Source of the DNA: Elusimicrobiaceae bacterium
GTDB lineage: Bacteria; Elusimicrobiota; Elusimicrobia; Elusimicrobiales; Elusimicrobiaceae
DNA: 64,000 nucleotides
NCBI GenBank assembly: GCA_017618215.1
Contig: JAFZUQ010000008.1
Span: 1 to 64,000 of the forward strand
Reading direction: 5' to 3'
Shown in pieces: positions 1 through 64,000 of this stretch. The notes beneath the pieces are model-generated. The model ran no database searches. It had not been told where the DNA came from and saw only the letters and a list, made by a program, of their open reading frames with translations. Made by a program: the position numbers and the translations under genes. The first letter of the stretch is position 1, and every line of letters begins with the position of its first letter.

Positions 1-115
1 GTCTTGCTTTTTCAACAGATTTCCTGTATTGAGGAAATGCGATACTTGCAAGTATACCGATAATCAAAACAACGACTAATAATTCAATTAAGGTAAAACC
101 CTTTTTATTTTTCAT
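1..115 (-). CDS. Type IV pilin-like protein, N-terminal fragment
   Basis: Only the first 38 codons lie in the window; the gene runs off the left edge. The translation begins [15 protein letters not shown], a class III prepilin signal: short basic leader, cleavage expected between Gly6 and Phe7, Glu at mature position 5, then a hydrophobic helix that anchors the subunit and packs in the filament core. The helix is followed by a short polar stretch ([11 protein letters not shown]). It is the first of four pilin-like genes in this window. No good Shine-Dalgarno is visible before the ATG. A clear promoter lies at 155-183 on the same strand. Whether it is a major pilin, minor pilin or pseudopilin cannot be told from the fragment. 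Confidence 0.9.
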
Positions 116-154
116 AATATTTTTATTGTTAAAGTTTTTTTTAAGTATGAATAT

Positions 155-183
155 ATACTATTAAAAAAACGAAATTATGTCAA
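155..183 (-). promoter_or_regulatory. Promoter of pilin fragment, TTGACA / TAGTAT
   Basis: Read on the minus strand, a perfect TTGACA (-35, 178-183) is followed by exactly 17 bp and TAGTAT (-10, 155-160). The spacer contains CG followed by seven T. The same arrangement of consensus -35, CG and T-tract precedes the pilin genes at 36545 and 62901. The expected transcript start is near 148, giving a leader of about 33 nt. Confidence 0.7.
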
Positions 184-230
184 GAAAATTTTAAAAAGTT
201 AAATCAAAAACATCACTTTATTTGAATAGA

Positions 231-409
231 GCGGCGGGGATTCCCTTACGGTAAATTTTCTGATGAAAATTTCCTACGGGCCTGGGTTCGCCGTGCTCGC
301 CTTTCGCGTTTGCCTAAAAGGCTCGCGCTCAAACTCGGATATGGCTGCGGCTTTCAAATCCCCCGCAATGCCAAGCAGCGAGGCGCTGTGCCCCCACAGT
401 TGGCATTGC
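231..409 (-). repeat. tRNA-linked repeat, copy A (next to tRNA-Pro CGG)
   Basis: This fills most of the 116-465 gap, downstream of tRNA-Pro(CGG) in its direction of transcription. It holds a near-copy of the tRNA's T-arm/acceptor DNA at 231-244 (compare 471-483), a core at about 295-361, and an inverted, slightly degenerate copy of the same T-arm at 353-366. A perfect 10-bp hairpin follows, GCAATGCCAA (365-374) with TTGGCATTGC (400-409). The core recurs at about 61414-61478 beside a different tRNA, and there the flanking T-arm copies match that other tRNA. The region is more GC-rich than its surroundings. No protein is convincing; an open frame across it (329-523, minus) is a by-product of the tRNA and repeat. 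Confidence 0.75.
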
Positions 410-424
410 TCCAGGCCTATTTTT

Positions 425-453
425 TAAAATAAAAAACCACCTTTCGGTGGTTT
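425..453 (-). terminator. Rho-independent terminator after the tRNA-Pro pair
   Basis: An 8-bp stem AAACCACC/GGTGGTTT (434-441 with 446-453) with a 4-nt loop is followed, on the minus strand, by a T-rich tail (T6, then ATTTTA). It lies 12 nt beyond the tRNA-Pro(CGG) 3' end and would end the tandem tRNA transcript. Confidence 0.85.
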
Positions 454-465
454 CTATTTTAAAAA

Positions 466-538
466 TCGGGGCGGCGGGATTCGAACCCACGACCTCACGG
501 TCCCGAACCGTGCGCGCTACCAACTGCGCTACGCCCCG
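466..538 (-). tRNA. tRNA-Pro (anticodon CGG)
   Basis: This is a 73-nt cloverleaf without encoded CCA. The acceptor stem CGGGGCG pairs with CGCCCCG. The anticodon stem CACGG/CCGTG holds loop TTCGGGA, giving anticodon CGG. The T-loop is GGTTCGAATCC. It lies 28 nt downstream of tRNA-Pro(GGG), is probably co-transcribed with it, and is followed by a terminator. Its T-arm sequence is copied in the neighbouring repeat at 231-366. Confidence 0.95.
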
Positions 539-566
539 TAAAACGATTTAGTATGGAAAGTAAAAA

Positions 567-638
567 TCGGGGAACCGAGAATCGAACTCGGGATCTCTCG
601 CACCCCAAGCGAGCGCTATACCACTAAGCCATTCCCCG
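567..638 (-). tRNA. tRNA-Pro (anticodon GGG)
   Basis: This is a 72-nt cloverleaf with acceptor CGGGGAA/TTCCCCG. The anticodon stem CTCGC/GCGAG has loop TTGGGGT, so the anticodon is GGG. With 466-538 (CGG) and 20175-20246 (TGG), all three usual proline isoacceptors occur in this window. No CCA is encoded. Confidence 0.95.
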
Positions 639-686
639 AAATAACTACCTAGATATTAAGTACCCAAAAGAGTACCTATATATATT

Positions 687-1040
687 TTAGCATTCTTTTA
701 AGATTTGTGAAAGGGTTTCCCTTATTTCTTTTAGAAATCTTAAATTTTTTGCGCTGTAAAAATTGCCATCTTCTTTAGCTCCACCGACGGAAAAAAAGCG
801 GTTTAGATGTTTTTTAGCACCGGCAACCGTCATTTTATGTTTATAGATAAGTTCTTTAATTTGCAATACAACTTCTACATCTGCTTTAGTATATCTGCGG
901 TGATGCGATGCCTTTTTTATTGGGCTGAGTGCGGTAAAATTCTTCTCCCAATACCTTATAGTATACTCCGGCACGCTGCAAATACGTGCTACTTCGCCGA
1001 TAGTAAAAAAATCTTTTTTAGTTAATTCTTCTAAAGTCAT
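687..1040 (-). CDS. MerR-family transcriptional regulator
   Basis: A 117-aa protein with an N-terminal winged helix-turn-helix of MerR type (about residues 11-80): FTIGEVARICSVPEYTIRYWE is followed by the HRRYTKADVEVVLQIKELI wing and helix region. A short C-terminal tail has no metal-binding cysteine cluster or obvious ligand domain, so it resembles the small HTH-only MerR proteins often found next to HU/IHF genes. Its ATG overlaps the stop of the HU gene by 4 nt (ATGA), indicating translational coupling. It is the last gene of the ridA-malQ-plsY-gpsA-HU operon. The target is unknown. Confidence 0.88.
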   Translation of the reverse strand: MTLEELTKKDFFTIGEVARICSVPEYTIRYWEKNFTALSPIKKASHHRRYTKADVEVVLQIKELIYKHKMTVAGAKKHLNRFFSVGGAKEDGNFYSAKNLRFLKEIRETLSQILKEC

Positions 1041-1294
1041 TTTAAAATATTTTCAGACGGTTTAAATCTAATTCTTCTTTTTGAAGGTACTTCAATGATT
1101 TGCCCTTTTGGGCTTTTAATTACAAGCGGCGCGCTTTGTTTCACTTTAAAACTGCCAAAATTTGATAGCACAACCTTTTCACCTTTTTGTAAATTTTCTT
1201 TAATTATTTCAAGTGTTCTGTCTACGGCAATTTTTGCTTGCTGTTTATCAAATAAATAATTGGAAAGCTCTTTAATTAACTCTTCTTTATTCAT
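1037..1294 (-). CDS. HU/IHF-family DNA-binding protein
   Basis: An 85-aa nucleoid protein. The N-terminal helices (MNKEELIKELSNYLFDKQQAK) and the strand VVLSNFGSFKVK are typical of HU/IHF. The DNA-binding arm region (APLVIKSPKGQIIEVPSKRRIRFKPS) lacks the usual RNP tip, so it is a divergent member. The start at 1294 was chosen because the HU fold begins there; the open frame upstream (to 1363) lies inside gpsA. It overlaps the gpsA end by 8 nt and the merR start by 4 nt. It probably bends and compacts DNA; no specific role can be read from the sequence. Confidence 0.9.
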   Translation of the reverse strand: MNKEELIKELSNYLFDKQQAKIAVDRTLEIIKENLQKGEKVVLSNFGSFKVKQSAPLVIKSPKGQIIEVPSKRRIRFKPSENILK

Positions 1295-2279
1295 CTTTAA
1301 AACCAAGTGCTTTAAGTAAAGTATTTGCTTTTTTGCCTTGCACAACAATTTCCCAAATGGCATTTATTACAGGGCAATTTAAATTATTTTTATTGATAAT
1401 ATCATGCACACTTTGTACAGAATTTAGACCTTCGGCAATAGTGCCGACTTGCTTTTTTGCTTCTTCCAAATCTAAACCTTGACCTAATTTCTCGCCAAGC
1501 CTGCGGTTTCTTGAAATTGCTGACATACCTGTCAAAATAGCATCACCCAGACCGCATAAACTATAAACCGCATATTGCGTGCAACCCTGGCTTAACATTA
1601 TTATGCTCATTTCCTGCATAGCTTCTGTTAAAAGTGCTGCTTTTGTGTTTGCGCCTTCGCCGATACCGTCTAAAATGCCGCAACCGATAGCCACAACATT
1701 TTTAATTGCACCGCCGTATTCCGCACCGCGTCTGTCTTTAGAAAGTTCAAAACAAAGCGGCTTTTTGGTAAGTTTATTTTGTAATTCTTTTAGTAAATCT
1801 TCGTCATAACCTGCTAAAGTAATTTTTGTCGGTATACCGCGGGCAACTTCCAAAGCAAAGCTCGGCCCACTAAAAGCTACCACTTTATTTTTAAAAGCAG
1901 GTAATTCTTCTTCAATAATTTCGCTCATTGTTTTAAATGTTTGGTCTTCAAGGCCTTTCGTGGCATTCAATACAGGCATAGCTTTGCCGTTTAAAATGGT
2001 TTTAAGTTGTTGGCAAACACTTCGTACTGCTTTTGAAGAAAACACAAAAACAAGCAGGTCTGCACCTTCTACAGCGGTTTTTAAATCATTGGTTAAAGTA
2101 TATGTCTCATCAAATTTGAAATTTGGAATATTTGGGTGTGTGCCGCCATTGGCTTTAATAGTATCAAGTAAGTCTTTAGAATATTCCCAAACGCTTACTT
2201 TCATGCCGAGGTTATGCATATGTCTTGCAATTACACTTCCCCAAACACCGGCACCCAAAACAGTAACTTTATTTAACAT
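1287..2279 (-). CDS. gpsA: NAD(P)-dependent glycerol-3-phosphate dehydrogenase
   Basis: About 330 aa. It reduces dihydroxyacetone phosphate to sn-glycerol-3-phosphate, the backbone for phospholipids. The N-terminal Rossmann motif is VTVLGAGVWGSVIA. Family blocks follow: NATKGLE, SGPSFA.EVARG, the catalytic-domain EYGGAIKNVVAIG.G and SRNRRLG. The ATG at 2279 puts GXGXXG at the usual distance; in-frame starts at 2294 and 2300 exist, and the first of these has GAGG directly before it. It overlaps the end of plsY by 11 nt, which fits: PlsY uses the GpsA product. Confidence 0.95.
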   Translation of the reverse strand: MLNKVTVLGAGVWGSVIARHMHNLGMKVSVWEYSKDLLDTIKANGGTHPNIPNFKFDETYTLTNDLKTAVEGADLLVFVFSSKAVRSVCQQLKTILNGKAMPVLNATKGLEDQTFKTMSEIIEEELPAFKNKVVAFSGPSFALEVARGIPTKITLAGYDEDLLKELQNKLTKKPLCFELSKDRRGAEYGGAIKNVVAIGCGILDGIGEGANTKAALLTEAMQEMSIIMLSQGCTQYAVYSLCGLGDAILTGMSAISRNRRLGEKLGQGLDLEEAKKQVGTIAEGLNSVQSVHDIINKNNLNCPVINAIWEIVVQGKKANTLLKALGFKDE

Positions 2280-2877
2280 TTTTCTTAGAGCCATCCTCAA
2301 AATTTAATTCTTTATGTTCAAGCATCCTTTTGATATTTGGGATGTGTTTATAAATAACTATTGCCGCAACGATAAAACAAAAGATTATATAAGGCAAGCT
2401 TGCACCTGTAAGCCAAGCGGCAATAGGTAAAACTATACAAGCCAAAATTGATCCCGGGGAAATGCGTCCGGTTCGCCATACAACAAATATAAAAGATAAA
2501 AAGGCAATAAGTGTTGGTATTGGGAGTAATGCCCCAAATACGCCGGCAGAAGTCGCAACGCCTTTGCCACCGCGGAATTTAAGAAACACAGTCCACATAT
2601 GAGCACAAATTGCAATAAAACCACAAGCTATAGGCAGCCATGAAATTTCCGGTGCAATAGTTTTTGCTAAAATAACCGCGACAGCACCTTTTAAAGCATC
2701 ACAGGTAAAAGTAGCCCAACCTGCCTTTTTGCCTACTATCCTATAGACATTTGCCGCACCTGGGTTACCGGATCCGTAATTTCTGATATCAAAGCCTTTA
2801 ATTTTCTTGGTAATCAAATATCCAGACGGTATTGCACCCAAAAAATAACTCAAGATAAACGCAATAGCTATTAACAT
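2269..2877 (-). CDS. plsY: Glycerol-3-phosphate acyltransferase PlsY
   Basis: A 202-aa inner-membrane protein that transfers an acyl group from acyl-phosphate to glycerol-3-phosphate, the first step of phospholipid synthesis. Family motifs are clear: SYFLGAIPSGYL near the start, GSGNPGAANVYR, and KFRGGKGVATSAG. There are several hydrophobic helices. A good AGGAG lies before the ATG. It is paired with gpsA, whose product is its substrate. The usual partner plsX is not in the window. Confidence 0.96.
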   Translation of the reverse strand: MLIAIAFILSYFLGAIPSGYLITKKIKGFDIRNYGSGNPGAANVYRIVGKKAGWATFTCDALKGAVAVILAKTIAPEISWLPIACGFIAICAHMWTVFLKFRGGKGVATSAGVFGALLPIPTLIAFLSFIFVVWRTGRISPGSILACIVLPIAAWLTGASLPYIIFCFIVAAIVIYKHIPNIKRMLEHKELNFEDGSKKNVK

Positions 2878-2888
2878 TTAGAGATCTC

Positions 2889-4463
2889 CTATGCTCTGTT
2901 CGTTTCTTTGATTAAAGCCTTAAATGTGGTCATAATACCATTATATTTTTCTTCAAATTCTTTAGTGGTATAAGGTAAGCGGTAAGTCCAATTATCCGGG
3001 CTTACTGTACCGGGCACATTGATTTGGTCGGTAGTTCCGATAATATCTTGCAAAGGAAATATTGCTAAATCTGAATTTGAACCCAAAACCCTTTTTATAA
3101 TTTCCACATTTATTTCTTGTGTATAAGGTATATTTCCGTCGGTTTTTTTGGTAGAAACCATTTCCCAGAAATTCGCCCTTTGCCAGGTAGGCATTTCTTC
3201 CCACCATTGTTTTAAAGTCGTTGTATCATGTGTGGAAGTCGTGGCAAGTGATGCACTTGGATATTTGCGCGGTTCGCGGAAAACTTCATTATCCTTTTCC
3301 CATCTTATAACCCTATAACCAGGCATATTTATTTCCTTCATATATTCACGCATATAATCAGGTATTACGCCTAAATCTTCACCGACAGGCAATTTGTCTT
3401 TAGCAGTTTCCGTAACTGCTTCAAGGAATTTTTCCCCACGTGATTTTTGTACTGCTTCGTCGGTAATATCATAAGCACCTATCTCATCACCTGGTTTAAA
3501 AATCCAAGTTCTAAAAAAACCAACCAAATGGTCTAAGCGGAAAATATCGTATATTTCGCAAGCACGATTTATTTTTGAGCGCCAAAAGTTAAAATCCTGT
3601 TCTTCAATTAATTTCCAATTATAAGCTGGAAGTCCCCATTTCTGCCCACCTTGTGCGAGGGCATCTTTTGGTGCACCGACTTCAGTATCAAGTAAAAATT
3701 TGGTCTGGTTTGCCCATACATCGGCACTATCAAAATTTACGCCAAACGGTATATCTCCAAAGAGGGATACATTTTTTTCTTTAGCGTAAGTAATGGCCTT
3801 TTCAAGTTGTTCTTGGGCAATCCATTGAATATAGCAAAAGAACATAATTTGTCTTTCATTTTTTACTATAAAATCTTTGATTGCTTGTATCTCTCTGTTC
3901 TTTAAATCATCTGACCAAAATTTCCATGAAGACCAATTATATAAATCTTTTGCCGTCCTAAAAATTGCATAAGACAAAAGCCAAGCGGCATTTTTCTTTT
4001 GAAATTGTAAAAAGCTTTTCCATCTTTCTGTATGGGATTTTTTTTCTTCATTTTCAAAGTACTCATAAGCTGCCCATAAGACACGATATTTAGCCGGTTT
4101 TATTGTATCGAATTGAACTGCGGAATTGGTATGCCAATTTGCAATATTTTCTTTTAAATCGTTCAAGATTTCTTGGGCTGCTTTGCAATTTTGTACTTCG
4201 GGAACATCCTTAATACTTATATATATAGGGTCAATAGCATAAGCACTTAAAGCGCTGTAAGGGCAATGTTCGCGAGGGGAAGTTTCCCACAGCGGAAGTA
4301 TTTGTAAAACCTTTATATTATATTTGGAAAAATATTCAATCCATTCTATTAAAGAGGACATGTCCCCACATCCCCAATCATCACTTCCTTTCATCGCGGA
4401 AAGTGGTAAAGATACCCCTGCGGAACGTTTTTGTAAGTACGGATTTTTGCTTAGATCAATCAT
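2889..4463 (-). CDS. malQ: 4-alpha-glucanotransferase (amylomaltase)
   Basis: A 524-aa GH77 enzyme that moves glucan segments between maltodextrins or glycogen. It opens with RSAGVSLPLSAMKG, followed by the catalytic blocks GDIPFGVNFDSADVW, IFRLDHLVGFFRTW (nucleophile Asp), PVGEDLGVIPDYM (acid/base Glu) and TSTHDTTTLKQWW. Length is normal for bacterial MalQ. AGGGG precedes the ATG by about 6 nt. It lies 20 nt after ridA and 11 nt before plsY, so probably in one operon. No glycogen genes are nearby. Confidence 0.95.
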   Translation of the reverse strand: MIDLSKNPYLQKRSAGVSLPLSAMKGSDDWGCGDMSSLIEWIEYFSKYNIKVLQILPLWETSPREHCPYSALSAYAIDPIYISIKDVPEVQNCKAAQEILNDLKENIANWHTNSAVQFDTIKPAKYRVLWAAYEYFENEEKKSHTERWKSFLQFQKKNAAWLLSYAIFRTAKDLYNWSSWKFWSDDLKNREIQAIKDFIVKNERQIMFFCYIQWIAQEQLEKAITYAKEKNVSLFGDIPFGVNFDSADVWANQTKFLLDTEVGAPKDALAQGGQKWGLPAYNWKLIEEQDFNFWRSKINRACEIYDIFRLDHLVGFFRTWIFKPGDEIGAYDITDEAVQKSRGEKFLEAVTETAKDKLPVGEDLGVIPDYMREYMKEINMPGYRVIRWEKDNEVFREPRKYPSASLATTSTHDTTTLKQWWEEMPTWQRANFWEMVSTKKTDGNIPYTQEINVEIIKRVLGSNSDLAIFPLQDIIGTTDQINVPGTVSPDNWTYRLPYTTKEFEEKYNGIMTTFKALIKETNRA

Positions 4464-4483
4464 AAATACCCCTATTATTAAAA

Positions 4484-4867
4484 TTAATTTTTACGGCACA
4501 CAGCTTCAATTTCAATCAAAGCCCCTTTCGGTAAAGCGGCCACTTGCACGCAACTTCTTGCAGGTGGGTTTTTGGCAAAGAATTGCCCATAAATTTCATT
4601 CATATCAGCAAAATCTGCTAAATTTGTAAGAAAAACTGTTGTCTTTAAAACATGGTCATATTCCATTTTACATGCTTTTAAAATTTGCCCCATATTTTCA
4701 AGAACTTTCCTTGTTTGCGTTTTAATATCACCGCCGACAAGTTCACCGGTAACGGCATCAGCAGGCAAGCAACCTGAGATAAAGGCCCAACTTCCGTTTC
4801 TTATTGCTTGTGAATAAGGCCCTATTGCTTTCGGTGCACTATCGCTTGAGATAATTCGTCTTGCCAT
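4484..4867 (-). CDS. ridA: RidA-family enamine/imine deaminase
   Basis: A 127-aa YjgF/YER057c/UK114 protein. RidA hydrolyses reactive 2-aminoacrylate-type intermediates released by PLP enzymes. Visible signatures are AIGPYSQAIRNG at the N-terminus, AFISGCLP, and the C-terminal ARSCVQVAALPKGALIEIEAVC, which carries the conserved Arg and Glu of the trimer's active cleft. A GGAG lies before the ATG. It is the first gene of the minus-strand operon. Confidence 0.94.
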   Translation of the reverse strand: MARRIISSDSAPKAIGPYSQAIRNGSWAFISGCLPADAVTGELVGGDIKTQTRKVLENMGQILKACKMEYDHVLKTTVFLTNLADFADMNEIYGQFFAKNPPARSCVQVAALPKGALIEIEAVCRKN

Positions 4868-4984
4868 AAAAGTCTCCTAACATATATATACATATATACT
4901 ACCATATTTAAAGCATTTGTGGATATTAAAATTTAAGATCATTATTTCTTTTGAGTAACAAAATCAACATATGGGAATTTTTTA

Positions 4985-5072
4985 TTATCAAAGTAATAAA
5001 ATTTTTGTATAATATATATAAAGTACTCGCAGTTTTGGGGGAAGGCAGCCTTGGTTGCGGGTACTTTTTTAT
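4985..5072 (+). promoter_or_regulatory. Promoter plus hairpin leader (attenuator-like) before POT transporter
   Basis: TTATCA (4985-4990), a 17-bp gap and TATAAT (5008-5013) form a good promoter. Transcription would start near 5020, right at an 11-bp stem: AAGTACTCGCA (5021-5031) with TGCGGGTACTT (5056-5066). Six T follow (5065-5070), the form of an intrinsic terminator. The loop can form a second small hairpin (AAGG-CAG-CCTT). A strong AGGAGG (5091-5096) and the transporter ATG follow. The choices are a short RNA of about 50 nt or a leader at which transcription is attenuated. It does not match a riboswitch or SRP RNA that I recognise. Confidence 0.55.
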
Positions 5073-5102
5073 TGAATATTTTTTATTTTTAGGAGGATAT
5101 TA

Positions 5103-6431
5103 ATGAACGATACAATGAAGCAAAAACACCCATCAGGGTTATATATGCTTTTTATGGTAGAAATGTGGGAGAGGTTTAACTATTATGGTATGCGCGCCTT
5201 GCTTTCCTTATTCATGATTAGTGCCGTAATTCAATATTCCAAGGCCACTTCCAGTAAAATTTACGGTATGTTTACCGCTTTAGTGTATCTTACACCGGTT
5301 TTCGGTGGGTATTTAGCGGATAGATTTATCGGCAAAAGGCATTCTATTACAATCGGTGCTATTTTGATGGCTTTAGGTCAATTCACCCTTGCTTCTTATG
5401 AACTTATTGACCCTAAACTCGCTTTATTTACCGGTCTTACTTTGATTATTTTAGGTAACGGTTTCTTTAAACCGAATATTTCAACAATTGTCGGTGAACT
5501 TTATCCACCCAAAGATCCGCGCCGTGATAGCGGTTTTACCATTTTCTATATGGGTATTAACGTTGGTGCTTTTATTGCCCCGTTTGTTTGCGGTTTCTTA
5601 GGGCAACCTGATAATATCGGCAGTATTGCTGAGGCATATAAATGGAAATATGGTTTTATGGCAGCAGGTACAGGTATGGTAATAGGTCTTATCTGGTATC
5701 TAGTTTCACAAAAGAAATATCTCGGCGAAATCGGTTTATATCCTGTTACCGATACAAAAGCAGTTGACCACGTTGACAATAAACCTTTAACCCCCGAAGA
5801 ATGGGATAAGATTAAGGCAATTTTCACTTTCGTGTTCTTTGCTGTTTTCTTCTTTGCTTTCTTTGAACAAGCAGGTACTTCCCTTAACTTCTTTGCCGAT
5901 GAAGCAACCCGTTTAACACTTGGACCTATCAAATTGAAAGCTTCATACTTCCAAGCTGTTAATCCGATTTGTGTTGTAATTTTTGCCCCGATTTTTGCAA
6001 AAATGTGGATTAAAATGGGTGATAAAAACCCGTCAATCCCAGTCAAATTCGGTTGGGGTTTATTCTTGCAAGGTATAGCATTTATGATTATTGCCATCGG
6101 TGCAAGCATTTATGCTTCACAAGGGCCTGTAAGTGCTTTATGGCTTGTGTTCTGTTACTTTTTCTGCACAATGGGTGAATTATGTTTATCACCTGTCGGG
6201 CTTTCAATGGTAACGAAACTTGCGCCTGCAAAATTTATGTCCTTATTTATGGGTGTATGGCTTGCGGCAAGTTTCGTAGGTAACTTACTTGCCGGCAAAC
6301 TTGCGAGTTACTATGATACTTGGAGTTTGACTACCTTGTTCTCTGTTCCTGCTGTTTGCTCTATTGCTTTTGGTGTTATTATGTGGATTATGGCAGGCAA
6401 AGTCCGCAAATGGATGCATGGTGTAAACTAA
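5103..6431 (+). CDS. POT-family proton-coupled di/tripeptide transporter
   Basis: A 442-aa inner-membrane protein of the PTR2/POT branch of the MFS, importing small peptides with protons. The N-terminal signature EMWERFNYYGMRALL (ExxERFxYYG) is diagnostic, and the second POT block, GNGFFKPNISTIVGELY, follows. About 12 hydrophobic helices can be traced. AGGAGG sits 6 nt before the ATG. It is a single gene between its hairpin leader and a strong terminator. It fits the peptide-consuming theme of the window (M42, PepT-like, OppA-like genes). Confidence 0.95.
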   Translation: MNDTMKQKHPSGLYMLFMVEMWERFNYYGMRALLSLFMISAVIQYSKATSSKIYGMFTALVYLTPVFGGYLADRFIGKRHSITIGAILMALGQFTLASYELIDPKLALFTGLTLIILGNGFFKPNISTIVGELYPPKDPRRDSGFTIFYMGINVGAFIAPFVCGFLGQPDNIGSIAEAYKWKYGFMAAGTGMVIGLIWYLVSQKKYLGEIGLYPVTDTKAVDHVDNKPLTPEEWDKIKAIFTFVFFAVFFFAFFEQAGTSLNFFADEATRLTLGPIKLKASYFQAVNPICVVIFAPIFAKMWIKMGDKNPSIPVKFGWGLFLQGIAFMIIAIGASIYASQGPVSALWLVFCYFFCTMGELCLSPVGLSMVTKLAPAKFMSLFMGVWLAASFVGNLLAGKLASYYDTWSLTTLFSVPAVCSIAFGVIMWIMAGKVRKWMHGVN

Positions 6432-6449
6432 GTTATAATTTAGTTTAAT

Positions 6450-6485
6450 AAAAACCCCCGAGTATAATACTCGGGGTTTTTGTTT
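6450..6485 (+). terminator. Rho-independent terminator after POT transporter
   Basis: A long near-perfect stem (CCCCGAGTA with TACTCGGGG, extended by flanking A4/T5) has a 3-nt loop and is followed by a T-run. The A-run on the other side would let it act in both directions. Confidence 0.9.
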
Positions 6486-6517
6486 GATTAGTACTAATAA
6501 TTTGTTATAATTATATC

Positions 6518-7492
6518 GTGGAAAAACAAAATATTTTTCAAGATAAAACAATTATTTTGGGCCTAACAGGAGCACTTACCTGTTTTAAAATTTGCCCCTT
6601 AATTTTACGTCTTAAAAAAGATGGTGTGCGTTTCCGTATTGTAGCGAGCGAAAATGCTTTAAATTTTATTACAAAAACTACTTTACAAACTTTAGCCAAA
6701 ACGGAAGTTCTAACAACTCAATTTAACCCTAAAAAATTTGATGAAAAACATAAAAGCTTAGCGGAGGAGGGGGATATCTTTTTGCTTTCACCCGCCACAG
6801 CACACACAATCAGCCAAGTGGCAAACGGTGTAGCAAATAATTTGCTTACTTCCGTTTTGTGCGCCTGGCAAAAGCCTTTAATAATTGCACCGGCTATGAA
6901 TCAAGGTATGTGGTTTAACCCGTCAACGCAGGCGAATATCTCCGCTCTTAAAAAGCGAGGTGCAATTGTTATAGATGCCCCAAAAGGTGCATTACCTGAT
7001 ATAGATTTAATTTATACGGAACTTGAAAAGGTCTTAAAATTTCAAGGTAAGTTAAAAGGTAAAAATATTTTAATCACAAGCGGTAATATTAAAGAACAAT
7101 GCGGTGAAATTTATTTAACCGCAGGTGAAAGTTCTGATTACGGTAAAACCATTGCTGATTTTGCATATATTTTTGGCGCAAAAGTTATTTTGATAAGTGA
7201 TAAATCATTTGACGCACCATACCAACAAATTTTAGTTAAGAACAGTAAGGATTTTGAAAAAGTTGTTTCGGAAAATTTAGGAAGTGCAAATATTTTCCTG
7301 CATACCGCAAAACTTTTACCCTATACCGTTAAAAGTGACAAAGATTTCGCTTTCACTTTGCAAAAAAGTGAAGATATTTTTAAAACCTTTTTACAAAACA
7401 AAAAGCCAAATCAAATCTTCAAATCTCTAAATGAAGAAGATTTCAAAGACAAAACCCCACAAGAACTTGCCACACAAATTTTCAATATTTAA
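6518..7492 (+). CDS. CoaBC-like flavoprotein (PPC decarboxylase domain, degenerate CoaB half)
   Basis: 324 aa, GTG start. The N-terminal half is a phosphopantothenoylcysteine decarboxylase flavoprotein: GLTGALTCFK at the start, a His in the DEKHKSLAEEGD block, SPATAHTISQVANGVANNLLT, and the PAMNQGMWFNP substrate-binding motif. The C-terminal half sits where CoaB should be, but the synthetase signature (DPVRxITNxSSGKMG type) is replaced by YLTAGESSDYGKTIA, so ligase activity is doubtful. Total length is shorter than the usual ~400 aa of CoaBC. TATAAT (6506-6511) ends 6 nt before the GTG and there is no Shine-Dalgarno, so the mRNA is probably leaderless. Confidence 0.8.
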   Translation: MEKQNIFQDKTIILGLTGALTCFKICPLILRLKKDGVRFRIVASENALNFITKTTLQTLAKTEVLTTQFNPKKFDEKHKSLAEEGDIFLLSPATAHTISQVANGVANNLLTSVLCAWQKPLIIAPAMNQGMWFNPSTQANISALKKRGAIVIDAPKGALPDIDLIYTELEKVLKFQGKLKGKNILITSGNIKEQCGEIYLTAGESSDYGKTIADFAYIFGAKVILISDKSFDAPYQQILVKNSKDFEKVVSENLGSANIFLHTAKLLPYTVKSDKDFAFTLQKSEDIFKTFLQNKKPNQIFKSLNEEDFKDKTPQELATQIFNI

Positions 7493-7552
7493 GTTTTTAA
7501 AAAGTGGTCGTTTTCATATAAAATGTGCTCTAAAAATGCTATCATTTAATAT

Positions 7553-7918
7553 ATGGACACAGCGACATTGTATGAGTTTATTAAGTGGGCAAAAACTACT
7601 GATTTGCAGGAACTTATCTGCAAGCGTGGCCCTGTAACCGTAGAATTTAGAAGTGTAGAAACTGCCTTTAACAGTTATACTTCAAAACTTACAAAAGTTT
7701 TGGCACCTGCCGTAGGCATTTACCAAGTCAAAAACGGGAAAAATAAAGCCAATCTGGAAGAAGGTATGACCTTGAAAAAAGGCCAGTTTATGGGTATAAT
7801 AGAAAGCCATAAAAAAATTGTTGAGGTCTTTGCTCCTAAGGCTGGGATATTAAAATCTATCTCTATAAAAGAAAATACTGCTGTTGAATATAACCAACCT
7901 TTATTTTTTATTGATTGA
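7553..7918 (+). CDS. Biotin carboxyl carrier protein-like (AccB-like)
   Basis: 121 aa, upstream of the biotin carboxylase gene with only 2 nt between. The N-terminus (KWAKTTDLQELICKRG) resembles the AccB leader, and residues 50-121 form a lipoyl/biotinyl-type barrel (VLAPAVGIY...PLFFID). The biotin site is unusual: where AccB has EAMKM, this protein reads ESHKK, keeping the Lys but not its Ala-Met/Met neighbours. It may be biotinylated inefficiently or have a changed role. TATCAT ends 7 nt before the ATG, with no ribosome-binding site. The accA and accD genes are not in the window. Confidence 0.78.
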   Translation: MDTATLYEFIKWAKTTDLQELICKRGPVTVEFRSVETAFNSYTSKLTKVLAPAVGIYQVKNGKNKANLEEGMTLKKGQFMGIIESHKKIVEVFAPKAGILKSISIKENTAVEYNQPLFFID

Positions 7919-7920
7919 TT

Positions 7921-9285
7921 ATGAAAGAAAAAAAATATACAAAAATATTAGTTGCAAATCGTGGGGAAATTGCCTTAAGAATTATTCGCACTTTAAAGGA
8001 AATGGATATTAAAACCGTTGCGGTTTACTCCGAAGAAGATAAAACTTCAGCTCATGTATTAGTCGCTGATGAAGCAATTTGTATAGGTCCTGCTGATAGT
8101 AAAGAAAGTTATTTGAATATTGATGCAATTATTGCTGCTGCAAAAATGACAAAGGCTGAGGCTATTCATCCCGGTTATGGTTTTTTATCTGAAAATGCCG
8201 ATTTCGCTAAAGAAGTTAAAGCAGCAGATCTTGATTTTATTGGCCCGAGTGCCGAGGCAATTTCAAAACTCGGTCAAAAAGCTGCAGCCCGTGCTCTCGC
8301 AATAAAGGCGGGTGTTCCGGTAGTAAAAGGCAGTAACGGAATTGTAAAAGATAATTTCTTGCTTGAAGCAAAAAAAATCGGTTTTCCATTAATGATAAAA
8401 GCTGCTCTTGGCGGGGGCGGACGCGGTATGCGTGTAGCCCAAACTGAAGACACTTTCGAAACAGCTCTTGAAACTGCTAAAGCGGAAGCCAAAATCGCTT
8501 TTAATAATGATGATGTCTACTTCGAACAACTTTTAATCGATCCGCACCACATAGAGGTGCAATTTGCGGCAGATAATTTGGGTAATGTTATTGCATTTGC
8601 GGAACGTGATTGTTCTATGCAACGTAAAAACCAAAAGTTGATTGAAGAATCCCCTTCACCTTTCGTTACAAACGAAATTCGTAAAAAACTTATTACTGCG
8701 GCGATAGCTTTGGTTAAGCAAGCAAAATATAGCGGTGTAGGTACTGTCGAATTTTTAATGGATGAAAATAAAAATTTCTATTTTATGGAGGTTAATACCC
8801 GTTTACAGGTAGAACACCCGGTAACCGAAGCTGTTTGTGGTGGTATCGACTTGGTTAAATTGCAAATTGAAATTGCTCAAAACCAACCTTTGACTTTAAC
8901 GCAAACAGAAGCACAAAAAATAAATTGCCACTGCATAGAATTTAGAATAAACGCAGAAGATTACGAGCAAAACTTTTTACCGAATTCCGGACTTATAACT
9001 TATTTCCATACACCTGATGGCCTTGGAGTTAGGGTCGACAGTGCAATTTATTCCGGCTATAATATACCGTCTTTTTATGATAGCTTAATTGCAAAACTTA
9101 TAGTTAGTGCACCTGGTAGGGAGCAAGCCTTAAAGCGTGCACAAAGAGCCTTAAATGAATTTAGAATTAAAGGTTTGAAAAGTACTTTAGATTTTCACAA
9201 GATTATTTTACAAAATAAGAAATTCCAAGAAGGCCAAACAAATACTGCCTTGGTAGAGGAAATTTTAAATGAAAGCAAAAAATAA
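7921..9285 (+). CDS. accC: Biotin carboxylase subunit of acetyl-CoA carboxylase
   Basis: About 454 aa. It carboxylates biotin on the carrier protein with ATP and bicarbonate, feeding malonyl-CoA synthesis. Family landmarks are KILVANRGEIALRIIRT, HPGYGFLSENADFA, the ATP-grasp glycine loop GGGGRGMR, HHIEVQFAAD, AERDCSMQRKNQKLIEESPSP and FMEVNTRLQVEHPVTE. The ATG at 7921 was chosen; a TTG at 7915 is in frame but overlaps the accB-like stop. Unlike its carrier-protein neighbour, its motifs look fully canonical. It overlaps rfaE2 if that gene starts at 9269. Confidence 0.95.
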   Translation: MKEKKYTKILVANRGEIALRIIRTLKEMDIKTVAVYSEEDKTSAHVLVADEAICIGPADSKESYLNIDAIIAAAKMTKAEAIHPGYGFLSENADFAKEVKAADLDFIGPSAEAISKLGQKAAARALAIKAGVPVVKGSNGIVKDNFLLEAKKIGFPLMIKAALGGGGRGMRVAQTEDTFETALETAKAEAKIAFNNDDVYFEQLLIDPHHIEVQFAADNLGNVIAFAERDCSMQRKNQKLIEESPSPFVTNEIRKKLITAAIALVKQAKYSGVGTVEFLMDENKNFYFMEVNTRLQVEHPVTEAVCGGIDLVKLQIEIAQNQPLTLTQTEAQKINCHCIEFRINAEDYEQNFLPNSGLITYFHTPDGLGVRVDSAIYSGYNIPSFYDSLIAKLIVSAPGREQALKRAQRALNEFRIKGLKSTLDFHKIILQNKKFQEGQTNTALVEEILNESKK

Positions 9286-9736
9286 AATAATGACCCGTGC
9301 AAAGCTTGCCGCTTTTGTTAAAAAAGCAAAAGCGCAAGGTAAAAAAATCGTTTTCACAAACGGTTGTTTTGATATTTTGCATGCCGGCCATGTAAGCAGT
9401 ATAGAGTTCGCCAAAAGTAAAGGTGACATTTTGGTTATTGGATTAAACAGTGATGCCTCTGTTAAGCGTCTAAAAGGGCCCAAACGCCCGGTAAATAAGC
9501 AAGCAGACAGGGCGCTTGTGCTTGCTGCATTAGGTGCGGTTGATGCCGTTTGCCTATTTAATCAAAATACACCGCTTGAACTTATCAAGCTTGTTAAACC
9601 CGACGTTTTAGTAAAAGGGGCTGATTATAAAAATAAGGAAGTCGTTGGTTCACAATTTGCAGGGCGTGTGGTTTTGTTCCCTTTGGTCAAAGGGCGTTCC
9701 ACAACAAATTTGATTAACAAAATGGCTTTACAATAA
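9269..9736 (+). CDS. rfaE2: D-glycero-beta-D-manno-heptose 1-phosphate adenylyltransferase
   Basis: A 155-aa nucleotidyltransferase matching the C-terminal half of HldE. It makes ADP-heptose, the precursor of LPS core heptose. The nucleotide-binding signature FTNGCFDILHAGHV and the GLNSDASVKRLKGPKRPVN block are diagnostic. DVLVKGADY and the C-terminal GRSTTNLI also fit. The kinase half (HldE-N) is absent here and would have to be encoded elsewhere. Start uncertain: 9269 overlaps accC by 17 nt, while the ATG at 9290 gives 148 aa; neither has a clear ribosome-binding site. Confidence 0.92.
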   Translation: MKAKNKIMTRAKLAAFVKKAKAQGKKIVFTNGCFDILHAGHVSSIEFAKSKGDILVIGLNSDASVKRLKGPKRPVNKQADRALVLAALGAVDAVCLFNQNTPLELIKLVKPDVLVKGADYKNKEVVGSQFAGRVVLFPLVKGRSTTNLINKMALQ

Positions 9737-9761
9737 GGTAAAATATTATATAGGTAAATTT

Positions 9762-10949
9762 ATGGCAGATATATTTGAAAAGTGCAGAAATTTTAAAGAT
9801 GCGAAACGTTTAATGGAACTTGGCATTTATGGTTATTTCCAGCCTATTTCTTCAGCGCAAGGGCCGGAAGTTATACTTAAAGGTAAAAAATATATTATGG
9901 CCGGTTCCAATAATTATTTGGGTTTGGCAAATGATCCTCAAATGAAGGAAGCTGCACTTGAAGCCGTTTCTAAATACGGTACAGGTTCTGCCGGTTCAAG
10001 ATTTTTAAATGGTAATACCGTTGCTGCAGAAGAGCTCGAAGCAAAACTTGCTAAATTCAAAGGTAAAGAAGCGGGTTTAATATTTTCTGCCGGATATCAA
10101 ATGAATTTAGGCGTAATTTCGAGCCTTCTAAAAAAAGGTGATGTCGCCATAGTTGACAAACTTGACCATGCAAGTATTTTAGATGCTGTAAAACTTTCAG
10201 AAGCTGAGATGGTCCGCTTTAAACATAATGATATGAAGGACTTGGAAATAGTTCTCTCAAAAATCCCTGAAGAAAAGGGAAAACTTATTATTGTCGACGG
10301 TGTTTTTAGCATGGAAGGCGATATTTGCAATTTGCCTGAAATTGTTAAACTTGCGAAAAAATACGGTGCAAGAATTGTAGTTGACGATGCACATGCAACA
10401 GGCGTTTTAGGTAAAACAGGCCGTGGTACTTGCGAATATTTTAACTTACATAAAGAAGTAGATTTAGTGGTAGGCACATGTTCAAAAACTTTCGCAAGTG
10501 TTGGTGGTTTCGTTGTAGGCGATGCTGATATCATTCACTATATTAGGCATAATGCAAGAAGCCAAATATTTTCCGCAGCACTTCCGCCGGCATCCGTTGC
10601 ATCGATTTCCCGTGCAATAGATTTAATCAGTGATGATATGAGCCGCAAAGATAGGCTTTGGGCGAACTCCGAACGTCTTAAAAAAGGCTTTAAAAAAGCA
10701 GGTTTCGATATCGGTAAAACCCAAACACCGATAGTTCCGGTTTTTGTTGGTGAAATGGACACTTGTTTCAAAATGTGGCGGCTAACTTTAAACGGAGGTA
10801 TATTTACAACCCCGGTGATTCCGCCTGCTGTTCCTCCAAACAGATGTATGATGCGCGTTACTCTGATGGCTACGCATACCGATGAACAAATAGATAAAAT
10901 TATCGAAGTATTTACCAAAGCAGGGCGTGAACTTGGTATAATAAAATAA
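9762..10949 (+). CDS. Alpha-oxoamine synthase, probably serine palmitoyltransferase-like
   Basis: A 395-aa PLP enzyme that condenses an amino acid with an acyl-CoA. Motifs are AGSNNYLGLANDP, the GTGSAGSRFLNG loop, DKLDHASILD, VDDAHATGVLGKTGRGT, and the PLP lysine in GTCSKTFASVGG. The N-terminal GIYGYFQPISS resembles the GxYPYF block of bacterial serine palmitoyltransferases better than BioF or glycine C-acetyltransferase, so I favour sphinganine-type synthesis. Its stop overlaps the next ATG by 1 nt (TAATG), tying it to a large GNAT protein. Alternatives: KBL or BioF. Confidence 0.75.
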   Translation: MADIFEKCRNFKDAKRLMELGIYGYFQPISSAQGPEVILKGKKYIMAGSNNYLGLANDPQMKEAALEAVSKYGTGSAGSRFLNGNTVAAEELEAKLAKFKGKEAGLIFSAGYQMNLGVISSLLKKGDVAIVDKLDHASILDAVKLSEAEMVRFKHNDMKDLEIVLSKIPEEKGKLIIVDGVFSMEGDICNLPEIVKLAKKYGARIVVDDAHATGVLGKTGRGTCEYFNLHKEVDLVVGTCSKTFASVGGFVVGDADIIHYIRHNARSQIFSAALPPASVASISRAIDLISDDMSRKDRLWANSERLKKGFKKAGFDIGKTQTPIVPVFVGEMDTCFKMWRLTLNGGIFTTPVIPPAVPPNRCMMRVTLMATHTDEQIDKIIEVFTKAGRELGIIK

Positions 10950-12046
10950 TGTTAAAAGTTATTGAAACACAAAATGTAAAAAAGTTTGTTAATTTTCCTT
11001 TTAAACTTTATAAAGGTTGTCCTCATTATATAACTGATTTAAAAAGTAATATCATAAAACTTTTAACTAAAGACCCCTTTTGGCAAAATAATGAAAGGGC
11101 TCTTTTTTTACTTTATGAAGATAATGAATTAATTGGCCGTATTTGTGCTTTGACAAATATTGCACATAATAAACATTGGCAGGATAAGACTGGATTTTTT
11201 GGTTTTTTTGATTGTATAAATGATACTAGTGCAGCGATTCATTTATTTAATGCTGCTTCAAATTGGCTCTATAAAAAAGGTTGTACTACAATACAAGGTC
11301 CCGTAAACCCTAGTACAAACCATACTTGCGGTGTTTTGCTTGATAATTTCGATAAAGACCCTTTTATAATGATGCCTTATAACTTTTCTTATTACAATGA
11401 GCTTATAGGAACTTGTGGCTTTGAAAAAGCAAAAGATTTAATTGCTTTTGAGCGTACGGATAAGGAAGAATATAGTCTGCGTATGCAAAAATTGATTGAA
11501 CGTTTTAAAAAGAATAAGGATATTCATTTTAGGCCTATAAAGTTAAAAGAATTTGATAAGGAAGTTAATACAATCTGTAAAATTTATAATGAATCTTGGG
11601 CTCGAAACTGGGGTTTTGTTCCGATAAGTGATGCTGAAATAAAGCAAACAGCAAAAGAATTAAAAACTATACTTAAAACTGAAATGACAACTATCTGCGA
11701 AGTGAAAGATGAAGTCGCCGCTTTTGCAATATGCGTACCTAATTTTAATAAAGTCTTAAAAGAGTGGCAACAAAATACGGGTATCAGTAAAATTTTCAAA
11801 GCAATAAAAGCATATTTTAACATGGATGATTGCCGTATGCTTATGCTCGGTGTACACCCCAATCATCGCGGACGTGGGCTTGAGCTCTTGGTTGTTAATG
11901 AAATTATTGAAAATTGTGTTAAAAAAGGTTGGCACAAAGCGGAACTTTCCTGGTTACTTGAAGACAATAAAGGTATAATTTCAGTCGTTCAAGAAACCGG
12001 TTGCTACAAAACCAAAACTTACCGTATTTATAAGAAAAATATTTAA
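10949..12046 (+). CDS. Large GNAT-fold protein, candidate N-acyltransferase
   Basis: 365 aa. The C-terminal half has a GNAT acetyl-CoA-type pyrophosphate-binding region (MLMLGVHPNHRGRGLELLVVNEIIE, about residues 298-322), and a first GNAT-like half carries IQGPVNPSTNHTCG. Two-domain GNAT proteins of this size occur beside serine palmitoyltransferase in bacteria that make sphingolipids, where one has been described as a bacterial ceramide synthase. The TAATG coupling to the SPT-like gene supports an N-acylation role, but this is inference. It is convergent with the next gene, overlapping by 4 nt. Confidence 0.6.
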   Translation: MLKVIETQNVKKFVNFPFKLYKGCPHYITDLKSNIIKLLTKDPFWQNNERALFLLYEDNELIGRICALTNIAHNKHWQDKTGFFGFFDCINDTSAAIHLFNAASNWLYKKGCTTIQGPVNPSTNHTCGVLLDNFDKDPFIMMPYNFSYYNELIGTCGFEKAKDLIAFERTDKEEYSLRMQKLIERFKKNKDIHFRPIKLKEFDKEVNTICKIYNESWARNWGFVPISDAEIKQTAKELKTILKTEMTTICEVKDEVAAFAICVPNFNKVLKEWQQNTGISKIFKAIKAYFNMDDCRMLMLGVHPNHRGRGLELLVVNEIIENCVKKGWHKAELSWLLEDNKGIISVVQETGCYKTKTYRIYKKNI

Positions 12047-12489
12047 ATAATTTTGTTGATGTCGTTTTTTTTGTCACGTGGAAAATAGATATATAACAAA
12101 TATGTTTTAATTATTTCCACACTAAACCCGAAAGATATAAACATAAAATTTATGAAACTTGCCCAGGCGTAATTACCTTCTGTTAGACGGTCAAAAAATA
12201 TGAATTTTAGAACTGAACTAAAAGGCAAAATCGAGAAATCCGGATAAACATATATACAAAATATTACCTGAATTAGAGAAATTAAGCTTACTTGCCATCG
12301 TTTTAAAAGGATTAGTAATATTTGGGCAAAATATATCGATATCATTGCTTTAAATATACTGGTTATATCTCGCCCTAGATCATGATAATTATTTAAAAAT
12401 AATATATTTCTAAATAATCCAAGTATACAAAGAACTAGGATAAAATAAATTATAAAATTGAAATTTTTGAAGTAGTTCTTTATTTTCAT
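12043..12489 (-). CDS. Small hypothetical membrane protein (four predicted helices)
   Basis: 148 aa, no recognised family. Four hydrophobic stretches are visible (about residues 10-30, 45-65, 70-90 and 105-130), separated by short polar loops, with a basic tail RDKKNDINKII. It is more AT-rich than its neighbours. It lies 16 nt downstream of ddl on the same strand and could be the last gene of that operon. No Shine-Dalgarno is visible at the ATG. It may be real but fast-evolving. Confidence 0.6.
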   Translation of the reverse strand: MKIKNYFKNFNFIIYFILVLCILGLFRNILFLNNYHDLGRDITSIFKAMISIYFAQILLILLKRWQVSLISLIQVIFCIYVYPDFSILPFSSVLKFIFFDRLTEGNYAWASFINFMFISFGFSVEIIKTYLLYIYFPRDKKNDINKII

Positions 12490-12505
12490 TTAATTAGATT
12501 CCGTT

Positions 12506-13537
12506 TTATTTCTTAATTAAAGCAGTTTTAATTAGGATATCCAATTGTTTTGTATAAGATATGCCTTCTTCTTTAAGCAAATTAGGGAATAAACTTGTTT
12601 TTGAAAGCCCAGGTAAAGTATTTATCTCTGAAAAATAGAGTTTTCTGCCGTCTTTAGAAATCAAAAAATCTATTCTTGATAAGCCTGTTCCGCCCAAAGC
12701 AATAAAAAATTTTTTAGTATATTCTCGTAATTTTTCTTGCACATTTTTAGGTAATTTTGATGGGATTTCCATATCGCAACCATGTGGATTATGATATTTC
12801 GTCTCATAATCGAAGAATTCACTATCTGATTTAATCAATTCACCGCAAGCAGAAGCTTTAAAATTATTTGGTTTAACTTCAATAACAGCGCAGAAAATTT
12901 CCCGTGCATTATCAAGGCCTTTTTCAACTAAAATGTGATTTTCAAATTTAAAAGCATTTTCTATCGCTGGGAAGAGTTCGCTTTCCTTATTTACTTTTGT
13001 TATACCGATAGAAGAACCTAGACTGTTTGGTTTAACAAAAATAGGATAACCCAACTTCCCAGCATTTTTGAGAATAGTCTTTTTATCTAATTTTTCATTT
13101 TTATTTAAGGAAAACCATGGTAAAACGGGTATATTAGATTTAATTGCAATTTCCTTGGAAAGTTCTTTGTTCATAGCAATTGCCGAAGCTAAAACTTTAC
13201 ACCCTATATATTTTACGCCAATTGTTTCAAATAAACCTTGTACACAACCGTCTTCCCCAAAAGTACCGTGCAAAACAGGAAAAAACAAATCTATTTTGTA
13301 TTTTTTACCTTTTTTATCGAATAAATTTCCGTCAACTAGGGGGTAAATTTCAATATCCTGAATTGTTTTAAAACCGCATTTCTTTTGCAAAAACCATTGT
13401 CCCGTTTTAGAAATAAAAATAGGCAAAATTTTGTATCTTTTTTGTAGTTCTAGGCACACATCTCCTGCTGAATGAACAGATACCTCATGCTCGGTGCTTT
13501 TACCACCGTATAAAATTGCTATAGTTAAATTTTTCAT
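12506..13537 (-). CDS. ddl: D-alanine--D-alanine ligase
   Basis: A 343-aa ATP-grasp enzyme that joins two D-alanines for the peptidoglycan stem peptide. Signatures: the N-terminal ILYGGKSTEHEVSVHSA, VLHGTFGEDGCVQGLFE, FVKPNSLGSSIGITKV, and the C-terminal SRIDFLI.KDG..YFSEINTLPGL with the metal-binding Glu and Asn. The start at 13537 has AAGGA at good spacing and lies just 2 nt after the coiled-coil gene's stop; the open frame upstream to 13561 is not needed. Confidence 0.96.
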   Translation of the reverse strand: MKNLTIAILYGGKSTEHEVSVHSAGDVCLELQKRYKILPIFISKTGQWFLQKKCGFKTIQDIEIYPLVDGNLFDKKGKKYKIDLFFPVLHGTFGEDGCVQGLFETIGVKYIGCKVLASAIAMNKELSKEIAIKSNIPVLPWFSLNKNEKLDKKTILKNAGKLGYPIFVKPNSLGSSIGITKVNKESELFPAIENAFKFENHILVEKGLDNAREIFCAVIEVKPNNFKASACGELIKSDSEFFDYETKYHNPHGCDMEIPSKLPKNVQEKLREYTKKFFIALGGTGLSRIDFLISKDGRKLYFSEINTLPGLSKTSLFPNLLKEEGISYTKQLDILIKTALIKK

Positions 13538-13539
13538 TT

Positions 13540-16500
13540 TTAATCCTTGAATAGTGACCATTTAATCCTATAAAATAAACTCTTAGTCTTTTTTAAGAAA
13601 TCAGAATATTCTTCATCTTTACGGAAAGATGTTATAGGGTTTCTTACATAAGGGCGCCTATTAATAACGCTCCTTCTTATAGAATGGTCTGTAAACGTAT
13701 TTTCCGAGGGTAATATATTTAGATCCTGTTTGATTTTTTGGTCGTGGGTGTTAGCTTTTTGCCTTATTTCATTTACATCCGTAGGTCTTATTTCTTCGAC
13801 TGTTATATCGCCTTCTTCCGTGGGCAGATCTATATCGTCTTTCGATATTTCATCATCATTAAATAAGCTTTCAATGTCTATTTCCGGTTCAGAAATATCA
13901 ATCTCCTCTATAGTTTGAACAGGTATAGTCTTTTCTAAGAATTCAGTTCCTTCATCATACTCTTCTTCAGCAATTTGTTTGTTTTGGCTATCAGCTTCTG
14001 AACTATGTTCCTCAGCAATATTTTGTGTTTTGTTTGATGAATTATCTTCCTTAGTTTCCGATGAATTAGGCTTTTTTTCCAGGTCTTCGGAATTTGTAGG
14101 ATATTCTTCATAAGTTTCTGTATCTTCAAAAGCTTTCATCATAGTATCTCCCCAGAATTCTTCATCTTTAGTAATTTCCGAAGTATTTTGTGCTGATTTA
14201 GCTTCCGCAGATATTTTTTGCGTAAGAGGCGTGATTTCATTTTTTAATTTTGCAATATTATCTTCATTTTGCTTTAATGCCTTACGCATGTTGTTTAATT
14301 CTTCACTTGTTTTCTTCTCTCGTTCTGCAGCTTGTTGAAGCTCTATCTTTGCAGCTTCTAATTGTTGTTTTAAATTTTCCTTTTCTTTAGTTACGCGTTC
14401 AAGTTGTACTGTCAAAGCAGTTGCTTTCACTTTGGTTAAAGCATTTGTTTTGACATTGTCTTTATAAGCTTTAAGTTGTTCTGTCATCAAAATGACGCTT
14501 CTCTGCAACGCATTAAAACGATTTTGTAGAAGTAATTTTTCCTCTGCTACAGTTTTTAAACGTTGATTATCTGTTTTAATATCATTAATTTCTTTAGTTT
14601 GTGTCAAACATACGGCAGAAACTTTTCTAAGTTCTTCTTCCAAACTTTGAATCTTAGCTTGGTGCTCGGAATTTACGCTTACCGTACCTTGATTGAAATT
14701 TAAGGATTTAGCATCTGTTTGCAATTGCTTTAATTGTGCTTTTAACTCCAAAATTTCTTGTGTTTGTTTAACTGTGGTATTAAGAGCCTCAATTTTCTGT
14801 TGTTGCATTTCTTTCAAAGCATTGTTTAAGGTTATATTTACATCTCTTAATTTATTGAGTTGTTCTGATAATTGTTTTGTAAATTCTTGCCCTTTCAACA
14901 ATTCAGTCTTAACTTCGTTTAGTTGTTTATTAAGTTCTTCTACTTGGAGTTTGTAATTTCGGCGTTCTTGTTTTATTTGCTCATTTTCTTCTTTTGCTTT
15001 TACAAGTTCTTGTACTAAAATTTCATTTCTATCTCTTAACTCGGCATATTGAGTTTTAATTTCTTCCAGCAAGAAGGTATCTTGATTGAATACTTTTTTT
15101 GCTTTCTCAAGCTCTTGGGTAAGTTCTTGAGTTTTTTTGATTTCTTTATTCAATCTATCATCATCGCTATTTATAGCGTATAATCCGCTATTAGCTTTTT
15201 GAATTAGTTTGTTAAGTGATGTGATAGTCTCTTGATCTATTCTTAATTTGTCCTCTAGATCTTTTATCTTTCTTTCTGCTTCCAGTTTTTCGTTTGCTTT
15301 TTCTCTTGTTAGAGCCAGCAATTCATTTTGATAGTTGATTTGGAAGTCATTTAATTGTTTTGTCTGCTCATCTAATTTATTAAGCAATTTAAGTTTTTCT
15401 TCTCTTGCTTCCAAGAGGGCCTTGTCAATATTATCTTTAGAAGTAATTAAAGTAGCCATTTGGGTTTTTAAAATTTCCAAAGCATTATTGTTTTCTTGCA
15501 AATTATTTTTAGTTTGTTGGACTTGGTTTAAATTTATACCCGGATTTTGCTTTAAAGTATTTAATTCTTGCGTTATTTTATCCTTGCTGGCTAAGAGCTC
15601 TTGTATTTCTGCTTTCAAGTCATCAGTTATGTTATTTTGCGTATTTTTTAAAGTTTCTATCTCTGAGAGATATCGCTCATTTTGGAGTAAAGCATTATCT
15701 TTCTGGATAATAATTTTTTTAATTTCTTCGCTTAAATAATATTTTTCTCTTTGTACGTTTTTGTACTGTGTTTCTAAATTATTAAAAAGTTCTTGCTGTT
15801 TCTCATAAGAATTTTGAGCTTTCTTAAGCGTTTCTTTTAAATTATTCAATTCATTTTGGTTATTTTCTTTGATTGAATTGATTTCTTTTATTAAATTTTC
15901 TGATGTATTCTTATAATCACTGTTTTCTTTTTCTAATGATCTTAAATTGTTTTCAAGATTTTCTATTTGTGCCTTTAAAGAGTTTACAAAACCTTCTTCC
16001 TGGCGGTACTTTGCCTCTGTTCTCTGTAATTCCTCACGCAATGCGGTTTCTTGTTGTAAAGCTTTTGTTCTGAGCAATTGCAGTTCGGCACTTTGTTCTG
16101 TTCTTAAAGAAGCGATTTTTTGTTCGTATTCCTGTTGGGATAACTTTAACGGGGTTAATATCTCTTCCTGTCTGACAGCAAAAGCAGCTATATCGTTTTT
16201 ATTTTGTTCAGGGAAAAGTTGCAGATTTAAAAGTTGTTGGCGCAAGTTGGTAGCATTCTCGCTTTTTTGTAAAAGTTCATCTTTGCTGCGTGCTAATTGA
16301 TTGATTAAAGAATTTATCTCTTCTTTTTGCAAGAGCAAAGTTTTTTCTGTTTCAGATTTTTGAATTTCCGAATTTTGCTTTTCTCTTTGCAAAGCTTGAT
16401 GGGCGGCCTCGACACTTTTTAATTGTTGTTCCAAGAAATTTACTTTTACTTCCTCTTGTTTTAAAGCTTCTTCTTTCGCGGCAAGTTGATGGCGGAGTTG

Positions 16501-17385
16501 CATTATATTTCTTGTCTGCTCTGCGGAATTTTGCAAATAAGTTAATTTTTCTTGCCTTATCCTTGAAATCTCTTCATCCACCAAATTCTTTTCCTGAGTA
16601 AGCAGTGTAATTTGCTGTTCTAAACCTGAAACTTTGAAATCCCCTTGTTTTGTCCGTTCTTCCGCATGTGAAAGTTGCATACGGAGGGATAATAACTCCT
16701 TGGTTTGTTCTGCTGACCTACGCAAATATTCAAGTTTTTCACTTCTTGATCTTTTAACTTCACTGTTTAAAGCTAAGTTTATTGCTTTTAAACGGTTAGT
16801 TTTTTCTTTCAAACGGGTAATTAAGGTTTGGTCTTGCCTTATTAAATTTTCTTCGTAACGTAGGCGTGTATTGACTATGTTATCCAAACTGCCTTTTAAA
16901 GTCTGTATTGCGGAAGATATATTCGAGAAGAATTCTTCATCGCTCTTTGTAGGTTCTGTTTGTGTTTCGTATTCGTCTTCTTTATTTAATTCTGCAGCGA
17001 AGGCAGATTCTTCTTCTTTTGCATCATTCGCTTCGTTAAAACGTTGTTGAAGGTCACTCAATTTTTCTTCAAGGCGTTTTATGGAATAGTTTTTATCTTC
17101 ACCTGTTTCAAAATTAACTTGTCGTTCACTTTCATTGAGTAAAGAGGGCATATTTTCATTGGAGTTATTTATTTGTTCAGCAGTAGGGAGGGGTTGTTTA
17201 ACAGCAGCTTGAACCGGAGTGTTTTGTGCAGGCATATGTACGGGTTCCTGCATAGGAGTTTCGGTAGTTTTAATAAAGTTCTCAATATCAAAATCTTCAT
17301 TAAAAGGGAAACTTTCTAATGAACTGCTGTTATCTTCCTGTAGTGATTTTAAAAAATTTTCATAATTTTCGTCAACATTAGACAT
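13540..17385 (-). CDS. Giant coiled-coil protein of unknown function
   Basis: About 1281 aa. Residues 1-85 are acidic and rich in Asn, Gln and Pro. From about 90 to 1010 there is almost unbroken heptad coiled coil, very rich in Glu, Lys, Gln and Leu and nearly free of Pro, Gly and Cys. A highly acidic segment follows (about 1020-1200), then a basic, aromatic tail (RRSVINRRPY...FYRIKWSLFKD). The coil has internal repeats about 63 residues apart: EKLEYLRRSAEQTKELLSLR (near 216) and EKLTYLQNSAEQTRNIMQLR (near 280), with a weaker third near 870. No signal peptide, ATPase or transmembrane segment was seen. A cytoskeletal or scaffold role is possible but unproven. Confidence 0.85.
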   Translation of the reverse strand: MSNVDENYENFLKSLQEDNSSSLESFPFNEDFDIENFIKTTETPMQEPVHMPAQNTPVQAAVKQPLPTAEQINNSNENMPSLLNESERQVNFETGEDKNYSIKRLEEKLSDLQQRFNEANDAKEEESAFAAELNKEDEYETQTEPTKSDEEFFSNISSAIQTLKGSLDNIVNTRLRYEENLIRQDQTLITRLKEKTNRLKAINLALNSEVKRSRSEKLEYLRRSAEQTKELLSLRMQLSHAEERTKQGDFKVSGLEQQITLLTQEKNLVDEEISRIRQEKLTYLQNSAEQTRNIMQLRHQLAAKEEALKQEEVKVNFLEQQLKSVEAAHQALQREKQNSEIQKSETEKTLLLQKEEINSLINQLARSKDELLQKSENATNLRQQLLNLQLFPEQNKNDIAAFAVRQEEILTPLKLSQQEYEQKIASLRTEQSAELQLLRTKALQQETALREELQRTEAKYRQEEGFVNSLKAQIENLENNLRSLEKENSDYKNTSENLIKEINSIKENNQNELNNLKETLKKAQNSYEKQQELFNNLETQYKNVQREKYYLSEEIKKIIIQKDNALLQNERYLSEIETLKNTQNNITDDLKAEIQELLASKDKITQELNTLKQNPGINLNQVQQTKNNLQENNNALEILKTQMATLITSKDNIDKALLEAREEKLKLLNKLDEQTKQLNDFQINYQNELLALTREKANEKLEAERKIKDLEDKLRIDQETITSLNKLIQKANSGLYAINSDDDRLNKEIKKTQELTQELEKAKKVFNQDTFLLEEIKTQYAELRDRNEILVQELVKAKEENEQIKQERRNYKLQVEELNKQLNEVKTELLKGQEFTKQLSEQLNKLRDVNITLNNALKEMQQQKIEALNTTVKQTQEILELKAQLKQLQTDAKSLNFNQGTVSVNSEHQAKIQSLEEELRKVSAVCLTQTKEINDIKTDNQRLKTVAEEKLLLQNRFNALQRSVILMTEQLKAYKDNVKTNALTKVKATALTVQLERVTKEKENLKQQLEAAKIELQQAAEREKKTSEELNNMRKALKQNEDNIAKLKNEITPLTQKISAEAKSAQNTSEITKDEEFWGDTMMKAFEDTETYEEYPTNSEDLEKKPNSSETKEDNSSNKTQNIAEEHSSEADSQNKQIAEEEYDEGTEFLEKTIPVQTIEEIDISEPEIDIESLFNDDEISKDDIDLPTEEGDITVEEIRPTDVNEIRQKANTHDQKIKQDLNILPSENTFTDHSIRRSVINRRPYVRNPITSFRKDEEYSDFLKKTKSLFYRIKWSLFKD

Positions 17386-17414
17386 AATACACCCCACTGC
17401 TCATACATAATATA

Positions 17415-17442
17415 TTTAATCATAATATCACGCGCGTGTCAA
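17415..17442 (-). promoter_or_regulatory. Candidate promoter with CACGCGCGTG palindrome, coiled-coil/ddl operon
   Basis: In the 72-nt gap between the peptide-binding lipoprotein and the coiled-coil gene, the minus strand has TTGACA (17437-17442) followed about 17-18 bp later by an AT-rich -10 candidate (TTAAAT/TAAATA). A perfect 10-bp palindrome CACGCGCGTG (17429-17438) overlaps the -35. In AT-rich intergenic DNA such a GC-only dyad could be an operator. The repressor is unknown. Confidence 0.45.
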
Positions 17443-17457
17443 ATGTAGAGGTGATTC

Positions 17458-19185
17458 CTACTTGTGCAGCGGATATAAATATATTCCCAAAAATACCGGG
17501 TTATCTAAAAAACCCTTAACTTCACTGCGTAAAACCCAAACGCCCGGGGAATAAACAGTATAAATCTGCGTGGCTTCCTCATAATTCAAAGCTTGCAAAC
17601 GACTGTAAAGTTCGGCACGTTTTTTAGGTGAAGTTTCAATCTTTGCCTGTTCAATAAGTTTGGTAATTTCGGGGTTATTATAGTTTTGCGCTATGGCATA
17701 ACGCCCGTCATGATGCAAAAACGGAAAGGCAAAATTATGAGCATCAGGGTAATCTGCTACCCAACCGCGTACCCAAAGCGGCATTTTATGGTTTTGTGTT
17801 TTTTCAAGGAAATTGGCCCAGGGTATTTCGCGTATTTCAATTTTGAATTTCGGATTAATGCTTTCAACATTTCTTTTTAAAATTTCGGCGGCGGATTTGC
17901 GCAAAGTGCTGCCGGAATTTACCGTTAAAGTGAAGCTAAAACCTTTGTCCCATATTTTACCGTTTTTTGCGGTTTTGAAAAGTTGCTCTGCCTTTTTAAG
18001 GTCCAAATCATAGCATTTTTGAGGTGCCGGGTTCTGTAAAAGTTTCGGCGGAACAGGGCCGCAAGCACGCGGTGCTTTGCCGCGCATTGTTTGGTTTAAA
18101 AATGCGTCATAATCAAAAGCATAAGCAAATGCTTGGCGCAAAGTTTTATCTTCAAAGAAATCGGGCGGTATGCCTTTACCATCAAGTTTGCCGCTGCCGA
18201 TATCGGGGTTATTTTCCGGGTTAATTTTAAAGGTAAAAAACAAAACCGGATCGGTTTTTAAGCGAGGCAAAGTATCATAAACTTTAACATTTTTATCGCC
18301 TTCAAGTTGTGGCGTTAAAGAGGGGGCAATTTCCGCGATATCAATTTCCCCACTTTGAAGCATTAAACGCATGGTACTTTGCTCTGCAAGCGTGATAATA
18401 TAAACGCGTTCAAGTTTCGGCGCACCCAAAAAATAGTTTTTGTTTGCCTTTAAATATATGCGTTTTTTGGGTTTATCCCAACGCTCGATAATAAAAGGGC
18501 CGCTGCCGTTAGCTTTATCAAATAGGGCGGAATCTTGCTTTTGCGGATTATTAAACTCTTTCATAGTTTCGGCAGTACCGTCCCAAGCGCCGTTAGAAAT
18601 TGCCCAATTTTTGTTTATTACATAGGACCACCTTGCCATAATCGCCAAAAAAGGTGCAAAAGGTTTTTTAAGTTTTACTATCAAATTACTGCCATCGGAA
18701 TAAATGGCATTTTTAAGGTCATCAAAAATAATTTTTAGATTACCTTTTTCATCGCGCGTGGAACTGATATCTAAAATCGGCTCAAGCAAAAGTGCGGAAG
18801 GCCCGCCGGAACTATCTGTAAGTAAAAAACGTCTTAAAGAATAAACCACATCTTCAACGGTCAAAGGGGTACCGTCGGCAAATTTTATATCTTGGCGGAT
18901 TGGAAAACTGTAAGTTAAGCCGTCTTTTGAAATAAGGCCGTTTTCTACGGTCGGCACTTGGCTTGCAATTAATGGCTCAAATTCATTTATTGAAGCTCCT
19001 TTAAAGCGGATAATTGTATCATAAACATTTAAAAGCACGCCATGGGTTATACCGTCGTAAGAAAGGGCCGGATCTAGTGTTTCCGTTTCTCCTGCAAGGG
19101 CAAGCGTTAGTTCCTTTTCGCTACGTTTTGGCGCGCAAGCAATAATGCAAAAAATGAGTAAAAAAACTAATACTTTATTTTTCAT
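17458..19185 (-). CDS. ABC-transporter solute-binding lipoprotein, oligopeptide type (SBP_bac_5)
   Basis: About 575 aa. The N-terminus MKNKVLVFLLIFCIIAC is a lipoprotein signal with Cys as the modified residue. The body matches OppA/DppA-type binding proteins: LTLALAGETETLDPALSYD, then LLNVYDTIIRFKG, FADGTPLTVEDVVYSLRR, KANKNYFLGAPKLERV and a C-terminal EATQIYTVYSPGVWVLR. It would capture peptides in the periplasm for import, but no permease or ATPase genes are in the window. The start at 19185 was preferred to an in-frame TTG at 19191. It overlaps the C39-like gene by 11 nt. Confidence 0.92.
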   Translation of the reverse strand: MKNKVLVFLLIFCIIACAPKRSEKELTLALAGETETLDPALSYDGITHGVLLNVYDTIIRFKGASINEFEPLIASQVPTVENGLISKDGLTYSFPIRQDIKFADGTPLTVEDVVYSLRRFLLTDSSGGPSALLLEPILDISSTRDEKGNLKIIFDDLKNAIYSDGSNLIVKLKKPFAPFLAIMARWSYVINKNWAISNGAWDGTAETMKEFNNPQKQDSALFDKANGSGPFIIERWDKPKKRIYLKANKNYFLGAPKLERVYIITLAEQSTMRLMLQSGEIDIAEIAPSLTPQLEGDKNVKVYDTLPRLKTDPVLFFTFKINPENNPDIGSGKLDGKGIPPDFFEDKTLRQAFAYAFDYDAFLNQTMRGKAPRACGPVPPKLLQNPAPQKCYDLDLKKAEQLFKTAKNGKIWDKGFSFTLTVNSGSTLRKSAAEILKRNVESINPKFKIEIREIPWANFLEKTQNHKMPLWVRGWVADYPDAHNFAFPFLHHDGRYAIAQNYNNPEITKLIEQAKIETSPKKRAELYSRLQALNYEEATQIYTVYSPGVWVLRSEVKGFLDNPVFLGIYLYPLHK

Positions 19186-20158
19186 AAGCAAAAGCGTAAG
19201 CCAAACCGCGTTTATTTTTTAACCAAACCTTAGCTAAATCTTTTCTGCTATAAATGCGGCGTGCGGTTTTTGCTGTTTTGGCGGCTGGATCTATGGCAAT
19301 AAAATCGCCGTTTTCATCAAGCCCAATTAGTATAATAAGGTGGCCTTCCGTTTGTTTTACAGGTGCATTTTTAAGCTCGCCGTTTTTAAATTCAATGGAA
19401 ATTATTAAAGGGCGTGCCTGATAAATTTCCGCTTCCGCTTGCGCCAAAGACACACAACGTGTAACGCAACATTTTAGGCCAAGTTCGCCGGAAAAAGCAG
19501 TATTAAAAGGCCAAGTGCCGTAAATTTTTGCGCCATTATCAAAAACACCTTTTATGGTATCGTCCAAGGCAACTTTTTTGCCGAAATAATTCAAAGCCAT
19601 TGTTAAACTTGTGGGGCTGCAAATTTCATTCCTCAAACTTTTTATTTTATATTCTTTTTGGCTGAGTGGTTTTATCGGCAATTCAATATTTGTAACACCC
19701 AAACTTTCCAAAGAAAGTTCTGAATTATGCTTGATATTTTTATTTGTTAAAGCGGCAGTTATCAAATTTATTTTTGCTTTACCAAGCAAAGTAATTTGCA
19801 ATTTAAAAGCAGTTGCTTTCGTGCACGGTAAAACAGTATCTGCTTTACGGTTAATGAAATTGTCCTTTAAATTGCTAAAGGTTTTTTTATAGTTTTTTGA
19901 TAGGTAAAAAAGTTTATAAAATTTACTCCAGCCTTGCTCGGTTTTAACGGCGCATTGTACCAAAACAGCGGCATCTTTGCTTTTATAAATTATATTTATG
20001 GAAGGCACTAAGGTATCAAATTCAAAAGGTGTTTTAATCGGCTTTGAAACTAAAACCTGTAAATCTTTGTTTATTTTCAGAACTTTGAAATCAGAAGGTG
20101 TCAAAAATAAGGTATAGGCCGGCAAAATATTTGCTTGTTTAAAGATTTTTGTTGGCAT
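19175..20158 (-). CDS. C39-like cysteine peptidase family protein
   Basis: 327 aa. The C-terminal half (about 165-320) looks like a papain-fold peptidase C39 domain: NEICSPTSLTMALNYFGK supplies the Cys, and EGHLIILIGLDENGDFIAIDPA supplies the His and Asp. The N-terminal 160 residues are unassigned beta-rich sequence. No signal peptide is obvious. The start at 20158 was chosen because AGGGGGG precedes it; the longer frame to 20215 runs into tRNA-Pro(TGG). Only 16 nt separate the tRNA from the ATG, so the mRNA probably shares a transcript with the two tRNAs. It is likely coupled to the peptide-binding lipoprotein gene. Confidence 0.75.
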   Translation of the reverse strand: MPTKIFKQANILPAYTLFLTPSDFKVLKINKDLQVLVSKPIKTPFEFDTLVPSINIIYKSKDAAVLVQCAVKTEQGWSKFYKLFYLSKNYKKTFSNLKDNFINRKADTVLPCTKATAFKLQITLLGKAKINLITAALTNKNIKHNSELSLESLGVTNIELPIKPLSQKEYKIKSLRNEICSPTSLTMALNYFGKKVALDDTIKGVFDNGAKIYGTWPFNTAFSGELGLKCCVTRCVSLAQAEAEIYQARPLIISIEFKNGELKNAPVKQTEGHLIILIGLDENGDFIAIDPAAKTAKTARRIYSRKDLAKVWLKNKRGLAYAFAYEK

Positions 20159-20174
20159 TGGCCCCCCTAAAAAA

Positions 20175-20246
20175 TCGGGGCACCCGGGCTTGAACCGGGA
20201 ACCTCTCGCTCCCAAAGCGAGCGCTCTACCATTGAGCCATGCCCCG
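20175..20246 (-). tRNA. tRNA-Pro (anticodon TGG)
   Basis: A 72-nt cloverleaf; acceptor CGGGGCA/TGCCCCG; anticodon stem CTCGC/GCGAG with loop TTTGGGA gives TGG. It lies 20 nt downstream of tRNA-Gln on the same strand and immediately upstream of the C39-like gene. Unlike tRNA-Pro(CGG), it has no adjacent repeat element. Confidence 0.95.
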
Positions 20247-20266
20247 TAAATGTATTGCAGTATAAT

Positions 20267-20337
20267 CTCCAGGACTAGGACTCGAACCTAGGCTAAACGC
20301 TCCAGAGGCGCTTGTGCTACCATTACACCATCCTGGA
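20267..20337 (-). tRNA. tRNA-Gln (anticodon CTG)
   Basis: A 71-nt cloverleaf; acceptor TCCAGGA/TCCTGGA with discriminator G. The anticodon stem AGCGC/GCGTT contains a G-T pair and loop CTCTGGA, anticodon CTG. The D-arm GTGTAATGGTAGCAC is typical of tRNA-Gln. It is the first of a tRNA-Gln/tRNA-Pro pair. Confidence 0.93.
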
Positions 20338-20427
20338 AGATGTATATTTATATTTTATCATATTTTGGGGATTGTAATTTTATAGATCTTCATGTATAAT
20401 AGATGTATAATACAAAAAGGAGTCATT

Positions 20428-21810
20428 ATGAAGAAGATTTATAGATGTTTTTTTATATCGTTTTCTATGTTAGCCTTTTGTACGGCATTTGCTGCGCAAA
20501 ATAATACTTTAAATGTTGGAGAGCTAAAAAGTCGATTAATTCAAGATGTTAAAAAGGCAACGGAAACTTCCTCTTTATATTCAGTGGTAAGGCAGGAAAT
20601 AGAAGATTATTACGGTTTACAAGATTTTTCTGATCCTAATCATGAAACGGGTTGGTATCGTGTAGATGATTTTCTGAAATGGGTTCAGAACAATGAAGAA
20701 ACATTAAAAAATGCAAATGTTACGATATCAGATAGACCTGTTCCTATCAAAGATTTATATAGCGGAGGGAATTTAAATAAAAAAGAAAAATATTATTATC
20801 CTTTTTGGGCCTATTTAGGAGCACGCTATATATCACATGTCTACGGTGTAAATACAAATTTCGAAAAAATAAAATTATATGTAGGTTGCGTAACTAGCTC
20901 CACTGTTGCCGGAACAGGGGCTATATTTTTATGTTTGATGGATGGAGATGCTCTTCCGGGGCTTATTAACACAGGTATTCATGAGACCACACACTCTCTT
21001 CCATACTTAGAGAATAATTCAGATTATAGCCTTTCTGAATTGGCAACTTTTTATTCCGTTTATAATTATGGTTTACCGGTAAAAAGTAAAGATGCTGTAT
21101 CTATTGGGGATGGCGTTCGTGATATTCGCAGAACAATTGAATTGCGGCCGGATTTGGATATTTTAGTTGAATATAATTATTATTTAGCTGGGCTGATACT
21201 TAATTCTAATATTCGTTTAAAGGATGTTTTTTTACTTAGGGACGAAGAATCTATCTATAAAATATCTATAAAGAATTTTTGTTTCAATTTAGTAGCATTG
21301 AAAAATAATAAATTTTTTGCGGAATTAGATATAAAAGGGGGAAAAGCGTGGCCTTTGTCACCGGATTATTTTCAAGAGAGAGAAATTGCATCAATACTGG
21401 AAAATCAGGATAAAACAATATATTTAGGAAAAAAGTCTATTGGCCTTAAGAACTATAAACATCTGTTTGCTAAATTCCTTAAAGAAAAAGAAAGTGGAGA
21501 GCTATACGATTATGTCAATATTTTTGAGGGAATTCGGCATATCGGAATGGAAGGCTATCTAAAAGGTATGTTCGGAATATTTATTAATTCTAAAATTAAC
21601 AGATTATATGATGACTTATACAAAGGATTACCTAAAGAATTCATTGACGAAGTAAATAAAAATTCTCCAGTACAAATACAAAATACATATCAAGAATGGA
21701 AAGGATATGAGATAGTAGAAAAATATGATTCGGAGATAAGAAAAGTTATTTTACAAACTTTGAAACGAATGAATATTCCCGAAGCTAAAATTCCGGAAGG
21801 ATATATTTAA
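20428..21810 (+). CDS. Putative secreted zinc metallopeptidase (HExxH), unassigned family
   Basis: 460 aa with a Sec signal peptide (MKKIYRCFFISFSMLAFCTAFAA). A zinc-site candidate HETTH lies at about residues 185-189 in GIHETTHSLPY, and a Glu 15 residues later (SLSELATFY) could be a third ligand, as in gluzincins. The rest is alpha-rich and I cannot place it in a known peptidase family. AAAAAGGAG precedes the ATG, and TATAAT boxes lie 20-40 nt upstream. It stands alone, before a DUF1189 gene. The zinc-peptidase assignment rests on the motif and on export only. Confidence 0.6.
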   Translation: MKKIYRCFFISFSMLAFCTAFAAQNNTLNVGELKSRLIQDVKKATETSSLYSVVRQEIEDYYGLQDFSDPNHETGWYRVDDFLKWVQNNEETLKNANVTISDRPVPIKDLYSGGNLNKKEKYYYPFWAYLGARYISHVYGVNTNFEKIKLYVGCVTSSTVAGTGAIFLCLMDGDALPGLINTGIHETTHSLPYLENNSDYSLSELATFYSVYNYGLPVKSKDAVSIGDGVRDIRRTIELRPDLDILVEYNYYLAGLILNSNIRLKDVFLLRDEESIYKISIKNFCFNLVALKNNKFFAELDIKGGKAWPLSPDYFQEREIASILENQDKTIYLGKKSIGLKNYKHLFAKFLKEKESGELYDYVNIFEGIRHIGMEGYLKGMFGIFINSKINRLYDDLYKGLPKEFIDEVNKNSPVQIQNTYQEWKGYEIVEKYDSEIRKVILQTLKRMNIPEAKIPEGYI

Positions 21811-21869
21811 ATAAATAACGTATTCCCTCTTTAAATGCTATAATTAAGATAAATAATAAAGGAGGAATT

Positions 21870-22679
21870 ATGTTCTTCATTTCACCAGTCAAAACACTAT
21901 ATAGTATTAAATTTTATTTGCAAACTTTAAAAGAGCCTCTTTGGAAAGCATTTTGTTTTATAGCTTACCTTTTTGTTTTGGGTACTATTTTTATAGCTAT
22001 CTATATACCGGCGAAATTACAACAGCCGCTTACTCAAGGTGTGGAAAAAGTAGCAGATTATGTTCCAAATATTAAAGTAAGTAATGGGGTTATTACTGCT
22101 AATAGTAATGAAAGATTAGTTATCAGCCCAAAAGAATTACAAGGCTATAAATTTATTTTTGATACTGCTTCGACAGAGCCAGCCTACCCTACCCAAATGC
22201 AAAAGGAAAATATCATGATGTATGTGAATAAGGATACCGTTTACTTCTCTCTTAATGGTCAATTCCAGGAAAATAAAATTCAAAAAGATTTCAATTTTGA
22301 AATTTCTAAAGATATTCTGCTTACCAATAAACAGCAGTATATTAAAACTATATCCTACATTTTGGTCATAGTATTTATTTTGGTACTTGCTTTCCGTATG
22401 GTTATGCTTTCTATTATTGCATTAATAGTTGTCTTTATAATAAATGCGGCAACTAAAGCTAATTTGGGCTTCAGAAAAATACTTGCTTTGGCTTTATACC
22501 TGCAAGGGCCGGTACTTATTCTTGATTTAATTTTACTTATTTTGCCTTTTCATATTGTTGGCATAAATGTTCTTGTCGTTTTACTGATTTACATAATTTA
22601 CTTAAACTTAATATTTTTCCATCTTCGCGCTACTGTGACACCACAAACAAAAAACTTGATTGATGAGGACGAAGAATAA
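21870..22679 (+). CDS. DUF1189-family membrane protein
   Basis: 269 aa. One transmembrane helix near the N-terminus (about 25-47) is followed by a ~110-residue extracytoplasmic domain and then four or five helices (about 155-250). The layout, with the opening FFISPVKTLYSIKFY, fits DUF1189, whose function is unknown. AGGAGG precedes the ATG and a TATAAT box lies at about 21839. Its stop overlaps the queD start by 1 nt, so queD may be read from the same transcript. Confidence 0.75.
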   Translation: MFFISPVKTLYSIKFYLQTLKEPLWKAFCFIAYLFVLGTIFIAIYIPAKLQQPLTQGVEKVADYVPNIKVSNGVITANSNERLVISPKELQGYKFIFDTASTEPAYPTQMQKENIMMYVNKDTVYFSLNGQFQENKIQKDFNFEISKDILLTNKQQYIKTISYILVIVFILVLAFRMVMLSIIALIVVFIINAATKANLGFRKILALALYLQGPVLILDLILLILPFHIVGINVLVVLLIYIIYLNLIFFHLRATVTPQTKNLIDEDEE

Positions 22680-23023
22680 TGTTACTACGTATAAGGCGTA
22701 AATTTTCAGCGGCACATAAATTGCCTAATTATGACGGCGATTGCCATAATTTGCACGGCCACACTTGGCAAGTTGTTTTTGAAATTGAGGGCACAGTCCA
22801 GCCAAGCGGTATGATTTGTGATTTTAAAATTTTGAAACCTTTGCTTGACAGTATTTTGCCGGACCATAAATTTTTAAATGAATATGTTTCAAACCCGACG
22901 GCAGAAAATTTAAGCCAGTATATTTTTGATAAGGCCGCACAGGTTTTAAAAGAAAAAAACCTAACCTTGAAAACCTTGGAGTTGTGGGAAAATGAGGACT
23001 CTGCCTGCGTCATCCGCAAATAA
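22679..23023 (+). CDS. queD: 6-carboxytetrahydropterin synthase
   Basis: 114 aa. It converts dihydroneopterin triphosphate to 6-carboxytetrahydropterin in queuosine synthesis. The active-site Cys and zinc histidines are intact (FSAAHKL at the N-terminus, then CHNLHGHTW), with DFKILK and the C-terminal Glu motif ELWEN. It overlaps queE by 32 nt. Compare the second PTPS-fold protein at 24870-25211, which lacks this Cys. FolE three genes on supplies the substrate. Confidence 0.94.
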   Translation: MLLRIRRKFSAAHKLPNYDGDCHNLHGHTWQVVFEIEGTVQPSGMICDFKILKPLLDSILPDHKFLNEYVSNPTAENLSQYIFDKAAQVLKEKNLTLKTLELWENEDSACVIRK

Positions 23024-23603
23024 ATATAAAGTTAATGAGATTTTTTATTCCGTCGAGGGTGAGGGCTTTTTTAGCGGCGTTCCCGCAATTTTTGTACGTC
23101 TTGCCGGCTGCGCTATGTGCTGCCCGTGGTGTGATACAAAATATGCGCAAAAAATAAATTTCAATTTAACTGCAGAACAAATACTTAAAAAAGTTGCCAT
23201 ATACCCCTGCAAAACCGTTGTCTTAACAGGCGGCGAACCGACCGAGCAAAATTTACAACCGCTTTTAAAACTGTTAAAGAAAAATAAATATCAAATCCAC
23301 TTGGAAACAAACGGAGCCAATTTAATTGAAACAGGATTAATTGATTTTTGCACCGTTTCGCCAAAGGCTTATGTTAATTCGAAAATGCTAAAAAAAGCCA
23401 ATGCTGTAAAGTATATTACCGACGCAAAAACCACTTTGCAAGAAATTGAAAGTTTGCAAGAGCAAACAAATAACAAAGCTTTATTTTATCTTCAACCAAA
23501 AAATAACAGTAAGGAGAATATTAAACAATGCCTAAAGCTAATAAAACAAAAACCAAACTTGCGGCTAAGCGTACAGCTGCACAAGTTTCTAAGCATAAAA
23601 TAA
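22992..23603 (+). CDS. queE: 7-carboxy-7-deazaguanine synthase (radical SAM)
   Basis: A 203-aa radical SAM enzyme making 7-carboxy-7-deazaguanine for queuosine. EIFYSVEGEGFFSGVPAIF is the substrate-side opening, GCAMCCPWCD is the iron-sulfur CxxxCxxC motif, and VVLTGGEPT is the GGE motif. The C-terminal LRLSVQLHKFLSIK is the family's normal end, showing that the 76-nt overlap with folE is genuine rather than a start error. No other start codon for queE fits. Confidence 0.93.
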   Translation: MRTLPASSANKYKVNEIFYSVEGEGFFSGVPAIFVRLAGCAMCCPWCDTKYAQKINFNLTAEQILKKVAIYPCKTVVLTGGEPTEQNLQPLLKLLKKNKYQIHLETNGANLIETGLIDFCTVSPKAYVNSKMLKKANAVKYITDAKTTLQEIESLQEQTNNKALFYLQPKNNSKENIKQCLKLIKQKPNLRLSVQLHKFLSIK

Positions 23604-24154
23604 CAGAAGAAAAAGCCAAACAAAATTTGCGCGAAATTATAACTTATATCGGGGAAAACCCTAATCGCGAAGGTTTACTTGAAACCCCAAAGCGCATTGT
23701 TAAAAGCTGGGATACACTTTTCAGCGGCTACAAAAAAGACCCTGCTGCCCTCTTAAAAACTTTTACCGAAGGCTCTTGCGAGGAAATGGTAATCTTAAAG
23801 GATATAGAATTTTACAGCACTTGCGAACATCATTTTGCACCGTTTTTTGGAACTATCAGCATTGGTTATTTGCCGAATAAAAAAGTTATCGGTATTTCAA
23901 AACTTGCGCGCTTGGTGGAAGTTTATGCAAGGCGTTTGCAAATTCAGGAAAGATTAGTTGCCCAAATTGCCGATAGCCTTATGAAATATTTGCAACCGCT
24001 AGGTGTTATGGTTGTTTGTAAAGCGCGCCACATGTGCATTTGTTCGCGCGGCGTTCAAAAACATAATGCCGAAATGGTAACAAGCGCTCTGCGCGGTGTG
24101 TTTAATAAGCACGAAGTCAGGCAAGAATTTTTGCAATTTATCCAAAAAGTCTAA
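23528..24154 (+). CDS. folE: GTP cyclohydrolase I
   Basis: 208 aa. It opens GTP to dihydroneopterin triphosphate, the shared precursor of folate and queuosine. Zinc and catalytic residues are in FYSTCEHHFAPFFG and CKARHMCICSRGV; GISKLARLVEVYARRLQ and the NPNREGLLETPKR block also match. It has a lysine-rich N-terminal extension of about 25 residues that lies inside the end of queE. AAGGAG is 11 nt before the only usable ATG. Its stop overlaps the folP start (TAATG). Confidence 0.96.
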   Translation: MPKANKTKTKLAAKRTAAQVSKHKITEEKAKQNLREIITYIGENPNREGLLETPKRIVKSWDTLFSGYKKDPAALLKTFTEGSCEEMVILKDIEFYSTCEHHFAPFFGTISIGYLPNKKVIGISKLARLVEVYARRLQIQERLVAQIADSLMKYLQPLGVMVVCKARHMCICSRGVQKHNAEMVTSALRGVFNKHEVRQEFLQFIQKV

Positions 24155-24873
24155 TGCGGAAAATAACTTTAATGGGTATTTTAAATACTTCGCCGGAAAG
24201 TTTTTTTGACGGCGAGCAGGTTAAAATTACTTCTGAATATATTTTAAATAAAGCACAAAATTTAGTTACCGAAGGTGCTGAAATTATTGATATCGGCGGC
24301 CAAAGCACAAGGCCTGGGTATACCGAAATTTCCGCAGAAGAAGAAATTGCCCGCACCGCACCGTTTATCAAATTAATAAAACAAAAAATTAAAGCACAAA
24401 TTTCTGTAGACAGTTACAAAGCAGCCGTCGTAAAAGCGGCGCTTGAAGCCGATGCAGATATTGTTAATGATGTCAGCGGTTTGGCCGATATGACACTTGC
24501 CAAACTTGCCGCCGCTTATAATGCAAAACTTGTAATAATGCACTCAGGCGCAGTTAAAAATTTGCAAAGTATGGCAGAGTTTTTTAAAACAAAAATCAAA
24601 CAAGCTAAGTCTTGCGGCGTTAAAGAAGAAAATTTAATTTTAGATATAGGCCTTGGTTTTGGAAAATCTGCCGAAGAAAATTGGTTTTTGCTTGAGAATA
24701 TAAATTATTTTGATAGTTTCAATTTACCTATGCTCGTTGGGGCTTCACGTAAACGCTTTACAGGCAAAACTTTAGAAAATTCTTTAAAAGCAGCTATGTT
24801 AGCAGTAAAAACAGAATTGCCTTTAATTTTGCGTGTACATGAAGTTAAAGAAACTAAGGAGGCTATTTTATGA
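24154..24873 (+). CDS. folP: Dihydropteroate synthase
   Basis: 239 aa, somewhat shorter than typical. It joins 6-hydroxymethyl-dihydropterin pyrophosphate to p-aminobenzoate. Motifs: LMGILNTSPESFFDG, DIGGQSTRPGYTEI, SVDSYKAAV, DIVNDVSG, DIGLGFGKS and GASRKRFTG. It ends in HEVKETKEAIL, corresponding to the family's RVHDV end. It overlaps the next gene by 4 nt (ATGA), so it is translationally coupled within the folate cluster. Confidence 0.95.
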   Translation: MRKITLMGILNTSPESFFDGEQVKITSEYILNKAQNLVTEGAEIIDIGGQSTRPGYTEISAEEEIARTAPFIKLIKQKIKAQISVDSYKAAVVKAALEADADIVNDVSGLADMTLAKLAAAYNAKLVIMHSGAVKNLQSMAEFFKTKIKQAKSCGVKEENLILDIGLGFGKSAEENWFLLENINYFDSFNLPMLVGASRKRFTGKTLENSLKAAMLAVKTELPLILRVHEVKETKEAIL

Positions 24874-25211
24874 AAGATATAAAAATTTCCGTAAAGTCAC
24901 AATTCCGTGCCTCTCATTATCATGAAGGGGCTTTAAATGAACCTTTGCATGATCACACCTTCATATATATTGCTACATTAAAAGGGCCTTTAAATACAGA
25001 AGGTTTTTTGGTAGATTTCCGTGAAGTTGAAACATTTTTATATGAATTAAATAAAAGTTTGTCTTTTAAAGTTTTGAATAAAATTATTCCCAATTCTACT
25101 ACTGAAAATGTAGCAATATTTTTGTTTAATAAAATTAAAGAGAAATTTCCGCAGATTTTTAAAATCCAAGTTTTTGAAAAGGAAAATTATTCCGTAACTT
25201 ATGAAGAATAA
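24870..25211 (+). CDS. PTPS-III-type protein, likely FolB substitute
   Basis: 113 aa, PTPS fold. The N-terminal SQFRASHYH and the zinc site ALNEPLHDHTF show that the Cys of QueD (CHNLHGH) is replaced by a Glu three residues before the first His (ExxHxH). That is the hallmark reported for PTPS-III proteins, which make 6-hydroxymethyl-dihydropterin and replace dihydroneopterin aldolase. It lies between folP and folK, and no folB is visible here, so the context agrees. The HDH in place of HGH is unusual. Confidence 0.8.
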   Translation: MKDIKISVKSQFRASHYHEGALNEPLHDHTFIYIATLKGPLNTEGFLVDFREVETFLYELNKSLSFKVLNKIIPNSTTENVAIFLFNKIKEKFPQIFKIQVFEKENYSVTYEE

Positions 25212-25656
25212 AATAGTTTATCTTGCACTCGGCAGTAATATTGAGCCTGATAAAAACGTTAAACTTGCTTTAAAAGAACTTGCCAAAATAGGCAAAATTA
25301 TTAGTGTTTCAAAATTTATTAAAACTAAACCGGAAGGCTATTTAAACCAGGCAGATTTTTTAAATGGTGCCATAAAATTCCAAACAAATTTAATGCCGCA
25401 AAATTTGCTTAAAGAACTTAAAAATATTGAACATTTTTTAAAGCGAAACACACCTTTTAGAAATGGCCCCAGGACGATAGATATTGATATTATTTTTTAC
25501 GGTAATTTAATTTTAAAAACCCCGAATTTAATAATACCTCATCCGCGTGCGGATAAACGTTTTTTCGTTTTGAAGCCTTTATCGGAAATTGCACCCAATA
25601 AAACCCATCCGATATTCAAAAAACAAGTAAAAACTTTACTCAAAGAATTGAAATAA
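25201..25656 (+). CDS. folK: 2-amino-4-hydroxy-6-hydroxymethyldihydropteridine pyrophosphokinase
   Basis: 151 aa. It pyrophosphorylates hydroxymethyl-dihydropterin for FolP. Signatures: VYLALGSNIEPDKN, LNGAIKF, FRNGPRTIDIDIIFYG (catalytic Asp pair), IIPHPRADKRFFVLKPLSEIAP. It overlaps the PTPS-like gene by 11 nt and ends the queD-queE-folE-folP-PTPS-folK run. Confidence 0.95.
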   Translation: MKNKIVYLALGSNIEPDKNVKLALKELAKIGKIISVSKFIKTKPEGYLNQADFLNGAIKFQTNLMPQNLLKELKNIEHFLKRNTPFRNGPRTIDIDIIFYGNLILKTPNLIIPHPRADKRFFVLKPLSEIAPNKTHPIFKKQVKTLLKELK

Positions 25657-25693
25657 TTTTGTAAATATTAACATTTTATGTTAAAATATTTTT

Positions 25694-26458
25694 ATGAAAG
25701 AAAATTCCATATTTTTTCCGGTTATAGTTGTAATGTTTTTGGCCGTTTTACTGGCATACGGGGTTTCTTGGTATGCTAAAGAAAGTAATAATTTAAGTTC
25801 TAAAATCACTAAAGAACAATTGGCTTCTTTTACAAATGATAAAGTTGAATATGTAGAACATTTTTCCGTTAATAATGAAGAACCACTTATTTCCCCTGTG
25901 GAAACCCGTCAATCGCAAGCAGCACGTTATGATAATGTAGGGCAGGCAATAAAGAGTTTAAACATAGGAAATATAGCATACGCTACTCCGGAAGAATTAC
26001 GCTTAATAGGTGCTACTAATTGGAGTTTAACTAATACTGTCGCAAATAATTTGGATTTTCCGCAAGTTATTGAAGTCGTTTTTAATAATAAAGATGTTTT
26101 GGAAGGTTTTTTTAACCGTCGGGATGTTTCTGATATTTTAGATAATTATCTTTCCGTTATTGATTTAGTGGCTAATAATTCTCCGGAAATAGTTCCTTTA
26201 ATAGAAGGGAGTGCTTTTAAAGGCGTATTAAAGGACCCGGAACTTCTTTCCAAACTTGTTAATAGCGATTTAGTCCAGCAGATTCTATTGAGCAGAAGTG
26301 CAGGCTACTTTTTATCAAGTCCTGAACAAACGAAAAGACTTATTAAAAGCAATCAAACACTTGCTGCTCTTCTTGAAAATCAAAATTTAAAAACAGTTTT
26401 ACTAAACGATCCGAAGACTAAGCAGTTCGCTTTATCGGTTTTCTCTAAAGAGAATTAA
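25694..26458 (+). CDS. Membrane-anchored hypothetical protein
   Basis: 254 aa. A single N-terminal transmembrane anchor (residues 7-27) precedes an extracytoplasmic domain of about 225 residues, mostly short alpha-helices with leucine-rich spacing and repeated LL.(N/D) patterns near the C-terminus. No known family is recognised. TAAAAT (25682-25687) ends 6 nt before the ATG with TTGTAA 17 bp further up, so the message is probably leaderless. Its end overlaps the convergent dapF gene by 4 nt. Confidence 0.7.
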   Translation: MKENSIFFPVIVVMFLAVLLAYGVSWYAKESNNLSSKITKEQLASFTNDKVEYVEHFSVNNEEPLISPVETRQSQAARYDNVGQAIKSLNIGNIAYATPEELRLIGATNWSLTNTVANNLDFPQVIEVVFNNKDVLEGFFNRRDVSDILDNYLSVIDLVANNSPEIVPLIEGSAFKGVLKDPELLSKLVNSDLVQQILLSRSAGYFLSSPEQTKRLIKSNQTLAALLENQNLKTVLLNDPKTKQFALSVFSKEN

Positions 26459-27261
26459 AAGAAGAAAACACCTTTAAATGCTTTGTTCACGTGGCCGCTC
26501 ATTAAGATGCGGCCATCTTTTTGTTCGATAAACAAAGTGCCGCCGTCCATAACTATTGCTGCTTTATTTTTGATAAGCCCGCGCCTAATTGCCCCGGCCA
26601 AAGTGGCGCACGCACCGCTGCCGCAAGCAAGCGTTATTCCGGCACCGCGTTCCCAAACGCGCATACGGATTTTTTCAGGTGCTAATATTTGAGCAAATTC
26701 CACATTTGTTCTTTGCGGAAAGATTTTATTATTTTCTACTTTTGGGCCAAGTTTTGCAATATCCAGATTTTTTACATTTTTAACAAAAAATACGGCATGA
26801 GGGTTACCCATGGAAGTGCAAACTGCAGGTGGTAAAGCCGGCAAAATTTTTAAATTTAATGTTTCGGCTTTTTTTGAAAGAGGGATATCTTGCCAATCGG
26901 TTTTAGGCTCACCCATATCTACGGTTATTTGTTTGCCGCGCCAAGCTGTTAAAATTTTATTATCAGGTGCTTCCAAAGTTATTTTTTGTTTTTTTGTTTC
27001 TTCAAAAATCAAACTGCTTACGCAGCGCGTACCATTGCCGCAAGCGCCGGCGGTGGAGCCGTCTGCATTATAAATTTCCATTTTAACGTCGCAAGTTTTT
27101 GATTTTTTAAGCACTATCAGTTGGTCAAAACCAATGCCCGTTTTCCTGTTTGCCATCTTGCAAATCAAAGTAGGTGTTAAAGTGATTTTATTTTTGCGTG
27201 CGTCGATAATTACAAAATCATTTCCAAGCCCGTCCATTTTTATAAAGGGTATTTGTTTCAT
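26455..27261 (-). CDS. dapF: Diaminopimelate epimerase
   Basis: 268 aa. It interconverts LL- and meso-diaminopimelate for lysine and peptidoglycan. The two catalytic cysteines are in DGSTAGACGNGTRC and ITLACGSGACAT; the N-terminal KMDGLGNDFVIID and MGNPHAV blocks also match. It overlaps dapL by 4 nt downstream of it, so the two consecutive enzymes are coupled. Confidence 0.96.
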   Translation of the reverse strand: MKQIPFIKMDGLGNDFVIIDARKNKITLTPTLICKMANRKTGIGFDQLIVLKKSKTCDVKMEIYNADGSTAGACGNGTRCVSSLIFEETKKQKITLEAPDNKILTAWRGKQITVDMGEPKTDWQDIPLSKKAETLNLKILPALPPAVCTSMGNPHAVFFVKNVKNLDIAKLGPKVENNKIFPQRTNVEFAQILAPEKIRMRVWERGAGITLACGSGACATLAGAIRRGLIKNKAAIVMDGGTLFIEQKDGRILMSGHVNKAFKGVFFF

Positions 27262-28445
27262 AATTTTTTTATTCTCTCTAAAGCTTCCAAAGTATTTTCG
27301 CGGCTACCAAAGGCAGTTAAGCGGCAATAACCTTCGCCCGCTTCACCGAAGCCTGCGCCCGGCGTACAAACCAAAGCGCATTTGTTAAGTAAAAGTTCAA
27401 AAAAGCCAAAAGATGTTTGAGCTTTCGGGACTTCAAGCCAAATATAAGGTGCGTTTTGCCCGCCGTAAACTGTGTAGCCTAAATCTTGTAAAGCGGTACG
27501 TATTATTTTTGCATTTTCCATGTAATAAGCAATAGTTTGCTTGATTTGTTTTTTGCCTTCGTCGGTATAAATTGCCTCCGCGCCACGTTGGATTATATAA
27601 GAAACGCCGTTAAATTTTGTTGTGTGCCGCCTGCGCCACATTGCGTTTAAAGAAATTTCTTTACCGTTAGCTAAACCTTTTAAATTTTTGGGAACTACCA
27701 TATAAGCGCAACGCGTACCCGTAAAGCCTGCGGTTTTTGAATATGAGCGCACTTCGATAGCAACATCTTTTGCACCCTCAATTTCATAAATTGAGTGCGG
27801 TAAATTGTCGTCTTGAATATAAGCTTCATAAGCGGAATCAAAAATAATTACTGCCTGTTCGCGTTTAGCATAATCAACCCAGGCTTTTAATTGTTCTTTA
27901 GTCATTGTTGCGCCTGTTGGATTATTTGGGGAACAAATATAAATTATATCACTGTGTTCATCTGGTGGTGCTGGGGTAAAATTATTTTCTTTAGTAGCGG
28001 GTACTTTCAAAATTTTGCGGCCTGCCATAATATTTGTATCGCGATATACCGGATAGATGGGATCAGTTAACAAAACAGTGCAGTCATCTGAAAATATTTC
28101 CTGGATATTGCCGACATCGCATTTCGCGCCATCACTTACAAAAACCTCATCCTTGTCTAAATTTATGCCGCGTGTTTTATAATCGTTTTCAATAATTGCA
28201 TTTATTAAAAAATCATAACCTTGTTCCGGGCCATATCCGCGGAAGGTTTCCTTTAGTCCCATCTCAATAACTGCTTTTCGCATTGCGCTTATTACTGCCG
28301 GCGCAAGTGGTTGGGTAACGTCACCTATACCTAAACTGATTACTTTTGCGCTCGGGTTTTGGGCTTTAAATTCAGCTGTTTTTTTGGCAATCTTGGGGAA
28401 TAAATAAGATGCCTCTAAGTTTAAATAATTTTTGTTTACTTTCAT
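27258..28445 (-). CDS. dapL: LL-diaminopimelate aminotransferase
   Basis: A 395-aa PLP enzyme that makes LL-diaminopimelate directly from tetrahydrodipicolinate, bypassing the DapD/C/E acylation route. Landmarks: the N-terminal NLEASYLFPKIAKK, SLGIGDVTQPL, FVSDGAKCDVGN, SPNNPTGATMT, the PLP lysine in SYSKTAGFTGTRC and a C-terminal TPGAGFGEAGEGYCRLT. TACAAT (28452-28457, minus) ends 6 nt before the ATG, suggesting a leaderless message. Confidence 0.95.
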   Translation of the reverse strand: MKVNKNYLNLEASYLFPKIAKKTAEFKAQNPSAKVISLGIGDVTQPLAPAVISAMRKAVIEMGLKETFRGYGPEQGYDFLINAIIENDYKTRGINLDKDEVFVSDGAKCDVGNIQEIFSDDCTVLLTDPIYPVYRDTNIMAGRKILKVPATKENNFTPAPPDEHSDIIYICSPNNPTGATMTKEQLKAWVDYAKREQAVIIFDSAYEAYIQDDNLPHSIYEIEGAKDVAIEVRSYSKTAGFTGTRCAYMVVPKNLKGLANGKEISLNAMWRRRHTTKFNGVSYIIQRGAEAIYTDEGKKQIKQTIAYYMENAKIIRTALQDLGYTVYGGQNAPYIWLEVPKAQTSFGFFELLLNKCALVCTPGAGFGEAGEGYCRLTAFGSRENTLEALERIKKL

Positions 28446-28469
28446 ATAGATATTGTATATAATTTTTAT
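28446..28469. promoter_or_regulatory. 24-bp divergent promoter region between dapL and GDSL esterase
   Basis: Only 24 bp separate the two start codons. The plus strand has TATAAT at 28458-28463, 6 nt from the ATG at 28470. The minus strand has TACAAT at 28452-28457, 6 nt from the ATG at 28445. The two -10 hexamers abut, so each -35 must lie inside the other gene. Both messages would be leaderless. Confidence 0.6.
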
Positions 28470-31454
<2,985 letters not shown>

Positions 31455-31473
31455 AAATTTATTTTATCAAATT

Positions 31474-31959
31474 TTAATGAACCTCATACTCATCATCGCT
31501 AAGTGGTGTCCATCCAAAACTCTTTGCAACGTTGCGTAACATGGAATGATTACCGGTAATTTTAAAAATAGGTCTTGCAGGTGTATATATTCCGCCTGTT
31601 GCAGTGATAGAATATTCCAATTGCCAATCTTGATGGCAATCTCCTGTTATTGTTTGATGGTCATTACTTAATTCTATCGTACAATTAGTCCCTGAAAGTG
31701 TAGCTAATCTATCCCCAGTAAATGTAAAATCATCTGGGTTTAGAGACAATTGTTTTAACTTAGTAGGTAAGTTTCCGGTTAAATTATAGTAATCTATCAT
31801 GTCGTTTTGCAAAGCATGAAAAAATGGCATATTCGTAGTAATTCCTGCTTTTACAGTAGAAGATCTGTAATTAGGTAATGCGATTGATGCCAAAATACCT
31901 ATGATTAATACAACTACCACTAATTCTAAGAGACTGAAACCTTTTTTATTTTTTAACAT
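31474..31959 (-). CDS. Type IV pilin-like protein
   Basis: 161 aa from the ATG at 31959 (GGAGG upstream). Prepilin leader MLKNKKG is followed by [25 protein letters not shown]. The C-terminal domain differs from the other pilins here: it lacks the SILPLMRRWKDAL block and the Cys pattern, and contains a short disulfide-size pair (TNCTIELSNDHQTITGDC). Its promoter region also lacks the T-tract arrangement. It could be a minor pilin or pseudopilin. It is a single gene downstream of nothing on its strand. Confidence 0.9.
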   Translation of the reverse strand: MLKNKKGFSLLELVVVVLIIGILASIALPNYRSSTVKAGITTNMPFFHALQNDMIDYYNLTGNLPTKLKQLSLNPDDFTFTGDRLATLSGTNCTIELSNDHQTITGDCHQDWQLEYSITATGGIYTPARPIFKITGNHSMLRNVAKSFGWTPLSDDEYEVH

Positions 31960-32082
31960 AAATCCTCCGCTTATGCATATATGATAACAAATTATTTGCA
32001 AAAAGTTAAATATTAGCTAAAAATATGATAAAATAGCGTTGTTCCCGCGTACGCGAGATAATGCCTGTATAAGGAGAGTTTT

Positions 32083-33117
32083 ATGGATTTTAATTTGCTT
32101 TCAAAATTGACCTCGACCCCGGCACCGTCCGGTAGGGAAGAACTATTACGCGATATAGTTTTAGACTTAGTCAAACCTTATGTTGATGAAGTAAAAATTG
32201 ATAAACTCGGCAACCTTGTCACATATAAGAAAGGAACAGGAAAAACCAAACTTATGCTTACCGCACATTTAGATGAAGTTTCCATGCGCATACGTTATAT
32301 TGAACCAAACGGTTTTTTGCGTTTTGCTTTAACTGGTGGTATTGATCCAAGAACTTTGCTTGCCCAGCGCGTTGTAATTATAACCGAAAATCATGGTATG
32401 ATTACCGGTGTAATTGGGGCAAAACCGGCGCACTATTTAACTGCAGCAGACAAAGCCGCAATAACAGAAAATTCACTTTTTATTGACCTCGGTTTAGATT
32501 ATAAAAAAGCATGTGAAGTTATAACTATCGGTGATCCTGCCGTATTAGAACGTGCCCCTATTGAACTCGGTGATAATTTAGTTTCTTCCAAAGCACTTGA
32601 TGACAGAGCCGGTGTTTATGGTTTAATTAAACTCCTTCAAAATTTACCTAAAGAGCATAGCGCAAATATTTACGCAGTGTTTACTGTGGAAGAAGAATTT
32701 GGCCTTGTCGGTGCGGAGGCAGCAGTTTTCCACATTAACCCGGATATTGCTTTAACTATTGATACAACAGGTGCGCTTGATACTCCGGGTATACCACCTC
32801 AGGACTATGTCTTAAATGTCGGTAAAGGTGTCGGTATAACTTTAGCGGATAAGGGAACTTTATCAGATTATAAACTTACAAAACTTTTAAGGAAACTCGG
32901 GACAGAACACAATATTCCGTACCAGTTACGTGTTGCTTCACGCGGATCTAATGACGCAAAAGCTATACAAAGATGTGGTGGTCCGGCAGCAGCTTGCCCT
33001 ATCAGTATTCCTGTTAGATATATACACTCAAATGTTGAAGTGGCTTGTAAAACAGATATTGAAGCGGCTTGGCATCTTATACTTGAACTTGCAAAAAGTA
33101 ATTTAGAGGATTTTTAA
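32083..33117 (+). CDS. M42-family metallo-aminopeptidase
   Basis: 344 aa. Cytoplasmic co-catalytic zinc peptidase of the M42 (glutamyl aminopeptidase/endoglucanase-like) family, trimming peptides. Ligand blocks: TAHLDEVSM, SSKALDDRAGVYG, VFTVEEEFGLVGAEAA, TIDTTGALDTPG and a C-terminal PVRYIHSNVEVA. AAGGAG precedes the ATG. The stop is directly before the transketolase ATG (no gap), so the two are co-translated. Confidence 0.93.
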   Translation: MDFNLLSKLTSTPAPSGREELLRDIVLDLVKPYVDEVKIDKLGNLVTYKKGTGKTKLMLTAHLDEVSMRIRYIEPNGFLRFALTGGIDPRTLLAQRVVIITENHGMITGVIGAKPAHYLTAADKAAITENSLFIDLGLDYKKACEVITIGDPAVLERAPIELGDNLVSSKALDDRAGVYGLIKLLQNLPKEHSANIYAVFTVEEEFGLVGAEAAVFHINPDIALTIDTTGALDTPGIPPQDYVLNVGKGVGITLADKGTLSDYKLTKLLRKLGTEHNIPYQLRVASRGSNDAKAIQRCGGPAAACPISIPVRYIHSNVEVACKTDIEAAWHLILELAKSNLEDF

Positions 33118-35445
33118 ATGATTGAAAGCCAAAACGTTTTAATCTTAAAAAAACAAGGATTTTTTTATAAAGCAGAGAATTTACTTCAAGAAGAATATTT
33201 AAAACTTAAGGATGACGAACTTGATGCCTTAAATAAACTTGATGTAATGTACCGCAGCCTATGTGCAATACTTTATAATTTCGCACAAACCGGGCATCCA
33301 GGCGGTAGTATATCTTCGGGTAAAATCGTGCAAAACTTGCTTTTTAATCAAATGTCTTATAATTTCAAAAATCCTGAAGAAGAAAGTGCCGATATTATTT
33401 CTTACGCTGCCGGTCATAAGGCGCTTGGTCTATATGCTTTGTGGGCTTTAAGAAATGAAATTGTTAAAACTTATGCCCCTGAAATGTTAGCAGATGTTGA
33501 GTATCAAATCCGTTTTGAAGATTTGTTAGGGTTTAGAAAATCCCCGGCAAATAACAGCAAACTTTTTAAAGAATTTAATGCTAAATCTTTAGATGGCCAC
33601 CCTGAACCGTTAACACCTTTTGTTAAGCTGGCTACAGGTGCTTCCGGTGTAGGTTTTGGGGCAAGTGTCGGGCTCGCTTTGGGTGCTGCGTTAACTTATC
33701 CGAAAAACACACCGAAAGTGCATGTAGTGGAAGGTGAAGGTGGTTTAACTGCCGGCAGGTGTAGTGAGGCTATGGCAATAGCATCGCGTGCAGGGCTTGA
33801 TAATTTGATTGTACATCTTGATTGGAACCAGGCTTCAATAGACAGCGATAAAGTTACCGCAGAAAATAATATTCCGGGGGATTATGTAACTTGGGAGCCT
33901 GCTGAACTTTTTTATCTAAATGGTTTCAATATAATTTGTGTTAATGAAGGTTTAAATTTTGCGCAAATTTATGCTGCGCAAAAATTTGCCGAAACTTTAA
34001 ATAACGGGCTGCCTACCGCCATAATTTATAGAACAATTAAAGGTTGGCATTATGGCCTTGAGGGGAAAGCCAGCCATGGCGGCGGTCATAAATTATGTTC
34101 TCCGGAATTTTATAAAACGATGGAGGAATTTGAAAATACCTTCGGTGTTAAAATTCCGCATTTATGCGAAGGGCAGGAAATTGAAGATTGTTTCTACCAA
34201 AACTTGCTTACTTTGCGTAATGTCATAAGTTCAAATAAGGATTTATTTGCACGTTTTGCGGATAAGGTAAAAGAATCTGCAAATCGTTTACAAAACTTAG
34301 AACGTAAAGCAAAAGAATTTAAAACTGAGGATGTTTATACCGCTTTTACGCCGGATAATATTCCGCAGGAATTTATTTTTCAGCCAAGCGATAATCCTAC
34401 TTTGAGGTCAACAACGGCACAAGCACTTGCAAAAATCAGCAAAGAGACAAATGGAACTTTAATTGTGGCAACGGCAGATTTATCCGGTTCAACCGGCGCA
34501 GGCAAGATTGCTTATGATAGCAAAGGTTTTTATAACAAATTGAATAACCCGGATAGCCGCTTGATTTCAAGCGGCGGTATTACTGAAGATGGTTTAAGTG
34601 CTGTTATGAGCGGTGTTTCTGCGTACGGTAAACAACTTGGTGTTGCGGCTTCTTATGGTGCATTTACTTCAGCTATGATGCACACACAAGCGCGTTTGCA
34701 TGCTATCGGACAGCAAGGGTATCAGGAACTAACAGGCAAGGGCAAAAATACTTTTATTATTTTTACAGGTCATGCAGGTTTACCAACAGGTCCTGACGGC
34801 CCTACACATGCTGATCCGCAAATGTTACAGTTAATAAGTGAAAATTTCCCCAAAGGTGCGGCAATAACTTTAACACCTTTAGATGCGAATGATGTTTGGC
34901 CGGTTTTAACGGCAGCATTAAATAAAAGACCGGCTGTCTTATATCCTGTTGTTACGCGCCCTAATGTAAAGATTACGGATAGGGTAGATTTGGGCAGTGA
35001 TAAACAAGAACAGGTAAAGAATGGTGTTTATGCGCTATATAAACATAAGTATGCGCAAGGAACAGTAATTTTACAAGGTTCAGGTGTTGGGGAAATATTT
35101 GTCCAGGAAGTTTTACCCAGAATTAGAAGGGAAGGAGTGGCAATAAACGCTTATTATATTGTTAGCCCGGAACTTTTTGATATGTTAGGTAAGGGTGAAC
35201 AAGAAAAGATTTTGCCACTTAGTGAATTATATAGGGCAATAGCAATAACTGATTTTACTTTGCCTACAATGCGCAGATGGTTAAAATCGGTTAAAGGGGA
35301 AGAAATGTCCTTATACCCCTTCAAAAAAGGCAAATATTTAACAAGCGGCCAGGCTGCAGATTGCTATAAAGAAGCAGGGCTTGATGCTGATGCACAATAT
35401 GAGCAAATAAGAGAATATTTGCAAAATGTAGAAAATTGGTACTAA
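33118..35445 (+). CDS. Transketolase-like protein (long, divergent)
   Basis: 775 aa, longer than the usual 620-680. ThDP-enzyme features are present: TGHPGGSISSGK near residue 58, GASVGLALGAALT, a cofactor motif with GEGG in place of the usual GDG, ending LDWNQASID, a TIKGWHYG loop, the pyrimidine-domain region DLSGSTGA, and the catalytic block FTGHAGLPTGPDGPTHAD. The early part contains extra sequence. It moves two-carbon units between sugar phosphates if it is an ordinary transketolase; the changed motif leaves some doubt about substrate. Confidence 0.82.
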   Translation: MIESQNVLILKKQGFFYKAENLLQEEYLKLKDDELDALNKLDVMYRSLCAILYNFAQTGHPGGSISSGKIVQNLLFNQMSYNFKNPEEESADIISYAAGHKALGLYALWALRNEIVKTYAPEMLADVEYQIRFEDLLGFRKSPANNSKLFKEFNAKSLDGHPEPLTPFVKLATGASGVGFGASVGLALGAALTYPKNTPKVHVVEGEGGLTAGRCSEAMAIASRAGLDNLIVHLDWNQASIDSDKVTAENNIPGDYVTWEPAELFYLNGFNIICVNEGLNFAQIYAAQKFAETLNNGLPTAIIYRTIKGWHYGLEGKASHGGGHKLCSPEFYKTMEEFENTFGVKIPHLCEGQEIEDCFYQNLLTLRNVISSNKDLFARFADKVKESANRLQNLERKAKEFKTEDVYTAFTPDNIPQEFIFQPSDNPTLRSTTAQALAKISKETNGTLIVATADLSGSTGAGKIAYDSKGFYNKLNNPDSRLISSGGITEDGLSAVMSGVSAYGKQLGVAASYGAFTSAMMHTQARLHAIGQQGYQELTGKGKNTFIIFTGHAGLPTGPDGPTHADPQMLQLISENFPKGAAITLTPLDANDVWPVLTAALNKRPAVLYPVVTRPNVKITDRVDLGSDKQEQVKNGVYALYKHKYAQGTVILQGSGVGEIFVQEVLPRIRREGVAINAYYIVSPELFDMLGKGEQEKILPLSELYRAIAITDFTLPTMRRWLKSVKGEEMSLYPFKKGKYLTSGQAADCYKEAGLDADAQYEQIREYLQNVENWY

Positions 35446-35470
35446 TTTAAATAAAGTAAAGGAGAATATT

Positions 35471-35899
35471 ATGGCAGAACATAAAACTTATCTTGCAGGT
35501 AGGACTTATATTTTCAAGATAAATAAAGGCAAAGATTTATTAACTGAACTTACTGATTTTTGCCACGACAATCAAATTAAATGTGGTATTGTAAGCGGTA
35601 TCGGTTCTTTAGAAAATGCCACTTTAGCTTATTTTGATCAGGCAAAGAAAAAGTATGAAAAAATTGTAGTTTCTAAGGAAACAGAAATACTTTCTTTAAC
35701 CGGCAATATCAGCATTATGGATAACCGCTCAAATGTTCACGCACATGTTGTTTTAGCACAAAAAGACGGTGCTATCGTAGGCGGTCATTTAGGTGTCGGC
35801 AGTAAAGTATATTTAGCTGAAGTTTATATTCAGGAACTTGTCGGCGAACCGAAAGTCCGCAAACAAGACAAAGCCACCAAATTAAACACTTGGTTATAA
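35471..35899 (+). CDS. PPC/DUF296-domain protein
   Basis: 142 aa. The whole chain is a PPC (plant and prokaryote conserved) domain: GRTYIFKINKGKDLLTEL, IVSGIGSLENATLAYF, SLTGNISIMDNRSNVHAHVVL, GGHLGVGSKVYLAEVYI. The His-containing HAH...H pattern is like that in metal-binding PPC proteins. Function in bacteria is poorly known. AAGGAG precedes the ATG and a strong terminator follows, so it closes the M42-transketolase operon. Confidence 0.88.
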   Translation: MAEHKTYLAGRTYIFKINKGKDLLTELTDFCHDNQIKCGIVSGIGSLENATLAYFDQAKKKYEKIVVSKETEILSLTGNISIMDNRSNVHAHVVLAQKDGAIVGGHLGVGSKVYLAEVYIQELVGEPKVRKQDKATKLNTWL

Positions 35900-35918
35900 T
35901 TTAGTTGTATAAAATAAC

Positions 35919-35957
35919 ACTGCCGTCGGTTTTACACCGGCGGCAGTTTTTATTTTA
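35919..35957 (+). terminator. Rho-independent terminator after PPC-domain gene
   Basis: Stem ACTGCCGTCGGT with ACCGGCGGCAGT (one G-T pair), 4-nt loop, then TTTTTATTTT. It ends the plus-strand operon 20 nt after the stop. Confidence 0.92.
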
Positions 35958-35990
35958 GGATGAAAATACTTCCAAGTTATTTAAATGGCA

Positions 35991-36545
35991 TTATAAAATA
36001 TATGTTGCTTCACCTTCGCCATAGTCTATTAACAATTTACCGCCAAGAGCCTTGCAAACTTTATTACCTTTACCCCGACCATAACAAGTTATCATACCAC
36101 GAAAATTTTCGTAATAAGGATCATCAGGCTGGTACATAATTATACCTAACTCACTTCCTTCATCTGTTGTATGACTGCAAGCAACAGCCCCGTTTGCTTC
36201 CTCATTAGCAAAACAATACCAATAATCATTTTCACATTCAGTATAATTAGCACAAGGCACTCCAAAATACGGATTAATCCAATCACTTGGCCAGTTGGCA
36301 TCTAAAACCTCTCCGTCCGGCGTTTCATTACAAACTCCATTCTCTTCGATTTTACAATAACTTCCGTGTTCCGTATTCCACTCCATTAAGGCATCTTTCC
36401 AACGGCGCATTAATGGTAATATACTTGTAACTTTTGCTTTTGCTACAGCAGTTTGGTATTGCGGCAAAGCAATAGCGGCAAGTACACCGATAATTAAAAC
36501 AACGACCAATAATTCAATTAAAGTAAAACCTTTTTTGTTTTTCAT
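35991..36545 (-). CDS. Type IV pilin-like protein (SILPLMRRWKDAL group)
   Basis: 184 aa. Leader MKNKKG, then [24 protein letters not shown]. The following block VTSILPLMRRWKDAL is shared with the pilin at 62901. The C-terminal domain has six or more Cys, acidic loops and ends with KVCKALGGKLL, again shared. AGGAG precedes the ATG. It has its own promoter with a T14 tract in the spacer, and no pilus-assembly genes are adjacent. It is one member of a dispersed single-gene family, perhaps with variable surface domains. Confidence 0.93.
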   Translation of the reverse strand: MKNKKGFTLIELLVVVLIIGVLAAIALPQYQTAVAKAKVTSILPLMRRWKDALMEWNTEHGSYCKIEENGVCNETPDGEVLDANWPSDWINPYFGVPCANYTECENDYWYCFANEEANGAVACSHTTDEGSELGIIMYQPDDPYYENFRGMITCYGRGKGNKVCKALGGKLLIDYGEGEATYIL

Positions 36546-36594
36546 AAAATCTCCTAATTCACCCGTATGGTATTTTAATTTAATTTACACATAT

Positions 36595-36623
36595 ATTATG
36601 AAAAAAAAAAAAAACGATGTCAA
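36595..36623 (-). promoter_or_regulatory. Pilin promoter with T14 spacer
   Basis: Minus strand: TTGACA (36618-36623), spacer TCG plus fourteen T (exactly 17 bp), then CATAAT (36595-36600). The expected leader is about 43 nt. A homopolymer of this length in a promoter spacer can slip and alter promoter strength. The pilins at 62901 and 115 have the same plan. Confidence 0.7.
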
Positions 36624-36666
36624 GGATATCGTAGTAAAATAAAAATGTAGGAAGAATATTTTATCT

Positions 36667-36709
36667 AATAAATTCAAACCGTACACACCGCCCTACAAGT
36701 ATTTTTGAG
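36667..36709 (+). repeat. Partial copy of the smc-flanking repeat
   Basis: It matches the left end of the repeat at 36981: AATAAA..CAAACCGTA, then after a variable 15 nt CAAGTATTTTTGAG. Same orientation, 314 bp upstream. Similarity stops after this point. Confidence 0.65.
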
Positions 36710-36740
36710 ATTATAAATAAATATTTCTTTTTATTTTCGC

Positions 36741-36952
36741 CCCACACTTTTTTTACTTGTAAAAAAAGTGGGTGGGAGAATTAAAGAGGGGGGTAGTGTA
36801 AAATAAAGTATTTCCTAATTTCATACTACCCCAATCCCTGCCCCTCTGTCACTCCGTGACATCTCCCCAATTTTGGTTTGCACCAAAATTAGGGCGAAAC
36901 AAGCGGAAATTCTATCCCTCCACCCGGGTAGAATTACCCTTAAAAGTGTGGG
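36741..36952. repeat. Palindrome-rich element with 11-bp terminal inverted repeats
   Basis: CCCACACTTTT (36741-36751) is exactly inverted at 36942-36952. Inside are several smaller dyads: GGGGTAGT/ACTACCCC, GTCACTCCGTGAC, CCTAATTTTGGTGC with its near-inverse, and ATTCTA/TAGAAT. There is no open frame of note. At 212 bp, without a transposase, it resembles a non-autonomous MITE-like element. It sits between two direct copies of the smc-flanking repeat, in a 655-nt gap (36546-37200) that otherwise holds only the pilin promoter and the smc promoter. Confidence 0.55.
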
Positions 36953-36980
36953 AGGGAATTATAGGAAGTATTTCAAATTT

Positions 36981-37155
36981 AATAAAGCCAAACCGTAATC
37001 ATTATCCGGCAAGTATTTTTGAGGAAATTTAAATTTTTATTTGACGACGTGTACCCAGAAGTAAAATGAGCGAAGCGAATTTGCGGTACTCTAGGAGAAT
37101 AAAAACTAAAATTTACCAAAAAGACTTTGACGGCAAATAACAAATAATTGCAAAT
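36981..37155 (+). repeat. smc-flanking repeat, left arm
   Basis: About 175 bp that recurs inverted at 40676-40852, on the other side of smc. Shared blocks in order: AATAAA.CCAAACC, GGCAAGTATTTTTGAG, a GAAGCGAAGCG-like stretch, CGGTACT.TAGGAG, TAAAATTTACCAAAAAGAC, and GGCAAA.AA near the end. The divergence between blocks shows the copies are old or independently inserted. Confidence 0.75.
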
Positions 37156-37200
37156 TTCCTTTTTAACAATAGGTGCTCTAAATTTTGTATCATATAATAT

Positions 37201-40200
37201 ATGTATCTTAAAGCTCTGGAAATCATAGGTTTTAAATCATTTGCAGATAAAGTCCGCTTAAATTTTGAACCCGGTGTATCTTGTATTGTCGGGCCAAACG
37301 GTTGCGGTAAGTCAAATGTTATTGATTCCGTCCGTTGGGCTATCGGTGAAATGTCTTGGAAATCACTTCGCTCCGGTTCAATGGTTGATATCATTTTTAA
37401 CGGCACCAAACAAAGACCACCGCAAAATATGGCGCAGGTCAATATGATTTTTGATAACTCAAAGCGCGAACTTCCGATAGATTTTTCAGAAGTTACCGTT
37501 TCCCGTAAAATTTACCGCTCCGGTGAAAGTGAATATTATTTAAACCGCGTTCAATGCCGTTTAAAAGATATTCGCGAAATGTTTTTGGATACCGGTATCG
37601 GCGGTGAAGGCTATGCCATTATTGACCAGGGCTCAATCAGCCGCTTGCTTGAAAATGCCGGCCCGCTTGAAAGGCGCGAGATGTTTGAAGAAGTCGCCGG
37701 TGTTTCCAAATATAAAGCAAAACGCGATGAAGCTATACGCAAACTTGAACATGTTGATATGGATATTGCACGCTTAAGTGATACTTTGGCCCTTATTGCG
37801 GAGCAAATCAAAAAACTTGACAGTGAAGCCAGAAAAGCACGTTTATACCAAAAATACCGCGAAGAATTAAAGGAAAGTGAAATTGCCTTGGCGCTTGAAA
37901 ATATCAAAAGCCACGATAAAGAAATTAACCAAACCGCTTTTGCATTGGAACCGATTTCAAAAGAAATAAATGATTTGCAGGCCACCATTTCAGCCTTGGA
38001 AGGTGAGGCCGCGGCACTTGACCTCAATTTAACCCATAAACAAAAAGAATATCAGGAATTTAATGAAAAGATTTCCGCCGCGAAATATCAAATCGGCTTG
38101 CTTGAAGGCGTCGTGCAAAACTGCCAAAATATGACGGGCGAAATTACTTTACAACTTCAAAGTTCAAAAGCTGAGGAAGAATTAAGCAAAAAACGCTTGC
38201 TTGAACTTACTCCTGCTTTACAAAGTTTACAACAACAATTAAACCAAGCTGCTGAAGCGCTTGTTCCATTACAAGAAAAATACAATCAAAAATATGCGCA
38301 GGTTAAGCAAAATGAAGAACAATTAAAAATTGTGCAAGAGCAAATGGAAGCTTCAAGTTCAAAACTCTTAACTTTGGCGCAGCAGGAAATGGAATTAAGC
38401 GGCAAAATCGCCTTGGAAGAAAGTGCTATTTCACATGAAAATAATAATTTAATTACTTTGCAGCGCAATTTGGAAGCCCAAAAAGAACGCGCCGCAAGTA
38501 TCGAAGAGGAAATTACAAATTTCCAAAACACCGTCACCCAAAAGGAACAGGAATTAAACACTTTAAAACAAAAACAACAAGAGCTTGAAGAATCAAAGCG
38601 TAATTTGGAAAACCAAAGGCAGGAACTCAATAAAACTTTGAGTTCTTTGCAGGCGGGAATTGCCTCCTTAAAGACAAAAATGCAGATGATTGAAATGCAA
38701 GGCAAGAAAGATCCGTATTGGCTTGGTGCAAAAATTATTGAAGAAAATAAAATTTCCGGCATAATGGGCACTTTGCGCAAAAATATCAAATTTAAAAAAG
38801 AATATACTTTAACCGTCGAAGAAACTTTAGGTAAATTCTTAGATTCCTTAATTTGCCAAGATCTTGAAACCGCACAAAAAGCAATCAGTATTTTAAAACA
38901 AAAAGGTGGCGCACGCGGTAGATTTTTAATATTAAATAAAGTTCCTAAAGTACAAAATGAAAGCTCAATGTTCGGCAGTGCGCAAAACTTGCGTTCTTTA
39001 ATTGATTGCAAACCCGAACTTTCCGCTTTGCTTGATTATTTATGCTCCGGTTATGCTTTAGATGGTAGTGAAGTGGCCGGCAGTTTCTGGCTCTCCGGTG
39101 GGGAAAAGGAAGTAAAAACTTTGGAAAGTTTCTGGGCGGAAGAAGAATCTGCTAAGCAAGATTTAAAACAAAAAACCAAAGAGCAGGAAGAAACCGCACA
39201 AACAATAATCAAAAATATGGAAGAAATTTCCTTAAAAGAACAGGAAATTAAAAATACTTCCGCTAAAATTCAGGAAGATTTGCTTGCTTTAAATACAGCC
39301 AAAAATAATTTGGCCATTCGCCAAAGAAATAAACAGGAAATTGAAGCCGCACAAGAACAAATTAACAAAAACAAAGAAGAACTTTTGCAAAATTTAGAAG
39401 CGCGGAAACAAAAGATAAATACAGCAAAAGAAGAATTAAAAATCTTTAGAACTAAACAAGAAGAAACTAAAAAAGAGGCTGAAGCCGCCCGCCAAAAACG
39501 CGCTGAACTTGAAACCGAAGCCGCCAATTTAAAGACGGAAATTGAGCGCGCCAATGCCGCTTTATACGAAGTAAAATTAAAGAAAAATAATATTGAACTT
39601 GATTTAAAAACATCTTCAAGTGAACAACAAAACTTAGCGGAGCAGGAAAAAAAGCGTCAAGAGCAAATGCTAAAATCCCAAGAACGCGTAAAAGCTTTGG
39701 AAGAAGAAAAATTAACCTCCCAAGCAAAGCTTACCGCGCAGCGTGATGCTTTGGCTGCCTTAGAACTTTCCGAAACGAAAATGAAAGAAGGTCTAACCGC
39801 CCTTAAACTTGAATTTGATAACAAAAGTTCCGCTTTAAACAAAAATAAAACACGTGTTAATGAGCTTACGGTTAAGGCACATGATTTGGAAAATACTTTG
39901 ACAAATCACCGCCGCCAGAAAACCGCAATTATTAACACTTTGCTTGAAAGCTGGAATATAACACAAGAAGAAGCCCAAATGAAGTGGGGCGAAAAGAAAG
40001 TAGACCTTGAACGCGTAAAAATGATGCGCCATCGTATTGAAAGCATGGGTGCAGTAAATATGACTGCTCCAGAAGAATATGATGCCTTGAAAGAAAGAAA
40101 TGATTTCTTAACCAAACAAATTGAAGACTTGCAAAATGCAAAGCGCGATTTAAAGGCGGCAATAACCAAAATCAATGCTACTACGCGTGAAAACTTTAAA

Positions 40201-40671
40201 TATACTTTTGAGCAAGTTAGAACTTTCTATAAACAAATTTACAAGAAGCTATCCATGGGCGGTGAGGCTGAACTTACCTTGACCGATCCGAACAATTTAC
40301 TTGAAACAGGTATTGAAGTTACTGCACAACCGCCCGGTAAAAAACTGTTAAGCATAGCGGTATTATCAGGCGGTGAAAAGGCCTTCGCTGCTTTGGCTTT
40401 ACTTTTTGCCTTCTTCATGCACAAACCTTCGCCCTTTTGTATTTTGGACGAGGCCGATGCACCTCTGGACGAAGCTAATGTCGGCAGATATGTTGATGTT
40501 ATCAAAGAATTTTCCGCCAACACCCAATTTATTGTGGTAACGCATAATAAGACTACGATGTCCGCAGCACAAATGCTTTACGGTATTACAATGGAAGAAA
40601 AGGGTGTTTCCAAAGTCCTTTCCTTGAACCTTAAAGAACAAGAAGAAAAGATTAATCAACTTGTTGCTTAA
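37201..40671 (+). CDS. smc: Chromosome segregation protein SMC
   Basis: 1156 aa. The condensin ATPase that organises and segregates chromosomes. The N-terminal head has Walker A GPNGCGKSNVIDSVRW (near residue 32); two long coiled coils flank a hinge (about 500-640). The C-terminal head has signature LSGGEKAFAALALLFAF (near 1055) and Walker B FCILDEADAPLDEAN. Length is typical. TATCAT (37188-37193) ends 7 nt before the ATG, no Shine-Dalgarno is present, and the message is probably leaderless. scpA and scpB are not in the window. The gene is bracketed by inverted repeats. Confidence 0.97.
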   Translation: MYLKALEIIGFKSFADKVRLNFEPGVSCIVGPNGCGKSNVIDSVRWAIGEMSWKSLRSGSMVDIIFNGTKQRPPQNMAQVNMIFDNSKRELPIDFSEVTVSRKIYRSGESEYYLNRVQCRLKDIREMFLDTGIGGEGYAIIDQGSISRLLENAGPLERREMFEEVAGVSKYKAKRDEAIRKLEHVDMDIARLSDTLALIAEQIKKLDSEARKARLYQKYREELKESEIALALENIKSHDKEINQTAFALEPISKEINDLQATISALEGEAAALDLNLTHKQKEYQEFNEKISAAKYQIGLLEGVVQNCQNMTGEITLQLQSSKAEEELSKKRLLELTPALQSLQQQLNQAAEALVPLQEKYNQKYAQVKQNEEQLKIVQEQMEASSSKLLTLAQQEMELSGKIALEESAISHENNNLITLQRNLEAQKERAASIEEEITNFQNTVTQKEQELNTLKQKQQELEESKRNLENQRQELNKTLSSLQAGIASLKTKMQMIEMQGKKDPYWLGAKIIEENKISGIMGTLRKNIKFKKEYTLTVEETLGKFLDSLICQDLETAQKAISILKQKGGARGRFLILNKVPKVQNESSMFGSAQNLRSLIDCKPELSALLDYLCSGYALDGSEVAGSFWLSGGEKEVKTLESFWAEEESAKQDLKQKTKEQEETAQTIIKNMEEISLKEQEIKNTSAKIQEDLLALNTAKNNLAIRQRNKQEIEAAQEQINKNKEELLQNLEARKQKINTAKEELKIFRTKQEETKKEAEAARQKRAELETEAANLKTEIERANAALYEVKLKKNNIELDLKTSSSEQQNLAEQEKKRQEQMLKSQERVKALEEEKLTSQAKLTAQRDALAALELSETKMKEGLTALKLEFDNKSSALNKNKTRVNELTVKAHDLENTLTNHRRQKTAIINTLLESWNITQEEAQMKWGEKKVDLERVKMMRHRIESMGAVNMTAPEEYDALKERNDFLTKQIEDLQNAKRDLKAAITKINATTRENFKYTFEQVRTFYKQIYKKLSMGGEAELTLTDPNNLLETGIEVTAQPPGKKLLSIAVLSGGEKAFAALALLFAFFMHKPSPFCILDEADAPLDEANVGRYVDVIKEFSANTQFIVVTHNKTTMSAAQMLYGITMEEKGVSKVLSLNLKEQEEKINQLVA

Positions 40672-40675
40672 TATT

Positions 40676-40852
40676 GAATCTGCAAATATTATTTTTTGCC
40701 GGCGGCGTCTTTTTGGTAAATTTTAATTTTTCCACTCCTAAAGTACCGAAATTACGCTTCGCTTCATATACTTCGCGGTACTCTTCGTCGCGGAGAAAAT
40801 CAAAATTTTCTCAAAAATACTTGCCAGATAACACTGTTGGTTTGGTTTTATT
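40676..40852 (-). repeat. smc-flanking repeat, right arm (inverted)
   Basis: It begins 4 nt after the smc stop. Read on the minus strand it aligns block by block with 36981-37155: the same ends, the CAAGTATTTTTGAG block (40810-40823 inverted) and the AAAATTTACCAAAAAGAC block. It fills the gap between smc and the convergent gene at 40866. An open frame across it is not supported as a gene. Confidence 0.75.
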
Positions 40853-40865
40853 CCAGACTGACTTA

Positions 40866-42362
40866 TTATAAAGTTCCTGTTTGCGAAGTAATTTTATTTA
40901 AATTAACTTTTTCTAGATATCTATCAAAGGTTTTATATACTTGCCTTTCTTGTTTAGCCGGATTAAAGGGTGATTTATCTACATTTAATTCATCAAGGCA
41001 ATCATTTATCGTTATTGCTATTTCAAATACTTCCAATAGGCCTAAAGGATTTTTAATGATTTCCGCTGAATTCCTCTCATCAGTGTAATAAATAGACATT
41101 TCCTGTAATGATAATAATTGCCCATTATCTATTTTATGTTTTATTTTTGCTAAATCGGATGCCCCAATGCTTTTAATAAGACTATTTTCGGCACTTATTT
41201 CTACAATTGCGGAAGCAAGTAAGAATGCGCCTATAGCCATAAAGGTTCCGGACAATTTTATCTTGCTTCTATCGACAACTTTTGTGCCTAGGGCCTTTTC
41301 TGCTTGCCTTATTTCATTCCTTACCAATTTAGTTTCCGGAGTGAAATCTAAAAGGTTATCAACAAAATTGATTCTTTCAGCAAGGGGCATTTTAGAAAGC
41401 ATCGTTGTTAATTTTTGGGCGGAAAATCTGTCTAATTTCCACAGTCTTCTGTTCGTTTGCTTCAGATAATACCTTATATGGGGAATTAATTGTTTTATTG
41501 TTAAGCCATCATCTGATACTTTTAAAGCAAATAATATAGCTTTTTGAGTTTCAGGTAAACGGGTTTCAAAATATCTTACAACTTCTTCAGCAGTATGGTT
41601 CTTTTTAGAGAAGAATTCTATAGTTTCCCTTGAAAAAGAACTCTCAGCCTTTTCTAATTGCTTGATTAATTGATCCATATCTTCTGAAAATGCCTTTTGA
41701 TAATAAGCTTGATCATCGGCTAAATCCTTTATAAATTCGTTTCTTACTCTGGATTCCTTTCTATATTGGTTTGATAGATATTCATATCTTGATTCCAGGC
41801 TATGGAAGTATACCGGTTTTAGAATACCGGAAATATCCTCTATTACTGGATGTTCTGCTATTATGTCGCTAATAGATAACATAGTATCTAAATAATGATT
41901 TTGTCTCTTAAATAAGGCATTCATTCGGCCATTGATATAATTTTCTGTTACTTTTCTCAAATAAGTGCCTTCCGGTAAGGCATCTAAATATTTGGCATAG
42001 GTTTTTCTCATTGTATCTTGGAATAATTGTACTTCATTTGCTAGTTCATTAAATTGCTCATAATACACTTTAAAAGAATTATTTATTTGCGCTTCTGCGG
42101 TATACGGGTTTCTGTATTTAACTATAGATTTTTTTTCAGGATTAATATAGTCAACATGAACGGCATTATTTGAAATATTCCACAGTGTATTCTTATATCT
42201 TCTTTGAATATCTTTTGCTAAAGCGGATAATTCCTCAATCTCTTCGCGGGATATTATGTCTGAAATTGCTTTTTCTTCCTGGCTGAAAATCTGCGTACTC
42301 GAAACTAATAAAATAATACCTAAAAGTATGCAGATATGTTTCTTTAAATTAAATGTTTTCAT
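40866..42362 (-). CDS. Secreted/envelope protein of unknown function
   Basis: 498 aa. N-terminal signal peptide (KKHICILLGIILLVSSTQIFS). The body is alpha-helical, rich in charged residues and Tyr/Arg, with a hydrophobic helix near residues 370-392 (GTFMAIGAFLLASAIVEIS) that could be a membrane anchor. No conserved catalytic motif was recognised. GAGGA precedes the ATG. It stands alone, between smc and PBP1A, and reads towards smc. Confidence 0.75.
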   Translation of the reverse strand: MKTFNLKKHICILLGIILLVSSTQIFSQEEKAISDIISREEIEELSALAKDIQRRYKNTLWNISNNAVHVDYINPEKKSIVKYRNPYTAEAQINNSFKVYYEQFNELANEVQLFQDTMRKTYAKYLDALPEGTYLRKVTENYINGRMNALFKRQNHYLDTMLSISDIIAEHPVIEDISGILKPVYFHSLESRYEYLSNQYRKESRVRNEFIKDLADDQAYYQKAFSEDMDQLIKQLEKAESSFSRETIEFFSKKNHTAEEVVRYFETRLPETQKAILFALKVSDDGLTIKQLIPHIRYYLKQTNRRLWKLDRFSAQKLTTMLSKMPLAERINFVDNLLDFTPETKLVRNEIRQAEKALGTKVVDRSKIKLSGTFMAIGAFLLASAIVEISAENSLIKSIGASDLAKIKHKIDNGQLLSLQEMSIYYTDERNSAEIIKNPLGLLEVFEIAITINDCLDELNVDKSPFNPAKQERQVYKTFDRYLEKVNLNKITSQTGTL

Positions 42363-42420
42363 TATTTCCTCATTTGTATCTATACTTATATTATGACCTT
42401 TATTTTTTCAGCGGACAAGA

Positions 42421-42462
42421 ATCTTTTGACCTATATGAAAAGGTCCAAAAGACCTATATAAA
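42421..42462 (-). terminator. Possible terminator after PBP1A gene
   Basis: On the minus strand a 9-bp stem with one bulge (CTTTTGGACC with GGTCAAAAG) lies about 40 nt beyond the PBP1A stop, next to a repeated GACCTATAT motif. No strong T-run follows, so this is tentative. Confidence 0.3.
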
Positions 42463-42498
42463 GAAACATTAATTTCTGTTTATGAGGAGGTAATACAT

Positions 42499-44655
42499 CT
42501 AAAAGGAACTAGGGGCAGTGCCTTTTTTGAAAGCTTCTAAGAATTTATTTCTGTCGGCAGGTAAAGCGAGTTTACCAGTTTCGGTATTAACAAATACAAA
42601 TTCAATACCATCAGGTACTGGGAAATCTTCCACAGGTTCGTCTTTTAAAATTTCGGACATAATGGAAGTCCACCAAGGGGCAACTGTACCGCCACCGGTC
42701 CATTTACCGCTTTCTTGGGAGGTATCATCATCATAACCCATCCAAGCACCTGCGGCGTAAGACGGAGTCATACCAATAAACCACATATCGCGATGGTTTT
42801 GGGAAGTTCCCGTTTTACCGGCAACAGGCCTCTTTAAGGCACGTGCTGCACCGCCAGTACCGCGGGCGACAACACCTTTCATCATGTTGATTAGTAAATA
42901 GGCATCTTGCGGTTTAAAAGCTTGTTTTTCATAAGGTATATGCCTTTCAAGTACGCGGCCGTTTTGGTCTTCTACGCGCTCAATAGCATAGTCATCAACT
43001 TGCACCCCTTTATTTGCAAAGGTGCTTAAAGCATTCAAATGTTCTTCGAGTGTTACAACAGCTGAACCAAGTGCCAAGGCCGGTGCGTTAGGCAAATTGC
43101 CTTTAATACCTGCACGGTGTGCAACATCAATAGTTTTTTTAGGTGTAACGGCATCAATCAAATTGATTGCCACTAAGTTCTTAGAAAGTTCCAAAGCGCG
43201 CCTTAAAGTAGTCAATCCTGAAGAGTTACCACCGTAATTTTTAGGCGCCCAAACATCAAAATCTTTAGTGTACATGAAAGGCTGTGCGGCAAGTGAAAGG
43301 GAGTATTGGTCTTTAGCCTCATCAAACATATTCCAGTTTTTACCGTCAAAGTAAAACACCATATCTAAATCGCGTATAGTGGATGTTGGTGTATAGCCCT
43401 TTTCCAAAGCGGCCATCCAAACATAAGGTTTAAAAGATGATCCAGGCTGACGTTTTGCTTGTGTTACGCGGTTAAAGTGGGATTCTTCATAATTTCTGCC
43501 TCCTACCATTACGCGTATAGCACCTGTTTTAACATCCCGCATATAAAATGCACCTTGAAGTTTAGGGTAATCAGGCTGCTCCTTTTTTTCTTGTTCGGTT
43601 TCTTCCGTATTTTCTTCTTTATTTTCCTCTTGCTCGCCCATGCCTTCTTCTTGGGCAATAGAGTCATCTACAAGTTCTATACCCAAATTTTTCGCGATTT
43701 TCTTGTCGTATTCGCTTAATTTTTCGTCCATTATTTTTTCGGCTATAGCCTGCTTTTCAATATCAATAGTGGTATAAATATTTAAGCCGCCTTTCCAGAA
43801 GGTATCAAAACCGTATTTCGGCTCAAGTTGGCGGCGAATATGTTCAATAAAGTAAAGCCCGGGTTTTGAGGATACACCCTTTTTTGTCGGTAATGCTTCG
43901 ATATTTGCCGCTTTGGCTTCCTCTTCTGTAATAAAACCCATTTCAAGCATGGAGTTTAATACTAGTGAGCGGCGAATTTTTGCTTGATCGGGGTTAGAAA
44001 ACGGGTTATACCTGCTCGGCAAAGGTATGACGCCGATAAGCATAGCACTTTCGCCCAAAGTTAAGTCCTGTAAATCTTTATCAAAATAGCGTTTTGCGGC
44101 GGCTTTTACACCGTAAGCACCCTCGCCCATATAAATTTCGTTTAAGTAGAGTTGCAAAATTTCCTGTTTGCTGAAGGCATGCTCAATTTGAACTGCCAAA
44201 AATATCTCGCGTATTTTACGGATTAACTTTTTCTCTTTACTCAAGAATACACCGCGGGAAAGTTGTTGTGTTAAAGTGGAGCCGCCTTGAGCCGCTTTCC
44301 CTCTTAAAATATCGCTCATCAAAGCGCGGAAAATACCTTTAAGGGAAAAGCCGCTATGCTCAAAAAACTCCCTGTCTTCCATAGCGATAACCGCGTTTTG
44401 AATATCAACCGGAATATCTGCCAAAGGGACAAGTTGGCGCTTTTCAACTGAAAATTCATAAATTAAATTGTTATTTTTATCAAAAACTTTTGTGGTAAGG
44501 GAGGGGGAATAATCTTCAAGTTCATATACAGGGGGGATACCGGAAACTATATAATAAGTAATACCTGCCCCAATTAAAATAAACAAAAAACTTACTCCAA
44601 AAAATAGGAGCAGGAAGGTTTTTGTTTTAAATATTCTAAAGAAATTCTTCAGCAC
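42499..44655 (-). CDS. mrcA: Penicillin-binding protein 1A (bifunctional)
   Basis: 718 aa, GTG start. A signal-anchor helix (about 13-35) is followed by a GT51 glycosyltransferase domain (MEDREFFEHSGFSLKGI; GGSTLTQQLSRG; EIYMGEGAYGVKAAAKRYF). The transpeptidase domain has SSFKP (Ser nucleophile), SKN and KTGTSQNHRD. An acidic Glu/Gln-rich insert lies between them (about 325-355). It polymerises and cross-links peptidoglycan. TATAAT (44662-44667, minus) ends 6 nt before the GTG, so the message looks leaderless. Confidence 0.95.
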   Translation of the reverse strand: MLKNFFRIFKTKTFLLLFFGVSFLFILIGAGITYYIVSGIPPVYELEDYSPSLTTKVFDKNNNLIYEFSVEKRQLVPLADIPVDIQNAVIAMEDREFFEHSGFSLKGIFRALMSDILRGKAAQGGSTLTQQLSRGVFLSKEKKLIRKIREIFLAVQIEHAFSKQEILQLYLNEIYMGEGAYGVKAAAKRYFDKDLQDLTLGESAMLIGVIPLPSRYNPFSNPDQAKIRRSLVLNSMLEMGFITEEEAKAANIEALPTKKGVSSKPGLYFIEHIRRQLEPKYGFDTFWKGGLNIYTTIDIEKQAIAEKIMDEKLSEYDKKIAKNLGIELVDDSIAQEEGMGEQEENKEENTEETEQEKKEQPDYPKLQGAFYMRDVKTGAIRVMVGGRNYEESHFNRVTQAKRQPGSSFKPYVWMAALEKGYTPTSTIRDLDMVFYFDGKNWNMFDEAKDQYSLSLAAQPFMYTKDFDVWAPKNYGGNSSGLTTLRRALELSKNLVAINLIDAVTPKKTIDVAHRAGIKGNLPNAPALALGSAVVTLEEHLNALSTFANKGVQVDDYAIERVEDQNGRVLERHIPYEKQAFKPQDAYLLINMMKGVVARGTGGAARALKRPVAGKTGTSQNHRDMWFIGMTPSYAAGAWMGYDDDTSQESGKWTGGGTVAPWWTSIMSEILKDEPVEDFPVPDGIEFVFVNTETGKLALPADRNKFLEAFKKGTAPSSF

Positions 44656-44775
44656 ATATAAATTATAGCATTTAATGGGTGGATCTTAAAACAAGTAGTG
44701 TGACATTTGCCCCATACTAAAAATTTATGATAAAATAAAATTATCTCAAGTAAGCTGTTATAAGTAGGGGATTTT

Positions 44776-45780
44776 ATGAAAAAATTATATATTGGTTTTA
44801 TTTTGTTATTCGGCTTTTTGGCTTTTGCGCCGCAAGTTGCCTTGGGGGATTCATTACCGATGTTATCACTAGAGAAAATAAATCAAATGAGAGAACAACA
44901 AGAAAAAGAATTAAATTGTTTTAACAAAAATAAACTTTTTACAGGATATGGTCATAATTTAAAACTTGAAGAAATTAAAGGTTTTCAAGAAAGTCGTTAT
45001 GCAACAATAATAGGAAGTGGGAAACAAGCACTTACAGGTTCTCCGCACACAAATAATAAGTATTTTTTATATAGAGAAGGAAGATGGCCTCGTAATATCC
45101 TCATTACACAATATAAAGAGGGTGAATGGGAATATAATATTATTGAAACACCGAGCGTAGTAGTTAACTGTAAAGAATATATATTTGTTAAATATAAGAG
45201 TTATAAAGAGATTTCTAAAGGTCCGCACAAAATACACATAGGTGAAACACCTTTAGGTATTAATGTAAGTAGTGTGCAACCTGGAAGTCTTTTGAAATAT
45301 ATTCCCGAAAGAGAAGAAGTACAGGTTTTATCACCTTTATCTGAAAACGATATAATAAAGGATGAATGGGGACATGTCGGATTTACGACAAAAGAAGCAG
45401 CAGAAATATTGGACGAAAATACCGAAGATTTTCAAGACCAATTAGAATATGACACTATCCCCGATTTTGTTATACGCGGAATGTTAATTGCACTACTTTT
45501 AACTTTAGTTATTGAGGGTATATTAGCAATACCTTTTGGGTGGAAATTTGTGGGGCTTGTGTCGCTTGCAAATATAATCACAAACCCGGCACTTAACGGA
45601 ATCATTTGGCATTATCAAATAACGGAAACATCCACAATTTTGTTGCTTGAGGCCGCCGTAGTCCTAATAGAATGGGGCATATTTTCCGTATTTATTCGTA
45701 AAAATTACGGCAAATTGTTACTGTTTGCCTTTATTGCCAATTTAGTATCTTATTTGACAGGGGTTTTCTTTCCGTTATGA
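44776..45780 (+). CDS. Secreted-domain/membrane protein, paralog of 46846-47472
   Basis: 334 aa. Signal peptide MKKLYIGFILLFGFLAFAPQVALG; an extracytoplasmic domain of about 200 residues with two Cys; then a C-terminal membrane part with about four helices (230-333). The first 215 residues are related to the 208-aa protein at 46846: the signal peptides are almost identical, and both share NLKLE, VV.NC.EY, V..GS.LKY.PE..E.QV..P. The C-terminal membrane domain resembles small uncharacterised integral membrane proteins. It overlaps the MFS gene by 4 nt. Confidence 0.75.
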   Translation: MKKLYIGFILLFGFLAFAPQVALGDSLPMLSLEKINQMREQQEKELNCFNKNKLFTGYGHNLKLEEIKGFQESRYATIIGSGKQALTGSPHTNNKYFLYREGRWPRNILITQYKEGEWEYNIIETPSVVVNCKEYIFVKYKSYKEISKGPHKIHIGETPLGINVSSVQPGSLLKYIPEREEVQVLSPLSENDIIKDEWGHVGFTTKEAAEILDENTEDFQDQLEYDTIPDFVIRGMLIALLLTLVIEGILAIPFGWKFVGLVSLANIITNPALNGIIWHYQITETSTILLLEAAVVLIEWGIFSVFIRKNYGKLLLFAFIANLVSYLTGVFFPL

Positions 45781-46802
45781 CGAAAAAGTTATTTAATTCA
45801 ACTTTGCTTTATACTTTGGCGCATGCTTGCGTGGACGGCCTTTCCGTATTAACTGTATTTCAAAACCAGTTTTTTTATGACTATCAGGAAATGTTTTTCT
45901 TCGTCATACTTTATAATATTCTTGCTTTTGCCGGGCAGCCTTTTGCAGGCCTTATTTTAGATAAAACAAACCGCAAAAAAGAAGTTGTCTTATTTTCTTT
46001 TATTTTATTATTTGAAGGGTTTTTATTGCCGCTACCAAAACTGATGAAGGTTATTTTAGTGGGTGTCGGCAACTGCTTATTTCACACGGCGGCAGGGGCG
46101 GAAATTTTAATAAAAGCTAAAGAAAGAATGTGGCCCTTGGGCGTATTTGTTTCAACGGGTGCTTTTGGGGTAACACTCGGCACACTTTATTGGGATAGCA
46201 CAACAGTCCGCACAATTTTTTTAATCGCAAGCATTTTAATTGCCGCGCTGATTTGCTTTATTCCGCAACTCAAAATACTGGCAAATGAAAGCAAAACAAA
46301 AATCAAATGGGGTTTTTTGATTGCCTGCGCTTTGCTCTTTTGCATAAGTATACGCTCTTTTATGGGCTTTGCCAAGACGGTCAAATTTGATATTATGCTT
46401 TACCCGCTTATAATCACCGCTTTTGTTTTTGCGGGCAAAGCCATCGGCGGAATTTTATGTGACAGGTTTGGCATCAAAAAAGTTATTTTAATTTCAGTTC
46501 CTTTGGCGGCTTTGTTTTTCTTTTTAGGGCCTTTAAATGTGGCCTTTTGGGGGCTTGCGCAATTATTTGTAAATATTTCTATGCCGATAACTTTATTCTT
46601 GCTTTACAAAACCGTTCCGCAGCGTCCGGCCTTTATTTTCGGCCTTGCGGCGAGCTTCCTTTTACCTGGTTTATTTATACTTTACCTAATCCCTGTGCAA
46701 GTGCAAAACTGGGTATTTTTGACGATTTTCATTATTAACTACATTTTACTGTTACTCTCGTTTAAAGGCATTTACGGGGAAAAGATTTTTTGTAAAAAAT
46801 GA
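45777..46802 (+). CDS. MFS-type membrane transporter, uncharacterised
   Basis: 341 aa with about ten hydrophobic helices. MFS traits are weak but present: GLILDKTNRKKEV between helices 2 and 3, and GGILCDRFGIKKVIL in the second half. It is shorter than typical MFS proteins (about 400). It is translationally coupled (ATGA) to the preceding two-domain protein and followed 43 nt later by that protein's paralog. This suggests a three-gene unit; substrate unknown. Confidence 0.75.
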   Translation: MTKKLFNSTLLYTLAHACVDGLSVLTVFQNQFFYDYQEMFFFVILYNILAFAGQPFAGLILDKTNRKKEVVLFSFILLFEGFLLPLPKLMKVILVGVGNCLFHTAAGAEILIKAKERMWPLGVFVSTGAFGVTLGTLYWDSTTVRTIFLIASILIAALICFIPQLKILANESKTKIKWGFLIACALLFCISIRSFMGFAKTVKFDIMLYPLIITAFVFAGKAIGGILCDRFGIKKVILISVPLAALFFFLGPLNVAFWGLAQLFVNISMPITLFLLYKTVPQRPAFIFGLAASFLLPGLFILYLIPVQVQNWVFLTIFIINYILLLLSFKGIYGEKIFCKK

Positions 46803-46845
46803 TAGAATGAAATTATCTTAAAAATTACTTTAACACGGAGATTTT

Positions 46846-47472
46846 ATGAAAAAATTATATATTGGCTTTATTTTATTATTTGGTTTTTTAACTTTCGTTC
46901 CGCAAGTTGTGGTGGGGGATATACCGATTATTTTATCCCCGCAAGAAGAACAAAAATTAAAAGAAGGCAAACAAAAATCTTTGGCTTGTCTTAATGAAAA
47001 AAAGGCAAATATTCCTGCAAAATATGAAGGACCTAATTTAAAATTAGAAACAATATCTCAAGGAAAATTCCAGTTTTTTTCCCCCGGAACTAATATGAAA
47101 TATTATATTGACCCTATCGGTATATTAGAAGTGAGAAAAAAGAATATTGATTATAGGCAATATTATAAACACTATGAAACAAAGTTAAAAGAAGTGTTGA
47201 AACAAAATTATACTCTTACAAGCATTGTTCAAAATTGTGTGGAATATGTTACTATATGTGAAACAGATCCCTCTCGTAGAAACAATTATGCTTACAATGT
47301 AACTAATGTCCCGCCAAACAGTTATTTAAAATATGTACCGGAAACTTCAGAAATGCAAGTAATAACCCCAACGGATAAAGAATACAAAAAATTTATGGCC
47401 GAATATAAAAGGCGTGAAAAAAGACTGGAAGAAGAAAGATTAAAGCAGGATATGTATATTGAAATGGAATAA
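46846..47472 (+). CDS. Secreted protein, paralog of 44776-45780 N-terminal domain
   Basis: 208 aa. Signal peptide MKKLYIGFILLFGFLTFVPQVVVG, then a domain with three Cys and a charged helical tail (YKRREKRLEEERLK). It lacks the membrane domain of its paralog. The promoter region is also duplicated: GATAGAATGAAATTATCTTA here compares with GATAAAATAAAATTATCTCA before 44776. Function unknown; Cys-containing extracytoplasmic domain. Confidence 0.75.
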   Translation: MKKLYIGFILLFGFLTFVPQVVVGDIPIILSPQEEQKLKEGKQKSLACLNEKKANIPAKYEGPNLKLETISQGKFQFFSPGTNMKYYIDPIGILEVRKKNIDYRQYYKHYETKLKEVLKQNYTLTSIVQNCVEYVTICETDPSRRNNYAYNVTNVPPNSYLKYVPETSEMQVITPTDKEYKKFMAEYKRREKRLEEERLKQDMYIEME

Positions 47473-47477
47473 AACCA

Positions 47478-48563
47478 CTAAATCCTAAGTTTTTTGAATT
47501 CAAAGTAAATTACTATACTGAAAAATACCACAGGGCCCCAAGCGGCAAGCCAGGAAGGCATCATCCCGCTTTGCCCGGCAGAAGATAATACAGACACAAG
47601 CCACCAAAACCCAAAACCAATTGCAATTGCGGCAACTATATTCAAGAGTTTTGACGAGCGTTTTAAAGCAATAGCAAGCGGCATACCAAGCAGGCAAACA
47701 ATTAATGTAACAAAAGGTGCGGCAAGTTTAGTTTGCAAAAAAGTATATTCTTGGTTTACCTTTAAACCGCTTTTGTTTAGGAAGTTTATGCGTGTTAAAA
47801 TCTCACGTATACTTAAAAAGTCCGCCTCTGTTTTGCCTAGGGCAATTTCGGCCGGCTCAACAGTATAGTCTGAGGCAAGTTTATCAAAATATTCTTCCGT
47901 TACTTTTGCTTCTTTGCCGAATTTCCTAAGTACGCCGTCCTCAAAATTCCACACTTTTTGGGCCTCATCCCAAACAAAACGTTTGGCTTGTATTTGCTCT
48001 TTCAAGGAAAGGTCATCGCCGTAAATATCAATAAACATACCTTCCATTAAACCCATGTCCGCTTTAACTTGCTTTGCAAATAAAATGCGCCTATCGTCCA
48101 AGCGCAAAGTAACGTCATTTTGAACATTTAAATACCAATCTTTTTTACCTTTGATTTTGCGCTGAAATGTCAGTTCCGCGCGCTTTGTAAAATTAGGCAC
48201 AATAAATTCTTGTACGCAAAAACCGAGTACCGCCACAATGCCGATACAAACAAGCAAAGGTTTAAAAATTTGCCTAACGGTAAAACCGCCGGCAAGGCAG
48301 GCAGTCCACTCCCCGGTTGAAATCATATCGGTTATAACTAAAAGGCCGCTAAGCAAGCAGGCAATCGGCAAAAGTTGTACTATCCACGCCGGTAAAGTAA
48401 AAAGCGAATATTTAAGCACCATGCGCAAACTTGTGTTATAGGAATTTATCCAGCGTATTTTTTCAATACTGTCACCCAAAAATACAAGCACGCAAAAAAT
48501 ACATAAAATGAAAAGGAAAGGCCCCCAAAACTTTTTTGCAATATATTTTGAAATTATGGACAT
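47478..48563 (-). CDS. lptG: LPS export permease LptG-like (YjgP/YjgQ family)
   Basis: 361 aa from the ATG at 48563. Six helices, three at each end, flank a periplasmic beta-jellyroll domain, as in LptF and LptG. Start MSIISKYIAKKFWGPFLF is near-identical to that of its neighbour. It works with LptF and LptB2 to extract LPS from the inner membrane. It overlaps lptF by 1 nt (TAATG). Which of the two is F or G follows gene order only. Confidence 0.85.
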   Translation of the reverse strand: MSIISKYIAKKFWGPFLFILCIFCVLVFLGDSIEKIRWINSYNTSLRMVLKYSLFTLPAWIVQLLPIACLLSGLLVITDMISTGEWTACLAGGFTVRQIFKPLLVCIGIVAVLGFCVQEFIVPNFTKRAELTFQRKIKGKKDWYLNVQNDVTLRLDDRRILFAKQVKADMGLMEGMFIDIYGDDLSLKEQIQAKRFVWDEAQKVWNFEDGVLRKFGKEAKVTEEYFDKLASDYTVEPAEIALGKTEADFLSIREILTRINFLNKSGLKVNQEYTFLQTKLAAPFVTLIVCLLGMPLAIALKRSSKLLNIVAAIAIGFGFWWLVSVLSSAGQSGMMPSWLAAWGPVVFFSIVIYFEFKKLRI

Positions 48564-49660
48564 TAGTCTTGCAACCTCTTTTTCCACAAAATTTTGCCGA
48601 CGATAAACCCAATCAGCGGTGTTAGCAGCGGTAAGGGTAAAGCAAGTGCGGTTATCGGCAACTTTTCAGCCAAATCGCGCAAAATGGTAAGCAAACCGAA
48701 AAACCCTAAAATAAAAACTAAACTAAATGCCATCGCAGCTGCTCGGTTTGCGCTTTTGCCTTTTATAAACGCAACCGGGCAAGTTAAAAAGAAAAATATC
48801 AGCGGTGCCAAAGCCCAAGCAAAACGTGTGCCGGGCTGGGATTTATAATCTGCAAAATCTTTTTCCGTTCCCTGTTTATTTTTTAAATTTTCCAGCAGTT
48901 GCACAGTTGTTTGTTCAGACGGTTTTAAATCGCGTTTTTTAGTTTCTTTTACAAGGGGAATAAATAAATTAAATTTGTCAAATTCAGCAGTTATAATTTT
49001 GCCTGTTTCCTGCTCGCTGACACGTTGCATTTGGCCTTTTGTTAACAGAATTTTTATGCCGTTACTGTCTGTAACAAAATTACCTTGCGCTGCATTTATT
49101 TTGGTATTTAGTGCGCTGTCATCGTTCTTGCGGGTAAGTAAAACTTGCGTGAAATTTTGGCCTTTTTTATCGCCTTCTTCGGTGTAGAGTTCCCAATCAC
49201 CGAGGTCTATAAAGGTGCGCGGCTCAAGTGAAATTTTTGAGATTTTTGAAGATATTTCATTTTTTTGCTCGTTTAAATTTCTTAAAGCAAGTGGGCTGAA
49301 AAACCCGTTTAAAGAAATTAAAATTAAAGTCAAAATAATTGCCATAAAAAATATCGGGCGCGTAATTTCTTTAAAAGATAAACCGGAAGCGCGCAAGGCC
49401 AAAATTTCCCCTGTTTTTGAGAGGTTTGTAAGCGTCATCAACAAAGCAATTTGAAAGGAAATCGGTAAACTTAAAACTAAAATATCAGGTAGCAGATATA
49501 CCATCATTGACATTACCCAAAAAATATTTGCCCCGTATTGCATTGCGTAAGAAAATATACGCGAAAACTGCCCCATGAATATTACAAAGACGAGGACAAA
49601 CAGTATTCCGACAAACATTGTCAGGAAATTTTTGGAGATATATTTACTTATTATAGACAT
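48563..49660 (-). CDS. lptF: LPS export permease LptF-like (YjgP/YjgQ family)
   Basis: 365 aa. Same topology: helices near 10-35, 55-80 and 95-120, a central beta-rich domain, and three more helices in the last 100 residues. The start MSIISKYISKNFLTMF and the block TGEILALRASGLSFKEI are typical. TAAAAT (49668-49673, minus) ends 7 nt before the ATG, possibly leaderless; AAGGG abuts the ATG and is too close for a normal Shine-Dalgarno. The pair implies an LPS-type outer membrane. Confidence 0.87.
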   Translation of the reverse strand: MSIISKYISKNFLTMFVGILFVLVFVIFMGQFSRIFSYAMQYGANIFWVMSMMVYLLPDILVLSLPISFQIALLMTLTNLSKTGEILALRASGLSFKEITRPIFFMAIILTLILISLNGFFSPLALRNLNEQKNEISSKISKISLEPRTFIDLGDWELYTEEGDKKGQNFTQVLLTRKNDDSALNTKINAAQGNFVTDSNGIKILLTKGQMQRVSEQETGKIITAEFDKFNLFIPLVKETKKRDLKPSEQTTVQLLENLKNKQGTEKDFADYKSQPGTRFAWALAPLIFFFLTCPVAFIKGKSANRAAAMAFSLVFILGFFGLLTILRDLAEKLPITALALPLPLLTPLIGFIVGKILWKKRLQD

Positions 49661-49696
49661 CCCTTAAATTTTACAAAATAATAACCACTTGCGCTT

Positions 49697-49733
49697 ATAA
49701 AAAAACCATACCTATTATATAAGTATGGTTTTT
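49697..49733 (-). terminator. Rho-independent terminator after mtnP
   Basis: Stem AAAACCATAC with GTATGGTTTT, A/T loop; on the minus strand a T-run continues after the stem. An outer ACCACTT/AAGTGGT pairing at 49683-49689 and 49734-49740 could extend it. It lies just downstream of mtnP and upstream of lptF. Confidence 0.8.
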
Positions 49734-49749
49734 AAGTGGTAAAATAAAA

Positions 49750-50601
49750 TTATTTTTCCAAAATAACTTTCAGTTTTTGCCAAGCGGCTTTGTGCGCTTT
49801 GCGTTGCTCGGCGGAAAATGTTTCAAGCAAAGTTTCATTGCAAGAGCCGCAGCGTTTTAACTTTTTGATTTTCGGTAAAACTGATACTAAAAGTTTTTTG
49901 GCATAAACTTCATTTGTTTTCATTGTTTCCAAAACTTTTGCATGCGTTACTCCTTCTTCATCTTCCTTCCAACAATCATAGTCGGTAACCATAGCACACA
50001 AGGCAAAAGCGAGGCCTGCTTCACGCGCAAGTTTTGTTTCGGGGCAAGCGGTCATACCAATTAAATGCCAACCCATTTTCTTATGAAACAAACTTTCCGC
50101 TTTACTTGAATAGGCCGGCCCTTCCATTGCAATAACAGTTCCGTTTTTGACGTGCGGAATTTTTAAATTTTTTGCTTCTTTTGCTAAAAGTTCGCGCAAA
50201 CATTTGCAAAAAGGCTCGCCAAAGGGTGCATGCCCGACAAGGCCGTTACCGAAGAAAGTATTTGTGCGCAAAGTTGTTTTATCAACAACTTGATCCGGGA
50301 AAACTAAAGTTTTTGGAGGCATTTTTTCTGTTAAAGAACCGACTGCGCTAAAAGCTAAAACCACACGTGCACCAAGTTTTTTTAATGCATAAATATTTGC
50401 GCGGTAAGGAACTTCCGTAGGTGTAAAAATATGTTTCCTGTTGTGGCGTGCTAAAAAACCGATTTTAACCCCGGCAAGTTCACCCGTAATAATTTTATCA
50501 GACGGATTTCCAAACGGTGTTTTAACCGCAATTTCTTTTTTATTTTTAAGGCCTTCTAAATTACAAAGACCGCTGCCTCCGATAATACCAACATCTATCA
50601 T
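49750..50601 (-). CDS. mtnP: S-methyl-5'-thioadenosine phosphorylase
   Basis: 283 aa, purine nucleoside phosphorylase-like fold. Cleaves methylthioadenosine to adenine and methylthioribose-1-phosphate. IGGSGL at the start, [49 protein letters not shown] and VTDYDCW match the MTAP group. It has a C-terminal CGSCNETL element. Its ATG overlaps the glyA stop by 4 nt. MTA arises from polyamine or SAM use; a polyamine-enzyme-like gene (51964) lies nearby. Confidence 0.93.
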
Positions 50602-51848
50602 AATACACCCCCTTCATATAACGGGAAATTTTTGAGGAAATTTTTAACTTCTTCCGCAATTTGCGCGAGTTTATTTTCATCACTTGCGTTAAGTATTGCG
50701 CTATCAATAAATTCGGCAACTTTAATCATATCTTTTTCTTTCATACCGCGTGTTGTTACCGCCGGTGTTCCAAGCCTGATTCCGCTTGCAATAAACGGTT
50801 TTTGTGTATCATAAGGAATTGTGTTTTTATTGCAAGTTATGCCTGCTTTATCAAGTGCTGCTTCAGCTGCTTTACCTGTAATATTTTTTGAAGTTAAATC
50901 AACACAAAATACATGGCAATCTGTTCCGCCTGCAACAATGCGGTAACCTTTATTTTTCATTTCTGTACATAATGCTTGTGCATTTTTCTTGATTTGTTTT
51001 TGATATTCTTTAAATTCCGGTTTTAATGCTTCACCGAAACAAACTGCTTTACCTGCAATTACGTGCATTAAAGGCCCGCCTTGCATACCGGGGAAGACGG
51101 AAGAATTAACTTGCTTTAAATATTTTTCTTTACACAAAATTAAACCGCCGCGCGGCCCGCGTAAAGTTTTATGCGTTGTAGTTGTAACAATATCTGCATA
51201 AGGAACAGGGCTTGGATATTCGCCTGCTGCAACAAGGCCGGCATAATGCGCAATATCACAAACCAAATATGCGCCGACGGAATCTGCAATTTTTCTTAAA
51301 TATTTCCAATCAAAAATACGGGAATAATTTGAAGCGCCTGCCATAATTAATTTCGGTTTTGCACTTTGTGCAGTTTTATAAGCTTCATCGTAATCAATTT
51401 CTTCTGTATCTTTTCTTACATTAATTTCAAACATCTTAAAAAATTTCCCGCTAAAATTTAATGGGTGCCCATGTGTTAAATGTCCGCCGTGGGATAAGTT
51501 TAAACCCATAACAGTATCGCCTACATTTATTAAAGAAAAGTATGCCGCTAAATTTGCTTGTGCGCCGCTATGCGGTTGCACATTTGCACCTTCCGCTTTA
51601 AATAATTCCTTGGCGCGGTTTATGGCTAAACTTTCTACAATATCGACGTATTCGCAACCGCCATAATAGCGTTTTGCGGGGTAACCCTCAGCATATTTAT
51701 TTGTTAAAATACTGCCTTGTGCTTCCATAACTGATGGTGATGTAAAATTTTCAGATGCAATAAGTTCAATGCGGTTTCTTTGCCTTTCAAGTTCTTTTTC
51801 AATCGCTTCCCAGACGGGTAAATCGGTCTTTTTTAAATTAGGGTACAT
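50598..51848 (-). CDS. glyA: Serine hydroxymethyltransferase
   Basis: A 416-aa PLP enzyme interconverting serine and glycine with tetrahydrofolate, feeding one-carbon metabolism. [60 protein letters not shown], and the PLP lysine block [15 protein letters not shown] are all canonical. GAGG precedes the ATG by about 7 nt and a TATAAT lies further up. It is coupled to mtnP. Confidence 0.97.
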
Positions 51849-51963
51849 AAATGCCTCACAAATTTATATAATATATTAAACATTATAGCAATTATGAGTG
51901 CAAGTTGTGTGTGCGCTTGCACCTAAGCGGAAATGTTTATATTGTAATTAGGAGAAAGTGTAA

Positions 51964-53040
51964 ATGAAACCAACACAAAAAAGTTTCTTGAAAGAAACTA
52001 TCAAACATATAGACATTAAAAAACACAATGTCGTACCCTTAGTAGAAGATATGGCAAATATGGCCTATACTTCCCGCGATTTAAACCGCGCTGCCGTTAT
52101 TTATGACAAGATGCTCAAAGATAAAAATTGCTGCGTTTTTGTGTGCATAGCAGGTTCATTAGTTTCAGCCGGTCTTAAAAAGATGATTGTTGATATGATT
52201 CAAAATAAAATGGTTGATGCCATCGTTTCCAACGGCGCAAATATGATTGACCAAGATTTATTTGAAGCACTCGGTTACAAACATTACAAAGGTACCCCGC
52301 ATAATGCCGATGATAATTTGCTCCGCGACCTCCATATTGACCGCATTTATGATACATATATTAATGAAGACGAACTTAAAGAATGTGATGAAACAATTAG
52401 AGTTATTGCCGAATCTTTAGAACCGCGCCCCTATTCTTCCCGTGAATTTTTGTGGGAAATCGGCAAATGGCTTGAGAAAAATAAAAAAGGTAAAGACAGC
52501 ATTTTGTATAACGCTTATAAATATGGTGTACCGGTTTTTGTTCCTGCATTTTCAGATTGCTCCGCCGGTTTTGGTTTAGTTGCACACCAAACGGAACATC
52601 CGCAACACCATGTTTCTATCGACAGTGCAAAAGATTTCTTGGAACTTACCAAAATCAAAATCAATGCAAAAGAAAGCGGACTTATGATGTTTGCAGGTGG
52701 TGTGCCGAAGAATTTCGTACAAGATACCGTTGTTGCTGCAGAAATTTTGGGTGCAAATTCCCCGATGCATAAATATGCCGTTCAAATTACTGTTGCCGAT
52801 GTCAGGGACGGTGCCTTGTCCGGCTCAACTTTAAAAGAAGCATCTTCTTGGGGTAAAGTTTCTACCTCTTTGGAACAAATGGTTTACAGCGAAGTAACTG
52901 TTGCCGCACCTTTAATTATCGGTTACGGTTACCATAAAAAAGGTTGGAAGAACAGAAAGTTCAGCAACTATGTCAAATTCTTACAAGATGATGACAAGAA
53001 AAATCTTACTGCCAAAGGCAGAAAATGCAGGTGCAATTAA
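51964..53040 (+). CDS. Deoxyhypusine synthase-family protein
   Basis: 358 aa. The fold and motifs follow deoxyhypusine/homospermidine synthases: DMANMAYTSRDL, CIAGSLVSAGL, IVSNGANMIDQD, SREFLWEIGKWL, PVFVPAFSDCSAG, and SGSTLKEASSWGKVS with the catalytic-type Lys at 298. The His pair that normally follows GGVPK is replaced by Asn-Phe, so the enzyme is divergent. Bacteria lack eIF5A, so a spermidine-derived small-molecule product is more likely. AGGAG precedes the ATG. It leads an operon with an outer-membrane-type protein and a DoxX-like protein. Confidence 0.85.
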   Translation: MKPTQKSFLKETIKHIDIKKHNVVPLVEDMANMAYTSRDLNRAAVIYDKMLKDKNCCVFVCIAGSLVSAGLKKMIVDMIQNKMVDAIVSNGANMIDQDLFEALGYKHYKGTPHNADDNLLRDLHIDRIYDTYINEDELKECDETIRVIAESLEPRPYSSREFLWEIGKWLEKNKKGKDSILYNAYKYGVPVFVPAFSDCSAGFGLVAHQTEHPQHHVSIDSAKDFLELTKIKINAKESGLMMFAGGVPKNFVQDTVVAAEILGANSPMHKYAVQITVADVRDGALSGSTLKEASSWGKVSTSLEQMVYSEVTVAAPLIIGYGYHKKGWKNRKFSNYVKFLQDDDKKNLTAKGRKCRCN

Positions 53041-53051
53041 GAGGTTATAAT

Positions 53052-53861
53052 ATGAAGAAAATCTTTTTATCCCTAGCCTTAGTTGTTTTGAGTGTTTCCG
53101 CTTTTGCGCAACTTAGCGCAACAGCCGTCAGTGGTAGCGACGGGTATTTTGTAGGTAAAGGTTCTTATGATCTTTCCTTCATTCCCGGCCTTACCATTGC
53201 CCCTACTGCCGCTATAGTTAAACATGATGGTATGGATGATATGTACCAAGTCGGCCTTAATGTTGAAGCCAAAGTTCCGGCTTGGGATGCTTTAAAAGTC
53301 GGCGTAAAAGGCGGTTATACACCAAAGAGAAATTATTATTCCAATTACTTTTATGAAGGTTATGCAAAAGTTAATTTGGAATCTTTACTCTTTAATGTGG
53401 TTGAACTTGATAATTTAACACTTGGCGCAGGTGTAAGGCAAACCGAGCATAAATTTTATAGCCCCAGTTATAAATTGGGAGAAACCGATGGTTATGTTTC
53501 CTTGGGTGGTACAAAAGGTGGTTTTGACGGAAGTGTAACTTACACAAAGGCTCTCCACTTTTCTGATACCAGAGCGGGAAATCCTCTTTGGTTAGATGTC
53601 CCCGGTTTTACAGCTGTAACAGGCGGTTATTTGAATTATGCTTTAGGTGCTAATTTAGGGTATACTTATAAAATTGTCAGGCCCTATGTTAATTACACAT
53701 ATCTTAAAAGATACAATCTCAGCGCGACAGATAACTTGTCCTTGGGTGTGACAGCAAAAATCGGAATAGTTGCGGTTAATGCTGCTGTTGAGTGGATTGA
53801 TGTTTCCAACAAAAATAACAGGCAAACATTTTATTCCGTAAATGGTGGGATTTCATTCTAA
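53052..53861 (+). CDS. Outer-membrane beta-barrel-like protein
   Basis: 269 aa. Signal peptide (MKKIFLSLALVVLSVSAFA), then alternating short beta strands rich in Gly, Tyr and Val, and a C-terminal Phe (NGGISF), the usual Bam recognition end. No family recognised. AAGAGG precedes the ATG, 11 nt after the DHS-like stop. The longer frame to 53025 would overlap that gene and is not needed. It overlaps the next gene by 1 nt (TAATG). Confidence 0.82.
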   Translation: MKKIFLSLALVVLSVSAFAQLSATAVSGSDGYFVGKGSYDLSFIPGLTIAPTAAIVKHDGMDDMYQVGLNVEAKVPAWDALKVGVKGGYTPKRNYYSNYFYEGYAKVNLESLLFNVVELDNLTLGAGVRQTEHKFYSPSYKLGETDGYVSLGGTKGGFDGSVTYTKALHFSDTRAGNPLWLDVPGFTAVTGGYLNYALGANLGYTYKIVRPYVNYTYLKRYNLSATDNLSLGVTAKIGIVAVNAAVEWIDVSNKNNRQTFYSVNGGISF

Positions 53862-54295
53862 TGAATAGTTTATCAAGCAAGGGCCTAAATATTATGCTTT
53901 TTATAGAGCGAATAATTTTCGTCCTTGCTTTTACTTATTTGGCAGCGGGGGAGGCTCTTCATCTTAATGCCTTTATTCAAAATGGCATTGATATTGGCCT
54001 GCCTTATGCCCATTTCATTTGTCCTTTTATTGTAATATCAACCTTAATTTTTTGCTTTCTTATTTTAATAGGTTTTGCATGGAAAATCGCTTGCTTTGGC
54101 CTGATGGTTATTAGTTTGTTTAGCGGTTTTTTCTTCTTTGCCGGTGCTATAAACAAAGTTAATATTGTAGGTGTTTTGCTTTCCTTCGTTATACTTGTAA
54201 ACTTTTTAATGCTCGGCAGCGGGCAAATAAGTGTAAGTTATTGGTTAGATAAAAACCGCAAAAAACGAAACAAAAGATTAAGTAATATAATGTAA
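53861..54295 (+). CDS. DoxX-like integral membrane protein
   Basis: 144 aa with four hydrophobic helices (about 10-30, 45-70, 75-95 and 100-120) and a basic tail. The pattern, including the late LMLGSGQISVSYWLD, resembles the DoxX/SURF4 superfamily of small quinone- or redox-linked membrane proteins. Similarity is weak, so this is only a fold-level guess. It is translationally coupled to the barrel gene. Confidence 0.6.
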   Translation: MNSLSSKGLNIMLFIERIIFVLAFTYLAAGEALHLNAFIQNGIDIGLPYAHFICPFIVISTLIFCFLILIGFAWKIACFGLMVISLFSGFFFFAGAINKVNIVGVLLSFVILVNFLMLGSGQISVSYWLDKNRKKRNKRLSNIM

Positions 54296-54346
54296 GCAAA
54301 TTATTCGGTTTTTCCTTATACCTCCTTAAAATGCTAAAATATACAT

Positions 54347-57061
54347 ATGAATACAACATTGCCAAAGGCCTACGATCCTAAAAACGTAGAAGATAAACTT
54401 TCAAAAATCTGGAAGGAAAAGGGCCTCTTTAAAGCCCAAGTTGACGAACATAAACAACCTTATACTATTGTTATTCCGCCCCCAAATATTACGGGCGTGC
54501 TCCACATGGGGCATGGTTTAAATAATACTTTGCAAGATATGCTTGTAAGGTATCACCGCATGAAAGGGGAGTGTGTCAATTGGGTAGCAGGAACAGACCA
54601 TGGCGGTATCGCCACCCAAAATGTTATTGAGAAAAAGCTTGCAAAAGAGCAACATCTTTCGCGCCACGATTTAGGGCGTGAAAAATTTGTTTCTACCGTT
54701 TGGGATTGGTATAAAGAGTGTGGCAATGCTATTTATAATCAATTTGAAAAAATGGGTTGGGCTTTAGATCAGTCTAATATCCGTTTTACTATGGACGAAA
54801 CCCGTGCAAAAGCCGTTTTTGCCTGTTTCAAAAATTGGTGGGATAAAGGCTATATTTACCGCGGTAAACGTTTAATTAATTGGTGCGTAAGATGTTCAAC
54901 CGCACTTTCTGATATTGAAGTTGAACATGCCGAACATGCCGGCAAACTTTGGCACCTGTTATATAAAGGGGAAAACGGGCAAGATATAGTTATTGCCACA
55001 ACCCGCCCCGAAACAATTTATGCCGATGCCGCTATTGCAGTAAATCCTGCTGATGAGCGCTACAAAAATATGATTGGCAAAAAAGTGCAAATACCTTTAA
55101 CGGACCGCTTTATTCCTGTTATTGCTGATGAAGCTGTTGAAAAAGATTTCGGCACCGGTGCTTTAAAAATTACGCCTGCACATGACGCGACGGACTATGA
55201 AGTCGGCAAACGCCATAACCTTGAAATGCGCGTGGTAATTTCAAGCGCAGGTAAAATGATAAATACACCGGAAAAATATATCGGCATGGACCGCGATTTG
55301 TGCCGCAAAGAAACTGTTAAAGATTTGGATGCAGCAGGCCTTTTAGTTAAGGAAGAAAAATATAATAATGCAGTTTCCACCTGCTACCGTTGCGGCCAAC
55401 CTATTGAACCTTATTTAAGCGAACAATGGTTTGTTAAGATGGATAAACTTGCCGCTGCCGCTTTGGAGGCCGTGCAAAAAGAGGAAGTTAAACTTGTTCC
55501 TTCAAATTGGAAATCACCGCTTGAAAATTGGCTTAAAAACATGCAAGATTGGTGTATTTCCCGTCAAATTTGGTGGGGGCATAGGATTCCTGTTTGGTAC
55601 TGCCCGCATTGTTCCGCAAAAGGCTTAACTTTTGCAAAAGACAAACAAGGTAAAGAATATCTTTCAAAAGTTTCTTTTGAAGACGGTGCTGAACCGATAA
55701 TTTCTTATGAACAACCTGTTTGCCCGAAATGCGGTTGCAAGGAAACTTTACAAGATCCTGATGTTTTGGACACTTGGTTTTCTTCTTCCCTTTGGCCTAT
55801 TTCAGTCTTCGGTTGGCCGGAGCAAACTAAAGATTTAAACTATTTTTACCCTACATCAATTTTAGTTACCGGCTATGAAATTATTTACTTGTGGGTTGCC
55901 CGTATGATTATGACCGGTATTGATTTTACCGGCAAAGTGCCTTTTAAAACCGTGCTTTTAAACGGTATTGTGCGTGATAAGAGCGGTCAAAAAATGTCTA
56001 AATCAAAAGGTAATGTGGTTGATCCGCTGGATCTGACTGCCAAATATGGTGCTGATGCCGTGCGCTTTTCTTTACTTTCGCAAGCAATAACCGGTAAAGA
56101 TATTCCGTATGGTGAAGATAGTATTATCGGTGCGCGCAATTTCTGCAATAAGATTTACAATGCCGCAAGGTTTATTTTAATGAATGTTGCCGAGGGAACA
56201 CAAATTACACCTTTGCAAAAAGATTATAAAAACCTTGAGGACCGCTGGATAATCTCCCGCTACAATCAAGCTATAAAACGTGCAACAAAGGAAATTGAAA
56301 ATTACAATATGGCTGCCGCGGTTGATACTTTATACCGTTTCCTGTGGGGTGATTTCTGCGATTGGTATATTGAACTTGCCAAACCTCGTTTTAATACTGA
56401 AGAAAACGCACTTGTTTCCAGCATTTTAATCAATATTTTATACGGTACTTTAAAGGCCTTGCACCCGGTTATGCCATTTATAACTGAAGAAATTGCAAAC
56501 GGCCTTAAACCTTACTTGCAAGATACTAAAGAATTTTTACTCTTGGAAAGTTACCCTGTTTGTGACGATACCCGTATAGATGGGGAAGCTGAAAAGCAAA
56601 TGGAACTTTTGCAAGGCGTAATAAGCGCAATAAGAACTGTCCGTTCTCAATTTAATGTTCCGCCCGCAAGCAAAATAAAAGTTATACTTGCACCGAAAGA
56701 TAAACAAGAAGAAACCATTTTAAATAATCAACAAGCATTTATTAAACTTCTTGCTAAAATTGAGACACTTGAAATCAATTCAAACGCACAAAAACCGGCG
56801 CAAAGTGCAACAGCCGTTTTTGCAGGTACCGCAATTTATATTCCGCTTGAAGGCCTTATTGATTTTACCAAAGAACTTGCCCGCCTTCAAAAGGAACTCG
56901 GTATTGTTATTAACGGTATAAACAACAGAACGCGCATGCTTGAAAATAAGAATTTTCTTGAACGTGCGCCTAAAACGCAAGTGGAAAATGCCCGCCAAGA
57001 ACTTGCCCAAATGCAAGCAAAAAAGGCAGAGATAGAAACTTCCATTAAAGACTTAGCATAA
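54347..57061 (+). CDS. valS: Valyl-tRNA synthetase
   Basis: 904 aa. Class I synthetase charging tRNA-Val. The HIGH motif reads HMGH in PPPNITGVLHMGHGLNN, and KMSKS is intact in SGQKMSKSKGN. The editing domain has TTRPETIYADAA, and the C-terminal coiled coil (about 835-904) is present. TAAAAT (54335-54340) ends 6 nt before the ATG with no Shine-Dalgarno, so leaderless. A strong terminator follows. Confidence 0.97.
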   Translation: MNTTLPKAYDPKNVEDKLSKIWKEKGLFKAQVDEHKQPYTIVIPPPNITGVLHMGHGLNNTLQDMLVRYHRMKGECVNWVAGTDHGGIATQNVIEKKLAKEQHLSRHDLGREKFVSTVWDWYKECGNAIYNQFEKMGWALDQSNIRFTMDETRAKAVFACFKNWWDKGYIYRGKRLINWCVRCSTALSDIEVEHAEHAGKLWHLLYKGENGQDIVIATTRPETIYADAAIAVNPADERYKNMIGKKVQIPLTDRFIPVIADEAVEKDFGTGALKITPAHDATDYEVGKRHNLEMRVVISSAGKMINTPEKYIGMDRDLCRKETVKDLDAAGLLVKEEKYNNAVSTCYRCGQPIEPYLSEQWFVKMDKLAAAALEAVQKEEVKLVPSNWKSPLENWLKNMQDWCISRQIWWGHRIPVWYCPHCSAKGLTFAKDKQGKEYLSKVSFEDGAEPIISYEQPVCPKCGCKETLQDPDVLDTWFSSSLWPISVFGWPEQTKDLNYFYPTSILVTGYEIIYLWVARMIMTGIDFTGKVPFKTVLLNGIVRDKSGQKMSKSKGNVVDPLDLTAKYGADAVRFSLLSQAITGKDIPYGEDSIIGARNFCNKIYNAARFILMNVAEGTQITPLQKDYKNLEDRWIISRYNQAIKRATKEIENYNMAAAVDTLYRFLWGDFCDWYIELAKPRFNTEENALVSSILINILYGTLKALHPVMPFITEEIANGLKPYLQDTKEFLLLESYPVCDDTRIDGEAEKQMELLQGVISAIRTVRSQFNVPPASKIKVILAPKDKQEETILNNQQAFIKLLAKIETLEINSNAQKPAQSATAVFAGTAIYIPLEGLIDFTKELARLQKELGIVINGINNRTRMLENKNFLERAPKTQVENARQELAQMQAKKAEIETSIKDLA

Positions 57062-57082
57062 ACTTCTATACAACAAAGTACC

Positions 57083-57113
57083 AAAAGGACCTATTTAAAT
57101 ATAGGTCCTTTTT
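57083..57113 (+). terminator. Rho-independent terminator after valS
   Basis: A perfect 12-bp stem AAAAGGACCTAT/ATAGGTCCTTTT with a 6-nt loop, ending in a T-run, 22 nt after the stop. Confidence 0.93.
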
Positions 57114-57178
57114 CCCTTGTACTAAAGCTTAAATTTCTGTAAAGTAATGGTAAGGGCCTTTTAGGCTAAGGAGCTTAT

Positions 57179-58651
57179 ATGAAAAAATTATTTACCTTTT
57201 TGACATTAATTTGTTTAACGGCTTTTGTTTCCGCGCAAAGCATTGAAGATAAACTTGTTAATCGTTTAGTTGAATATGCAAGTATTTATACTCAAAGTGA
57301 ATATGATGTAGATGAAGTCCCTTCATCTAAATGCCAATTTGGTTTAGCAGTTGTTTTGGCAGATGAATTAGAAATGTTAGGTGCTCAAGATGTTAAAATC
57401 GATGAACATGCCTATGTATATGCCACTATAAAAGGTAATATGCCTAATGCCCCAACCTTATTTTTATCGGCCCATTTGGATACTTCCCCCGATGGCGATT
57501 TAAAAGGTAAAACTCCTATTCCGGTTGTGCATAGATATAAAGGGGGCAATTTACAAATAAGTGAAAAATTGACCTTGCTTGAAGATAGAAATGAATTTTT
57601 GCCTGCTGCTGTAGGCGGTAAAGTTATTACAAGTGATGGGACAACTTTGTTGGGAGGGGACGATAAAGCCGGTATGTCCGTTGTAATGACAATAGCTGAA
57701 ACTTTACTCAAAAGCCCGAATATTCCTCATGGTGATGTAAGAATAATTTTTACCCCTGATGAAGAAATCGGTAATAGCACAAAATATTTAACTAAAGAGA
57801 AAATTGCCGCAGATTTCGGTCTTGTTGTAGATAGCCACGGTTTCGGACGCATTGTAGTAGAAAATTTCAATGCTACGGATTTTACTTTTACTGTTAAAAC
57901 AGCTTCTGCCGGCCACCCCGGTTATAGCAGTAATGTTCCGCCTTTAAATATTGCAACTAATTTTATTTCTCAATTTCCTGAAGCATTAGCCTCTTATAAC
58001 AGTTCCGGTAAAGACGGTTATTTGAGTTATTATAAAACCAAAGCTGTATCATCAAATGAATATGTGGTATATGGGCGTATACGTTCCTTTGAATTAAATG
58101 AAATGAAACTTTATAAAAAAATGCTTTTAAGTTGGGCTCAAGAAACCGCAAAACAATATGATTTAGATTGTGTTACTATTATAAACGGTGAAAGGAATGG
58201 AAATTCAGATAGTATCGCTAATGTCACTTTAAATATGAAAGATTCCTATTTTAATTCTAAGGAAGTTCTTAAAAATTATCCTACAAATTATAAACTTATC
58301 GAACAAGCATATAAAATGGCAGGTGTCAAAATGCGCGCCGAATCAGGACGCGGCGGCAGTGATGCTTGTGATATAACTTATATGGGTATTCCTACATATA
58401 ATATGTTCGCAGGTTCACATAATGAGCACAGTAATGATGAATGGGTAAGCTCAAAACAAATGCTTGCTTCTTACAACGTTGCATTAAACTATATTAAATT
58501 AATGGCTGAACATAGTCGGGAAGAAATGTTAAATGATTCCTTAGACAAACGCAATAAAAAGGTATCACGTGATATCAATATAGATATAGATAAAATATTT
58601 AAGAATATAAATGACCAATATAATACATATCCTTTTAGCAACATCAAATAA
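57179..58651 (+). CDS. Secreted PepT-like (M20) tripeptidase
   Basis: 490 aa. PepT is normally cytoplasmic and about 410 aa; this one has a Sec signal peptide (MKKLFTFLTLICLTAFVSA) and extra C-terminal residues. Zinc-ligand blocks match PepT: SAHLDTSPDGD, TLLGGDDKAG, TPDEEIGNST, and DSHG where PepT has an Asp-Gly-Gly. HPGYSSNVPPLN and GRGGSDACDITYMG also fit. It would cleave tripeptides in the periplasm or outside. AAGGAG precedes the ATG. Its end overlaps rdgB by 41 nt. Confidence 0.9.
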   Translation: MKKLFTFLTLICLTAFVSAQSIEDKLVNRLVEYASIYTQSEYDVDEVPSSKCQFGLAVVLADELEMLGAQDVKIDEHAYVYATIKGNMPNAPTLFLSAHLDTSPDGDLKGKTPIPVVHRYKGGNLQISEKLTLLEDRNEFLPAAVGGKVITSDGTTLLGGDDKAGMSVVMTIAETLLKSPNIPHGDVRIIFTPDEEIGNSTKYLTKEKIAADFGLVVDSHGFGRIVVENFNATDFTFTVKTASAGHPGYSSNVPPLNIATNFISQFPEALASYNSSGKDGYLSYYKTKAVSSNEYVVYGRIRSFELNEMKLYKKMLLSWAQETAKQYDLDCVTIINGERNGNSDSIANVTLNMKDSYFNSKEVLKNYPTNYKLIEQAYKMAGVKMRAESGRGGSDACDITYMGIPTYNMFAGSHNEHSNDEWVSSKQMLASYNVALNYIKLMAEHSREEMLNDSLDKRNKKVSRDINIDIDKIFKNINDQYNTYPFSNIK

Positions 58652-59228
58652 GCATAAAGTTAAAGAATTGCTTAAAATTTTACCTACTAAAACAAAAGCA
58701 GGCAAGATCTTGATTTACAGAACTTTGGCTGATTTCCCTAATTTACCGCCAATAGTGGAAAACGGGAAAACACTTGAAGAAAATGCTCAAATTAAAGCTG
58801 TTTTCGGTGTAGTTCATACCGGCTTAATAACTTTAGCGGATGATACCGGCCTTATGGTTGATTTTCTAAAAGGTGCACCGGGGGTAAATAGCGCGCGTTA
58901 TGCTTATGCAGACAGATGTGATAATAAAGCAAATAATGAAAAACTTTTAAAAGAACTTTCCGGTGTTCCTACTGCAAAACGCAGCGCACATTTTAAAGCT
59001 ATTGCTGCGCTTGCTCTGCCGACAGGTCAGTTATTTTTGGAAGAAGGCAAAATTGAAGGCCGTATTTTAACGGACTATAAAGGCACAGGCGGTTTTGGTT
59101 ATGATGCTTTGTTTTTTGTCTCCAAGTATAAAAAAACGCTTGCGGAAATGACTGAAACTGAAAAAAATAAAATCAGCCACCGCGGTGAATCCTTTCGCAA
59201 AATCTCTAAATATCTGCTTGAATTGTAA
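58611..59228 (+). CDS. rdgB: XTP/dITP diphosphatase (RdgB/HAM1)
   Basis: 205 aa. Removes non-canonical purine nucleotides. The start motif ILLATSNKHKVKEL, ENGKTLEENAQIKA, TLADDTGLMVDFLKGAPGVNSARYA, and GTGGFGYDALFF with ISHRGESFRK are all present. The ATG at 58611 lies inside the PepT-like gene; no later start would keep the N-terminal strand. No clear Shine-Dalgarno; probably translationally coupled. Confidence 0.93.
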   Translation: MTNIIHILLATSNKHKVKELLKILPTKTKAGKILIYRTLADFPNLPPIVENGKTLEENAQIKAVFGVVHTGLITLADDTGLMVDFLKGAPGVNSARYAYADRCDNKANNEKLLKELSGVPTAKRSAHFKAIAALALPTGQLFLEEGKIEGRILTDYKGTGGFGYDALFFVSKYKKTLAEMTETEKNKISHRGESFRKISKYLLEL

Positions 59229-59232
59229 TTAT

Positions 59233-60111
59233 TTATCCTCTTGGGTGGAATTTACGGTGTTTGGCACGTATATCTTGAATATTCACATGCGTGTAAATTT
59301 GCGTGGTATTTAAGCTTTCATGCCCAAGCATTTCTTGAAGGGAACGTAAGTCCGCCCCGCCTTGCAAAAGATGGCTTGCAAAGGTGTGTCTAAATAAATG
59401 CGGGTGTAAAGGGGTACTTATTCCGGCCTGGCGGCCAAGCATTTCAATATCTTTCCAAACACTTATGCGGCTTAGTTTTTTGCCTTGTTTGTTTAAAAAT
59501 ATTTCGCTGTCCGTTTCTTTAGTAGCGAAATGTGCATTGCGTTCAAACAAATAGCGTTCAAGCAAGGCACACGCCTCTTGGTGCATCGGCACAAAACGTT
59601 GCTTTCTGCCTTTACCGAAAGCCAAAACCCAACCTTCTTTTGTGTTCACATTTTCAAGTTGCAAATTGATAAGTTCGCTAACCCTTAAACCCGTCGCATA
59701 AAATAAACTTACAATACACAAAGTGCGCCACTCCGCAAAATTTGTGGGTGGGAAAGATAAAAGTTTTTCCATATCTTCTTGCGAAAGTTGGCTCGGCACT
59801 TTTTGAATTAGACGGGGGGAGTATAAAAATTTTGTTGGGTCTTCCTTAATTAAGCCTTCAATTAACATAAATTTATAGAAACATTTTACTGCTTCAATTT
59901 TACGGAAAACACTTGCCGGCGCAAGTGTCCTTTCGGTTTTAAGAGAATAGACAAAATTATCCAAAAGTTCCGGGCTGGCCTCGGCAAGGCCTTTATTATG
60001 ACGCGTGCAAAAATCGGCAAACTGTTTAATATCGCGCCCGTAAGAATCAATGGTGTTTGGCGAAAGTTGCCGCTCAAAAGTAAGATGATTTTTAAATTCG
60101 TCTATCAGCAT
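59233..60111 (-). CDS. xerD: Tyrosine recombinase XerC/XerD
   Basis: 292 aa. Resolves chromosome dimers at dif. The N-terminal SAM-like domain (TFERQLSPNTIDSYGRDIKQF) and the catalytic residues are present: Arg in YATGLRVSELINL, Lys in AFGKGRKQRFVP, HLFRHTFASHLLQGGADLRSLQEMLGHESLNTTQIYTH compressed as His-Arg, His and Tyr. Length and context (housekeeping operon) argue against an integrase of a mobile element. XerC versus XerD is not resolved. It is last of DUF3137-DUF167-xer. Confidence 0.92.
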   Translation of the reverse strand: MLIDEFKNHLTFERQLSPNTIDSYGRDIKQFADFCTRHNKGLAEASPELLDNFVYSLKTERTLAPASVFRKIEAVKCFYKFMLIEGLIKEDPTKFLYSPRLIQKVPSQLSQEDMEKLLSFPPTNFAEWRTLCIVSLFYATGLRVSELINLQLENVNTKEGWVLAFGKGRKQRFVPMHQEACALLERYLFERNAHFATKETDSEIFLNKQGKKLSRISVWKDIEMLGRQAGISTPLHPHLFRHTFASHLLQGGADLRSLQEMLGHESLNTTQIYTHVNIQDIRAKHRKFHPRG

Positions 60112-60112
60112 A

Positions 60113-60334
60113 TTATTCTTTTAATTCAAAGATTTTTGCCGGCATTGTTGCGCCTTTAATTAGGAATAATTTTTTGGCTTCGCACCCTAAATGCGCGGCA
60201 AGTGTTTGGCGTGTTTCGTCGTTTGCGCGGCCTTGCTCGGCAGGTGCAAGCACCCAGATTTCAAAAGTATCCGGCTTTTTTTGAACGAGTTTTGCTCTTT
60301 TTTGCCCTGCATGAACTTTAACTTTTATAAACAT
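60113..60334 (-). CDS. DUF167 (YggU-family) protein
   Basis: 73 aa. Conserved small protein of unknown function; VKVHAGQKRAKL, the APAEQGRANDETRQTLA signature and KGATMPAKIFEL match the family. One base separates it from xerD on its 3' side and 4 nt from the DUF3137 stop. Confidence 0.87.
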   Translation of the reverse strand: MFIKVKVHAGQKRAKLVQKKPDTFEIWVLAPAEQGRANDETRQTLAAHLGCEAKKLFLIKGATMPAKIFELKE

Positions 60335-60338
60335 AACT

Positions 60339-61226
60339 TTATTGATTTTTTAATGAATCTAATATTGATAAAGCATTTAATTCAATATTTATTTTTTCTA
60401 TTTCCTTTTGACAATGTATTCTTGGTGATAAGAAAATATTATGACTAAACATTTTATTCCAAGGGCCATCATTTTGGTATAAAAATATTTTTGTAGGAGT
60501 AATAATTATTTCGATTAGTTTTTTATAAATTTGATTGTAATCTAGCAAACTCCCTAAAAAATCTACACTTAAAACTCCTAAAGCCATTTCCGGATTATCT
60601 GTATAGACATCATAATATTTTTCAAATTCATCATTTTCAATTTTCATACGGCTTAAATTCTTGATCCCCCATTTAAGCATTGAATTTTTTTTAATTAAAA
60701 TATTGCAATTTATAGGGCAAGGAGTATCGATAGTTAAAAGATTATATTCTGCGACAGTTGTATCCTTTTCCCCATGTTTAGTACTTTCAGGTTCTATCCA
60801 AGAAATATTATCTAGAGTAAATTTATAATTTTCTATTTCTCCTTGTAAACTATTATTAAATTGGACATGCCCTTTTCCATGTAATAAACCAAAATTTTTA
60901 AGACAATTTTGATATAAATTGTACATTAGTTTCCATCCTGCAGCACCATTATGAATTTCCCAACCTAGATTATTAGCGATTAGACAATATGAGGTATTTA
61001 TAACTGCTTTATTATATTTAGATAAACAAAAGATTGATATGATAAGAATTAAGGCAATGATAAAAGGGATAAAAGGAGCTAAACCTGCTATATGGGAGTA
61101 TTTATAAAGGACACCAAAAACAATAGAAAGTAGTATAAAAAATGAGGTAAATAAAAAGAATAACTTTCTTATTCTAATTAAAGTAGTTAATTCACTATCT
61201 GAAAAATGGACATCTAAATTTTTCAT
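60339..61226 (-). CDS. DUF3137-like membrane protein
   Basis: 295 aa. Two adjacent transmembrane helices (about 20-42 and 52-72) follow a short cytoplasmic start; the rest is cytoplasmic. The layout (hairpin, then FG...G.V.F...L.GEI..YKFTLD and FEKYYDVYTDNPEMALGVLS) resembles DUF3137. Function unknown. GGAG precedes the ATG. AT-rich. Confidence 0.65.
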   Translation of the reverse strand: MKNLDVHFSDSELTTLIRIRKLFFLFTSFFILLSIVFGVLYKYSHIAGLAPFIPFIIALILIISIFCLSKYNKAVINTSYCLIANNLGWEIHNGAAGWKLMYNLYQNCLKNFGLLHGKGHVQFNNSLQGEIENYKFTLDNISWIEPESTKHGEKDTTVAEYNLLTIDTPCPINCNILIKKNSMLKWGIKNLSRMKIENDEFEKYYDVYTDNPEMALGVLSVDFLGSLLDYNQIYKKLIEIIITPTKIFLYQNDGPWNKMFSHNIFLSPRIHCQKEIEKINIELNALSILDSLKNQ

Positions 61227-61294
61227 TTCTATTTCTCCTATAAATTTTAATCCTTAGGGTACAATTTATTGTAGCATTTATAAAGGTAAAGAGT

Positions 61295-61505
61295 TTAAGT
61301 CATGGACATAAGCCAAGCAGTTTATGCGCTGTGGAGCAAAAATTAACGCCCACCGGACTTGGCCACAAGTCCGCTTGTTGACCCTCGCGGCTCGCGGCCC
61401 CGCCTCGCCATCCTTGCCTTTCGCGCTCGCCTAAACGGCTTGCGCTCAAACTCGGATATGGCTGCGGCTTTCAAGTCCTGGACGCAAGCCAAGCAGTTGG
61501 CTTGC
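61295..61505 (-). repeat. tRNA-linked repeat, copy B (next to CAT tRNA)
   Basis: This occupies the gap downstream of the CAT-anticodon tRNA. It holds a direct copy of the tRNA T-arm/acceptor DNA (61348-61362, CGCCCACCGGACTTG compared with CGCCCACCAGGACTTG in the tRNA), the core at about 61414-61478 shared with copy A, an exact inverted T-arm copy TTCAAGTCCTGG (61470-61481) and a 9-bp hairpin GCAAGCCAA/TTGGCTTGC (61484-61505). A second partial unit with the AAGCCAAGCAG hairpin motif lies at 61295-61330, so part of the locus is tandemly duplicated. GC-rich relative to the flanks. Confidence 0.75.
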
Positions 61506-61511
61506 TTGGGC

Positions 61512-61544
61512 AAAAAAAATTTAGCCTATCCGTGAAGGATAGGC
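61512..61544 (-). terminator. Rho-independent terminator after CAT tRNA
   Basis: Stem GCCTATCC/GGATAGGC with a 4-5-nt loop; on the minus strand it is followed by TAAA and eight T. It lies 11 nt after the tRNA 3' end, between tRNA and repeat B. Confidence 0.88.
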
Positions 61545-61554
61545 CAAAATTTTT

Positions 61555-61628
61555 TGCGCCCACCAGGACTTGAACCTGGGACCATTCGATTATGAGTCGA
61601 GTGCTCTAACCAACTGAGCTATGGGCGC
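61555..61628 (-). tRNA. tRNA with CAT anticodon (elongator Met or Ile2)
   Basis: A 74-nt cloverleaf; acceptor GCGCCCA/TGGGCGC; anticodon loop CTCATAA gives CAT. The anticodon stem lacks the three G-C pairs of initiator tRNA, so it is either elongator tRNA-Met or the lysidine-modified tRNA-Ile2. The stem has a C-A mismatch at its top. The two cannot be separated with confidence by eye. Its T-arm is copied in repeat B. Confidence 0.9.
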
Positions 61629-61735
61629 GATACTTACTATATATAAATTATACTTTATTTTATTCTTAATTACAAAATACAAAACTTTCAGTAAATAATA
61701 TTATAAAATATATTCAAAGACGGAGGGTAACATGT

Positions 61736-62722
61736 ATGGCACAGTATAAAGACTATTATAAAATTCTAGGGGTATCAAAAAACGCAAGCGAAGCGGAAAT
61801 AAAAAAAGCATTTAAAACAGCTGCAAGGAAATATCACCCAGACTTGCAGCCCGACTCAAAAAAAGCAGAAATGACAGAAAAATTTAAGGATGTAAATGAG
61901 GCTTATGAAGTCTTATCAGACAAAAAAAAGCGTGATATTTATGACCAAGTAGGCTCTGCAGATTACCAAAATTATGCACGCGGCGGCGGCACCGGCGGAG
62001 CTTACGGCGGTACGCGCACGCAAAGAGGGCCTAACGGCAGTACTTATTATTACAGTTCCGGCGGCAATCCTTTCGGTGGCGGCGCAGGTGGTTTCAACTT
62101 TAACGGGACAGGCGGTTTTGACGCATCTGATTTTAGTGACTTTTTCCAAAGCATCTTTGGCGGCGGTTTTGGCGGAGGGAACCCGTTTGGTGGCGGAAGG
62201 CGCAAGCAAAGCCGCGCGCAAGATCCTTACGGCTATTATGGGCAAGACCAAACCGAGCAAGCAAATTTAAGTTTAAGTTTGCCTTCTGCTTATCGCGGCG
62301 GCCTTGTAAATTTAACTTTACCGAACGGCAATAGCGCACAAGTTAAATTCCCGGCCCGTATTACCGACGGTGCAAAAATAAAATTGAAAGGTCTTGGCTC
62401 AAATGGGGGGGACTTGTATGTTAATATTAAACTTGCCGCAGATCCTTTTTATAAAGTAGAAAATAATGATATTTATTATGTGGCAGACATTATGCCCTGG
62501 ACGGCCGCACTCGGCGGGCAAGTGAGTGTTCCCTTGCCGGATGCAACGCGTATAACAATTAAAGTTCCTCCGCAAAGCAGGAGTGGCCAAAAACTCAAAT
62601 TAAGCGGCAAAGGGTTAGGTAAAAGCGGCAATTTTTACGTGCAACTTATGATAAATAACCCTGCTCATTTAACAAGCAAGCAAAAAGAACTTTTTGAAAA
62701 ATTACAAGAAACCGCAATTTAA
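61736..62722 (+). CDS. DnaJ/CbpA-family co-chaperone (no zinc finger)
   Basis: 328 aa. J domain (residues 5-72) with [19 protein letters not shown] and HPD in [10 protein letters not shown]; a Gly/Phe/Ser-rich linker (about 80-165); then two beta C-terminal substrate domains. The DnaJ zinc-finger cysteines are absent, as in CbpA/type B proteins. It would stimulate a DnaK ATPase. GGAGGG lies 8 nt before ATG 61736; another ATG at 61732 opens a 5-codon frame ending at 61749. Terminator follows. Confidence 0.92.
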
Positions 62723-62746
62723 TTATTATTTCAAATAATAGAAACT

Positions 62747-62780
62747 AAGCGTATGAGATTATTTTCATACGCTTTTTATA
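62747..62780 (+). terminator. Rho-independent terminator after dnaJ/cbpA-like gene
   Basis: Stem AAGCGTATGA/TCATACGCTT, then TTT and an A/T-rich tail. It lies 24 nt after the stop. Confidence 0.88.
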
Positions 62781-62819
62781 TTGACAAAAAACAAATATAC
62801 ATGATTCCAAACAAAGCTC

Positions 62820-62851
62820 TTGACTTGCGTTTTTTTTTTTTTTTATATAAT
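62820..62851 (+). promoter_or_regulatory. Pilin promoter with T15 spacer
   Basis: TTGACT (62820-62825), TGCG, fifteen T (62830-62844), A, TATAAT (62846-62851). The spacer is 20 bp, which is longer than optimal; losing three T would give 17. The shifted reading TATATA at 62844-62849 gives 18. The expected leader is about 43 nt. Same plan as 155-183 and 36595-36623. Confidence 0.65.
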
Positions 62852-62900
62852 TTGCCTATACAAAATTAAAAACACTGTATAAGTGAATATCGGAGAAATT

Positions 62901-63464
62901 ATGAAAAATAAATTAGGTTTTACTTTAATAGAAGTATTAGTGGTTGTCTTAATTATCGGCATACTTGCCGCTATTGCCCTGCCGCAATATAGAACGGCAG
63001 TAATGAAAGCAAAAGTTACAAGCATATTACCGTTAATGCGTCGCTGGAAAGATGCTTTACAGGAATATAGATTGCAACACGATAATTATGATGACCTAGC
63101 TAATAATATGGAAACGGGAGCGGCTGATTTAAGTGTTAATTGGCCCGGTGATTGGAATTGTGATGAAGATGGTGTCCCTTGCGGGGATTGCACGGCGTGT
63201 TGGAAACATCCGTGGTATTGCACTGGAGTTTCGGACTCAGATGGTGTTACTTATTGCCAGTACAGAATAGATGATGACAGTGAGTTTGATATAATCATGT
63301 TTCCATTGGATACCTTAAATTATGAAGAATTTAATGGTATGACAACTTGTGAAGCATACGGAGCAAAAGCCGAGAAGGTTTGTAAATCACTCGGCGGTCA
63401 ACTGTTAGAAGCTCATCCTGGCACCATGTGTGGCTCTGATTGTTCAGTTTACCTATTAAACTAA
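62901..63464 (+). CDS. Type IV pilin-like protein (SILPLMRRWKDAL group)
   Basis: 187 aa from ATG 62901 (CGGAGAAATT before it). Leader MKNKLG then [24 protein letters not shown], and VTSILPLMRRWKDAL shared with 35991-36545. The C-terminal domain has many Cys (VPCGDCTACWKHPWYC; KVCKSLGGQLL; MCGSDCSVYLL), so several disulfides are likely. Acidic loops. It has its own promoter and terminator: a stand-alone cassette. Leader ATG choice over 62883 is set by the prepilin motif. Confidence 0.93.
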   Translation: MKNKLGFTLIEVLVVVLIIGILAAIALPQYRTAVMKAKVTSILPLMRRWKDALQEYRLQHDNYDDLANNMETGAADLSVNWPGDWNCDEDGVPCGDCTACWKHPWYCTGVSDSDGVTYCQYRIDDDSEFDIIMFPLDTLNYEEFNGMTTCEAYGAKAEKVCKSLGGQLLEAHPGTMCGSDCSVYLLN

Positions 63465-63484
63465 ATTAAAAAACATTGAATATT

Positions 63485-63517
63485 TTTACTCCGCAAAAAA
63501 ATGCGGGGTAAATTTTC
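63485..63517 (+). terminator. Terminator between pilin and tgt (bidirectional)
   Basis: Stem TTTACTCCGCA/TGCGGGGTAAA with an A-loop, T-runs on both sides. It lies between the convergent pilin (ends 63464) and tgt (ends 63524) and could serve both. Confidence 0.8.
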
Positions 63518-63523
63518 TAAAAT

Positions 63524-64000
63524 TTATTTGTAGGCTTTATCAACTTCTTCTTTAAACTTGGCGAAATTGCCTTGTTCGATTGCAGTGCGCACATCTTCCA
63601 TTAAGCGTGTTAAAAAGCGGATATTGTGTATAGAAAGCAGACGGTGGCTTGTAAGTTCCCCGCACCTGAACAGATGTGATAAATAGGCGCGGGAATAATG
63701 TTTACAGGTAAAGCAGTCACAACCGTCTTCAAGCGGTTTTGTATCATTACGGTAAGCAAGATTTTTTATGTTTAATTTGCCGTTACGCGTCATAACTTGG
63801 CCGTTACGGGCAACACGTGTGGGCCAAACGCAGTCAAACATATCAACACCGTGCGCGATACAATCAAGTATCTCTTGCGGTGTACCAAGCCCCATCAAAT
63901 ATCTGGGTTTTTCAGGTGGTAAATATGGTGTTGTGTGGGTTAAAGCAAAATTCATTTCTTCCCTTGTTTCACCAACAGAAAGACCGCCTATGCAAAAACC
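63524..64000 (-). CDS. tgt: Queuine/preQ1 tRNA-guanine transglycosylase, C-terminal part
   Basis: The gene enters from the right edge; 158 residues are visible. GFCIGGLSVGETREEM (64000-63953) and YLMGLGTPQEIL lead to the catalytic Asp in GVDMFDCVWPTRVARNGQVMT, and the zinc ligands CDCFTCKHY plus a His are present. It swaps guanine 34 for preQ1 in tRNAs with GUN anticodons. With queD and queE (22679-23603) the window shows three queuosine genes, at two separate places. Confidence 0.95.
   Translation of the reverse strand, partial: GFCIGGLSVGETREEMNFALTHTTPYLPPEKPRYLMGLGTPQEILDCIAHGVDMFDCVWPTRVARNGQVMTRNGKLNIKNLAYRNDTKPLEDGCDCFTCKHYSRAYLSHLFRCGELTSHRLLSIHNIRFLTRLMEDVRTAIEQGNFAKFKEEVDKAYK

What the first reader, a model, noticed from the sequence alone, without database searches (positions are those of the whole stretch)
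231..409. tRNA-linked repeat whose ends copy the adjacent tRNA's T-arm (copy A)
A ~65-bp core (295-361) also occurs at 61414-61478. At both loci the core lies downstream of a tRNA and its terminator, is preceded by an inverted copy of that tRNA's T-arm and followed by a direct copy, each matching its own neighbour rather than the other tRNA. Here the copies are of tRNA-Pro(CGG); there, of a CAT tRNA. A perfect hairpin with a conserved CCAA...TTGG stem sits at one end of both. This could be the remains of an element that inserts at tRNA 3' ends, or a structured RNA/pairing partner for tRNA. I do not recognise it as a named family.
Basis: seen in the sequence. Interest (0 to 1): 0.75.

Follow-up and report, generated by a model that had tools for sequence, protein, structure and literature searches.

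The report
Tiny tRNA-addressed structured repeat elements
Behind many tRNA genes of Elusimicrobiota and Patescibacteria sit 150-220-base non-coding repeats that appear to move between different tRNA genes yet carry a short stretch rewritten to complement whichever tRNA they sit behind; nothing of this kind could be found described.

Summary
At least 10 of 43 tRNA genes in this genome, 80 of 90 genomes in its family, 68 of 199 sampled genomes across its phylum and 51 of 142 in a class of Patescibacteria carry the same unit on the tRNA strand: tRNA - (usually terminator) - hairpin h (loop AACTGCTT) - T' (reverse complement of the tRNA's T-loop and 3' T-stem) - structured module m - X2 (direct copy of the tRNA 3' end from T-loop C56). 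In m, 26/34 pairs show compensatory changes. Arms follow the tRNA (22 anticodons; 0/10,000 permutations). Decisively, modules at least 90% identical inside but sitting at tRNAs with different T-arms have T' matching their own tRNA at 63 of 66 diagnostic positions: m moves, the address is rewritten. No ORF, no Rfam family, no viral, phage or plasmid hit; RAYT transposases are absent from the richest genomes. I read it as a non-autonomous miniature mobile element aimed at tRNA T-loops, acting as folded single-stranded DNA, with T' re-templated on the new tRNA. The enzyme is unknown; a functional RNA is the main rival. One correction: copy A's inner arm fits tRNA-Leu(CAG) better than its neighbour tRNA-Pro.

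The parts
466..538 (-). tRNA-Pro(CGG), host of copy A; its 3' end (T-loop onward) is the X that is copied
   Evidence: ARAGORN; Rfam RF00005
432..455 (-). intrinsic-terminator-like hairpin between tRNA-Pro and copy A
365..409 (-). hairpin h of copy A: GCAATGCCAACTG...CTGCTTGGCATTGC, same stem as the Leu(CAG) locus with a 21-bp loop extension
   Evidence: loop AACTGCTT in 80 of 95 modules
353..364 (-). T' arm of copy A (GGGGGATTTGAA): inverted T-arm copy; 7/9 to tRNA-Pro, 9/9 to tRNA-Leu(CAG)
244..352 (-). module m of copy A: core hairpin (GCAGCCATATCCGAG...) and 3' hairpin 250-274 (GGAAATTTTCATCAGAAAATTTACC)
   Evidence: CM match 67.6 bits, window 234-363 on -; covariation
231..243 (-). X2 of copy A: direct copy of tRNA-Pro 3' end (GAATCCCCGCCGC)
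61555..61628 (-). tRNA-Met (anticodon CAT), host of copy B
61520..61548 (-). terminator between tRNA-Met and copy B
61507..61511 (-). acc': short complement of the tRNA acceptor 3' strand (GCCCA)
   Evidence: weaker in general, 5.0/7 against 4.25/7 for other tRNAs
61484..61505 (-). hairpin h of copy B: GCAAGCCAACTGCTTGGCTTGC
61470..61481 (-). T' arm of copy B (CCAGGACTTGAA), exact complement of tRNA-Met TTCAAGTCCTGG
61362..61469 (-). module m of copy B
   Evidence: CM match 69.2 bits (R1) / 93.8 bits (R2)
61347..61361 (-). X2 of copy B: direct copy of tRNA-Met 3' end (CAAGTCCGGTGGGCG)
61294..61326 (-). truncated second unit at copy B: hairpin CATAAACTGCTTGGCTTATG then T' CCATGACTTAAA, no module

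Best explanation
A family of miniature, non-coding, non-autonomous mobile elements whose landing site is the T-loop of tRNA genes. SHOWN: the unit h-T'-m lies between the tRNA 3' end (X) and a direct copy of it (X2) that starts at T-loop C56; near-identical units occur behind different tRNAs, some in one genome; T' is complementary to the tRNA the unit currently sits behind; m is conserved as a covarying, strand-specific fold; units pile up as tandem arrays. INFERRED: the mobile form is folded single-stranded DNA (integron-attC-like in logic). T' gives it its address by pairing with the universal-plus-specific T-loop/T-stem sequence. Strand transfer in the T-loop leaves the tRNA intact and makes the X/X2 repeat. 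On or after landing, T' is overwritten with the new tRNA's sequence, by mismatch repair of the T':X duplex or by quasipalindrome template switching (a documented process that homogenises inverted-repeat arms in one step). The recombinase is supplied in trans and was not identified. The terminator often found between tRNA and unit, and the restored 3' end, would keep the tRNA working.
For: tRNA linkage: 83 of 86 CM matches have a same-strand tRNA 43-554 bp upstream, two of the three others begin at contig edges; 70 of 84 exact-motif loci plus 5 at contig edges, most of the remaining 9 being chance motif hits in unrelated genomes; 11 of 11 matches examined in a single-contig Patescibacteria genome. 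Movement: the closest inner-module relative sits at a different tRNA for 54 of 62 modules; 14 are at another tRNA of the same genome (shuffled mean 4.3, max 12). G044 Ser(TGA) and Cys(GCA) units are almost identical except at T'. Re-addressing: 63 of 66 diagnostic positions follow the unit's own tRNA in 38 ordered pairs with >=90% inner identity. T' mismatch to the tRNA 3.7% per nt against 11.5% for X2; where X2 and tRNA differ, T' follows the tRNA 71:20. T' even follows unusual T-loops (TGCAAGT to ACTTGCA; TCCGATT to AATCGGA). att-like repeat: starts at C56, median 18, up to 100 bp. Fold: 94.9% of cells paired, 583 compensatory cells against 180 shuffled, 0/500. DNA rather than RNA: G-U 24 and A-C 26 in m helices outside two invariant T-G pairs, against 31 and 6 in tRNA stems of the same loci; C-GNA-G and C-GNNA-G loops dominate and the tRNA-sense strand folds better with DNA parameters in 90 of 95.
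Against: No closely related occupied/empty pair was found that shows an insertion event directly: the Val-uppS locus is occupied in the close relatives that keep the tRNA there, and more distant ones lack it. No mobilising enzyme was found: XerC/D and ordinary integrases occur in genomes with and without units, and Y1 transposases are absent from rich genomes. No excision product or circle was seen. Interleaving of tRNA-derived (acc', T', X2) and element-derived (h, m) segments is not what simple site-specific insertion gives, so a re-templating step must be assumed. The G-U scarcity could also come from template-switch mutation (PMC8794818), so it does not prove a DNA-level fold. Counts are of related sequences, not independent events.
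Confidence: 0.55

Rival explanations
1. A tRNA-linked structured RNA. acc'-h-T'-m-X2 can be drawn as a tRNA-like fold (acceptor stem, one arm, a T-stem with m in its loop), released from a tRNA precursor by RNase P/Z, or it pairs through T' with its tRNA and regulates it.
For: Strong covarying fold on the tRNA strand; T' is held closer to the tRNA than X2 is; perfect split complement around h in some loci (L387, L437).
Against: Terminator between tRNA and unit in 57/67; no promoter inside the two window copies; almost no G-U exchange; presence varies, with several relatives of the same genus having none, and modules are shared between tRNAs. No Rfam match.
Confidence: 0.2
2. Att-site debris of ordinary tyrosine-integrase islands or prophages: partial tRNA copies left after repeated integration and excision, with REP-like palindromes trapped in between.
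For: Direct repeats start in the T-loop, part of known tRNA attachment sites (PMC2647930, citing Williams 2002); integrases are present in these genomes.
Against: An internal inverted, re-addressed T' is not part of any att; m is conserved and covarying across two phyla; 0 hits in 2.9 million viral contigs and none in phage or plasmid records.
Confidence: 0.1
3. No mobility: arrays grow locally by replication slippage and template switching at the hairpin-rich tRNA end; homogenisation keeps T' and X alike.
For: Exact tandem duplicates at five tRNA loci of G014; template switching homogenises inverted repeats (PMC7202029, PMC8604942, PMC8794818).
Against: Cannot bring the same h and m to 22 or more tRNA types, nor near-identical m at unlinked tRNAs of one genome.
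Confidence: 0.1

Closest known systems
REP / BIME repeats and RAYT transposases (GTAG and CGTC superfamilies)
   Same: Short palindromic extragenic repeats, thought to move as single-stranded hairpins; the most frequent tetramer just after h is CGTC (34 of 95), a tag of REPs with no known transposase (PMC3733652).
   Different: Here linked to tRNAs, 150-220 bp, three hairpins, with tRNA-derived arms; Y1 transposases absent from rich genomes; in the published CGTC REPs the tag is unpaired, here it overlaps the stem end.
Integron attC sites and cassettes
   Same: Structure conserved more than sequence, variable terminal loops, extrahelical bases and unpaired spacers, strand-specific fold (PMC2727003); tandem arrays.
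   Different: No GTTRRRY/RYYYAAC boxes, no integron integrase shown, no cassette ORF; the base stem comes from the tRNA.
Integrative elements at tRNA genes
   Same: Direct repeat of the tRNA 3' end starting in the T-loop.
   Different: About 150-220 bp, no genes, plus an internal inverted copy that follows the tRNA.
Escherichia coli tyrT / rtT repeats (RF00391; recalled from memory, the original papers are not in the library searched)
   Same: Tandem ~180-bp repeats behind a tRNA, each ending with a piece of the tRNA 3' end.
   Different: One tRNA only; T', h and m not known there; no Rfam hit of RF00391 to these units.
Partial tRNA gene fragments in prokaryote annotations (PMC9897764)
   Same: Incomplete tRNA pieces in prokaryote genomes.
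   Different: Described as fragments mistaken for genes, not as part of a conserved structured unit (start of abstract only read).

Membership tests
REP/RAYT | Dedicated Y1 (IS200/IS605-like) transposase in the genome | tested here: not met
   PF01797 absent from G000, G014, G024, G026, G027, G044 that carry 11-24 units
REP/RAYT | 20-40 bp hairpin with unpaired GTAG or CGTC tag | tested here: inconclusive
   h is a 20-30 bp hairpin often followed by CGTC or CGTA, but the tag overlaps the stem
Integron attC | GTTRRRY/RYYYAAC R boxes | tested here: not met
   outer stem is tRNA T-arm sequence and differs at each tRNA
Integron attC | folded ssDNA substrate of a tyrosine recombinase | not testable with these tools
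   fold and Watson-Crick-only covariation agree with ssDNA; no enzyme known
tRNA-integrating element | direct repeats of the tRNA 3' end flank the element | tested here: met
   median 18, max 100 bp, starting at C56
tRNA-integrating element | encodes or is served by a site-specific integrase | tested here: inconclusive
   no ORF in the unit; integrases found in genomes with and without units
Rfam RNA families (incl. RtT RF00391) | reaches the gathering score of a family | tested here: not met
   ten loci scanned at E<=1 and window 1-700 at gathering: only tRNA reached its gathering score
Virus- or plasmid-borne element | present in viral, phage or plasmid records | tested here: not met
   0 exact matches in viral contigs; no blastn match in plasmids or phages

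The most novel reading that the evidence does not exclude
A new class of mobile nucleic acid that rewrites its own address: an ORF-free element that travels as a folded single strand, finds any tRNA gene through a base-pairing T-loop complement, and has that complement re-templated on each new host tRNA, shared by Elusimicrobiota and Patescibacteria.
Probability: 0.4. Interest if true: 0.93.

Novelty: categorically new. Interest (0 to 1): 0.85.

Why it matters
Known miniature repeats have fixed ends; here an inner arm is reset to match each target, so targeting by base pairing and target-templated rewriting would be combined in an element without genes. It accounts for much of the DNA behind tRNAs in two little-studied phyla, including small-genome Patescibacteria, and offers a natural system for asking how single-stranded structures and template switching move and remodel DNA. 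If instead it proves to be RNA, it is a large undescribed tRNA-linked RNA family. Both are directly testable by RNA-seq and strain comparison.

Tried and rejected
RAYT/REP mobilisation: Y1_Tnp absent from the richest genomes. A unit-specific tyrosine recombinase: none separated rich from empty genomes among 12 tested; the integrase upstream of the Val(gac) unit of this genome lies in a separate phage-like cluster. Virus or plasmid origin. Known RNA families. Empty-site comparison at tRNA-Val/uppS: close relatives occupied, others without a tRNA there. Arms as a trivial result of all T-arms being alike: rejected by permutation. Downstream type IV pilin genes as cargo: suggestive but not shown; in this genome 2 of 10 unit-bearing tRNAs against 1 of 32 without, and that one is tRNA-Pro(ggg) next to copy A. 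The tRNA-like reading of acc'-h-T'-m-X2 is attractive, but acc' is only partly complementary in general and nearly missing in compact units (L450, L451).

Full report
WHAT WAS CHECKED. Both lie on the strand of, and behind, a tRNA and its terminator. Searching the window's own genome (1.34 Mb, 19 contigs) for the exact core gave four places, all behind tRNAs: Pro, Met, Leu, Ser. Reading the flanks of essentially all 43 tRNAs of that genome showed at least ten with such units, in one to three tandem copies, two of them cut short (Asn, Val-tac).

ANATOMY, read along the tRNA: tRNA ending in X (T-loop, 3' T-stem, acceptor); usually a terminator (57 of 67); sometimes a partial complement of the acceptor strand (acc'); hairpin h with loop AACTGCTT (80 of 95); T', the reverse complement of T-loop plus 3' T-stem; module m with a long hairpin full of G.A internal loops and a second hairpin (GGAAAATTCCGTCAGGAATTTTACC type, with a conserved bulged A); X2, a direct copy of X that starts at T-loop C56 and runs up to 100 bp (median 18). 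In arrays the whole unit repeats. In the clearest cases (L100, L387, L437) acc'+T' together equal the complement of the tRNA 3' end, split by h exactly between acceptor and T-stem.

STRUCTURE. Eleven modules aligned by MAFFT gave 34 consensus pairs, 16 with two-sided changes. A covariance model R1 aligned 103 matches: 94.9% of cells pair, 26 of 34 pairs have compensatory changes, 583 such cells against 180 after shuffling and at most 120 when the partner is slid. The alignment was fitted to the model, so these numbers lean towards the structure, but the MAFFT alignment shows the same. Exchange is almost purely Watson-Crick: outside two invariant T-G pairs, G-U 24 and A-C 26 in the m helices, against 31 and 6 in tRNA stems of the same loci. 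Loops are mostly C-GTCA-G and C-GAA-G; the tRNA-sense strand folds better than the other in 90 of 95 with DNA parameters. I take this as pointing to single-stranded DNA, with the reservation that template switching also yields compensatory changes without G-U steps (PMC8794818; abstract level only).

RANGE. R1 matched 80 of 90 genomes of the family; R2 68 of 199 genomes of the phylum, 21 of 65 genera. Named hits are Elusimicrobiaceae and Elusimicrobiales genomes, many from guts. Genuine units also occur in Patescibacteria (Kaiserbacteria L329, Paceibacterota L293 and others), and 51 of 142 genomes of that class match R2. Some genomes of the same genus as the window have none (G001, G007, G011, G015). 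None in viral contigs, phages or plasmids.

tRNA LINKAGE AND ARMS. 83 of 86 matches have a same-strand tRNA just upstream; two of the other three start at contig edges. In Patescibacteria 21 of 29 by ARAGORN, and several of the other eight show the T-arm of a tRNA that ARAGORN missed, perhaps split by an intron; 11 of 11 in one single-contig genome. Over 90 modules at 22 anticodons the left arm matches its own tRNA at 8.08 of 9 positions against 6.19 for other tRNAs, the right arm 7.62 against 6.04; none of 10,000 permutations of tRNA identity reached either. Where X2 differs from the tRNA, T' follows the tRNA 71 times and X2 20 times; T' has 3.7% mismatches per base, X2 11.5%.

MOVEMENT WITH RE-ADDRESSING. 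For 54 of 62 modules the most similar inner module sits at another tRNA, 14 of them in the same genome. Units at Ser(TGA) and Cys(GCA) of G044 are almost identical through h and m and differ at T' to suit each tRNA; the same is seen for Arg/Ser, Gln/Leu and Ser/Leu pairs. In 38 ordered pairs with at least 90% inner identity at tRNAs with different T-arms, T' follows its own tRNA at 63 of 66 diagnostic positions. Copy A of the window is a useful exception: its T' still fits tRNA-Leu(CAG), its hairpin is the Leu hairpin with a loop insert, and its X2 fits tRNA-Pro, as if it had been copied from the Leu locus and not, or not fully, re-addressed. Direction of that copy is inference.

MECHANISM. 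Shown: location, arms, sharing of modules between tRNAs, fold, tandem growth. Inferred: ssDNA as the active form, strand transfer in the T-loop, T' as address, rewriting of T' by repair or template switching on the local tRNA, enzyme in trans. Y1 transposases are excluded as a general answer; no integrase distinguishes rich from empty genomes among twelve.

COMPARISON. REPs, attC sites, tRNA-integrating islands and the E. coli rtT repeats each share one or two features but fail, or could not be shown to meet, a defining one (membership table). Literature searches of the open-access library found no description of such units; that library is partial, so an existing description elsewhere is possible.

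VERDICT. A real, widespread and apparently undescribed family; most likely a tRNA-addressed miniature mobile element (0.55), with a functional RNA as the main alternative (0.2).

Noticed in passing
window 1-115 (-) and L001 1874-2025: The same type IV pilin-like gene with nearly the same upstream region lies behind the units at both tRNA-Pro(cgg) and tRNA-Leu(cag); both contigs end inside it. Pilin motifs are frequent within 1.5 kb downstream of units in other genomes, but enrichment is not established.
   Followed up: partly
L038, L098, L264, L274, L281, L323: A second element of about 330 bp with inverted ends (GTTGGCAAG...CTTGCCAAC in L098) seems to be inserted at the same spot, the T'/m boundary, in several genomes.
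   Followed up: no
window 59233-60111 (-): A XerC/XerD-type tyrosine recombinase (292 aa, PF00589 match at 59281-59787) lies about 1.2 kb from copy B; such genes occur in all genomes tested, so no link is claimed.
   Followed up: partly
L244 30-3858: Upstream of tRNA-Val(gac) of the same genome: a reverse-transcriptase-like fragment (FVDD motif), a gene resembling filamentous-phage replication proteins (by eye) and a 372-aa tyrosine integrase, perhaps an inovirus-like prophage.
   Followed up: no
L246-L250 (genome G014): Five tRNA loci carry two identical tandem units (spacing 173-210 bp), so unit number probably changes fast.
   Followed up: partly
L437 4900-5300: A unit in opposite orientation to its tRNA-Ser, joined to it through a palindrome of the tRNA 3' end, next to a shortened unit: units can invert.
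   Followed up: no
L373 1046-1424; L370 922-1425: tRNA genes with long introns (group I-like by eye) in Patescibacteria host units behind them; T' still matches the tRNA's T-arm.
   Followed up: no
T' arms of Leu(gag), Asn, Val(tac), Thr, Arg(ccg) units, e.g. L131, L050, L149, L106: Some T' arms deviate from exact complement in a regular way: G or GA opposite A58 (ACGAG for ACTCG, AGCG for ATCG), giving G.A mismatches like those inside m.
   Followed up: no
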